From NCBI GenBank assembly GCA_024277115.1, contig JAJRVW010000036.1:1-42041 (forward strand): DNA of 42,041 nucleotides. The letters run 5' to 3'. Position numbers and translations under genes: made by a program. The notes beneath the pieces were generated by a model. It saw only the letters and a list, made by a program, of their open reading frames with translations, had not been told where the DNA came from and ran no database searches. Numbering within the stretch: the first letter of the stretch is position 1; every line of letters begins with the position of its first letter. Source of the DNA: Calditrichota bacterium. Lineage in GTDB: Bacteria; Calditrichota; Calditrichia; Calditrichales; J004. Below are positions 1 through 42,041 of the stretch, one piece after another.

Positions 1-259
1 ATGTAACAGAAAGTTTTAGAAAATGTCATTCTGAAAGAATCTTTTTTCTGGAAAACCATAAGAAAAGATGCTTACAGCATGACATTAAGGGGCGTTTTCT
101 TTTAAAACCTCGAAGAATTAAGTCCCATTTCTTATGTCGAACTGACGTTAATTAAAATAAACCGTCTTTTAGATAAGGCCGGAGACCGCTCTTTTTTAAA
201 GATCATTCTTTTGACATACAAAAGTCAATTGGCTAAATTCCAACGGATATGGAGGACCG
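1..259. other. Upstream region without a supported gene
   Basis: No ORF with a start and Shine-Dalgarno is visible. Plus frame 1 reads through protein-like text from base 7 to about 288, broken by TAA at 103-105; it runs past the start of the next gene. It may be a decayed gene end or chance. The only clear signal is the GGAGG at 251-255 that serves the next gene. Confidence 0.4.
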
Positions 260-712
260 ATGAAATTATCAAATATTTTAACTACTGATGTAATCGTCAC
301 ACCTTTGAGAAGCTCAAATAAAAAAGATGTTATCGGTGAATTACTCAGCGTGCTGGATAAGATGGGCTTTGTTACAAATAAAGCACAAGCCCTGGAAGAT
401 ATTTTAACCCGTGAAAATCATTTAAGTACCGGCATGGAAAACGGACTGGCCGTTCCTCATGCCAAAACCGATTCCGTCGATAAGTTGGTTGTAGCTTTCG
501 GGGTACATCCCGCCGGGATTGCTTTTGACTCGCTCGACGGCAAGGATGCGCAGCTCATTTTTTTAGTTATGTCTCCGCGCGATACTTCGGGGCCGCATAT
601 TCAGGCTTTGGCCAGTATTTCACGATTTTTAAAAAATGAAGAAATGCGTCAAAAACTTATCCATGCCGAAAGCAAAGAAGCTGTTTACGCGCTTTTATCT
701 GAATCAAATTAA
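260..712 (+). CDS. PTS sugar transporter subunit IIA (PtsN / fructose EIIA family)
   Basis: Cytosolic EIIA domain of about 150 residues, filling the whole protein. Members of this family accept a phosphate from HPr or NPr on a histidine; stand-alone copies such as PtsN (EIIA-Ntr) usually have regulatory rather than sugar-transport roles. The family motif is visible as GLAVPHAK, with the likely phosphorylated histidine at residue 67, preceded by the typical TREN..STGMENG segment. Length matches the family. The ATG is preceded by GGAGG at 251-255, a well-spaced ribosome site. No EIIB/EIIC, HPr or HPr kinase is seen next to it, so a regulatory function is more likely than transport, but that is inference. 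A polyprenyl synthase gene follows 70 bp downstream on the same strand. Confidence 0.88.
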   Translation: MKLSNILTTDVIVTPLRSSNKKDVIGELLSVLDKMGFVTNKAQALEDILTRENHLSTGMENGLAVPHAKTDSVDKLVVAFGVHPAGIAFDSLDGKDAQLIFLVMSPRDTSGPHIQALASISRFLKNEEMRQKLIHAESKEAVYALLSESN

Positions 713-782
713 ATGGTAAGTTTGTGCACGTTTTAGATAAATTGACAAATAGTTAAATCCGAACCGAAAGATAGAAAAATTA

Positions 783-1723
783 ATGTCCCTTCAAGAAAAA
801 TTAACGCCCTATTTAAATCAAATCGATCAGGAAATTGTAAACCTTACGACCTATCAGGATGTCCCGTTATTTTATGATCCGATTTATTTTGTACTCGAAT
901 TGTCCGGGAAAAAAATCAGGCCTTTGATGGTAATGCTCAGCTGTGGTATTGCGGGCGGTAAAAGTGAAGATGCCGTTTTTGCAGCGGCGGCTGTAGAACT
1001 TTTACATAATTTTACGCTTGTCCATGATGATATTATGGACAATGACGAAACGCGCCGTGGCAAGCCGACAGTTCATATTAAATGGGATGTAAATACTGCG
1101 ATTCTGTCCGGTGATGGCCTGCTTGGTTTTGCCTTTCAAAAACTACTGCAAAGCCCTGTTAAAAATCGTGCCGAACTAGCGGATAAATTTACCGAGGCGA
1201 TGATTGTTATCTGCGAAGGGCAAGGGTTGGATAAACAATTTGAAGAAAATAGCGCCATCACGGATGTACAGTACCTGGATATGATCGAGCGTAAAACAGC
1301 TGCTTTAATTCGACTTTCGTGTCAACTGGGCGCAATGGTTGCCGGAGCGGATAATAAAGCAGAGAAGTTACTTTATGATTTTGGCCATAACCTGGGCATG
1401 GGTTTTCAGTTACAGGACGATATCCTCGATGTGGTTGCCGATCCGGACCAACTGGGTAAAAAAGTCGGCTCTGATTTTGAGATGAACAAGCAAACAATTT
1501 TAAGCATTAAGTTGCGTCAAAAATAGGCGCCGAAGCATTTAAAGCCCTCGATTTAAAAGAGTATACAGCAGCCCTGAAAACAGAGGGTGTTTTTGATGAA
1601 ATTGCTGCAATGACCAATGATTATTTTGCAAAAGCTGCGGATTGCCTTGCCTACTTTCCGGAATCGACGCATAAGAAAATAATGAAAGAACTTAGCGCTT
1701 ATATCCAAAAAAGAAATTACTAG
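783..1723 (+). CDS. Polyprenyl diphosphate synthase, frame broken near 1520
   Basis: Trans-isoprenyl diphosphate synthase, which adds isopentenyl diphosphate units to an allylic primer to make quinone side chains or other prenyl lipids. The first aspartate-rich motif DDIMD begins at residue 82 (followed by RRGKPTVH) and the second, QDDILD, has its first Asp at residue 212. The compact DDxxD first motif fits longer-chain synthases rather than bacterial farnesyl synthases, which have DDxxxxD. The frame from 783 stops at TAG 1524-1526 after 247 residues. The frame starting at 1526 continues with GAEAFKALDLKEY and ends in KELSAYIQKRNY at TAG 1721-1723, the expected helical C-terminus. Together they give the usual length of about 313 residues. 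One missing base in the A run at 1519-1523 would join them. It could be an assembly indel, a real mutation or -1 slippage. Start at ATG 783 has no strong Shine-Dalgarno. Confidence 0.85.
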
Positions 1724-1784
1724 TTATACCAAAAATCCTAAAGTATAAATAATAAATCTCAAAGAAACAACAACTTAAATAACG

Positions 1785-1968
1785 TGAGTTCGATATAAAA
1801 CTTTCGTATTGAGAAAATTATTTTAACCCTAAGATAGGCATATAAAAACAACTCACCCCAAAGCAGTTTCTTCTGATTTTTAAGCCCTCTCTTACAAGAG
1901 AGGGGATTTAGGGGTGAGTTCCAAAAAAAATTATACTAAAAACAAATATTTTTTTTAGATCGAACTCA
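1785..1968. repeat. MITE-like element with nested inverted repeats
   Basis: Outer arms TGAGTTCGAT at 1785-1794 and ATCGAACTCA at 1959-1968 are exact reverse complements; extended to 16 bp (1785-1800 against 1953-1968) they match at 15. Inside lie AACTCACCCC at 1850-1859 and GGGGTGAGTT at 1911-1920, also exact. Inside those, CCCTCTCTT at 1885-1893 pairs with AAGAGAGGG at 1896-1904 across a 2-nt gap. The nesting suggests a non-autonomous mobile repeat or a structured RNA. No transposase is adjacent and no second complete copy is in the window, so this is tentative. Confidence 0.45.
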
Positions 1969-1994
1969 GGTTAAATATCAAATGATATTTAACC
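1969..1994. repeat. Perfect 12-bp inverted repeat, 2-nt loop
   Basis: GGTTAAATATCA at 1969-1980 and TGATATTTAACC at 1983-1994 are exact reverse complements. It directly abuts the outer arm of the preceding element. It has no T-tract, so a palindromic binding site or repeat end is as likely as a terminator. Confidence 0.5.
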
Positions 1995-2135
1995 TTTGGG
2001 AGAATGTTTAAAATATGTATTTTGGGGTTTATTTTTAAGATTTCCTAAATTTCACTTTGATATTAGGCCATACAATCATTTCTCAATCTTCTGAACAGGA
2101 TTAATAGATAAAACCTCCATCCTAAAAAGTGTCCA

Positions 2136-2651
2136 ATGCAAAAAATTTTAAATTATAAAAAGGGTTCACGCGTTTTTCTCAAAACAGTATTCCTAATCCT
2201 GTTTTTATTTTTTATTAACGCTTGTATCACAACGCCGGTAAGCCGTGCGGACCGATTTGCATCGCGTACAGAAAACTTGAATTGCCAAAATATTATTTCA
2301 GCGGCCAAACCCTGGATGGGCGCGCCTTATCTTTATGGTGGGAACAGTATAGAGGGTGTCGATTGTTCCGGTTTTGTACAACAAATCTATCTTCAGGTCT
2401 TTAATACAAAACTTATGCGTACCACTGCCGGATTATATGGGACGGGTACTTTTGTACGTGAAAGCTGGATGGCCTGTGGCGATCTGGTCTTTTTTAAAAA
2501 CATTAGTGGCCGGGGCGTCGATCATGTGGGTATTTATATTGGTAATAACCGCTTTATCCATGCTTCGAGTTCGCGCGGGGTGGTAATATCCGATTTAACA
2601 TCCGATTATTATTTAAAGCATTTTGTGTCCGCACGACGCTATGTGGAATAG
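2136..2651 (+). CDS. NlpC/P60 family cell-wall hydrolase, lipoprotein
   Basis: Papain-like cysteine peptidase of the NlpC/P60 family; such enzymes usually cut peptide stems of peptidoglycan. The N-terminus has basic residues, a hydrophobic run and a lipobox ending INAC, so the mature protein is probably lipid-anchored, facing the periplasm. The catalytic domain covers about residues 50-170. The catalytic cysteine is Cys77 in VDCSGF, the histidine is His130 in DHVGIYIG, and the third polar residue is His142 in FIHASS. Length of 171 residues suits a single-domain Spr/NlpC-type enzyme. Its last 13 bases overlap the end of the convergent regulator gene. No clear Shine-Dalgarno precedes ATG 2136. 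Confidence 0.9.
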   Translation: MQKILNYKKGSRVFLKTVFLILFLFFINACITTPVSRADRFASRTENLNCQNIISAAKPWMGAPYLYGGNSIEGVDCSGFVQQIYLQVFNTKLMRTTAGLYGTGTFVRESWMACGDLVFFKNISGRGVDHVGIYIGNNRFIHASSSRGVVISDLTSDYYLKHFVSARRYVE

Positions 2652-3031
2652 GTGACCAGTAAGTCAATCATTTTACTAACCGCCTTTTTTGCTTCAGTGG
2701 GCAAAAGGGCAATTTTACGCGCCAGGATTATATCGGCATCAACACTGTAACTGCTTTCGTTTTCCCTAACCCGATCGGCATTTTCTTCATAAAAATAACG
2801 CTTCTCACCGCACAAAATCCATTCAATGGTTGTATGCCCGATTTTCGCCAAATTATACAGTACATCGGCCGGAGGGATGCGTTCTTTGAGGTATTTGCTT
2901 ACAGCCGGTTGACTGATTCCCAATGCGTTTGCAAGTTGCTCCTGGGTAAGGTTGTTTTGTTTGCGGATAAAATTTATCCGGTCACTAATGTTTTTTATAT
3001 TGAATATTTCGATTGAAGTTTTGTATTCCAT
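2639..3031 (-). CDS. XRE-family helix-turn-helix transcriptional regulator
   Basis: Residues 13-70 form a Cro/cI-type helix-turn-helix: IRKQNNLTQEQLANALGIS followed by QPAVSKYLK is the classic recognition-helix pattern. The remaining 60 residues are charged and helical and resemble no ligand domain I recognise. The gene is convergent with the NlpC/P60 gene, overlapping it by 13 bp, and divergent from the DUF2851 gene with only 61 bp between starts, so it could regulate that gene and itself. Palindromic TGGAATAT words in the divergent gap are candidate binding sites. The target is an inference. Confidence 0.85.
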   Translation of the reverse strand: MEYKTSIEIFNIKNISDRINFIRKQNNLTQEQLANALGISQPAVSKYLKERIPPADVLYNLAKIGHTTIEWILCGEKRYFYEENADRVRENESSYSVDADIILARKIALLPTEAKKAVSKMIDLLVTYST

Positions 3032-3074
3032 ATATTATATTCCAGACGTGATATGTGTGGTTGTTTTGGAATAT
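3023..3074. promoter_or_regulatory. Candidate operator between XRE and DUF2851 genes
   Basis: ATATTCCA at 3037-3044 and TGGAATAT at 3067-3074 are exact reverse complements, and a third related word GTATTCCA lies at 3023-3030, overlapping the regulator start. Repeated half-sites in the gap between a divergent XRE gene and its neighbour fit autoregulation. No experimental support. Confidence 0.25.
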
Positions 3075-3092
3075 ATACGGATGGGAAATTAA

Positions 3093-4373
3093 ATGCAAGA
3101 AGCCGATTTGTACAGGTTATGGGAACATTATGCATTAAAAAAGCAACCCTTAAGCTGGCAAGGGCATACGTTGCGGATATTGTCCGCGGGAAAGTTAAAC
3201 ACCCACCAGGGGCCGGATTACCAGTCGGCTTGTTTTGAATATAATGGTGTGCAGTATCGCGGTGCGGTAGAGATGCACCTTTCTTTAGATGATTGGTACC
3301 GTCACCAACATCATCTCGATCCGGCCTACCGTGATGTCCAATTACATATTATTGCAGAAGCGCCGAAAAAGACATCTGAGGTAAGGCATAATTTGCTTAC
3401 AGACGGCATTCCGGGTTTTGTGTTTTCCAACAACGGGCAAAATTTGTCGGATGGCCGAGAACTACTTTGCAATAGTTTTTACCAGGTGCCTCAAATAAAA
3501 AATGTTTTACAGCAATTGGCCTTAGATCGCCTGAACTATAAAGTACACACCTTTCAAAAAGAATTGGTCTCCTTTTCGGTACATACTTTGTTTTATCATA
3601 GTTTTATTAAAGCGCTGGGCTATCCCTTTAATAAAAGTACGTTTGAGTGGCTTGCCAGGCGTATAAGCATTGGGTTGATCGACACCTATAAAAGTTCGGC
3701 TTTAAATCTACTGGCGCTCTATCTGGGCTCTGCCGGTTTTTTGGATGCCCGTTATACGGATGATTTTGCCCGGAATTTAAGAGAGCGCTATCAAAAAATC
3801 TATCTCACTCTTGATTTCTCACCCTTATCAACAAAACATTGGCAATTTGCAGCCGTACGTCCCGGTAACCATCCGCATTTCCGTTTAGCAGGCTGGGCAG
3901 CCCTTGTAAACACGTTTTCGACGGCACATATTTTTTATTTATTTTACAATTTGTTAGAGCAACGCTTACCCTATAAAAATCTTTTTACACAATTAAAACA
4001 ATATATGAACATCCGGCCAGATGCTTATTGGCAGGCACACTATGCTTTGGCTAAACCCTTTGCTAATAAACACAACAAAGTCTATTTCGGGCAAGACCGA
4101 ATAAAAGAAATAATTACAAATCTCATCATACCACTAAGTATAGCCTATGCCCGTACGCATAAAAATTATGGTTTTATGGCCTATCTTGAAGAATTTTATT
4201 TGAGCATCCCGGGTTCGTGTAACTATGCAAGTGTTTTTCGTCGTAAACCATGGTTAAAGGCATATAAAAATGCGTGGCCGGCTTTTAATTTAGGGCAGGC
4301 GTTTCTTGAATTGGAACAGAGTTATTGCCACGTCGGAAAATGTTCCGTTTGTCCCCTTGGAAGAAAACCTTAG
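3093..4373 (+). CDS. DUF2851 family protein
   Basis: A 426-residue soluble protein that I recognise as DUF2851, a family of unknown function common in Bacteroidetes, Ignavibacteria and relatives. Family features seen are the N-terminal LWEHYALKKQPL segment, GKLNTHQGPDYQSA, the GAVEMHLSLDDWYRHQHH stretch (residues about 55-75) and VQLHII. His and Asp residues in that stretch suggest a metal or nucleic-acid enzyme fold, but this is a guess. The C-terminus carries a cysteine cluster (CHVGKCSVCPLG) that could bind metal. No signal peptide. It is divergent from the XRE regulator. The overlapping 61-residue frame at 3053-3238 is a shadow. Confidence 0.82.
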   Translation: MQEADLYRLWEHYALKKQPLSWQGHTLRILSAGKLNTHQGPDYQSACFEYNGVQYRGAVEMHLSLDDWYRHQHHLDPAYRDVQLHIIAEAPKKTSEVRHNLLTDGIPGFVFSNNGQNLSDGRELLCNSFYQVPQIKNVLQQLALDRLNYKVHTFQKELVSFSVHTLFYHSFIKALGYPFNKSTFEWLARRISIGLIDTYKSSALNLLALYLGSAGFLDARYTDDFARNLRERYQKIYLTLDFSPLSTKHWQFAAVRPGNHPHFRLAGWAALVNTFSTAHIFYLFYNLLEQRLPYKNLFTQLKQYMNIRPDAYWQAHYALAKPFANKHNKVYFGQDRIKEIITNLIIPLSIAYARTHKNYGFMAYLEEFYLSIPGSCNYASVFRRKPWLKAYKNAWPAFNLGQAFLELEQSYCHVGKCSVCPLGRKP

Positions 4374-4599
4374 AAAACATAACACATTTCCATCCCAAAC
4401 ATAGTTTAAAGTTTGGGGTTTGGGATGAGGAGCGCGATTGTATTTATCGGGTAAAGTGATAACTTATTTTTAGCCCAATATATCATCAGGAGAAAATTCT
4501 TTTTGATAAACAATGGTCAAATGATTGACATAAAATATAAAAAACTGTATCATCCTAATAATCTATACCGATACTTATTTACCAAATTCGAGGCTTTTT
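4374..4599. other. Intergenic, with one inverted repeat
   Basis: CATCCCAAAC at 4391-4400 pairs with GTTTGGGATG at 4418-4427, a 10-bp stem after the DUF2851 gene. There is no T-tract, so terminator function is uncertain. The rest of the gap shows nothing. Confidence 0.4.
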
Positions 4600-4836
4600 A
4601 TGCAACTGGATTCATTTGATTTTGTCATGCTGCGTAATTTTATTTATGCAATTTTAGGCGTGATCGTCGGGATATTTTCATCATTAGGGACTTATAAATT
4701 ATTTAATAAAACCACGCGTTTTGATATACCCAGCGAGCTCGAAAAGGGTAATTTGGCCGTTGGGATAGTAGTGGGTGGCATATTTATTATGATTGGTTTA
4801 ATTGTTGGTTTAATTATTGGGATGAGCCTGAATTAA
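4600..4836 (+). CDS. DUF350 domain small membrane protein
   Basis: A 78-residue inner-membrane protein with two predicted transmembrane helices (about residues 12-35 and 53-76). The sequence TTRFDIPSELEKGNLAVGIVVGGIFI between and into the second helix is typical of DUF350, a small membrane family of unknown function that often sits near stress or envelope genes. The stop codon is one base before the lytic transglycosylase ATG, so the two are probably one transcript and translationally coupled. No strong Shine-Dalgarno is visible upstream. Confidence 0.75.
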   Translation: MQLDSFDFVMLRNFIYAILGVIVGIFSSLGTYKLFNKTTRFDIPSELEKGNLAVGIVVGGIFIMIGLIVGLIIGMSLN

Positions 4837-4837
4837 A

Positions 4838-5584
4838 ATGCGTAAATTAATCCTATTTCTTTTTATTATTAGCGCAATGTCATTTATAGCTTGTACAAAA
4901 AATGAACCTGCTGGAAATATAAATATTTCCGGTAAAGATTCATTAATGGCTGAGGTAGAGATGCGCCTGCAGGAGAAGCGCCGTTTGGATAAATTGCGTA
5001 TAAACCTTAAAAATAGCCGTACCGGGCGTTCCATCGAAAAATATAAACCCATCATAAAAAAGTATGCGAAGCGCTATGGTTTTGACTGGCGTTTGATCGT
5101 AGCCCAGATTGCCCAAGAATCGAGTTTTAAAGAAAAAGCGCGCAGCCGGGTTGGCGCAAAAGGCCTGATGCAGCTCATGCCATTGACGGCCAAAGAAATC
5201 AGCCGTGAGCTGGATATAAAATATATTATGAAAAGCCCCCGTGAAAATATAACCGCAGGTATTTATCATTTAAAAAAACAAATGCGCTATTTTCCTGATT
5301 CGAAGCCCATTGACCGTACGCGCCTGGCCCTTGCAAGCTATAACGCCGGCCCTGGAAGGGTTTTTGACGCGCAGGAAATTGCCGGATTTTATAAAAAATC
5401 TGAAAATAAATGGCCGACAGTACGACCCTATTTAGCAATGTTAAAAAAATCTGATTGGGAGTTGCATCTGCAAGTATGGCCCAATGGCCAACCAAAATAT
5501 GGCTATTTTTATGGATCGGAAGAAACAATAAATTATGTGGACCAAATTTGGAAAACATATCTTGTTTATAAAGAGATCCTTTAA
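4838..5584 (+). CDS. Lytic transglycosylase (SLT domain) lipoprotein
   Basis: Peptidoglycan lytic transglycosylase, which cleaves the MurNAc-GlcNAc bond to leave a 1,6-anhydro product. The N-terminal hydrophobic segment ends in a lipobox FIAC, indicating a lipoprotein. After a charged, probably helical linker (residues 30-65), the SLT domain spans about residues 70-200: the catalytic glutamate is Glu94 in IAQESSF, followed by GAKGLMQLMPLTA and ALASYNAGPGRV, all signature motifs of the MltC/MltE/Slt70-like fold. The C-terminal 50 residues are rich in aromatics. It follows the DUF350 gene by one base, suggesting joint expression and perhaps a shared envelope role. Confidence 0.9.
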   Translation: MRKLILFLFIISAMSFIACTKNEPAGNINISGKDSLMAEVEMRLQEKRRLDKLRINLKNSRTGRSIEKYKPIIKKYAKRYGFDWRLIVAQIAQESSFKEKARSRVGAKGLMQLMPLTAKEISRELDIKYIMKSPRENITAGIYHLKKQMRYFPDSKPIDRTRLALASYNAGPGRVFDAQEIAGFYKKSENKWPTVRPYLAMLKKSDWELHLQVWPNGQPKYGYFYGSEETINYVDQIWKTYLVYKEIL

Positions 5585-5739
5585 TAATCGCCCTTACTTT
5601 TAATTAACTTCTTAGCTCACGCAAGCACCTACACTAAAGCTAAAATTATCCCCCTCTTTTTTATCTATTGTGATTATTGTCATTGAGGGATAGCAATAAT
5701 ATGTAGAATTTTTCCGTTTCAAAGCATAATAACTATTTT

Positions 5740-5745
5740 GAGGTG
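5740..5745 (+). promoter_or_regulatory. Ribosome site deciding the start of the giant beta-helix gene
   Basis: GAGGTG lies four bases before ATG 5750. The frame is open upstream to a TTG at 5738, but that codon overlaps the ribosome site itself, so ATG 5750 is the likely start. Confidence 0.6.
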
Positions 5746-5749
5746 TGAT

Positions 5750-8700
5750 ATGCAATTTTCGCGCATACGGAGCTTTTATATTATACTAGGATGTATCTAC
5801 CTCTTTGGCGTGGGTGGTTTTGTTACAAACGCCTTATCTGCAACTCTTTGGGTCAGCCCAACGGGTAATAATGTGAGTGGCACGGGCACAAAGGCCAACC
5901 CTTATAAGACGATTTCATTTGCAATAAATCTCGTGTCTCAGAGTGACACAGTTAGGGTGGTTGAGGGTATTTATATTGAAAATCTATCAATTTTAAACAA
6001 ACCAGATTTTGTCCTCCAGGGCGAGACAACCCTAAATAAACCACAAATTATTGGTGTTTCAAATGCGCCGACAATAAATATTGATCCGGGTCTCCTTAAT
6101 TCGACACGGGCCATGCGTATTGAAAATTTTATCATTACACATAGTTCCGGGATTGATGGAAATGGCATCCGTGCATTTAACAGTTCTTTTACACTGGCCA
6201 ATTGTGAAATTATTGACAACGAAACAAATAACCAGGGAGCGGGTATTTGGATTTCGAGCGATAAAGCCGGTATAAAACCTTTGCTCGAAAATAATATTAT
6301 CACTCAGAATACAGGCGGGACAGGGACAGGTATATACTGTGAAAACACAGCGATCGAAATTATCCAAAACGACATATCTGAGAATGATGCCCTGGCCAAT
6401 AATGGCGGTGCGATTGCCTTAATAAACTCTTTTGATGTAACCATAAAACAAAATAGTTTTTATAATAACAGTGCGGATAGTGGTGGCGCGGTTTTTATAA
6501 ATACGTTAAATGGCTTAAGTGTCAATAGCTTTTTTGAGGGTAATGTCCTTTATGAAAATGCCGCTGCTTCGGATGGCGGTGCGGTTTACTTAAAAGGCAG
6601 CACAGTTGTATGGAAATTTGCCTCAAATACTTTTGCAGAAAATAGTGCTGCTAATGATGGTGGTGCGGCCTTTGTGGAAGCTTCTGCCACAATCTTTTTT
6701 CGGGAAAATAATATTATTACCCGCAACTCGGCCGGAAATAATGGCGGCGCCATAGCCTTTGTAAATGTGCCCTCCGCAATAAATGTCTGGTCGAATACAA
6801 TCACTGGTAATAAGGCTTTTAATAATGGTGGCGGTTTATATTTTGATAATGTTAATACCGTCTCGGTAGGCGGTGCTGCAAATCTTAGCAATAACATTTT
6901 TCATAATCAGGATAAAAACCAGTTAAACAATATTACATCGAGTACATCGATTATAAGCTTAAACCTGAGCCGAAATTATTGGGGTTTTGCAGATCAATCG
7001 CAGATTTTACAACAATTTACAATTCCAAATATAAACACATCCTGGGAAATTTTTAATTCAGCGCCAACGGATGTAAAAATTAAACTGTTTATGCCCCAAA
7101 AAAACATTTGGTTTGCAGATGGTAAAATTGCTTTTGGCCTCGGGCAGTTTGTTCCTCAGGGCGATAGCACTTTAACCGTACGTACGCATCCCGACACGTC
7201 TTTTTCTATAAATGGCATTCAGCAATATTTACCCAAAATGTATAATTTTGATTGGTCGGGTGTAACCATGCCGGTTGCCGATGCAAAAATCAGCTTATTT
7301 CTGGATAAATCTGAATTGGCAGCTTTAGACAATCCCTTTCCACAATCCTTGCAACTTTTGGAACTTCAGGATACGACCTGGACTGTCGCTGCAACCACAG
7401 TTAATACCGACGGTTCTGAGATTAGTGCAGACCTGCCGTCTTTTGCGGTTACCCGATATACCATTGGCCTGGATTTAAGCTCTCTTTTTCTTGTTGAACC
7501 AAAACCAAATAAGGCCGATGTAAATAAAGACAAACCATTTCGCATAAAATTCCAGGTGGAGATGGATGAGACCACTTTGATTGAAGAAAATATCGGTGTA
7601 CATGGTTCTTTTTCCGGTGACCTGAATTTTACGTCATTTTTTGATGTTTCAGGAAATTCACTCTATTTAAATGTCCCGGATGCTCTTCAGGCAGGTGAGA
7701 CGGTAACTGTAACATTAACAGACTCTGTAAAAACAAAAAGTAACACATCCCTGGACCCCGGCTATCAGTGGCGTTTTCAGATTAGCGCTTTCAGGGGCAG
7801 CGCACAATTTCAGCAGGTCGGCATTCCGCAATCCCGCAGCGGTGATAATTTATATGTTTTTAATGATTTTAATAAGGATCAGCTGCCGGAACTGATCGAA
7901 CTTTCCGGCCAGACCCTGACTGTTTTTAGCAATTCCGGTGGCAGTTATATTGTAGAAAATACGCAGGATATTGGCTCGGATTTCTCCCAAATAAAATTGG
8001 CCGATCTGAATAACGATGGCCTTAATGAAATTATTGTTTTTAATAACACAGATATCCTTGCCTACAGCTATGACACGGCTGGTGGTTTTGCGCCGGCTTT
8101 TTCTAAAAACCTTACAAACAACGGCACGTTGATGGACGCTGTTATTGCTGATTTTAATAATGACCTGGTCCAGGATATGGCTGTGCTGGTTGATCAAAGC
8201 GATTTTAGTCAGATTAATTGTTATTATGGCGATATGAGCTCAGGGCAATATGATTTTGGTTTGATCGCGCCGGTGGTTTTGAACGGCCCTGCCGATCAAT
8301 TTGCAGATACAGATTGGGACAATGATGGCCTGTTCGATCTCATTGCCTCCAATGGGACTGATGGCTCGAACATCGCCCGGATTATAAATCAGAAAACATC
8401 TTTCACAAGTTTTTTTAATACCCTGCCGGAGATTAGCAGTCAGGCAATCGTAACAACGGCAAATGTGTGGGAAGACGGCACTTTTCCCAACAGTGATGAA
8501 ATTATTATAGCGGGCACTGGGGGCGGTTTAAACCTGCTAAAGTTTTTTAACCTGGATGAGAACGGCTTTTTAGTTGAAGCCTACAGAAGAGAATTTAGTT
8601 CGGCCATCATTGCACTTACGGCAGCGGATTTTAATTCGGATGGTTATAATGATTTAGCGGTTGGTTTTGCAAATAATGATATCAGCTTTTTATTAAGCAA

Positions 8701-11700
8701 TAACGGTATTTTGGAAGATATATCGACAATTTCCAGCCCCGTGATCCCCCAAAATTTACAATCTGTTGATTATGATTCGGATGGTGATTTAGATCTGCTG
8801 GCTTCCGAACAGGTTACAGGTTCATCATCATGGGTGATTTTTGAAAATGTTTCCCGTGCGCCTAAAACCTGGTGGGTGGATAGCAAAGCATCAACCGGAG
8901 ATGGAAGCTTTGGTTCGCCTTTTACGTTTATCAACCAGGCCATTGAAAAAAGTTTTGCCGGTGATTCGATCCTGGTCGCCGAGGGCATATTCACTGAAAA
9001 TTTAAAAATTAAACACGATTTATACCTGGCCTCGCAAGATACTTCTCAGGTCGTACTAATGCGTGATTCACAAGATTTGTTTTCCAATATTGTGATGCAG
9101 GTGAGCGGTACACAACTGTTTGAGGCGCATCATATAACTTTTACTGATGATGCGTTACAAGCGGGAACACAAGCATTTTATGCCGAAAACAATGACAGCC
9201 TCGTTTTGGACAATATCCACATTCGCCAGTTTGATAAAGCCGCCCAATTTGAAAACAGCAGAGGAACGCTGAACGCGGTTTTTATCGAAGAAAATGATAA
9301 GGGTATGCTTTTTACAGGCTCTAATATGGCGTTGACAAATGTTGGTTTGGAAAGGAATAAAGAGTTTGGCCTTGCTGCGGATAATTCGACTTTGTCTGTT
9401 TTAAGTTCAGGTTTTCTGGAGAACGGAAGCAATGCCTCGTCGAATAGCGCAGGCCTTCTTGTAACAAATGGCTCTGTTGTTTCGCTGGCCCATGTCGATT
9501 TTTCCTGTAATGGCAATGCAAACATCCAGCTTGATAATGCCTCGCTTGATATGTCTTTTACACTTGTCGGTGAAGCGCTCTCCAATGGTTTGTCGACCGA
9601 TGGGATTGGGGTTGTGGCGCGTAATAATTCGGTTCTAAATGTAGAAAACAGTGTTATTGTAGATAATTTTAAAATAGGCGCAACCATCAATAATAGCCAG
9701 GCAACGATTTTAAATTCCTTAATTGCCAATAATGACTCTTTGTTTGATCAAAATGGCGGTGGCTTGTTTGTAAACAATAGCACGGTGGATGTGCGTAATT
9801 CAATATTGCTTTCAAATAATACAGGATTAAATGTTCAAAGCTCAACCATGGCCATACATTTCAATGATTTTTTTGGAAATAAAACGGCCATCAACGGGGC
9901 ATCGCCCGGCAATGGAAATTTGGCTGTTGACCCGCTTATGGTTTTTCAGTCCAACCCGCTTGGCGCCGATGGTAAAGTCGATGGATTTTATGATTTAAAA
10001 CTCGCACCCGGTTCGGCGTTGATTGATAAAGGCGATCCGACCATAAATAATGGCGATACACAATCGCGTTCGGATATCGGGTTGTATGGCAACCTTGCCC
10101 TGCCCGAAGCGCTCAGCTCGGTTCCGGAAGTCGCAGTCTCACTTGCGGATTCATCTGTTGCATTAAGCTGGCAGCAGCCTTTAACCGAAGAAGCCGGCCT
10201 TTTTAGCGGGACGGTTATTTTTAGGGACACACTTGCCTTGTTTGAGCCGGACACATCAAATATTTATAAATTTATTCCGGCAGGTAATTCAACTTTTACC
10301 GATTCTGATCTTGGTTTTGGCAAAGAGTTTTATTATCGGTTTGCCTTTATAGACAGTAATGGCGCGGCAAATGCGTACACATCTGCATTGCAGGGGCGTA
10401 TCGATTTTAAAGAAATAAATGCTTCCATTTCTGATTTTTCTGTTCAGGTTGGCCAAGGGGATTCCTTAAGCAGGCCAATCACAATCTCAAATGTGGGCAC
10501 AGTGCCTGTAACGGTTGTTGCCGATGAAAATTTACCTGGTTGGCTGCGCGTGTTTCCTAAAAAGCGTCTTTTGCAGCGTGGTGAAAGTGCCGCTTTTCTT
10601 TTAGGATTTGATGCAACGGGATTAAAAAACGATTCGCTTTACACGACCAGTTTAAAATTTGTTACCGAAGAAGATGCGACCATCGCCAGTATAGTTGGTG
10701 TTCAGATGCTTGTTTCTTACAGGGATTTACTGGCGCCAAAAACAACTTTATTCCGATTGTACCCGGACACCATTCGTCAGGCGAGCCTCTCTTTTAGTTT
10801 CGGTGCAAATGATACAATCAACAGCACAATTGGCACGCCCTTAAATTTAATGCGCTATATTTACAGGTTTAGTAAAATTATGGATGGCCAACCCACTGTT
10901 CTTGAATCGGATACAACAATCACGCAAAGGCTTGATTTTTATCCCCTTGAAAATGGAAAATATCTTTTTCAGGTTGCGGCCCTCGATACCGCCGGCAATG
11001 GCGCTATTGGTTTAAACAGCAAATCGGTTTCTGTAGATGTAAGTTCTGGGACATTGGATATATTTGATGATTTCTGGCAGATGGTGACTTTGCCCCGGCA
11101 GATAATCGGTTCGGGCATACAGATAAAAGCCAACAGTTTAAAAGCGCTGAGCAATTGGCAGGATGGCCGTTATGTAACGGCATCGCCGGATTCGGTTTTA
11201 CCGGGCAGGGCTTATTGGGCGTTTACTACAAAGAAAATTGAGGTCGACTTAAACAGCTATCAGCAAATTACCGCAGAAAAGGATTTTAGTGTTGACCTTC
11301 AAAAAGGCTGGAACATGATCGGTAATCCGTGGTCCTGGAATATTGACCTTGAGAAAAGCATTTTTACAACCGAATCAGGCGTATCGTTTAATTATGATGA
11401 GGCTGTGAAAGACAGCCTGGTTAACCCCAGTACTTTTTATTGGAAAGCTTCACGTTTTACCCGTCAGTATAAAAATGAAGAAAGTGGTATGTTAAAGGCA
11501 AACAGGGGTTATTGGCTTCTGGTCAGCCAACCGCTTTCCGTCCGCTTTAACCCACAGCCTCTGGTTCTTTTTGAAGATACTTCTTTGCCAAAGTCTACCC
11601 GGGCCATAGCTGTAAACGAACAGGATGCGCTTATCCGTTTAAAAGTTAAACAAGGCCATTCTGAAGATAACGACAATTATTTTGGCCTCTGTTTAAATAA

Positions 11701-12352
11701 ATCGGACTATCCTTATTTTTATCAGGGCGCGTTGGAACCACCGGCGATTTCGGATAATATCCGGCTTTTTTCCAGACGGGGCGGCCAGCAATATACTACA
11801 AACCTTGTTGCATTTAACACGATAAAATCGGAGCAGGTATGGGATTTGGTAATTGAAGGGAACACACTGAAGGAAGAAAGTATTGTCAGTTGGGAAAACC
11901 TGAATGGCGGGGCGCAGACCTATTTCTTTTTGTACCATCTGGAAAGCGGCGAATGGTTTAATATAAATGAACGCGATTCATTTAAAATTGAAAATAGTAA
12001 AGAAAAGAACCATTTTAAATTATATGCCACGGCCAATGAAAACTTTAAACCGGAAATATTGCCAACAAAATTTGCTCTCTCTCAAAATTATCCTAATCCG
12101 TTTAATCCGTCCACAAAGATTAAACTTTCCATTCCGTTTTTTGCAGATAATGTCGATGTAAACCTTGATATTTATGATGTGCTCGGAAGAAAAGTAAAAA
12201 ATCTATTAAACCGTAAGGTAAAAAGTGGCGATTTAGAAATCACATGGACAGGCAAAAACGATCTTGGTAAACAAGTTGCAAGCGGTATTTATTTTTACCG
12301 TTTATCTGCCGGGAAGTTTGTAAAGTCTAAAAAGATGATCCTGCTTAGATAA
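5750..12352 (+). CDS. Giant secreted beta-helix / FG-GAP protein with C-terminal sorting domain
   Basis: About 2200 residues. An N-terminal signal peptide ends near NALSA. Residues about 30-430 form a right-handed parallel beta-helix opening with the WVSPTGNN..GT..NPYKTI pattern and containing six GGA/GGG turns (for example NNGGAIAL, SDGGAVYL, NDGGAAF). An SbsA-like Ig domain follows (about 590-690). Six FG-GAP/VCBS-type calcium-binding loops such as DLNNDGLNE, DFNSDGYND and DYDSDGDLD lie at about 705-1010. A second beta-helix (about 1040-1430) restarts with the WWVDSKAS..G..SPFTFI pattern, then fibronectin/Ig-like domains. KGWNMIGNPW is near 1853. The tail from about 2107 reads SQNYPNPFNPSTKI..YFYRL, a type IX-secretion or FlgD-Ig-like sorting domain. 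Likely surface-attached or released; ligand unknown. The frame is intact throughout, which argues for selection. Confidence 0.85.
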   Translation: MQFSRIRSFYIILGCIYLFGVGGFVTNALSATLWVSPTGNNVSGTGTKANPYKTISFAINLVSQSDTVRVVEGIYIENLSILNKPDFVLQGETTLNKPQIIGVSNAPTINIDPGLLNSTRAMRIENFIITHSSGIDGNGIRAFNSSFTLANCEIIDNETNNQGAGIWISSDKAGIKPLLENNIITQNTGGTGTGIYCENTAIEIIQNDISENDALANNGGAIALINSFDVTIKQNSFYNNSADSGGAVFINTLNGLSVNSFFEGNVLYENAAASDGGAVYLKGSTVVWKFASNTFAENSAANDGGAAFVEASATIFFRENNIITRNSAGNNGGAIAFVNVPSAINVWSNTITGNKAFNNGGGLYFDNVNTVSVGGAANLSNNIFHNQDKNQLNNITSSTSIISLNLSRNYWGFADQSQILQQFTIPNINTSWEIFNSAPTDVKIKLFMPQKNIWFADGKIAFGLGQFVPQGDSTLTVRTHPDTSFSINGIQQYLPKMYNFDWSGVTMPVADAKISLFLDKSELAALDNPFPQSLQLLELQDTTWTVAATTVNTDGSEISADLPSFAVTRYTIGLDLSSLFLVEPKPNKADVNKDKPFRIKFQVEMDETTLIEENIGVHGSFSGDLNFTSFFDVSGNSLYLNVPDALQAGETVTVTLTDSVKTKSNTSLDPGYQWRFQISAFRGSAQFQQVGIPQSRSGDNLYVFNDFNKDQLPELIELSGQTLTVFSNSGGSYIVENTQDIGSDFSQIKLADLNNDGLNEIIVFNNTDILAYSYDTAGGFAPAFSKNLTNNGTLMDAVIADFNNDLVQDMAVLVDQSDFSQINCYYGDMSSGQYDFGLIAPVVLNGPADQFADTDWDNDGLFDLIASNGTDGSNIARIINQKTSFTSFFNTLPEISSQAIVTTANVWEDGTFPNSDEIIIAGTGGGLNLLKFFNLDENGFLVEAYRREFSSAIIALTAADFNSDGYNDLAVGFANNDISFLLSNNGILEDISTISSPVIPQNLQSVDYDSDGDLDLLASEQVTGSSSWVIFENVSRAPKTWWVDSKASTGDGSFGSPFTFINQAIEKSFAGDSILVAEGIFTENLKIKHDLYLASQDTSQVVLMRDSQDLFSNIVMQVSGTQLFEAHHITFTDDALQAGTQAFYAENNDSLVLDNIHIRQFDKAAQFENSRGTLNAVFIEENDKGMLFTGSNMALTNVGLERNKEFGLAADNSTLSVLSSGFLENGSNASSNSAGLLVTNGSVVSLAHVDFSCNGNANIQLDNASLDMSFTLVGEALSNGLSTDGIGVVARNNSVLNVENSVIVDNFKIGATINNSQATILNSLIANNDSLFDQNGGGLFVNNSTVDVRNSILLSNNTGLNVQSSTMAIHFNDFFGNKTAINGASPGNGNLAVDPLMVFQSNPLGADGKVDGFYDLKLAPGSALIDKGDPTINNGDTQSRSDIGLYGNLALPEALSSVPEVAVSLADSSVALSWQQPLTEEAGLFSGTVIFRDTLALFEPDTSNIYKFIPAGNSTFTDSDLGFGKEFYYRFAFIDSNGAANAYTSALQGRIDFKEINASISDFSVQVGQGDSLSRPITISNVGTVPVTVVADENLPGWLRVFPKKRLLQRGESAAFLLGFDATGLKNDSLYTTSLKFVTEEDATIASIVGVQMLVSYRDLLAPKTTLFRLYPDTIRQASLSFSFGANDTINSTIGTPLNLMRYIYRFSKIMDGQPTVLESDTTITQRLDFYPLENGKYLFQVAALDTAGNGAIGLNSKSVSVDVSSGTLDIFDDFWQMVTLPRQIIGSGIQIKANSLKALSNWQDGRYVTASPDSVLPGRAYWAFTTKKIEVDLNSYQQITAEKDFSVDLQKGWNMIGNPWSWNIDLEKSIFTTESGVSFNYDEAVKDSLVNPSTFYWKASRFTRQYKNEESGMLKANRGYWLLVSQPLSVRFNPQPLVLFEDTSLPKSTRAIAVNEQDALIRLKVKQGHSEDNDNYFGLCLNKSDYPYFYQGALEPPAISDNIRLFSRRGGQQYTTNLVAFNTIKSEQVWDLVIEGNTLKEESIVSWENLNGGAQTYFFLYHLESGEWFNINERDSFKIENSKEKNHFKLYATANENFKPEILPTKFALSQNYPNPFNPSTKIKLSIPFFADNVDVNLDIYDVLGRKVKNLLNRKVKSGDLEITWTGKNDLGKQVASGIYFYRLSAGKFVKSKKMILLR

Positions 12353-12452
12353 AACAATCCGGCTTCTCCTTTATAGGGGAGTCAAGTGCCATCAGATGAA
12401 AAAACCAAATACTTTCTAACCCGCAATATAACCTTGTGTTAAAGGAAAAACT

Positions 12453-13904
12453 ATGAAACGTCTTCAATATTTATTTCTGATCATGTTATTTATGGCCACG
12501 GCAGTTTCCGCGCAAAAACAAAGTTCCGGTAAAATAAAATTTGTAATCGGTGATGTACAGCTGCTGCCTGCTAAAAAAACATCATGGGTAAAAGCCAGGA
12601 TTAAAGGGCGTGTATTTGAAGGCGACCGGATCAAAACGGGCGGTAACTCCCGGGTGGAAATTGAAATGCCCGATGGCTCGCAGTTACGAATCGACCAAAG
12701 CACCATCTTTGATATTAAAGAAATAAAAACAAAAGAAGAAGATGGTGAAGATAAGATGTCTTTTTCTTTATGGGCCGGTAATATTTGGGCAAAGTTTAAA
12801 AAAGTGGTCAGCGGCCGTCAAAGCCGGAGGATAGAAAGCCCGAGTGCGGTTGTGGCCATCCGGGGTACAGAGCTTGAGGTAAATGTAGATAAACAGCTAA
12901 CCACAAAAGTAAGTGTGACCGAAGGGCTTGTTGCCGTTACTTCCAAAGATGCAGACGGCCAGGTATTGGTTGGGGCAAACCAGCAAACTATTGTACATAA
13001 AGGGCAAGCGCCAAGTAAACCCGCACAATCTTCCGGGCAAAACCCCGCGCCAAACCTAAAAAACTTTGCATTGCAATTGGATAAAATCCCTGTCCAGCAA
13101 AATGATCCTGCTGTATTGGGAAGCGGTGTAAAAGTAAGTGGGCGTACGGTTCCCGGCGCGCGTGTTATGGCCGAGGGCAAACCTTTAAATGTGGCGCCAA
13201 ATGGGCAGTTTTCGGGACGGGTAAATGTGCGCGAAGGTTTTAATACTATCCGTGTAACTGCAGAAAAAAATGGAAAATCCACAGCTCAGACTTTACGATT
13301 ATTTGTAAATACCCGTCGTCCTCAAATCCAACTTTCCACACCGTTGGTAAGTGGGTTCTTAAACAGGCGTGATTATAGTTTAAGCGGCGCTGTTTTTGAT
13401 GAAACGCCACTGGACAAAGTAAAGGTTTATTTTAATGGCGATGAAGTGGCCGAGGTTAGGGGACGCGGTACGTTTAACCGTACAATTATCCTACACGAAG
13501 GGCGCAATGATATCAAAATTGTCGCAGTTGACCTTTCTAAAAATTCCAAAGAAATTGCCGAGCATATTTTTCTTGATACGGTTAAGCCCATCATTACAAT
13601 TACCGAGCCGGCTCAAAAAAACTTTATCCGCCTGCAACCGCCGCCACACCCGGGCAACATAAATAAAGACCGCAGAAACAGGCTCTCCCAGATCATACGC
13701 GGGGTAATTATCGATCCCGAACCATCATCGCGTTTAAAACGAGTTTTAATTAACGGTAAAGAAATTAAACCAAATACCGATGGTAGTTTTGAAACAGAAA
13801 TCTTTGTGACAAGTGGCGAAAATATACTAAGGATTGTGGTGGAAGACCTGGCAGGCAACATCACAATCGATAATTCACGACGCATAATTATCCGGAATTT
13901 TTAA
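12453..13904 (+). CDS. FecR domain protein with Ig-like repeats
   Basis: An exported 483-residue protein with a signal peptide ending SAQ. Residues about 25-190 are a FecR domain: G..G.RVEIEMPDGSQLRIDQST, then RRIESPSAVVAIRGTELEVNV..TKVSVTEGLVAV. Here it is not a sigma-factor regulator (no membrane helix, no ECF sigma gene nearby), but the stand-alone periplasmic or surface type. Residues about 215-480 contain three Ig-like units with recurrent motifs (PNGQFSGRVNVREGFNTI, GTFNRTIILHEGRNDIKIV, DGSFETEIFVTSGENIL), resembling glucodextranase-B-like Ig folds. It follows the giant protein by 100 bp with its own AAGGA site, and precedes a barrel gene by 9 bp, so the three may form a surface complex; that is inference. 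Confidence 0.85.
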   Translation: MKRLQYLFLIMLFMATAVSAQKQSSGKIKFVIGDVQLLPAKKTSWVKARIKGRVFEGDRIKTGGNSRVEIEMPDGSQLRIDQSTIFDIKEIKTKEEDGEDKMSFSLWAGNIWAKFKKVVSGRQSRRIESPSAVVAIRGTELEVNVDKQLTTKVSVTEGLVAVTSKDADGQVLVGANQQTIVHKGQAPSKPAQSSGQNPAPNLKNFALQLDKIPVQQNDPAVLGSGVKVSGRTVPGARVMAEGKPLNVAPNGQFSGRVNVREGFNTIRVTAEKNGKSTAQTLRLFVNTRRPQIQLSTPLVSGFLNRRDYSLSGAVFDETPLDKVKVYFNGDEVAEVRGRGTFNRTIILHEGRNDIKIVAVDLSKNSKEIAEHIFLDTVKPIITITEPAQKNFIRLQPPPHPGNINKDRRNRLSQIIRGVIIDPEPSSRLKRVLINGKEIKPNTDGSFETEIFVTSGENILRIVVEDLAGNITIDNSRRIIIRNF

Positions 13905-13913
13905 TTTAATAGC

Positions 13914-15641
13914 ATGAAAAAATATCTCGTACTCTACCTATTCTTTCCAGTATTTCTATTTGCTCAGCAAAATATTGATGTTACAGGACGCGTCTCCTTA
14001 AATGTCCTTAATTTTGATTATAATGAAAACTCCGATATTAAACCGGACAGCGTTGATAGCGATACATATTCCAAAACATCCATTGTGCCCGGCTTAAGCC
14101 AATACCTAAATTTATCCATCTTTGCGCGTACCCCAACAATCGACATGAGTTTATTAGGTGATATCCGCAATGATAAATGGAGCCGGTTAGATTTTAACAG
14201 CCATAATGATATTAAGCGTTTAAGTTTAAGTTTGCGCTTTATGGGCCACGAAGTTGTGCTTGGTGATTTTTACGAATCCGGGTCGGAATTCTTTTTACAA
14301 AGTCGTGAAATTCGTGGTGGAAAAGTAAACCTGGCTTTTGATAATGTCTGGGGGAAAAAATCTTTTATTGAGGTTAGGGCGCTCGGCGGATTATCGGAAC
14401 GGGTATCCCGAATTGGTTCCCGCTTAGACGGTATTTATAAACAATATGAAACAAGTGGCCAGTTTAGAAGATATATCGGGGCTGTCTCGGCAAAGGGCGG
14501 CGAGCGTGGTTTATACAAATTAGGCCTGTATTATTTACAAGCACAAGATGACAGCAATACTGTCAAAAACTCGTTAAACGACCCGATTGGCAATCAAAAT
14601 TTTGGAGCAGACGCTTCCGTGTTTTTATGGGATAACCACATCCAGCTTTTTGGTGAAGGTTATTTAAGCACAAAAGATACTTTGGCCCTTGGCAGCAGCA
14701 CGGACAACACATATAAAGGTGGTGTTGATTTTAGATACGAGCAATTCAAATTTGTTGCATTTTATCAACGCTTGGGATTTAATTATTATACCGCCGGCTA
14801 TCCATTTCTGTTAAATGATAAAGAAGGGTTTCGTGTGCAAAGTGCATATAATTTCCCCGGTGTTTTATTGTTTAGTATCGATGGCGAACAATATGAAAAT
14901 AACCTTGAAGGCGATAAGAGTCTTCCGACTACAAAAACCCGAATCGGGGATATTTCTGTTACAGCAGGCATAAAAAACTTTCCAGAAGTAACCGTACTTT
15001 TTGGCTTTCGCGATGATATTAGCGGATCGGTTTTTAACAGTGAAGCACAGGAAACCAAAACAAATAAAATTTCCCGGAAATGGGAAGCGCGCGTGTCGCA
15101 TAATTTTAGTGTAAACCGGCTTTCATTGACCACCATTTATCTTGATCTGGAAGATGTAAGTAAAATACCGGGCGGTGCGCCACTTGGTACAGAACAATTT
15201 ATTGCCAGCCTGAACTTTTATACCCGGCCAACCAACAATTTTTATTTTTCGGGCGGTGGCGTATATAGCCGTTTGTTGTTGACAGATTCAAAATCTAATA
15301 ATAATTATTTTCTTTATCAAAGCAGCCGATGGGACATCCTGCCACGTGAACTAATTTTTGAATCAACCATAAATTATTCGTTAAACCAGGCAGCAAACGG
15401 TGGAGATGATGACCTGATAAATAATTATTGGCAGGCGGATGGCCGTGTATCGTTAGAATATTTCTTTATTGATAATATTGCGTTAAAACTTATCGCAGGG
15501 ACCAATTCCCGGCAAATGAACTTCTCAACGGCTGAGGCGCTTGCCGTACTCCAAAACCCCGATGTAGAACCTACCTTTTTTAATGGCAACGAATCTTATA
15601 ATGCTTTAATTTATGGCCTTGAAGTAAATTGGATGTTTTAG
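13914..15641 (+). CDS. Putative outer-membrane beta-barrel protein
   Basis: A 575-residue protein with a signal peptide ending FLFAQ. The body is rich in alternating aromatic and polar residues in short strands (for example SLSLRFMGHEVVLGDFYE, GLYKLGLYYLQAQDDS, FVAFYQRLGFNYYTAGY), and the last residue is Phe in LEVNWMF, both typical of outer-membrane barrels inserted by BamA. I do not recognise a named family. It starts 9 bp after the FecR-type gene without its own clear Shine-Dalgarno, so translation is probably coupled. It could anchor or export the FecR-like protein, but nothing in the sequence proves this. Confidence 0.65.
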   Translation: MKKYLVLYLFFPVFLFAQQNIDVTGRVSLNVLNFDYNENSDIKPDSVDSDTYSKTSIVPGLSQYLNLSIFARTPTIDMSLLGDIRNDKWSRLDFNSHNDIKRLSLSLRFMGHEVVLGDFYESGSEFFLQSREIRGGKVNLAFDNVWGKKSFIEVRALGGLSERVSRIGSRLDGIYKQYETSGQFRRYIGAVSAKGGERGLYKLGLYYLQAQDDSNTVKNSLNDPIGNQNFGADASVFLWDNHIQLFGEGYLSTKDTLALGSSTDNTYKGGVDFRYEQFKFVAFYQRLGFNYYTAGYPFLLNDKEGFRVQSAYNFPGVLLFSIDGEQYENNLEGDKSLPTTKTRIGDISVTAGIKNFPEVTVLFGFRDDISGSVFNSEAQETKTNKISRKWEARVSHNFSVNRLSLTTIYLDLEDVSKIPGGAPLGTEQFIASLNFYTRPTNNFYFSGGGVYSRLLLTDSKSNNNYFLYQSSRWDILPRELIFESTINYSLNQAANGGDDDLINNYWQADGRVSLEYFFIDNIALKLIAGTNSRQMNFSTAEALAVLQNPDVEPTFFNGNESYNALIYGLEVNWMF

Positions 15642-15859
15642 TTTAAATTATTTTCTTGTAAAATACTTCCTTACAAATATTAGATGGATTTGATTTTATA
15701 ATTGCAGAATCGGGTCACCGTGCCATGCTTTTCTGTTTTAAATAAAATTAGTCTTCATTGTCCCCTCAAAAAAAATATACATCGGCGGGGTTAAATTTAA
15801 TGTTTGCTGTTGAGGTTAATATGCAGATTGATTTATACCTGTTTTGTATGGAGTTGTAA
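15642..15859. other. Intergenic, AT-rich
   Basis: No ORF or strong hairpin seen. GGAG at 15850-15853 is the ribosome site of the following dehydrogenase gene. Confidence 0.5.
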
Positions 15860-17023
15860 ATGTTTCTAGGTGTTGATTATTATAGAATAGCAGACCTGTT
15901 GTCTGAAGATGAACGGATGATTCAACAAACCGTCCGGGAATTTGTGGATGAGCAGTTCATGCCCGTAATTCAAAAGCATCATCGTGAGAGCACTTTCCCA
16001 ATGGAAATTATTCCCAAGCTTGGTGCGTTGGGCTTCTTAGGTGTTACCGTCCCGGAAGAGTTTGGCGGCCCCGGCCTCTCAAATCTTGTTTATGGAATAG
16101 TGATGCAGGAATTAGAACGTGGTGATACAGGGCTACGATCCTTCGCTTCGGTGCAAGGCAGTTTGGTCATGTTTCCCATAAAAGCGTATGGCTCGCCCGA
16201 ACAGAAAAAACAATGGTTACCCAAACTGGCATCGGGGGAGAAAATTGGTTGCTTCGGTTTAACAGAACCTGATTTTGGCTCTAATCCTGGCGGGATGCTT
16301 ACAAATGCAAAAAAGACCACAGATGGCTGGCTTCTAAATGGCGCAAAAATGTGGATAACAAACGGATCAATCGCCGATGTAGCCGTAATTTGGGCACGGA
16401 CCGATGAAGGAGTCAATGGTTTTTTGGTGGAAAAAGGGATGCCCGGTTTTACAGCTTCCAAGCTAGATGGAAAATTTTCACTACGCGCTTCGGATACGGC
16501 AGAACTTAGTTTTCAGGATTGTTTTGTACCGGAAGAAAACAGGTTGCCAAATATCCGGGGGCTAAAAGGGCCGCTATCCTGCCTAAACGAAGCACGTTTT
16601 GGGATAGCATGGGGCGTTGTGGGTGCGGCAATGGCTTGTTATGATGAAGCGCTTTCTTATTCAAAAAACCGTATTCAATTTAACCGGCCAATCGCCGGCT
16701 TCCAGTTAACACAAGAAAAACTTGTTGAAATGGTCACAGAAATAACCAAGGCACAGTTGTTAAATTATCAATTGGGGCGGATGAAAGATGAAGGCAAAGC
16801 AAAACATTATCATGTCTCCCTGGCAAAAAGAAATAATGTTAACAATGCCTTAAAAATTGCACGCTCGGCCCGTACAATTTTAGGTGCCAATGGAATCTCG
16901 GATGAATATCAGGCAATGCGCCATGCCATGAACCTTGAATCCGTTTTAACATACGAGGGGACACATGAGATTCATACCCTTATTGTTGGAGAAAATATAA
17001 CCGGTGAAAGTGCATTTAAATGA
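15860..17023 (+). CDS. Acyl-CoA dehydrogenase, glutaryl-CoA dehydrogenase type
   Basis: A flavin (FAD) enzyme of 387 residues, the usual length. The sequence follows glutaryl-CoA dehydrogenase rather than straight-chain enzymes: TGLRSFASVQGSLVM near residue 90 carries the Arg-Ser that binds the second carboxylate, GCFGLTEPDFGSNPGGM is the flavin/substrate loop, and KFSLRAS, LNEARFGIAWG and RNNVNNALKIAR follow the family. The catalytic base is the Glu of YEGTHEIHTLI near residue 365, and NGISDEYQAMRHAMNLE precedes it. Known members oxidise and decarboxylate glutaryl-CoA to crotonyl-CoA in lysine and tryptophan breakdown. No other genes of that route are adjacent, so the substrate is inferred from motifs. 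The ATG has GGAG six bases upstream. Its last four bases overlap the response regulator start. Confidence 0.9.
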   Translation: MFLGVDYYRIADLLSEDERMIQQTVREFVDEQFMPVIQKHHRESTFPMEIIPKLGALGFLGVTVPEEFGGPGLSNLVYGIVMQELERGDTGLRSFASVQGSLVMFPIKAYGSPEQKKQWLPKLASGEKIGCFGLTEPDFGSNPGGMLTNAKKTTDGWLLNGAKMWITNGSIADVAVIWARTDEGVNGFLVEKGMPGFTASKLDGKFSLRASDTAELSFQDCFVPEENRLPNIRGLKGPLSCLNEARFGIAWGVVGAAMACYDEALSYSKNRIQFNRPIAGFQLTQEKLVEMVTEITKAQLLNYQLGRMKDEGKAKHYHVSLAKRNNVNNALKIARSARTILGANGISDEYQAMRHAMNLESVLTYEGTHEIHTLIVGENITGESAFK

Positions 17024-18018
17024 CCAATGAATTAAGCAGTAAAGTTCTGTTAGTTGAAGATGAGCCTGTTACAAACCGGGCTATTTGTCAATCGTTCGAA
17101 AAGTACAACTACACGTATGTAAGTGTTGCCAACTTAAACGAAGCTTTGGACAAAGTAAAAACAGAACATTTTGACATTATTTTTTCCGACATTGTCTTGC
17201 CCGATGGGTCCGGCTTGGAACTTTTGGATACGGTCCACGACTATTTATTAAACGTCCCCTTTGTGATTATTACCGCTTCTGAAAATGATCAGCTTGTACA
17301 AACGGCGTTAAACAGAGGTGCAACGGATTTTTTATCCAAGCCCTTTAACCTTCAAAATATTCCTACCATCATCAAACGTAATATTGAACGCAAACGAATC
17401 GAGCACGAACGACAAAACCCCAGAAATGTCAAAGCTTTGCTCAAAGCAATTAAAGCATTGATCAGCGCGCTTGAAGCGAAAGACAGCTATACATCCGGGC
17501 ACTCTCTTCGTGTGGCCCATTATGCAAAATTGATGGGCAACGAAATGAATTTGTCCGAGGATGAAATATATTGCCTCAACCTTTCGGCCATTCTGCATGA
17601 TATTGGAAAAATTGGCTTGCCCGACCATATTCTAAAAAAGAGCAGTTCACTTCTTGAGAGCGAGTACCACACAGCTAAAGAGCATCCCTTGATCGGCAGT
17701 AAAATTGTTGGAAATATCGACGAACTTTTTGAAGTGGCGGCCATCATCCGGCATCATCATGAACGGTTTGATGGCCGGGGTTATCCTGACGGCTTAAAAG
17801 GTGAAGCCATTCCCCTTTTAGCGCGCGTTTTGGCAATTGTTGATGCATACGAAGCCATTGTGTCGCGGAGAAATTACGGAACGGAACTTACACCACAAAA
17901 AGCATTTACCGAGCTGGAAAAAAATGCGGGCAGTCAGTTTGACCCGATGTTAGTGAAAATATTTGTCGGGCTTGGTGAGCATCCGGAATTTTTTAATATA
18001 AAAGATGAATTGATCTAA
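17020..18018 (+). CDS. Response regulator with HD-GYP phosphodiesterase domain
   Basis: A 332-residue cytosolic two-domain protein. Residues 8-125 are a receiver domain with the acidic pair in VLLVEDEP, the phospho-acceptor Asp57 in FSDIVLPDGSG, the conserved Thr in ITAS and Lys in LSKPF. A coiled linker leads to an HD-GYP domain: TSGHSLRVAHYA, the metal-binding pair His193-Asp194 in HDIGKIGLPD, HHHERFDGRGYPDG near 246-258, and ARVLAIVDAYEAI. HD-GYP domains typically hydrolyse cyclic di-GMP; all key residues are present, so activity is likely. The start ATG overlaps the stop of the glutaryl-CoA dehydrogenase gene (ATGA at 17020-17023), giving translational coupling. No histidine kinase is next to it, so the input signal is unknown. 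Confidence 0.92.
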   Translation: MTNELSSKVLLVEDEPVTNRAICQSFEKYNYTYVSVANLNEALDKVKTEHFDIIFSDIVLPDGSGLELLDTVHDYLLNVPFVIITASENDQLVQTALNRGATDFLSKPFNLQNIPTIIKRNIERKRIEHERQNPRNVKALLKAIKALISALEAKDSYTSGHSLRVAHYAKLMGNEMNLSEDEIYCLNLSAILHDIGKIGLPDHILKKSSSLLESEYHTAKEHPLIGSKIVGNIDELFEVAAIIRHHHERFDGRGYPDGLKGEAIPLLARVLAIVDAYEAIVSRRNYGTELTPQKAFTELEKNAGSQFDPMLVKIFVGLGEHPEFFNIKDELI

Positions 18019-18592
18019 GGCGATAAAAGCAGCTTGTTGGAACCCTCTACGAAATAATGTGCGTAGAGCTTAGAATAAAAATGGTGTAAATCTTTTTTCT
18101 ATTTATTCTTTCTTATGCTCATTTTCTTACTCTTTATCAATTTTTAAATCGCCCTCAAAATAGAAAAAGTACGGGTATTCTAAGGTAAATATTGTAAAAT
18201 TATTTGATACAATAGTTTGAAACATTATTGAGAGCCCTATAAAAAATCTAAAAGTATATAGTTTTTTACAAACCTAAAAGCGAGTATGATTGTGAATAAG
18301 GGAGCGGTTGGGTTACTCACTTTAAATCATAAAAAATACTTATTTCCAAGTAAATATCAAATCGAACTCTTAATATCTTTATAAATGTTAAGCAGATAAA
18401 ATAAATATTGTGATAAATGTATCGACTATTCATTTGTCTTTTGCTATATTAAATCGTTTTTAGTGTTTCTATTGATAGAATCTATACTAATTCCACCTAC
18501 CACATTTTATTCAAAACACGAAGTCACTTTACTGATAAAGGAGGGTATTGAGCTTTTTAAATTACTAAACCGTTCTATTCATTTTCATTTTA
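18019..18592. other. AT-rich intergenic region before the subtilase
   Basis: About 570 bp without a supported gene. A 71-codon frame at 18463-18678 runs into the protease signal-peptide region and lacks coding character, so it is left out. TAAATATCAAAT at 18351-18362 and ATCGAACTC at 18361-18369 repeat words from the palindromic element near 1959-1983, possibly a decayed relative. Otherwise nothing is seen; it is long enough to hold the promoter and a leader. Confidence 0.4.
18045..18068 (+). terminator. Weak hairpin after HD-GYP gene
   Basis: CTCTACG at 18045-18051 pairs with CGTAGAG at 18062-18068 around a 10-nt loop. The following run is A-rich with few T residues, so termination would be weak. 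Confidence 0.25.
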
Positions 18593-18595
18593 TTG

Positions 18596-18601
18596 AAGGA
18601 G
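18596..18601 (+). promoter_or_regulatory. Ribosome site deciding the subtilase start
   Basis: AAGGAG, six bases before ATG 18608. The frame is open upstream to TTG 18593, but that codon precedes and abuts this site, so ATG 18608 is preferred. Confidence 0.7.
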
Positions 18602-18607
18602 ATATAT

Positions 18608-21600
18608 ATGAATCGTTTTTCACGAGGAGTTTTATTATTACTTTGTTTTACGTCATTTGCTTTCTCGGCAGGCCTTAAAGTCAAAACTGTTGATCAAACA
18701 AATGATGCCCCCGCATTTGCCGGATATAATAAAACAACATTTGTAGTTAAGTTTAATAAAGAAACTGTAAATAAAGTTTTACAAAGTGCTGGATACAAAG
18801 ATGGACTTACGGGCCTTTCAAAACTGGACTTACTGAACAGGCAATCCGGCGTACTGGAAATGCTCCAAAAATATCCTAAAAGTGAGCCGAAAACTTTAAA
18901 TGGTAGAGTTATTGACCCCTCTCTTTGGTTCAAAATCATTATAAAAGAGAATGAAAATATCGAGGAAATAGTTAAAAAGTACCGTGCCCTCCCCGGTGTT
19001 ATCGATGCACAACCATCCGGAATTCATAAAATCAACGCAACGGCCAATGATCCGCGCTTAGTTGATCAATGGCATTTAGACCAAGCCAATGACAGCGATA
19101 TGGATGCCCCGGAAGCCTGGGATATTGAAACAGGAAATCCCCAAATTATCGTAGCTTGTATGGATACAGGTGTGCGCTATTTTCATAAAGATTTAGGCGG
19201 CGCAAACGCTTCTTATAATAACCCCGAAAACTCAGCAGGTAATATGTGGATCAATGAAGCTGAGAAAAATGGTATTGCCGGTGTTGATGATGATGGCAAC
19301 GGCTATATTGATGATTGGATTGGTTGGGATTTTGTTGACAACCAGACCGGTTTTGGTTCTGAAGATGCGGATGTTCCTGATAATGACCCCCGCGATTTTA
19401 ACGGCCATGGCACACATATTACAGGTACAATCGGTGCTATTAATAATAATAACTATGCCGTTTCTTCCGTTGCAGGTGGTTGGGAAAATGGAAGCCAGCA
19501 GGTAACAGGCAACGGCGTTAAATTGATGGCCTTGCGTATTGGCTGGTCGGGCGTATTTATTATTTTTGAAGTTGGTTATATCGATATGGGCCACGCAGCC
19601 GATGCCTTTATGTATGCGGCAGATAATGGAGCACGTATTGCTTCTTGTAGCTGGGGTTCCTCAAATACAGGCGGTTTAGGCGATGCAATGGATTATTTTG
19701 TTGCCAGTGGCGGCCTTATTTTTAAAGCGGCCGGTAATGATAATGACGAACAATCGGACTATATGCTTGACCGTGCCGATGTAATTGGCGTGGCTTCTAC
19801 AGATCAGAATGACTTGAAATCAGATTTCTCTACCTACGGTACATTTGTTGATATTTCAGCGCCTGGCACAGACATCTATTCGACATACCATGATAAAGAT
19901 GATCCTCAAAATGATTATGTTGCCGCTTTAAGTGGTACATCTATGGCCACACCAAATTCAGCTGGAACGGCTGCTTTGATTTGGTCAAAACATCCGGATT
20001 GGACCGCTGATCAGGTTAAACAAAGATTGTTTGATACTGCCGATGATATTTATGGTATTGCCGGTAATTCTGCCTATGCGGGCAAGCTCGGCGCCGGACG
20101 TATCAATGCTTTTAATGCTGTAAATGATGGCGGGACCCCTGCAGCGCCAACTGCTGCTTTCTCCGGAACTCCGCTTAGTGGTTGCCCAACGCTTACAGTA
20201 AACTTTACAGATAACTCCACAGGATCGATCGATACATGGAGCTGGGATTTTGGCGATGGCGCTACATCTTCTACACAGAATCCTTCACATGATTATGCAT
20301 CAGCTGGAACCTATACAGTTTCTTTGACGGTGACCGGGCCAGGTGGAAGTGATACAAATACAAAAACAAACTACATCAGCGTTACCGATCCTACGGTTAA
20401 TGCAGATTTTAGTGGCACGCCAACCTCTGGTGATTCCCCATTAAATGTTGCGTTTACAGATGCATCAACAGGAAATGTAACAGGCTGGAACTGGGACTTT
20501 GGTGACGGTGCATCAGCGACTACTCAAAACCCAAGCCATACATATAATACCGCGGGTGTTTATACGGTTACACTTACAGCTTCTAATGCATGTGGTAATA
20601 GCGTGGCTACTAAAACGGATTATATTACAGTTACAACGCCACCTTGTGATTTACCGGTTGCAGATTTTAGTGGTACGCCAACCTCGGGCGATACACCTTT
20701 AAATGTTGCATTTACGGATAACACCACAAACAATCCAACAAGCTGGAGCTGGGATTTTGGTGATGGCGCGACATCTACTGTACAGAACCCAAGCCACACT
20801 TATAATACGGCCGGTAATTATACGGTTTCTTTAACATCTACAAATTCTTGTGGAAGCGATACACAAACAAAGGTTGATTATATCACGGTTACTGATCCGC
20901 CTTGTAACCTACCGGTTGCAGGATTTAGTGGCACGCCTACATCGGGCGATACACCTTTAAATGTAGCATTTACAGATAATACTACAAACAGCCCAACAAG
21001 CTGGAGCTGGGATTTTGGCGATGGTGGTTCATCAACGGCACAAAACCCAAGCTACACTTACAATACAGCCGGTAGTTACACAGTTTCTCTAACGGCGACT
21101 AATGCTTGCGGCAGTGATACAGATACAAAAGTTAATTATATCACTGTTACCGATCCGCCAGCGGGCGATGAAATGCACGTTGCCTCTAATACGGTTACAA
21201 AGCAGACCTTCTTTATTTTTAGCAGGGCGAGTTCTACCATAAAAATTGTAGACCAAAATGGTGATCCTGTAAGCAATGCTTCTGTAGATGGGAGCTGGCA
21301 TGGAAGTAGCTCTAAAACCGTTACGCTTAATACAAATTCTAATGGTGAGGCTACAAGCACATCTAATTGGGTGTTTGGCAATGGTACATTTGAGTTCTGT
21401 GTTGACGATGTAACAAAAACAGGCTTTGTATATAACTCCACAGCAAATGTTGTAACTTGTGCCAGTACAGATGGAAGTACATCGGCATCAGTACAAGTTG
21501 CCAATATTAAACTGGAAGATATTGAAGGAGAGGTTGGTTTTAAGGTTGCAAGTAATAGCCCGAACCCATTTAACCCAAGCACGACAATTACTTTCCTGAT

Positions 21601-21814
21601 TCCGGAACAAGCCCATGTTAAGCTGGAAATCTTTAACGTACTTGGCCAAAGAGTAAGAACATTGGTCGATCAACAGCTTGAAGGTGGCGTACAAACAGCA
21701 CTTTGGGATGGTAAAGATACCTTTGGCGCAACAGCAAGCTCAGGTTTCTATATCTACCAAATTACTGTGGACAACAAGCATAAACTGCGCAAGAAAATTC
21801 TTATGCTTAAGTAA
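18608..21814 (+). CDS. Secreted subtilisin-like serine protease with four PKD domains and sorting tail
   Basis: About 1068 residues. A signal peptide ends FAFSAG. An inhibitor-like propeptide follows (about 20-145), then a peptidase S8 domain (about 150-510) with the complete triad: Asp186 in CMDTGVR, His267 in GHGTHITG and Ser445 in SGTSMATP. Four PKD domains occupy about residues 515-855, each with WSWDFGDG or WNWDFGDG; units 2-4 repeat at exactly 258-bp spacing with very similar DNA. A further Ig-like domain (about 860-975) precedes the C-terminal domain NSPNPFNPSTTI..GFYIYQI..KKILMLK, a type IX-secretion or FlgD-Ig-like sorting signal. Probably an extracellular degradative enzyme. It is followed by a strong terminator and appears to be a single-gene unit. 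Confidence 0.94.
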   Translation: MNRFSRGVLLLLCFTSFAFSAGLKVKTVDQTNDAPAFAGYNKTTFVVKFNKETVNKVLQSAGYKDGLTGLSKLDLLNRQSGVLEMLQKYPKSEPKTLNGRVIDPSLWFKIIIKENENIEEIVKKYRALPGVIDAQPSGIHKINATANDPRLVDQWHLDQANDSDMDAPEAWDIETGNPQIIVACMDTGVRYFHKDLGGANASYNNPENSAGNMWINEAEKNGIAGVDDDGNGYIDDWIGWDFVDNQTGFGSEDADVPDNDPRDFNGHGTHITGTIGAINNNNYAVSSVAGGWENGSQQVTGNGVKLMALRIGWSGVFIIFEVGYIDMGHAADAFMYAADNGARIASCSWGSSNTGGLGDAMDYFVASGGLIFKAAGNDNDEQSDYMLDRADVIGVASTDQNDLKSDFSTYGTFVDISAPGTDIYSTYHDKDDPQNDYVAALSGTSMATPNSAGTAALIWSKHPDWTADQVKQRLFDTADDIYGIAGNSAYAGKLGAGRINAFNAVNDGGTPAAPTAAFSGTPLSGCPTLTVNFTDNSTGSIDTWSWDFGDGATSSTQNPSHDYASAGTYTVSLTVTGPGGSDTNTKTNYISVTDPTVNADFSGTPTSGDSPLNVAFTDASTGNVTGWNWDFGDGASATTQNPSHTYNTAGVYTVTLTASNACGNSVATKTDYITVTTPPCDLPVADFSGTPTSGDTPLNVAFTDNTTNNPTSWSWDFGDGATSTVQNPSHTYNTAGNYTVSLTSTNSCGSDTQTKVDYITVTDPPCNLPVAGFSGTPTSGDTPLNVAFTDNTTNSPTSWSWDFGDGGSSTAQNPSYTYNTAGSYTVSLTATNACGSDTDTKVNYITVTDPPAGDEMHVASNTVTKQTFFIFSRASSTIKIVDQNGDPVSNASVDGSWHGSSSKTVTLNTNSNGEATSTSNWVFGNGTFEFCVDDVTKTGFVYNSTANVVTCASTDGSTSASVQVANIKLEDIEGEVGFKVASNSPNPFNPSTTITFLIPEQAHVKLEIFNVLGQRVRTLVDQQLEGGVQTALWDGKDTFGATASSGFYIYQITVDNKHKLRKKILMLK
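20402..21170 (+). repeat. Three tandem 258-bp PKD-coding repeats
   Basis: Units begin at 20402, 20660 and 20918, each opening with a GCAGATTTTAGTGG-like word and running 86 codons. Units 2 and 3 of this set are especially similar. A more diverged first PKD unit lies just before, from about 20150. The pattern indicates recent tandem duplication or gene conversion within the protease gene. Confidence 0.8.
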
Positions 21815-21848
21815 AAGTAACTTCCGGTAACTTTATTACCGAAAAACT

Positions 21849-21883
21849 AAAAGGCGCCCTGATTATCTCTGGGCGCCTTTTTT
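21849..21883 (+). terminator. Rho-independent terminator of the subtilase gene
   Basis: AAAAGGCGCCC at 21849-21859 pairs with GGGCGCCTTTT at 21871-21881, followed by more T residues. The GC-rich core and T-tract make this one of the clearest terminators in the window. It could also end transcription from the opposing lipoprotein gene. Confidence 0.88.
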
Positions 21884-21956
21884 ATTTTTAGAATAATTAA
21901 TGATAATTTGTCCGGGCAGGTCACTCGTAATGATCCGGTCAAACTTACAGGGTGTG

Positions 21957-22952
21957 CTATGGAAAGTATTTTGTTATGATGGTATCATCTTTATAATTAT
22001 AGTTTAGCGTTTCAATTTTATCTTTTAATCCGTAATTGAATACAATCTGTCCATCAATTTGTTTACGGGGCTCCAGAGTCGTTTTTGCTGGAAAGGCTTG
22101 CTCAAGCTCGGCGGTCTTTTTTAAATCGACTTTTAAAACATCACCCATAATAGTGACAAGCTCTAAGTTTTCTAGTGAAAATTCTATTTTATCCGAAGAA
22201 AAATTCTGGATTGTAAAATCAATAAAAATTGATTTAGGTGTGATTTTATAGCCGGGTACACAAAATGAAAATGGAAAATTACTTTGTAAAATCCCCAAAG
22301 TTTGTTTGCGGGTATCGGCTAAATACTTTTGTGCGTCTTTATTGCCGGAATTAAACTCCACTGCCTTGGCAAGATAACGCTCGGCACTCAAATACAGATC
22401 AGGATTATTCCGTTCCTTTTTTGCCCTTTTGTAAAACATGAGGCCTTTATCAAACATCTTTTGGAAGTTTTCATCATAAATATGGTTAAGTAATGAATCT
22501 GCTTTCTGATTGTTTTCATTATTATCCAGGGCCATGCCTAAATAATCGAGCGTGTTATTAAAGAATTGTTCTTCCTGTATCTCATTCTGAGGTTTTGATT
22601 CCCGATAGGCCAAAGCCAGTTTATAAAGCAAATCACTATATTGCTTCTTCTGCTCCGGCATAGTAAAACCTTCATCCAGAAACTTGTTGGCCTTTTCAAA
22701 ATTTCCAGAAAAAGTTTCAATGTTATGTGTCTTTTTGTATAATTCATTTCCCCTGTTCATATATGCCAATGCTATACGAGGATTAACGCTTTTATCTTGT
22801 TTATTCTCTTTTTTATATGCCAGATAATTATTTAGTGCGTGAATGTAATTACCTTTGGAAAATTGCATATCGCCTTCTTCCAATTTGGAACCGCCGCATT
22901 GTAAAAGAGAAAATAAAAACAAGAAAAATAGAAAAGATAAAATATGTTTCAT
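21957..22952 (-). CDS. TPR-containing lipoprotein of unknown function
   Basis: A 331-residue protein whose N-terminus (basic, long hydrophobic run, lipobox LLQC followed by GG) marks a lipoprotein. Residues about 25-215 are helical repeats of the tetratricopeptide kind: paired helices with pattern ..GD..F..GNYIHALNNYLAY.., AYMNRGNELY.., SAERYLAKAVEFNSGNKDAQKYL. Residues about 225-331 are predicted beta-rich (YKITPKSIFIDFTIQNFSSDKIEFSLENLEL), similar to late-embryogenesis or Ig-like accessory domains, though I do not assign a family. The start ATG has a GAGGGGG site upstream on the minus strand. It converges on the protease gene and diverges from comEC. A scaffolding role in the envelope is a guess. 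Confidence 0.75.
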   Translation of the reverse strand: MKHILSFLFFLFLFSLLQCGGSKLEEGDMQFSKGNYIHALNNYLAYKKENKQDKSVNPRIALAYMNRGNELYKKTHNIETFSGNFEKANKFLDEGFTMPEQKKQYSDLLYKLALAYRESKPQNEIQEEQFFNNTLDYLGMALDNNENNQKADSLLNHIYDENFQKMFDKGLMFYKRAKKERNNPDLYLSAERYLAKAVEFNSGNKDAQKYLADTRKQTLGILQSNFPFSFCVPGYKITPKSIFIDFTIQNFSSDKIEFSLENLELVTIMGDVLKVDLKKTAELEQAFPAKTTLEPRKQIDGQIVFNYGLKDKIETLNYNYKDDTIITKYFP

Positions 22953-23121
22953 GGAGACCCCCTCTGGTCAAACATAAAAGATTCGTAGTTAAAAATTTTT
23001 TCACTAATAAAATACAAATATTAGCTTTAAATAAAAATATTTATAGATTGGATCATTTTTAACGTAGTAATTTTTAGATAATATAGATGTAGACTTATTT
23101 GGTGTTAGTTTATTACCACCG

Positions 23122-25554
23122 ATGTATTCTATTAATTTTAAAAAGTTGATTGCACCCATAATGAACCTGATCAAACAATTTCATGCCTTACCATCTTTGT
23201 ATCTCTTTTTGTTGATAGCGGGCGGCATCAGTACGGCTTGGCTTTTAGGTAAAGCATTAAACCCACTTTATTTGTTGATTGCCTCAATCCTGCTTTTACT
23301 ATTTGCGGCAATAAATTACAAAAAGGATTCACGCTTCTTTATCTCAGTTTTAATCTTATTTTTCCTTGCCGGAATCCTGAGGGCCTGGTTTGCACTGTTT
23401 CCTTTTACGCCTCAGGAAAATACACTTTTTAACCCAAATATATCAGCGGTCCAGGGAACGATTGAGGAGGTAAAAACGCGCCCTGGAAAAGCAGATATTT
23501 ATTTATTGCACTGCGAGAAAATAATCATAAAAAATAGAGCATTGGCCACAGATGGTTACCTAATTGTTAATCAGGGTAAGTTTCCGGGTAAATTTCATTA
23601 CGGTGATGTAATACGCATTAAAGGCAAACCGCAATATGCCCCTTTACCCACAAATCCCGGTGAGTTTAATTATAAGCGTTATTTAGCTTTAAATGATCGC
23701 TTCTTCCAAATCCGCTTGACGAAAGAGAGCGAAGTTGTCCAAATTTTTTCGGGAAAAGGCAACTGGCTGCAAAGTAAAGTTTTTAATAAAGCCCGTGATT
23801 TTATTAAAAATATTATAGACAATTACTTGGAGGGACAATCTGCGGCTATTGTGAAAGCCTTAATACTGGGTGACAGAGGCGGATTGGATAAAGGCGTGAT
23901 GACCGATTTCCAGAAAACGGGGGTGATCCATGTATTGGCCATCTCCGGTTTGCACGTGGCTTATATTGCCATGTTCTTACAATTTATTTTATCAGTTTTG
24001 CGCATTCCTAAAAAAGTAAATATGGCTTTAATTGTGTTGTTCTTAGTTTTTTTTCTGGCCCTTGTAAACTTTAAGGCACCCGTTGTCCGGGCATCGTTGA
24101 TGATGAGTTTTTATTACCTGGCCCAGTTTTCAGGTCGTCCGCAAAAATCAATAAATATTGTTGCCTTGGCGGGGCTTGTAATTTTGCTTGTGCGACCGGA
24201 AGAATTATTATTACCGGGCTTTCAATATTCTTTTGCAGCTGTTTTTGGATTGATTTATGGAAACACAAAGCTTAGCGCGCTATTGCCTAAGTTTTATGCG
24301 GATTCCCGTCCCAAACGCTATTTCAATAAGTTTATCCGAGAGCCTTTTATCGCATCATTTTGTGCGATACTGGCAACGCTTCCTTTAACCTGGTATTATT
24401 TTGGAAGCTTTCAAATTGGGGCTTTAATTGCTAATATTTTTGTGATTCCACTAATTGGAGTTATTTTATTTCTGAGTATTTTTTTGATATTGGCTTCGGG
24501 TTTAACCTTTTTGCCGCTTAGTGGTATTGCCTTTATAATAACATTTTTAATTGATTCGATGGTTTTTCTTGTGGGCGCTTTTTCAAAATTCCCACTTATT
24601 CAGATTAAGACGGCACACCCTGCTATGCTTTATGTTATTCTGATTAGTATGGCGGTCTTCTTCATTTTTAATCTTAAGGTACAGAAAGCACGCCTGGCCT
24701 TATTGGCAATTCTCTCTTTCTTTATTCTTAGTTTTCTGGTTGGTATTATTGCAGAAAATAAACTTAGGATAACCTACATCCATGTGGGGCAGGGCGATGC
24801 GGCATTATTGGAATTTCCAAACGGAAAAAATGCTTTGATCGATGCGGGAAATAAGGGGTTTGGTTTTGATGCGGGTGAGAGATTTGTAAATCCCGTTCTT
24901 AAATATTACGGTATTTCAAGAATAAATTACCTGATAGGCAGCCATCCACATAGCGATCATATTGGCGGATTTGAATATATTTTGGCCAATTATATGGTCG
25001 ATACTTTGGTAATAAATGAGTTCAAAGCAAAGTCCAAAATCTATAAACGTATTCTTAAAACGGCTAAAGAAAATAAGGTTTTTATAAAATATGCGGATGA
25101 AGGGGATATTATTATCCCCGATAAACGCATGCGGATTTATGTACTTCATCCCGATACTACTTTTGAGAGGAACGATTCACACGCCGGGCATACGATAAAT
25201 AATAGCTCCCTGGTTTTTAAAATATTGCACGGAAAAAATAGTCTTCTCTTTACCGGGGATGCCGAGTTTGAGAGTGAAAGGGTCATGCTGTCTTATGGAA
25301 GTTTTTTAGATTCTGACATTCTAAAAGTGGGGCACCATGGCAGTAAAACGTCCTCGGGCGATGATTTTATCGACCTGGTAAAGCCGGACATAGCCGTAAT
25401 ATCTGTTGGACGAAAAAATAAATTTAAACATCCCGCCCCTTTAACATTGGCTAAATTTAAAAACCGTGGGATAAAGTTTTACAGAACAGATCAGGTTGGC
25501 GCGCTCGTTTTTGAAAGTGATGGCCAAAAGCTGGAAAGAATAAACTGGCGATAA
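23122..25554 (+). CDS. comEC: ComEC/Rec2 family DNA-uptake channel
   Basis: An 810-residue inner-membrane protein. Three parts are seen in family order: two or three N-terminal helices and an OB-like domain (about 105-195); the Competence domain of many membrane helices (about 235-530) with VIHVLAISGLHVAYIAMF and KAPVVRASLMMSFYYLAQFSGR; and a C-terminal metallo-beta-lactamase domain (about 548-805) with HVGQGDAALLEFP, the metal motif SHPHSDHIGG near 606, LLFTGDAE and KVGHHGSKTSS. Known members carry transforming single-stranded DNA across the inner membrane, and the lactamase-like domain may degrade the other strand. Neither ATG 23122 nor ATG 23161 has a good ribosome site, so the start is uncertain by 13 residues. 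No other competence gene is nearby. Confidence 0.93.
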   Translation: MYSINFKKLIAPIMNLIKQFHALPSLYLFLLIAGGISTAWLLGKALNPLYLLIASILLLLFAAINYKKDSRFFISVLILFFLAGILRAWFALFPFTPQENTLFNPNISAVQGTIEEVKTRPGKADIYLLHCEKIIIKNRALATDGYLIVNQGKFPGKFHYGDVIRIKGKPQYAPLPTNPGEFNYKRYLALNDRFFQIRLTKESEVVQIFSGKGNWLQSKVFNKARDFIKNIIDNYLEGQSAAIVKALILGDRGGLDKGVMTDFQKTGVIHVLAISGLHVAYIAMFLQFILSVLRIPKKVNMALIVLFLVFFLALVNFKAPVVRASLMMSFYYLAQFSGRPQKSINIVALAGLVILLVRPEELLLPGFQYSFAAVFGLIYGNTKLSALLPKFYADSRPKRYFNKFIREPFIASFCAILATLPLTWYYFGSFQIGALIANIFVIPLIGVILFLSIFLILASGLTFLPLSGIAFIITFLIDSMVFLVGAFSKFPLIQIKTAHPAMLYVILISMAVFFIFNLKVQKARLALLAILSFFILSFLVGIIAENKLRITYIHVGQGDAALLEFPNGKNALIDAGNKGFGFDAGERFVNPVLKYYGISRINYLIGSHPHSDHIGGFEYILANYMVDTLVINEFKAKSKIYKRILKTAKENKVFIKYADEGDIIIPDKRMRIYVLHPDTTFERNDSHAGHTINNSSLVFKILHGKNSLLFTGDAEFESERVMLSYGSFLDSDILKVGHHGSKTSSGDDFIDLVKPDIAVISVGRKNKFKHPAPLTLAKFKNRGIKFYRTDQVGALVFESDGQKLERINWR

Positions 25555-25556
25555 AA

Positions 25557-25585
25557 AAAAGGCTTCCGGTTTTTGGAAGCCTTTT
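25557..25585. terminator. Bidirectional terminator between comEC and the porin gene
   Basis: AAAAGGCTTCC at 25557-25567 pairs with GGAAGCCTTTT at 25575-25585. Read on the minus strand, the stem is followed by eight T residues; on the plus strand by four. It lies between the convergent comEC and porin genes and probably serves both. Confidence 0.85.
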
Positions 25586-25599
25586 GTGGAAGAGTTGTT

Positions 25600-26823
25600 T
25601 TAGTTCAGGTTGATAATTGTCATTAAGTATCCATAGATTGCACCATCTTCGCCACTAAAACCTTTAATACCTGTCTTTTTTGCAATTTCACCCGGCATAA
25701 AGTAGCCAAGCCCAAGCTGAAATTTTGCTGCCTTATTGTAATTGTGGTTGACAATAATGTCAATTTCATTGCCAAAATCTGTTGCACCCGCAACTTTTTC
25801 ATTTGCTAAAAATTTATGAAATGTTGCGGAAATATTCGATTTTTCCCCAACTTTAATCGCTGCTTTTGCCTGGATGTCCATGAGGCCACCCGCGCTTGTG
25901 TGTACAGGAAGGTTTAAAAAATAATCCATCATTCCATAAAATTTGTGGTTGGTTGCATACAAGGTGTTAAAAGCTTCATTTTTGTCTGCAGTTGAAGCAT
26001 CGTCGCCGCTGATGGAGGCAAGTCCCGCTGTAAGGGAAGTAGCGTCGACTTTAAAGGTACCGTGAAGCGCATACATCATAGCGGCAATGTCAATATTGGC
26101 ATTTGCCTGCCCTGTCTGATAGGCAAATTCGCCTGTTGCAGAAAAATCGCCCATCGTCATATCGATTTGTGTACCTGTAGTAATGCGCGAAAGCATGCCA
26201 CTGCCAACAGCCCTGTCCCAGATTCCATAAGCCTGAATTCGTGTGTCGTCGTTAATCTTAAAATCACCCCATACGCCTGTTATTTCTTTGTCCTTATAAT
26301 CACCACCAAATTTCTGTGCCGTGCCGGTGCTATCAGCTTCCTTAAAATTAAAAAAATTGATAGTGTTATCACCATGGGAATGTGTAAGCATTAAGCCATC
26401 AAAACTACGGCCAATATTGTCCCAGCCAACAGCGCCCATAATTCTTTCGTTGCCAAAGGGAGCTTCCATGCGTCCAGTTTTTATGTGCAATGGTAAGTCA
26501 AACAGGTTTTTAATTTGGGCATATGCCTGGTGTGCATCCAAATTATCGGCAGAACCATCTTTTAAGGTGTTAAATTCACTGCCCATAATCCGGGAGTCTT
26601 GAAGCTGGATAAACCCACTGATATCATCGCTTGGTGCAAACTTAATACCAAGACGTGTCCGTAATTCATTATAATTTATGGTTTTTGTATCACTGTTAAA
26701 ATCTGCCCCTAACATATTGTACCTATGACGGACCTGTGCGTTAACAGACCAGGAGCCTTGTGCAAATAAATCTGTAATAAAAAATGTACCTATTAAAATA
26801 CTAAAAAGTAAAAATCTCTTCAT
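25600..26823 (-). CDS. Alginate-export-type outer-membrane porin
   Basis: A 407-residue protein with a signal peptide ending LFAQ. The first strands, WSVNAQVRHRYNMLGADFNSDTK..NYNELRTRLGIKFAPSDDISGFIQLQDSR, follow the opening of the alginate_export (AlgE-like) and related phosphate-porin barrels, including the later KTGRMEAPFGNERIMGAVGWDNIGRSFDG motif. Alternating strands continue to the end. Members form channels through the outer membrane for small or polymeric anions; the substrate cannot be told here. The ATG has a GGAGG site on the minus strand. It appears as a single gene with a terminator shared with comEC. Confidence 0.78.
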   Translation of the reverse strand: MKRFLLFSILIGTFFITDLFAQGSWSVNAQVRHRYNMLGADFNSDTKTINYNELRTRLGIKFAPSDDISGFIQLQDSRIMGSEFNTLKDGSADNLDAHQAYAQIKNLFDLPLHIKTGRMEAPFGNERIMGAVGWDNIGRSFDGLMLTHSHGDNTINFFNFKEADSTGTAQKFGGDYKDKEITGVWGDFKINDDTRIQAYGIWDRAVGSGMLSRITTGTQIDMTMGDFSATGEFAYQTGQANANIDIAAMMYALHGTFKVDATSLTAGLASISGDDASTADKNEAFNTLYATNHKFYGMMDYFLNLPVHTSAGGLMDIQAKAAIKVGEKSNISATFHKFLANEKVAGATDFGNEIDIIVNHNYNKAAKFQLGLGYFMPGEIAKKTGIKGFSGEDGAIYGYLMTIINLN

Positions 26824-27060
26824 TACGACCTCCGATGAAATAAATGTGAAAAATGAAACTGAGTATATAAAATCTACCTCATTTATATGATATAATTAAG
26901 ACAAGCAAGTCTTAATTTATGTTTTAAGTGTTAAATTTACGAACTTGAATTAACTAATTCAATCATTTTCGGAGAGTATTAAGACTTGGTATGATATGAA
27001 ACGGGGTGATTTTAAATACAAGATCTTATTGTGTGTGTAATCCAACCAAGGTTTTTAAAT
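26824..27060. other. AT-rich intergenic gap, probable porin promoter region
   Basis: No ORF seen. It separates the tandem minus-strand porin and protease genes and must hold the porin promoter; no specific promoter motif can be assigned with confidence. Confidence 0.35.
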
Positions 27061-27101
27061 TTTGAAGAGGCTGGTAAAATATTATAGCCAGCCTCTTCAA
27101 A
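27061..27101 (-). terminator. 14-bp hairpin after the S41 protease gene
   Basis: TTTGAAGAGGCTGG at 27061-27074 is the exact reverse complement of CCAGCCTCTTCAAA at 27088-27101, around a 13-nt loop. It lies seven bases past the protease stop codon on the minus strand. The T-tract is short, but the stem is long and GC-containing, so transcription termination is likely. Confidence 0.7.
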
Positions 27102-27107
27102 ATAATT

Positions 27108-29099
27108 TTATTGATCTTCCAGCAATTTAATATAATCAGCGAGGATATTGCCACTTTCTACAAGTAAGAAATCTTCATCAAATTTCTTCTTTTCTTCAAT
27201 TTTTATTTTATTTTTTTCTCTTTCAGCTATTCTTTGTTCTTCATTGAGGGAGTAACGTTTTTTACGTTTTTTGGCTTTCAGCTTTTCAATGTTTTCCACG
27301 AAATATTCAAAAGCTTCATTGGACGAGAAACGCTCTGCATGGTTTAAACGTAAAGAAGGTAAAAGTTTAGAAAGCTCTTCCCGATGGTTCGAAAAAACAA
27401 CCGGCGAAATTTGGTCCCACAATAATGCATTCTTCTGTGAGCTTTCCCCGATTTCGCTATGTTTATAGCGTGATGGCAAAACAATATCCGGCATAACGCC
27501 TAGGTGTTGCGTGCTCCCGCCATTGATCCTATAAAACTTTGCGATGGTCAATTTTACCTGGCCATATTTATGTGTTGTATCCGGAATAAAGCGGTTTAAA
27601 TCCCACATATTCTGGACGGTGCCTTTGCCGTACGTTTGGTTGCCAACAATAATACCCCTGCCATAATCCTGGATTGCCGCTGCAAATATTTCGGAAGCTG
27701 ATGCGCTAAAGGCATCCACCAATACGGCCATTGGCCCATCGTATTTTAATTTGGGGTCATTGTCTTGTTCTATTTTTATACGGCCACGGGAATCACGTAC
27801 TTGCACAACCGGGCCATTTTTTATAAACAGGCCGGTCAGGTCAATAGCTTCCGATAAAAAGCCGCCGCCGTTTTGCCGCAAGTCTATTATGATCCCGCTA
27901 ACATGTTGTTTTTCAAATTTAGACAGGATTTTTTCTACATCCCTTGTTGTACTTTTAAAATTAGGGTCACCTTTACGCTGGGCTTCATAATCGAGGTAAA
28001 AAGCGGGTATGGTCACCACGCCTAAAATAAAATCCTCTCCGTTTTGCAGAATATGCAGAGTATCGCCCGTTGCGGCGCTGTCTTCCAGCTTTACTTTGTC
28101 CCGGGTAATCATTATCACTTCAGCATCTGCGATTGTTTCATTCTCGTTATGCAAAATTTGTAAACGTACCTTAGAATTTTTTGGCCCGCGTATTAATTGC
28201 ACAACATCATCAATACGCCACCCGATTACATCAACAATCTCGCCCGTTTCATCCTGGCCAACACCGATAATAAAATCGTTGGCCATAATGAGCTTACTTT
28301 TATCGGCAGGGCCACCAGGAATAATTTCCACCACTTTGGTATATTCATCTTCAGCAGATAAACGGGCCCCAATTCCTTCTAATGATTGCTTCATACGGAT
28401 TCGAAAATCATCTGTGGCTTTAGGAGAAAAATAACTTGTGTGCGGATCGAAAATATGGGAGAGGGCGTTCAGGTAAATCTGGATCACATCCTCACTTTGG
28501 CTCTGGTTTAAACGGCGTTTTATGTTTGTATATCGTTTGTGTAAGGTCTCCCTGATTTTTTCATCTTCTTTACCAGAGATCTTTAGTCCCAAAAACTCAT
28601 TTTTAAGCCTTTTTCGCCAATAATTATTTAATTCTTCATCGGTATATGCCCAGTAAACACTATCCCTGTCAGGCTCAAAATATTCATTGAGTGTAAAATC
28701 AAATGGCTCTTTGATCCGTTTAAAAACATAATCAAGCCGTTCGTTCATCCTCGTTTGGAAACGGTTAAACATAAAATAGACCGGCGCAACATTTCCTGTT
28801 ACAATAAACTGATCAAAATTATATCGAAATACTTCAAACTCCTCAATATCGCTGGCCAGGAAATAGCTTTTATTATAATCGAGAAAATCTAAATAATTAT
28901 TAAATAACTGGTTTGATAAGGAATCATTTATGGTGACATCTTTATAATGTACCTGGGTCAGGATTTGTGTTACTTTTTGTACAACACGTTGATGTTGTGG
29001 TTCGGGTTTAAGCTTCTGAATAGTAAGTGTATCATCATCTTTAGCAATTAAGAAGAATGGGAGCAGGAGAAATAATAATGTGTTTATTAAATTAACCAT
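27108..29099 (-). CDS. prc: Carboxy-terminal processing protease (S41, Tsp/Prc type)
   Basis: A periplasmic serine protease of about 663 residues, matching the large Tsp/Prc subgroup rather than short CtpA forms. A signal peptide (MVNLINTLLFLLLPFFLIA) is followed by an N-terminal helical domain (about 30-220), a PDZ domain around 225-310 (GIGARLSAEDEYTKVVEI.PGGPA), the S41 core with the nucleophile in VDAFSASASEIFAAA near residue 466 and the general-base lysine in QTYGKGTVQ near 489, and a C-terminal charged helical domain (DUF3340-like). Family members degrade or trim envelope proteins, including lytic enzymes and tagged proteins. The frame is open upstream to a TTG at 29156, but ATG 29099 has AGGA at 29106-29109 and starts the signal peptide, so it is preferred. 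Confidence 0.92.
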   Translation of the reverse strand: MVNLINTLLFLLLPFFLIAKDDDTLTIQKLKPEPQHQRVVQKVTQILTQVHYKDVTINDSLSNQLFNNYLDFLDYNKSYFLASDIEEFEVFRYNFDQFIVTGNVAPVYFMFNRFQTRMNERLDYVFKRIKEPFDFTLNEYFEPDRDSVYWAYTDEELNNYWRKRLKNEFLGLKISGKEDEKIRETLHKRYTNIKRRLNQSQSEDVIQIYLNALSHIFDPHTSYFSPKATDDFRIRMKQSLEGIGARLSAEDEYTKVVEIIPGGPADKSKLIMANDFIIGVGQDETGEIVDVIGWRIDDVVQLIRGPKNSKVRLQILHNENETIADAEVIMITRDKVKLEDSAATGDTLHILQNGEDFILGVVTIPAFYLDYEAQRKGDPNFKSTTRDVEKILSKFEKQHVSGIIIDLRQNGGGFLSEAIDLTGLFIKNGPVVQVRDSRGRIKIEQDNDPKLKYDGPMAVLVDAFSASASEIFAAAIQDYGRGIIVGNQTYGKGTVQNMWDLNRFIPDTTHKYGQVKLTIAKFYRINGGSTQHLGVMPDIVLPSRYKHSEIGESSQKNALLWDQISPVVFSNHREELSKLLPSLRLNHAERFSSNEAFEYFVENIEKLKAKKRKKRYSLNEEQRIAEREKNKIKIEEKKKFDEDFLLVESGNILADYIKLLEDQ

Positions 29100-29680
29100 G
29101 TGGGTTCCTGTTTTGTTTTTTGGCCTAATTATATGAGTGGCCGGGTTAAGTTTCAAATTTGTGTTAAAAATTTATAAAGTGTACCTTTTCTATTTATCAT
29201 TTGTTCATAAATTTTTTGGAATATTTTAGGTAAGCAGCCCTGGCTTATTATTTGGGGATTTGAACATAGAGCCTTTGTGGCAGGCTTTAAAGACAGGTTG
29301 GTAAAAACCATAAATATTTATAAAATTATTTCGACCGATTTTCTCAATTTTTTAGTTCTTACATTTATTGAATACATAAAACTCTCTATTGGATGCCTTC
29401 CTACATATTATGCCTGAGGCTAAGAAAAGAGGATGTCATTTATATCAGCGCTTTTTTTTAACCGAAAATGTGCCAGTGGGCCCTGCAAAGAGTGTATGGA
29501 AATGTAAGAAAAATGGTACTATGTATCAGTAAATACAAAAAAATAATTTCGGGGTCATTTTGAATTGTACATTAATTACCAGATTTTAATTAAGGATTCT
29601 GTAATTATTTGCATTCATTAGCGTGTAACTTTTTAATTATACTGGCGTAAATTAGGCTGTCATATATCAAGGGAGGCTTC
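29100..29680. other. Long divergent intergenic region
   Basis: About 580 bp between divergent genes, AT-rich, with no supported ORF or strong hairpin on either strand. It must contain both promoters. GGGAGG at 29671-29676 is the ribosome site of the gene at 29681. Confidence 0.45.
29106..29109 (-). promoter_or_regulatory. Ribosome site supporting the Prc start
   Basis: AGGA on the minus strand, six bases before ATG 29099. It selects this start over the upstream TTG at 29156, which would place 19 polar residues ahead of the signal peptide. Confidence 0.55.
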
Positions 29681-31270
29681 ATGCTGTTTAAAAACATACA
29701 AATTATTCTTCTCACTCTGTTTGTTAGTACACTCCTGTTTGGCCAGGATTATCAAACCAGTAAGCTTGAACAAAAAGCAAAGCAAAAATATTTTAAAGAC
29801 AAGTCCAAAAAAGAATATCGTTATCATGGTGATACAAAAATTGAAGCGGATGAAACAATCGATGGCAATATTATCGTTGTTAAAGGCGACCTTACAATCC
29901 GTGGCGATGTACAGGGTGACGTGCTTGTTTTGTATGGTGACATCAAGATTAAAGAAAATGCGATGGTTGATGGCAATGCAACGGCTGTTAATGGCAGGAT
30001 CCATCAGGCAAAAAATGCGCGGGTACGTGGGAACCAGATTGAGACAAAGGCAAAAAACTTATTTGCGCGTGATGAGTGGGAAGACGCTTATGAGGATGAC
30101 AATGACTATGCGCGTGAGTATGAAGATGACGATTGGGACTGGAGTTGGTCGAAACGGTTTTATGGTAATTATAGCACCTTGCCCGTCCGGGATATAAACG
30201 ATTCTTTTATTTTAAGATATAACCGTGTGCAGGGTCTTTTTATCGGGCCCAGGATTCCAAAATTTATAGGTGGGAAATATAATTACTTCACACTTTCCGG
30301 CTTTGGTGGTTATGGATTTAAAGAGAAAAAATGGCGTTACTCGCTTGGGCTCGATCGCTGGCTTTTTGATAAGCGCACTTATCGTTTTGAGCTCGGCGCA
30401 AAAATTTATGACCTGACAGATTCCCGTGATGACTGGCTGATATCCATGAGAGAAAACAGCTATGCCGCATTTTTCCTAAAAGACGATTATCATGATTTTT
30501 ATCGCCGTACAGGTTATGAAATACATGCAAGCCAAAATTTTACAATATTTTTAAAAGGTACTTTGGCCTATCGAAACGATGAGTACGAATCCGTTTCGCG
30601 CAATGCCAGTTGGGCCCTGTTTAAGGCAGATTCAAAATTCCGGGAAAATCCCGCCATTAATGCTGGTAATATGCGTAGCATTTACGGGGAAATTTACCTC
30701 GATACGCGTGATAATATAGAAATGCCACGGCAAGGATGGTTTGGTTTACTGACCGTTGAAACTTCAAACACAGGCCTTAAGAGTGATTTTTCGTTTAACC
30801 AGTATGCTTTTGAACTAAGGCGGTATCAATCTTTTGGTTACAAAGAACGACTGGATATGCGCTTAAAAATAGGATCGGCCGAGGGTAACCTACCGCTTCA
30901 AAAACAATTTCAGATGGGCGGTTTAAGCACCTTGCGCGCCTATAAAAACAAATCGCTTATTGGTGACAGGATGTTTTTGGCCAACTTTGAATATAATCTG
31001 AATCCAAGGATTTTCTCTACAGATTTTTTATTTATTGACAAGTTAAACTATATTCTGTTTTATGATATTGGCGATGCCTGGGCAACCAATCAGAATAAAA
31101 ATGAGAAATGGTATGAAGGTTTTGATACAATGCAACTGAATAAACTTAAATCGGATATTGGTTTGGCAATAACCTTAGATAAGGGTAAATACCGTTTTAG
31201 CTTTGCCAAGCGTCTGGATACAGGAAAAGCCCCAATCACGTTCTCTTTCAGGATGGTTAAACCTTTTTAA
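29681..31270 (+). CDS. Bactofilin-like domain fused to an Omp85-type outer-membrane barrel
   Basis: A 529-residue exported protein with a signal peptide ending LLFGQ. Residues about 48-120 show the short beta-rung pattern of polymer-forming bactofilin-like domains: DGNIIVVKGDLTIRGDVQGD, VLVLYGDIKIKENAMVDGN, ATAVNGRIH. A strongly acidic linker follows (DEWEDAYEDDNDYAREYEDDD, about 128-150). Residues about 160-529 look like a BamA/TamA-type barrel, with the hallmark QFQMGGLSTLRAYKNKS, YLDTRDN..MPRQGW, and a C-terminal Phe in RMVKPF. No POTRA repeats are seen. It could be an Omp85 relative that assembles or anchors the following gene products, which is inference. First of three closely spaced same-strand genes; ribosome site GGGAGG. 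Confidence 0.78.
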   Translation: MLFKNIQIILLTLFVSTLLFGQDYQTSKLEQKAKQKYFKDKSKKEYRYHGDTKIEADETIDGNIIVVKGDLTIRGDVQGDVLVLYGDIKIKENAMVDGNATAVNGRIHQAKNARVRGNQIETKAKNLFARDEWEDAYEDDNDYAREYEDDDWDWSWSKRFYGNYSTLPVRDINDSFILRYNRVQGLFIGPRIPKFIGGKYNYFTLSGFGGYGFKEKKWRYSLGLDRWLFDKRTYRFELGAKIYDLTDSRDDWLISMRENSYAAFFLKDDYHDFYRRTGYEIHASQNFTIFLKGTLAYRNDEYESVSRNASWALFKADSKFRENPAINAGNMRSIYGEIYLDTRDNIEMPRQGWFGLLTVETSNTGLKSDFSFNQYAFELRRYQSFGYKERLDMRLKIGSAEGNLPLQKQFQMGGLSTLRAYKNKSLIGDRMFLANFEYNLNPRIFSTDFLFIDKLNYILFYDIGDAWATNQNKNEKWYEGFDTMQLNKLKSDIGLAITLDKGKYRFSFAKRLDTGKAPITFSFRMVKPF

Positions 31271-31280
31271 TGGAATAAAT

Positions 31281-33014
31281 ATGATTAAAATACTGAAAAT
31301 ATTTATAGCAGGCATCTCGCTTCCTGTTTTATTGTTAGGCCAAAATGAGTCTGTGAAACTATCCCGGTTGGGGGTAGACCAGATCGAAGTTGTTGGCTTT
31401 ACTTTAGAACACACGGGTACCGTTCATGTAAAAGGGGTGTGTGCCGGTGGCGACAGGGAACTTAAATCGGTTTATAAAAAAGATTATCAAATAGACCCGT
31501 TTAACATGTATGCCTACGCATGGATATTAGATGCCCATTCCCGGAAAATGCTTTGGCGAACAACCATAAAAAATTCCAGAGGCGATTGGTGGGACAAAGA
31601 TTATCGTGAGTTTGATGAAGATGTTACATTACCTGAAGGCGAATACGAACTTTATTATGCGGCCATGCGCCCGGGTAGCCAAACGGGGTCGTACTCACTG
31701 GGCCGGTTGCTTGATAAATGGTTGGGCGATGATTGGGAAGACCATTCCCGAAAATTAAAAATTGAAATCTATCCGGTTGATGCAAAAGTTTCCCGGAGCG
31801 GTATCGAAAAATATCAGCGGGCATTAAAAGAGAGCGCGTTAATAAGTTTAAGCGGGGCGGGAAACAGAAGCTATCTGAGCCGTGGTTTTTCGATAGATAA
31901 AACCTTGAATGTTGAAATTTACGCTTTGGGCGAAGGGCATGATGGTAAAATGTTTGATTATGCCTGGCTTGTAGATGCAAATACCGGCAGCAAAGTCTGG
32001 CAGATGAAACATTCACGTTCACAGCATGCCGGCGGTGCCATTAAAAACCGCTCAGTCCATAAAGATTTAACCCTTAGCCCAGGCGATTATATCCTTTATT
32101 ATAAGAGCGATGATAACCACTCCAGCGAAGAATGGAACGCGAATCCACCTTATGATCCGGAATTTTGGGGTGTAACAATTTTTGTAAAAGATAAAAACTT
32201 TGACCGCTCTTCGGTTAAAGAATTTTATGAGAAAAAGAAAAAACCCATCGTATCCATTAACCGAATGGGCGATAATGAATTTGAAGAAGTGGGCCTGCAT
32301 GTAGATAAAGCCGCCAATTTTAGGATTTATGCGCTCGGGGAAGGCCGTAATGGTAAAATGTATGATTATGGCTGGATCACAAACGCATCCACAGGTGAGC
32401 GCGTTTGGGAGATGAAATATTATAAAACCGATAATGCGGGCGGCTCAGATAAAAACCGTCAGATCGATGAAGTTATTTCGCTCGACCAGGGTGATTATAT
32501 AATTTATTATAAAACGGATGATTCACATTCTTATGAAGACTGGAATTCAACCCGGCCGCATGAACCGGAAATGTGGGGCATAACTATTTATCCGATCGGT
32601 AAAGAAGTTACGGCCTATAAAGCCAATATTAAAAACTTTAAATCGGAAAACGCTATCGCCGAGCTTACGCGTGTTGGGGACGATGAACATCTTAGAAAAC
32701 AGTTTATCTTAAACCGGGAAACACGAATCCGCATACGTGCCATTGGCGAAGGTGACTGGGATGAGATGTACGATTATGGCTGGATTGTAAATGAAGACAC
32801 AGGCCGGAAAGTGTGGCGTATGCGTTATAGAAATACCGATCATGCCGGCGGTGCAAAAAAGAACCGGGAAGTGGATACAATTATTACTTTGGCGCCAGGG
32901 ACTTACACGGTTCATTTCATCTCCGACGATAGCCATTCTTACGCGAATTGGAACGCCAGCGCCCCTTATTTGGAAGATAGATGGGGCATTACACTTTATA
33001 ATGTTGATCAATAA
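31281..33014 (+). CDS. Exported protein of four unrecognised ~115-residue repeats
   Basis: A 577-residue protein with a signal peptide (MIKILKIFIAGISLPVLLLGQ). The ATG at 31281 is chosen over the upstream frame extension to 31203, which overlaps the barrel gene. Four repeats are visible at about residues 27-165, 188-303, 325-444 and 459-577. Repeats 2-4 share IYALGEG..GKMYDYGWI, NA.TG..VW.MKY, AGG..KNR, GDYI.YY..DDSHSY..WN and WGITIY; the first is diverged and longer. I do not recognise the family. Invariant Trp, Asp, His and Asn residues suggest a repeated beta-sandwich, perhaps binding metal or sugar, which is only a guess. It lies 10 bp after the bactofilin-barrel gene and 12 bp before the DUF4097 gene, so the three are probably one operon. 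Confidence 0.75.
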   Translation: MIKILKIFIAGISLPVLLLGQNESVKLSRLGVDQIEVVGFTLEHTGTVHVKGVCAGGDRELKSVYKKDYQIDPFNMYAYAWILDAHSRKMLWRTTIKNSRGDWWDKDYREFDEDVTLPEGEYELYYAAMRPGSQTGSYSLGRLLDKWLGDDWEDHSRKLKIEIYPVDAKVSRSGIEKYQRALKESALISLSGAGNRSYLSRGFSIDKTLNVEIYALGEGHDGKMFDYAWLVDANTGSKVWQMKHSRSQHAGGAIKNRSVHKDLTLSPGDYILYYKSDDNHSSEEWNANPPYDPEFWGVTIFVKDKNFDRSSVKEFYEKKKKPIVSINRMGDNEFEEVGLHVDKAANFRIYALGEGRNGKMYDYGWITNASTGERVWEMKYYKTDNAGGSDKNRQIDEVISLDQGDYIIYYKTDDSHSYEDWNSTRPHEPEMWGITIYPIGKEVTAYKANIKNFKSENAIAELTRVGDDEHLRKQFILNRETRIRIRAIGEGDWDEMYDYGWIVNEDTGRKVWRMRYRNTDHAGGAKKNREVDTIITLAPGTYTVHFISDDSHSYANWNASAPYLEDRWGITLYNVDQ

Positions 33015-33026
33015 AAGGGGGTATGG

Positions 33027-33836
33027 ATGAAGGTTTTTTACAAAATATTTATATTAGCTTTTTCGACTGTTTTATTAACATCGCCATTGACTGCGCGGGA
33101 GCTGGAAGAAACATTTAAAAAAGTAATACCCGTTGAGACGGCCAAGCGGCTCACTTTAGATAATCGCAACGGCAGCATCGAAGTTCGCAGCTGGGACCGT
33201 GATGAAATTGAAGTAATTGCCTATAAAAAAGTGAGGGCAGATAACCGGGATACAGCCGAAAGGTTAATGGAAGAACTGAAAATTACGGTTATCGATCATA
33301 GTGATGAGATTGAGGTTATAACCGATTATCCTGATCGTGGAAGTAGCTATAACGGAGGTTTTTTAAGTTGGCTGATGGGTGGTTTTGGAAACAGAAGCTA
33401 TTCGGTCTCTTATGTAATCCGCGTCCCACAGAAGTTTGACCTGGATATTTCATCTACAAATGGTCGTTTGGAAGTTTTGGATTGCAATGGCCGGTTGCGC
33501 CTGGAAACGACCAATGGAAAAATTATTGCCGATGATGTCTCCGGCTCGGTTCGTTGTAAAACAACAAACGGCTCCATTAAAGTTACCATGATGGATATAG
33601 AAGAAGATGACGAAATGAGCTTCACTTCTACAAATGGCTCCATTAAACTTTATCTGCCAAACCAAATCAATGCGGAAATCCGAGCACGTACAACCAACGG
33701 GAGCATCAGTTGTGATTTGCCAATTACCGAAGAATACAGCCGGTCCCGAAAAAGACTGGAAGCGACCATTAACGATGGTGGCATGATGATTTATCTTAAA
33801 ACCACCAATGGCAGCATCCGAATAAGGGAAAGTTGA
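33027..33836 (+). CDS. DUF4097 family beta-strand repeat protein
   Basis: A 269-residue exported protein with a signal peptide ending LTARE. After the N-terminal segment LTLDNRNGSIEVRSWDRDEIEVIAYKK, typical of DUF4097 (putative adhesin-like, single-stranded beta-helix), it has rungs punctuated by STNG or TTNG turns: SSTNGRLEV, ETTNGKII, KTTNGSIKV, TSTNGSIKLYLP, ARTTNGSISCDLP and KTTNGSIRI. Function is not established for the family; many members are exported. AAGGGGG just upstream is a good ribosome site. It ends the putative three-gene operon starting at 29681 and is followed by a strong terminator. Confidence 0.88.
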   Translation: MKVFYKIFILAFSTVLLTSPLTARELEETFKKVIPVETAKRLTLDNRNGSIEVRSWDRDEIEVIAYKKVRADNRDTAERLMEELKITVIDHSDEIEVITDYPDRGSSYNGGFLSWLMGGFGNRSYSVSYVIRVPQKFDLDISSTNGRLEVLDCNGRLRLETTNGKIIADDVSGSVRCKTTNGSIKVTMMDIEEDDEMSFTSTNGSIKLYLPNQINAEIRARTTNGSISCDLPITEEYSRSRKRLEATINDGGMMIYLKTTNGSIRIRES

Positions 33837-33882
33837 TTCACGCACTCTTGTTTAAATACCATAAAATTTTTCTCTATCCAAC

Positions 33883-33919
33883 AACCTCCCGAAATTGATT
33901 TCCGGGAGGTTTTTTTTTA
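33883..33919 (+). terminator. Rho-independent terminator of the three-gene operon
   Basis: AACCTCCCG at 33883-33891 pairs with CGGGAGGTT at 33903-33911, followed by a run of T residues to 33918. It lies about 45 bp after the DUF4097 stop codon. Confidence 0.88.
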
Positions 33920-33986
33920 TTCCCAATCTTGCTATCTTATTCTTAAAAAGAGTATCAACCTACCCTCAGCTAATTAGGAAACAATA

Positions 33987-36509
33987 ATGGAAAACAATTC
34001 TTCAAAAGATAATCTTAAACTTGAAAATTGGGTACAGGAAATTGCAGCGGGTTCCGGCTCCAAAACCGTTGAGGAACTTGATGATATTGGGCAGAGGTTA
34101 AATTTATTTATTGCCAAGGCCGCGCAGGAAAATGTAGCTCTCTTTTTAAAAAAATGGAACATAATCGGTGGCCATGCACAAAGCAGCGATATGTTACGCC
34201 CCCTTAGCCAACGGCTGGAGCCCGAGATTTTTTATGCGTTTGCCGTTTATCTTTTGGAAAGCAATTCTACGCTCGAAATAGTTAATCCCGCTATTCACTA
34301 TTATCTCAATTTTTTCCGGCAGTCGGTTTTTCTGACAAAAATATATGATCAAAAAAAATGGGAAAGCCTGGTCCATAAGCTCATTTTAAAGAGTAATTTT
34401 CATACCGGCCAACTTTTTAATCAGCGCTTGGATGAATACGCCCGTAAAACCCTTTTTAGTGTGGTTAACGTAAACAGCATTAAAAATTATAACTGGCAAA
34501 CCGTCGATGAAAAAATTGACCGCCTAAAGCGTGGGATTGCAGCGCTTGCGTTTTCCTCCAGGGGAGAACACGCCAAAGTTGCTTTTTTGATGGAAAACAG
34601 TTTGCGGATGGCCATGTTGGATTTGGCCTGCCTGACAGGTGGAATCATAAATGTTATGATTGCCGCAAATAGTGTTCCGCAGCATATCGAGTTTATTTTA
34701 AACCAATCAAAAGCAGGGATTTTACTTGTTTCTAACGATAAACAACTCGCAAAAATAAAATCAATTAAAAACAAATTACCACACCTTAAGATAGTAGTAC
34801 TTTTGACTGGAAGCAGTATCGAAGACTGGGTGATTACCCTGGACGAAATGACTGACCTGGGCCAGAAATTTGAGACACATAAATTGCAAGCGCTCCGTGA
34901 TTCTATGTCGGTAGAATCTCTGGCCACCATCATGTATACAAGTGGTACGACTGGTGACCCTAAAGGGATTTTGTTCTCGCAGATGAACCTGGTTTACAAA
35001 CGTTTTTGCCGGGCGATGGCCTTGCCCGAAATTGGCGATACGGACCGCTATTTGTCTTTTCTCCCGCTCTTCCACACTTTTGGCCGTTTTCTGGAAATGA
35101 TGGGCGCGGTTTTTTGGGGAGCAGAATATGCCTTTATGGAAAACCCGGCCATGGAGACAATGCTGGATAATATGAAACGTGTGCAACCATCTATTTTTAT
35201 AAGTATCCCCAAAAAATGGTACGAGCTTTATAATTTTGTTTGTGCGCGGGTAGATATTGAGTTTGACGAGCCTGCAAAAATCTTGCATGCCGTAAAAGAA
35301 GCCAGTGGCGGAAACCTGAAATGGGGGCTTTCGGCGGCAGGGTTTTTAGAACCGGGTGTATTTAAATTTTTTCAGGCAAACGGCATCCACCTTATGAGCG
35401 GTTTTGGGATGACCGAAGCCACAGGTGGGATAACTATGACCCCGCCCAACCAATATAAAGAAAATTCTTTGGGCAAACCGTTGCCGGGTATTGAGGTTAA
35501 GCTGGCCGATGATGGCGAAATGCTGATCCGAGGCCCTTATGTGATGATGGATTATTATGAGGGTGATGATGCGGTTAAAGCCGATTTAGAACGCTGGTTG
35601 CCAACAGGCGATATAATGACCCTGGACGAAGACGGTTTCTATACAATTATCGATCGTAAAAAAGAGATTTATAAAAATATAAAAGGTGAGACCATTGCCC
35701 CGCAAAAAATTGAGAATTTCTTCCGTGATTTTGAATTTGTAAAACAGGTTTTCCTGGTAGGCGATCATCAACAATTTAACACGGTGTTGATTTATCCGGA
35801 TGAAGGGAACACCGCTTATGGCAAATTAAGCGACGAGGAAAAACAAAACTATTTTTCGACGGTTGTGGTGACTGTAAATAAATTCCTGGCTTCCTTTGAG
35901 CGTATTGTGGATTTCCGTTTAATTGATCGACCCTTTAGTGAAAACGAAGGTGAGTTAACGCCAAAAGGCACCTACAAACGCAGGGTGATAGAGACACATT
36001 TCAAGTCTGTTTTTGAACCGATGTACAGTAAAAATTATATCAGCCTGGCCTGGAATAACCAGGAAATACGCATCCCAAATTGGTTTTTACGCGAAAAGGG
36101 TTGCCTGACGCACGATATTCTGATCGAGGATAATAAACTGGCTATCCCTAAATATAACCTATCCCTCAGCTTGCAAGGGGACGCAGATGATTCTTCGAAA
36201 ATAACAATCGGAAATTTTGTCTTTGACAATGCCATAGCATTTATTGATTTTCAAATCGTCCTGAACAACCCGCTTTACTGGCTGGGTAATTACGACATCG
36301 TAAGTTTTACCGGCAACTCGATTTATCAGTGGTACAGGTTGGACACTACTGATACGCGCATGGAGTTTAATTCCATTATAAGCCACCGTGAAGTTGAAGA
36401 GGATATCCTTGAAAAATTTACTTCTATTGCCGAAGGCGGTGAGTATTCCCTGCAAGGGCTGCATTATGCCGTCTTGCTATTTCAGAGTGGTGAAATGGAG
36501 CTTCAGTAA
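33987..36509 (+). CDS. AMP-binding acyl-CoA synthetase-like protein, part 1 of a split giant
   Basis: An 840-residue protein ending at an in-frame TAA (36507-36509). Residues about 1-160 are a helical domain I do not recognise. Residues about 170-640 are an ANL-family adenylation domain of the long-chain acyl-CoA synthetase kind: the ATP loop YTSGTTGDPKG near 316, FLPLFHTFGR, SGFGMTEATGG near 471, TGDI near 539, and DRKKEIYKNIKGETIAPQKIE, all conserved. These enzymes activate fatty acids as acyl-adenylates and usually form acyl-CoA. Residues about 680-840 are unassigned. The same frame continues after the TAA with coding-quality sequence to 38765, so the native product was or is probably a single protein of about 1590 residues. 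It has its own upstream region after the terminator at 33883. Confidence 0.88.
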   Translation: MENNSSKDNLKLENWVQEIAAGSGSKTVEELDDIGQRLNLFIAKAAQENVALFLKKWNIIGGHAQSSDMLRPLSQRLEPEIFYAFAVYLLESNSTLEIVNPAIHYYLNFFRQSVFLTKIYDQKKWESLVHKLILKSNFHTGQLFNQRLDEYARKTLFSVVNVNSIKNYNWQTVDEKIDRLKRGIAALAFSSRGEHAKVAFLMENSLRMAMLDLACLTGGIINVMIAANSVPQHIEFILNQSKAGILLVSNDKQLAKIKSIKNKLPHLKIVVLLTGSSIEDWVITLDEMTDLGQKFETHKLQALRDSMSVESLATIMYTSGTTGDPKGILFSQMNLVYKRFCRAMALPEIGDTDRYLSFLPLFHTFGRFLEMMGAVFWGAEYAFMENPAMETMLDNMKRVQPSIFISIPKKWYELYNFVCARVDIEFDEPAKILHAVKEASGGNLKWGLSAAGFLEPGVFKFFQANGIHLMSGFGMTEATGGITMTPPNQYKENSLGKPLPGIEVKLADDGEMLIRGPYVMMDYYEGDDAVKADLERWLPTGDIMTLDEDGFYTIIDRKKEIYKNIKGETIAPQKIENFFRDFEFVKQVFLVGDHQQFNTVLIYPDEGNTAYGKLSDEEKQNYFSTVVVTVNKFLASFERIVDFRLIDRPFSENEGELTPKGTYKRRVIETHFKSVFEPMYSKNYISLAWNNQEIRIPNWFLREKGCLTHDILIEDNKLAIPKYNLSLSLQGDADDSSKITIGNFVFDNAIAFIDFQIVLNNPLYWLGNYDIVSFTGNSIYQWYRLDTTDTRMEFNSIISHREVEEDILEKFTSIAEGGEYSLQGLHYAVLLFQSGEMELQ

Positions 36510-38765
36510 CAGGCCATCGCCTATTTTAAATTTATTTTGGCCGATGACAACCTGCCGCTTTTTAACCTGGCAAAAGATATTGTATCGCGCCCAAAGCTGA
36601 CCTTATCCACGCAAGCGCGGCGCATGCTTTTTTCCACCGGGCTGCCCTATTTTAAGGGCGAGGCTTTTAGAAAATTTTTATCGGATTACCTTAAGGAAGA
36701 TTGTGCCCTGTTAAACGAGGAAACAACCCTGCAAATTATCCGCGATGCAAAGGGTGATGAAAATCTTGAGGCCATTTATAAAATCCTTAAGACAGAGGTG
36801 AAAGCATTGGTTGACAATGTTTTGCCCACCGATAGTTTTATCCCGTCTTTGTTTAATTTACTGGCCGAGTACGGCATCCATCACCCAACGCGATACAAGC
36901 GGGTACGCCAGCTTATCGTCCGTTACCAACTTACCTACCACATCCCGGCGCTTGTAAAAACAGCACACAAAGCACGGATTAAAATGCTTGACGGTTTTAG
37001 GCGTTGGTTGGGCGAAAACCAGCCTGTGGCCGTGGATGTGGAGACCAGCGAAGAATACGAATGGGGTGAAGTGATCACTTTTGAAGAGGAAATTAGCTCC
37101 GAGGACCGCGCATCCATTTTGGCCGGGATTTCCGAATCGTCTATAATCCGTGAAGCTATATTTTTGCTGTCCAGTGGGAGCATGGTGCGTTTGTACGATA
37201 TTCCACTCGGCGGTATCTGGGTCAGTTTTATGGAAGAACATCCCAACGAAACATTCTATCGCCTCTCGGTGCAAACCCGTTATCAGGGTTCGTATGATTT
37301 GGTTTTATGTCTTAATAAAAAATTTACCCACGATGGCCTGCGTGATGAAATAAACTGGTTGATCCATATCAGCACATCTAAAAGTGGCGAAAACCTTGTG
37401 GATAATTTTGGCGGTTACTGGCAGGCCTATAAAATGTGGACGAAAGAGTATTTGCCCAGCAATTCCATCGAAAAATTTATTGAGCGGACTTACCGAAAAA
37501 ACAGCGCAGAGGCCAGAAAGCGGCTTTATTTTCTGTGGCCGTTTTTTGTGTGGTCGGCAGCCTGGGCGCATGTTCAGTTTTGGCGCAGGACAAATTTTAC
37601 CATGGAACTTGCCGATAAATCGATTGGCAATATTGTTATCCCAAGCCACGATTATCAAACGGGCATTAAACATATTTCCATCCAAAACAGGGTTAAATCG
37701 ACCAATTTAAAAATGCTTTTGATTGATTTTCATAAACAATTTGTGGAGGGGGCAGAAGCGGATCACGAAGTATTGCGCCAGGGTTCGGTTTGGCAATTTA
37801 TCTTTTCGGCGGTGCTAAATTCCGAGGGCGAGGAGCGTGGCATTGAGTTGTTAGAGGATGTTATCGGGGCAAGTTCCGAAGCGGAAGAAGTCCATCGTGA
37901 AGCGCAGCTTTATATTAAAAAATATCAGGAAAATGGCTATTTGCCAAAACGTCTTTATTTTGCCATTCGGCGATTTGAGCGTTGGAGTTTGATAAATAAA
38001 GAGGCGGCCTTAAGCGCCCAGGCCCGCACCTTAAACGAACTTTACGACACCTATCGTTTGATCGATATCGAAAAAAAATATCCCGAAACGCGTCCCAATT
38101 TTTTCCTGCACACAGTCTTTACCGATTCGTCCGATAAATTTAAATCGGCGCTTTTTAACATTGTCCAAAAGCAACATGACGAATACTATTCTGCCGAGGA
38201 TGGCGTCGCGCTGATTTCGCAACTAAAAAACGAGTTTGAACTGACCGAGAAAGAAGAGTTTTTCCTTGCGCGCCTTAGTTACCGGCACCTTAAACCGGAG
38301 GACACAGCGGAGTTTATCAGCCTGCAAAGCGAAGGGGAGCAGCGCGCCGATGTGGTTATCCGCTTGGAAGATTATGATGGCCTTTCCTACCTGGTACGCA
38401 AACCGGTTTCGCCTAAAGAAATTTCCCGTTTGCACCAGATTTTTATGGAAGCGCAGATGCCGGTCAGTTTTAGGCCGGAGCATAAATTTTTGGTGGCCAT
38501 CTCCGAGCGTGGCCATGTTATCGGCGGGTTATTTTACAGCTATATCGATGATCAGACGGTGTATATGGAAAAAATTGTCGTCTCCAACCGCTATCGCCGC
38601 AAGGGTATCAGCGAAGGCGTAATGCAGGAGTTTTTTAACCGTATGCGCAGCGAGCATATCGAGACGGTGACGACGGGTTTCTTCCGGCCGGAGTATTTTT
38701 ACCGTTTTGGTTTTAAGGTGGAGCGCAAGTATAGCGGCCTGGCAAAAGACCTTACTAAAGATTGA
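36510..38765 (+). CDS. C-terminal part of the split giant, with GNAT acetyltransferase domain
   Basis: This frame is identical to that of the preceding synthetase gene and begins directly after its TAA with QAIAYFKFILADDNLPLF, which looks like the inside of a domain. No Shine-Dalgarno precedes the first candidate starts (TTG 36537 or ATG 36624), which supports a continuation rather than a separate gene. About 600 residues are of no family I recognise, with many aromatics (GGIWVSFMEEHP, FLWPFFVWSAAWAHVQFW). The last 120 residues are a GNAT N-acetyltransferase: FLVAISERGHVIGGLFY, VYMEKIVVSNRYRRKGISEGVMQEF (acetyl-CoA loop RRKGIS) and FYRFGFKVE. A synthetase joined to GNAT suggests acyl activation and transfer in one chain, which is inference. 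The sequence is visibly more GC-rich than the Rhs region that follows. Confidence 0.8.
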   Translation, partial: QAIAYFKFILADDNLPLFNLAKDIVSRPKLTLSTQARRMLFSTGLPYFKGEAFRKFLSDYLKEDCALLNEETTLQIIRDAKGDENLEAIYKILKTEVKALVDNVLPTDSFIPSLFNLLAEYGIHHPTRYKRVRQLIVRYQLTYHIPALVKTAHKARIKMLDGFRRWLGENQPVAVDVETSEEYEWGEVITFEEEISSEDRASILAGISESSIIREAIFLLSSGSMVRLYDIPLGGIWVSFMEEHPNETFYRLSVQTRYQGSYDLVLCLNKKFTHDGLRDEINWLIHISTSKSGENLVDNFGGYWQAYKMWTKEYLPSNSIEKFIERTYRKNSAEARKRLYFLWPFFVWSAAWAHVQFWRRTNFTMELADKSIGNIVIPSHDYQTGIKHISIQNRVKSTNLKMLLIDFHKQFVEGAEADHEVLRQGSVWQFIFSAVLNSEGEERGIELLEDVIGASSEAEEVHREAQLYIKKYQENGYLPKRLYFAIRRFERWSLINKEAALSAQARTLNELYDTYRLIDIEKKYPETRPNFFLHTVFTDSSDKFKSALFNIVQKQHDEYYSAEDGVALISQLKNEFELTEKEEFFLARLSYRHLKPEDTAEFISLQSEGEQRADVVIRLEDYDGLSYLVRKPVSPKEISRLHQIFMEAQMPVSFRPEHKFLVAISERGHVIGGLFYSYIDDQTVYMEKIVVSNRYRRKGISEGVMQEFFNRMRSEHIETVTTGFFRPEYFYRFGFKVERKYSGLAKDLTKD

Positions 38766-38792
38766 TGATTTTTAGATTGTAATATTGTAAAA

Positions 38793-39545
38793 TTGATGAC
38801 CGGTTGGGATTGTTTCGGCGCTAGGTACTATGACCCGACTATTGGAAGGTTTCTTTCTGTAGATCCGTTGGCTGGTGCTTTTCCCAGTTGGACACCTTAT
38901 AATTACACGTTCAATAATCCAATAAACTTCATAGATCCACTTGGTTTAGCACCTGAAGCACTTGCAACAAAGTTCTATGATGAAGATGGAGAACTTGTAT
39001 ATGATGACGGAGTTGATAATGGCGTTGAAGTGCACACTACTAAGGATCTTATTAAAGAACATACAGAAGATGGCTCTACTGATTGGGTTGGTGTTGCAAA
39101 TGATGAAAGAAGTGACTTTAGGATTGTTGATCAAGACAAATATGATAGATATGTTGAAAAAACATCAAATTGGGTAAAAAACTTTACAGGTGCCCTTTTT
39201 GTTCGACATGAGGGACGCTTTAATTTTAACGCACGGTTTGAACCTAATTCTGGGGTTGGTCCATTAGAGTGGGTTGGAATGGGAAATTCATGGAACTATT
39301 TTCAACATATTATGAAAGGAAAAAAATATACAGTTGCTATGTATCGTACTTGGCTAAAAGCTGGAGGTTATCAGAAGTGGAAAAGACTTTCAAGTACGTA
39401 TAAGACTTATATAAAAAGTGGTCCATTTTTAGGTTCTTTTAGGTCAGGATTAGAAGGAAACCTAACTCCTCCAAGCAGGGGGATTATAAATTGGACTGGT
39501 TGGGCAATTGGTCTTGGCATAAGAAGTGTTTCAGGGCTTCCATAA
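38793..39545 (+). CDS. Truncated Rhs tip with unrecognised C-terminal toxin candidate
   Basis: About 250 residues. The first 50 are the end of an Rhs core: CFGARYYDPTIGRFLSVDPLAG, then YNYTFNNPINFIDPLGL, after which Rhs and related proteins switch to a variable toxin. The usual thousand or more upstream Rhs residues are missing; the frame begins 28 bp after the GNAT gene, with no ribosome site, so this is a displaced or remnant tip rather than a complete gene. A Tyr-to-Cys change in the DYFGARYYD motif also hints at decay. Residues about 55-250 contain hydrophilic sequence with many Trp, Tyr and Lys and match no toxin family I know. A GTG-started small membrane protein gene follows 15 bp later, in the position of an immunity gene. 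Confidence 0.75.
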   Translation: MMTGWDCFGARYYDPTIGRFLSVDPLAGAFPSWTPYNYTFNNPINFIDPLGLAPEALATKFYDEDGELVYDDGVDNGVEVHTTKDLIKEHTEDGSTDWVGVANDERSDFRIVDQDKYDRYVEKTSNWVKNFTGALFVRHEGRFNFNARFEPNSGVGPLEWVGMGNSWNYFQHIMKGKKYTVAMYRTWLKAGGYQKWKRLSSTYKTYIKSGPFLGSFRSGLEGNLTPPSRGIINWTGWAIGLGIRSVSGLP

Positions 39546-39547
39546 AA

Positions 39548-39553
39548 GAAGGA
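39548..39553 (+). promoter_or_regulatory. Ribosome site for the GTG-started gene
   Basis: GAAGGA, seven bases before GTG 39561 and just after the Rhs-tip stop at 39545. It supports the non-ATG start and coupling of the two genes. Confidence 0.55.
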
Positions 39554-39560
39554 CGAATTA

Positions 39561-39983
39561 GTGTTATTACAAAAAACAATATTTTTTTTATTTAGCATAA
39601 ATCTAATTAAGAATTTTATTTTTAATGTGATTTTTCCAGAATACTTTGAGAAAATAAAATGGAAAAAAATAGCAGAAATAGGACAAACCAAATATCATTT
39701 AAGAAAATATCCTTATAAAATATACTATTTGATTTCTTTATTCTTTGGTTTTTTATATAGTAACTTACCTGGATTTTGGTTGGGTTTATTTGTAATATTT
39801 TTAATAATGTTTTCTGTTGGTTTATTTGCACTTTTAATTTCATTATGGAATAATGAGAAAGATATTTATAATTATACAGAAAAAGATTTACCGCGTTTCG
39901 TACTTGAACATAAGATGTTTGCCTTATTTGAGCTAGCACTATTAATAGTGTGGATTTATTCTTGGAAAGACATTTTTATTTAA
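39561..39983 (+). CDS. Small membrane protein, candidate immunity protein for Rhs tip 1
   Basis: 140 residues with about three or four hydrophobic segments (near residues 5-25, 52-70, 72-95 and 118-136), so probably an inner-membrane protein. I recognise no family. It starts at GTG with GAAGGA at a good distance. Its place directly behind an Rhs-tip coding region, on the same strand, is that of an immunity gene in toxin-immunity pairs; if so, a membrane immunity protein would suggest a toxin acting at or through the membrane. The sequence is much more AT-rich than the chromosomal genes to the left, consistent with acquired DNA. A 100-bp repeat follows immediately. Confidence 0.6.
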   Translation: MLLQKTIFFLFSINLIKNFIFNVIFPEYFEKIKWKKIAEIGQTKYHLRKYPYKIYYLISLFFGFLYSNLPGFWLGLFVIFLIMFSVGLFALLISLWNNEKDIYNYTEKDLPRFVLEHKMFALFELALLIVWIYSWKDIFI

Positions 39984-40013
39984 ATTAAATATGTAGATTT
40001 AAAAATAGTTTAC

Positions 40014-40117
40014 CATGCTCCTGCGAAATTGCGCAAGCCACTCGGCGGGGCTCGCTTTTACATAATCGTGGGGTTATATAACACGGTAAAACTGTGTTCC
40101 CCTGGCGGTATACAACT
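40014..40117. repeat. Rhs-module repeat, copy A
   Basis: Shares ordered blocks with copy B at 41271-41388: GCGCAAG (40031-40037), GCTTTTACATAAT (40054-40066), and an identical 31-bp run at 40068-40098 (matching 41338-41368), followed by CGGTATA. It sits directly after the putative immunity gene of module 1, as copy B does after module 2. Within the 31-bp block, GTTATATAAC is self-complementary. Confidence 0.8.
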
Positions 40118-40182
40118 AATCCTATGGCGATGGAGTGATCAGTAATGCAGGAAACAACTGGGCGGCTTTGCTTGCCAATTAG

Positions 40183-41055
40183 CATATTACCCGAAACGAT
40201 ACGCGCTATTATTATGTAAAAGACCATTTGGGCAGCATCCGCCAAACCTGGAAAGAGAACGGCGCTATTGTAAACGGCCAGGATTATTACCCCTTTGGCG
40301 AGGTGTTAAGGCAATACACGGTAAGCAGCCCGATAGAGAAATACATGTTTACCGAAAAAGAGAGGGACAAAGAAACAGGTTATGATTATTTCGGCGCAAG
40401 GTACTATGACCCCGCTATTGGGCGGTGGCTGAGTGTGGATCCTGCTCTTTTAAAATGGTCCACATCTCGTATAATGCAACACCAATTATTCGGCTTATCT
40501 CCTTATGCATATGTAAGAAATAATCCCATAAATAGATTTGATCCTGATGGATATGTTGACTGGCCAAAAGTAGGATGGGGAGCCTTAACTTTTGGAAGTG
40601 GTGTTGTGGAAGCCGTAGCTGGCGGTGTTATTGCTGGAGGATCAAGTGTAACAATCGTTGGTGGTGTTGTCGGAGTCGCGTTTATGACTCATGGATTCGC
40701 AGTTGCAGGGTTTGGAATAGCTGAAATGACCAAAGGTTTTCAAGACATACAAACTGAAACACCAAGCGGGCCACTTGAAGCTATTGGCGAAGCCACAGGT
40801 GGAGAAACTGGTAAATCTGTTGGGAAAGCAGCAGACGCAACAATAAATGCAGCAAGTGGTGGAAATCCACTTAAGAATTTTAAAAACGCAAAAAATGCTT
40901 TACCAACCTCTGCAAAACAAGCTAAAAATACACCTGGCTATCAAAAAGAAGTTGCAAAGGAGTTAATCAAAGGAACGAGCACTGTAACATCTGAGGTTCA
41001 AGCTACCGATGCAATTATTGAAGTAGTTGATGATGATGAAAAGAAAAAAAAATAA
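40183..41055 (+). CDS. Truncated Rhs tip 2 with hydrophobic C-terminal toxin candidate
   Basis: The Rhs reading frame opens after a TAG at 40180-40182 and reads DTRYYYVKDHLGSIRQTW, then YYPFGEVLRQY, DYFGARYYDPAIGRWLSVDP and YAYVRNNPINRFDPDGYVDW, the conserved end of the Rhs core. The rest of an Rhs protein is absent, and no start codon with a ribosome site is seen, so it is a remnant or silent tip; TTG 40228 is the first in-frame start codon. The variable part (about 180 residues) starts with a glycine-rich hydrophobic segment (GWGALTFGSGVVEAVAGGVIAGG..IVGGVVGVAF), like the membrane-active pretoxin segments of Rhs toxins, then a Lys/Asn/Ala-rich end with DDDEKKKK. No known toxin domain is recognised. 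A small two-helix membrane protein follows. Confidence 0.75.
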   Translation, partial: HITRNDTRYYYVKDHLGSIRQTWKENGAIVNGQDYYPFGEVLRQYTVSSPIEKYMFTEKERDKETGYDYFGARYYDPAIGRWLSVDPALLKWSTSRIMQHQLFGLSPYAYVRNNPINRFDPDGYVDWPKVGWGALTFGSGVVEAVAGGVIAGGSSVTIVGGVVGVAFMTHGFAVAGFGIAEMTKGFQDIQTETPSGPLEAIGEATGGETGKSVGKAADATINAASGGNPLKNFKNAKNALPTSAKQAKNTPGYQKEVAKELIKGTSTVTSEVQATDAIIEVVDDDEKKKK

Positions 41056-41070
41056 TGCTGGAGGTTTGAA

Positions 41071-41253
41071 ATGAATAAGTCCCTTTTAAATGCAGTGGGC
41101 ATAGGTATTTTAGTTATAATTACAATCTCAGTTTTATTAACAATTACTGGAGTAATGGACGGTAAGCTTGGGGATTATATAATCATGATAACCAGCCTTG
41201 TAACTGCAGTTAGTATTACCATATATATTAGAAGAAACAAGAGACAGGAGTAG
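41071..41253 (+). CDS. Small two-helix membrane protein, candidate immunity protein 2
   Basis: 60 residues, two predicted transmembrane helices (about 8-27 and 35-52) with a basic C-terminus (RRNKRQE), so probably inserted with the tail in the cytosol. GGAGG at 41060-41064 is a strong ribosome site. It starts 15 bp after the second Rhs tip, the position expected of an immunity gene, and is followed by repeat copy B. It resembles no named family to me; a short membrane peptide of another role is possible. Confidence 0.6.
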   Translation: MNKSLLNAVGIGILVIITISVLLTITGVMDGKLGDYIIMITSLVTAVSITIYIRRNKRQE

Positions 41254-41270
41254 GTTTAAGGAAGGGTTTT

Positions 41271-41408
41271 CCAGGCTCCCGCAGAATAGCGCAAGACCGC
41301 CCACCGGGAAAAAACATCCGGCGGGCTTTTACATAATGTGGGGTTATATAACACGGTAAAACTGTGTTTCCCTATCGGTATATAACCAACATTCATGTAA
41401 ACTTGCTT
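41271..41408. repeat. Rhs-module repeat, copy B, also left arm of a large inverted repeat
   Basis: Copy B of the module repeat (compare 40014-40117). Going right it holds CGCAAGACCGC (41290-41300), GCTTTTACATAA (41325-41336), the 31-bp block at 41338-41368, CGGTATATA (41376-41384) and ATGTAAACTTGCTT (41395-41408). Four of these recur in reverse complement and reverse order at 41708-41839. Confidence 0.8.
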
Positions 41409-41643
41409 TGGGCAGTCCGAAGGGAAAACGCGCATTGCTCACCCGCCTATCTTAACTGGGTTCATGGGCAAGGATAAGTTTAAACATTTCACGACGAATT
41501 AGGCGGCACTCGCAAACACGCGGTAGCCGCCTTCGTTTTTTAGGAACTTCGGCGGCCACCATCCAAGCCGGTGTTTCGCCGGTTTTTCTTTAGCTGCTTT
41601 TTCCCCGACAAGCCGGGACTTGCAGCCTGCCGGAAAATTTAGT

Positions 41644-41685
41644 GCAGCGTTCGCCGGAAGCCTTGAAACTGTAGGCAAACGCTGC
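41644..41685. repeat. Hairpin inside the inverted-repeat region
   Basis: GCAGCGTTCGCC at 41644-41655 and GGCAAACGCTGC at 41674-41685 are reverse complements at 11 of 12 positions, around an 18-nt loop. Other smaller stems (GCCGCC with GGCGGC near 41526-41556; CCGG pairs near 41560-41580) lie to its left. Confidence 0.6.
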
Positions 41686-41707
41686 TGGAAGAACTTCGAA
41701 TAACCGG

Positions 41708-41839
41708 AAGCAAGTTTACATAAAGACCACTTATATACCGCAGGGCGAACCGCGAACGTCTTTTTTTTTGCGAGGGGTTATATAAGTTGCGTTATGTAAA
41801 AGCGATACCCCGAGTTTTTACGGGGAGAGCGGTCTTGCG
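41708..41839. repeat. Right arm of the large imperfect inverted repeat
   Basis: Contains AAGCAAGTTTACAT (41708-41721), TATATACCG (41732-41740), TTATGTAAAAGC (41792-41803) and GCGGTCTTGCG (41829-41839), the reverse complements of four blocks of copy B in reversed order. Together the arms flank about 300 bp of GC-richer, hairpin-rich sequence. The pattern fits a recombination site, an element end, or a structured RNA. Confidence 0.75.
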
Positions 41840-42041
41840 TAACTTCGGGGAAACCCATAATCTTTCAATTAGTAAGTTTGGCAGTGAAGCGTCCTGAAAA
41901 AGGTTGACTGTTTTTAACGCTTTTTAATGTGTTTTTTACATTAAAAAGGGCTGTTCTTGTTCTTGTTTTTCAGCAGCGCTGCTGAAATTTTTTTTCGGGT
42001 AATACGCCTTCCATTTTTGCTGTAATTTACCCTGTTTTTCA

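Follow-up and report, generated by a model that had tools for sequence, protein, structure and literature searches.

Displaced Rhs C-terminal modules in a Calditrichota genome end in double dif-like sites through which host XerC/XerD may have moved them

Introduction

Orphan CDI/Rhs toxin-immunity modules are common, and when the rhs-CT/rhsI and cdiA-CT/cdiI modules were described the ways in which they are gained, moved and exchanged were stated to be unknown (Poole et al. 2011, PMC3150448). The locus analysed here raises the same question in a concrete form: what stacked two Rhs tips, each with a small gene behind it, at one end of a contig, and what is the repeat that follows each of them? 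The window (42,041 nt) is the whole contig C227 of a 255-contig, 4.97-Mb genome (G000), and the original prediction had read its right end as a cassette store of toxin-immunity pairs in an FCB-type bacterium, in which the repeat marks the cassette boundary and may drive exchange.

We reason that a few displaced Rhs C-terminal modules are stored here, each ended by a double dif-like site, and that host XerC/XerD moved the modules; the probability that we attach to this reading is roughly 0.5. Its two parts differ in strength, as the anatomy of modules and elements is close to secure and the Xer-driven mechanism stands at about even odds. A dif-like site at the module end offers a definite mechanism that can be tested and a mark to search for, and with it the open question of how polymorphic toxins turn over becomes accessible to experiment.

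Two displaced Rhs tips in tandem

The first module opens with an orphan Rhs tip (38799-39545, + strand), in which approximately 50 aa of Rhs-associated core (38799-38945, TIGR03696, E 9.1e-14) are followed by a unique C-terminus, and continues with an ORF of 140 aa (39561-39983, +) that has hydrophobic stretches but no family match and is a candidate immunity gene. The second (40115-41055, +) consists of an orphan Rhs core remnant and its tip (TIGR03696, E 4e-21 at 40228-40551), with core DNA 92-96% identical to that of contig C64 in the same genome. Its ORF spans 40228-41055, the Rhs core DNA begins upstream (from ~40120), and an in-frame TAG (40180-40182) lies in this upstream part. A 60-aa membrane-protein ORF with hydrophobic stretches and a GGAGG-type ribosome site (41071-41253, +) comes after it as a further candidate immunity gene. 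The gap between tip and small membrane-protein ORF is 15 bp in both modules, and the order first proposed (tip, small gene, repeat with an identical 31-bp block, twice in succession) is present in the window as described.

Both tips show what characterizes an orphan Rhs module at the sequence level, i.e. a core end and a unique C-terminus with the body missing. The long Rhs body is indeed absent both times: tip 1 starts ~34 bp after an unrelated gene and tip 2 starts within the half element that we call repeat A. No toxin family was recognized in the tips in Pfam, NCBIfam, PADLOC or PDB sequences, and tip 1 had no match on plasmids; we treat the small downstream genes as presumed immunity partners of presumed toxin tips. 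The nearest named Rhs relatives are Melioribacteraceae and Ignavibacteriae records, which fits the presumed FCB affiliation.

The repeat as a pair of inverted dif-like sites

The 31-bp block occurs exactly at 40068-40098 and 41338-41368, both times behind a small gene, and no other copy turned up when the 4.97-Mb genome was searched at a tolerance of 3 mismatches; a 31-bp match arose in 0 of 100 shuffled windows. As the arms of the repeat resembled dif, the order was searched for XerC/XerD-type sites. A sequence of the form GTTRTATAA-TATATA-TTATGTAAACT (with small variants) proved common to most of 21 genomes of the order (e.g., G000:C143:55889 and G006:2539358, the latter about half-way round a 4.98-Mb closed contig) and, judging from its sequence, recurrence and position, we take it to be the chromosomal dif. 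Clear XerC- and XerD-type genes are present in the genome.

A dif matrix was built from eight chromosomal dif sites of the order, none of them taken from the elements. When it was run over the 42-kb window, the five half-sites of repeat A, repeat B and a third copy ranked first (19.8-25.1 bits), while the next-best place scored 10.4 bits and the best place per resampled window (n=20) 10.0-16.0 bits; the true dif sites of the order reach 30-33 bits. This ranking is the reason for which we describe the full element as two inverted dif-like sites, and it suggests that the half-sites of the window are Xer recombination sites resembling the host dif. That the hairpins are mere transcription terminators or MITE/REP-type repeats, resembling dif by chance, would agree with their stability and their location behind genes, but it is very improbable, since the matrix scores are far above those of resampled sequence, each genome holds only a handful of copies, and the arms are conserved where the loops vary.

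The two repeats originally placed at 40014-40117 and 41271-41388 are real, yet of unequal extent. Repeat A (40009-40114, +) is a half element by comparison of copies, comprising the hairpin unit's left side as far as the inner XerC arm, behind which Rhs core DNA begins; its dif-like site (40055-40084, -, 24.5 bits) reads GTGTTATATAA-8 nt-TTATGTAAAAG. Repeat B (41267-41540, +) is a full element, with a conserved left flank, a forked hairpin (41289-41412, single-strand fold z -4.9) and a conserved right extension that reaches ~41540. Its left site (41326-41354, -, 24.5 bits) is GTGTTATATAA-CCCCACA-TTATGTAAAAG and its right site (41375-41403, +, 19.8 bits) is TCGGTATATAA-CCAACAT-TCATGTAAACT. A third full element, inverted (41704-41840, -) and overlooked at first, holds dif-like sites at 41713-41741 (-, 25.1 bits) and 41775-41802 (+, 22.5 bits).

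From the copies in this genome and in one genome of the same genus a common plan could be drawn: the left flank is conserved (GCTCCCGCGGAGTAGCGCAAG), a side hairpin comes next, and a long stem (TTTACATAAT..GTTATA / TATAAC..ATTCATGTAAACTTGC) encloses a variable loop. In a full element the two inverted dif-like sites stand ~20-70 bp apart, with the XerD arms outside and the XerC arms inside. The half-site spacers measure 5-8 bp against the 6 bp of a canonical dif, and among the five half-sites of the window only 41775-41802 has 6 bp. A covariance model of 11 copies found 92.6% of the cells paired and 14 cells changed on both sides, so that compensatory changes support the pairing; the covariation score exceeded those of all 500 shuffles and of every slid version. 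Folded as single-stranded DNA, 6 of 8 elements did better than most shuffles and 2 of 8 did not. No Rfam family matched the element at gathering score.

Not every site is intact. Tip 2 is flanked by repeats A and B and tip 1 lacks a left site; behind repeat A the site at the inner junction is now degenerate (XerC arm 3.4 bits, XerD arm -5.8 bits), and the left site of element C64_1 has lost its XerD arm. On their right side, full elements are accompanied by conserved sequence rich in hairpins (window 41415-41540, C64:6760-6890 and G001:C2 592600-593400); in G001 a ParE-type toxin-antitoxin pair interrupts it.

Tip exchange through the core and mosaic elements

The tandem layout of Rhs tips recurs in C64 and in genome G019; together with the TIGR03696 match of both window tips, this bears out the view that displaced orphan tips are stored in tandem. 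In C64 a long Rhs body ends in its tip, behind which lie a small membrane-protein ORF and a half repeat; a second orphan tip comes next, followed by a TPR-protein ORF and, last, a full repeat. Between window and C64 a stretch of 335 bp, which begins at the half repeat's left XerC arm and reaches GGTACTAT within the core, is ~94% identical, and beyond GGTACTAT the tips are unrelated. A shared core followed by unrelated tips is, at the level of sequence comparison, the signature of tip exchange, in agreement with the early proposal that the tips recombine through the core.

The expectation that a full-length Rhs gene would carry one of these tips found no support in the genome, as no intact long Rhs gene with the core type of the window was detected. 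The body and core at C64:1-3927 are 92% identical to the window's at the DNA level but contain an in-frame stop and meet the contig edge: this nearest body (C64:1-2829) is cut short by the end of the contig, and its stop (2830-2832) lies ahead of the core. An intact Rhs protein of 2514 aa, further along C64, has another core type. The core of the second tip of C64 contains an in-frame insertion of ~42 bp between GARYY and DP (G000:C64:4731-4800). A proposed identity of the first C64 tip with the tip of G001 was rejected, as BLASTP aligns the core and core edge only and the small genes show no recognisable kinship.

Tandem Rhs tips with core repeats of ~300 bp (91-93% identity) were also seen at G006:C1:4843000-4849000 and in a Melioribacteraceae record (JAIOZI010000054.1, L074). 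The G006 array has no dif-like hairpin, so tandem tips arise also without the element.

These data bear on the most serious alternative, namely an orphan Rhs array of the ordinary kind, with homologous recombination through the core as the shaping force and the hairpins being old Xer sites of unrelated nearby elements or of elements that use the same landing places. Core homology alone can explain the exchange of tips (core DNA 92-96% identical between window and C64, tips unrelated), the tandem tips of G006 do without such elements, and elements occur also away from Rhs genes. On the other side, the position between or behind modules is repeated in several genera, independently found loci lie near Rhs above chance, and the block shared by half elements begins at the XerC arm. 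We consider this alternative possible but the less probable account.

The XerC arms are also the borders of the element mosaics. The loop blocks of the window's repeats A and B and of C64_1 are 88-93% alike and their left flanks 39-66%; for repeat A versus C64_1 identity is 39% left of the arm and 88% in the loop block, and it begins no more than 1 nt from the XerC arm. Element B combines the loop of A with flanks that are nearest to other elements. The block borders were set at the XerC arms, and a separate comparison without that choice had identity begin there too. Thus, the element mosaics break at XerC-arm edges.

Distribution of the elements

Convincing full elements were found in 6 of the 40 genomes of the phylum (G000, G001, G012, G018, G019 and G020), and with the covariance model copies also came to light in four more genera of the order. 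A model match in G023 (C101, E 0.002) looked AT-rich and, as a weak seventh case, was left out of the count. Full elements stand behind Rhs tip modules at six loci (window, C64, G001:C2, G018:C317, G019:C211 and G020:C28), and in G004 a dif-like site revealed a half element behind an Rhs tip. G019, a member of another family, has one dif-like site (17.1 bits) between the small gene of the first module and the second orphan tip, in the position of repeat A; a half element or single site thus occupies this place in the window, C64 and G019.

The proposed role of the repeat as the mark of a module's 3' end extends to G001, G004, G018 and G020, but a boundary mark is not all that it is, and the left end of the window's array (38766-38798) has no dif-like site. 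Tip-plus-repeat modules do exist in relatives (G001, G004, G018, G019, G020), and elements often adjoin toxin-antitoxin genes and, in addition, other ORFs: ParE-type (G001), Phd + PIN (G012), HicA-like (G019) and a few unassigned ORFs. Hence, the notion of an element exclusive to Rhs was rejected. Proximity to Rhs ends (at most 3.5 kb) was recorded for 3 of 8 model-found loci against 0.03-0.14 expected (P 1.7e-6 to 3e-4), a small sample with a rough null that counts only model-found loci not used as Rhs-derived seeds. A good dif-like site is missing at 4 of the 8 Rhs ends of this genome and at all those read in G006.

The chromosomal dif lies on C143 and the elements on C227, C64 and C126, i.e. 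away from it. This location, a lack of matches to a 26-bp element stretch in the viral collection, and the absence of phage-type genes noticed among the ORFs read around the elements (flanks were read rather than scanned systematically against a phage library) all speak against the elements being remnants of integrated ssDNA phages or other Xer-exploiting elements (IMEX) that left an attP hairpin behind and carried the Rhs and toxin-antitoxin genes as cargo. Such an origin would account for the layout of two opposite dif-like sites that fold into a forked hairpin, which matches CTX-type attP (PMC3089051); we regard it as unlikely.

A proposed route for the modules

The repeat being a pair of inverted dif-like Xer sites, the likely driver of exchange would be XerC/XerD and not only homologous recombination; in this sense the suggestion that the repeat may drive exchange gains a mechanism, while its restriction to Rhs is lost. 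We propose that host XerC/XerD recombined the dif-like sites, directly or as a folded single strand in which the two inverted sites would pair into one forked hairpin, so that modules were inserted, stacked or exchanged. The single-strand route is suggested by the attP of CTX phage, which pairs two opposite dif-like sites into a hairpin. The right-hand sites of repeats A and B have the same orientation, and recombination between them would yield a circle of ~1271 bp that holds the core and tip 2 together with the small gene of that tip and a single dif-like site; run backwards, the reaction would add such a module after one already in place. This scheme would predict inner elements that consist of a left half and one XerC arm, with only the last in a row complete, and mosaics with edges at the XerC arms, and both are seen. 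The inner junction site, being degenerate today, may be a scar. Once stored, a module could then pass its tip to an Rhs body, with homologous recombination acting on the core that both share.

A wider formulation, which we offer tentatively, is that of an integrase-free cassette system, in which host XerC/XerD would capture presumed toxin-immunity tips and toxin-antitoxin pairs and shuffle them as gene-plus-hairpin cassettes, acting on double dif sites folded in the manner of a CTX attP; the chromosome resolution machinery would thus serve polymorphic-toxin turnover in an integron-like way.

Comparison with known systems

The window modules resemble orphan rhs-CT/rhsI and cdiA-CT/cdiI modules (PMC3150448) in their core end, unique tip, small downstream gene, tandem arrangement, exchange through the core, and little or no start signal for the tip; they differ in that each module ends in a dif-like hairpin element and that toxin and immunity roles are presumed. 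In Acinetobacter, pdif/dif modules carry genes, often toxin-antitoxin, bounded by XerC/XerD sites on plasmids and chromosomes (PMC13141974, PMC12907356). Common to both are gene modules, often toxin-antitoxin, and Xer-site arms like the host dif; however, the Acinetobacter sites are single, with 6-bp spacers and alternating C and D modules, while ours are inverted pairs 20-70 bp apart, with spacers of 5-8 bp, in an unrelated phylum and with Rhs tips.

The attP of the CTX-type, Xer-exploiting filamentous phages (IMEX; PMC3089051, PMC5357621) shares the two opposite dif-like sites folding into a forked hairpin and the unequal spacers, but here no phage genes were noticed and several copies lie off dif, behind chromosomal gene modules. 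In Neisseria, vgrG effector-immunity clusters are flanked by dif (PMC10210955), so that effector and immunity genes likewise adjoin dif sites; those clusters are large and their dif sites plain, whereas hairpin pairs stand here at single Rhs tips. In the open-access literature we found no paper that ties dif-like hairpins to orphan Rhs tips. The dif-like hairpin at Rhs module ends extends the known Xer-mobilised modules to a further variant and, if the proposed mechanism is true, those of Acinetobacter, Neisseria and the filamentous phages would reach to stored Rhs tips in a distant phylum.

Integron cassettes, too, combine a gene with a palindromic recombination site, form arrays and carry toxin-antitoxin genes. 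The core boxes of attC follow the order RYYYAAC..GTTRRRY. An integron integrase (TIGR02249, 319 bits, above cut-off) is encoded, frameshifted, at G000:C217:8035-8972, a short contig on which no cassette array was seen. Its presence above the curated cut-off and the palindromic repeat behind each gene module would suit gene cassettes with attC, moved by this integrase. The box order of the elements (GTTATAC..GTATAAC) is, however, opposite to that of attC, on which ground the equation of element and attC was disfavoured; sequence differs as well, the arms match dif, no array adjoins the integrase, and the candidate recombinase is host XerC/XerD. We hold the integron origin to be highly improbable.

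Insertion context of the array

The large unrelated gene whose stop precedes the array by ~34 bp has a C-terminal GNAT domain. In 5 relatives its orthologue is followed by other genes, with no Rhs insertion there; therefore, the Rhs modules of the window would be an insertion of this lineage. The right flank of the array is lost, because the contig closes, over its last 157 bp (41885-42041, -), with one end of a repeated insertion sequence (transposase C-terminus), identical at 154 of 157 positions (98%) to C255:96-252; the C255 copy matches rve_3 with an E of 1.5e-4, below the curated cut-off.

Upstream of the array, an AMP-ligase-like ORF (840 aa) and the GNAT-ended ORF (742 aa) make up one gene in two frames (33987-38765, +). 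In five relatives the frame is open throughout (~1612-1638 aa), and the window has a frameshift or an assembly error near 36500-36537. Further to the left, 258-bp tandem repeats, PKD-like by eye, lie within a coding region (20237-21133, +).
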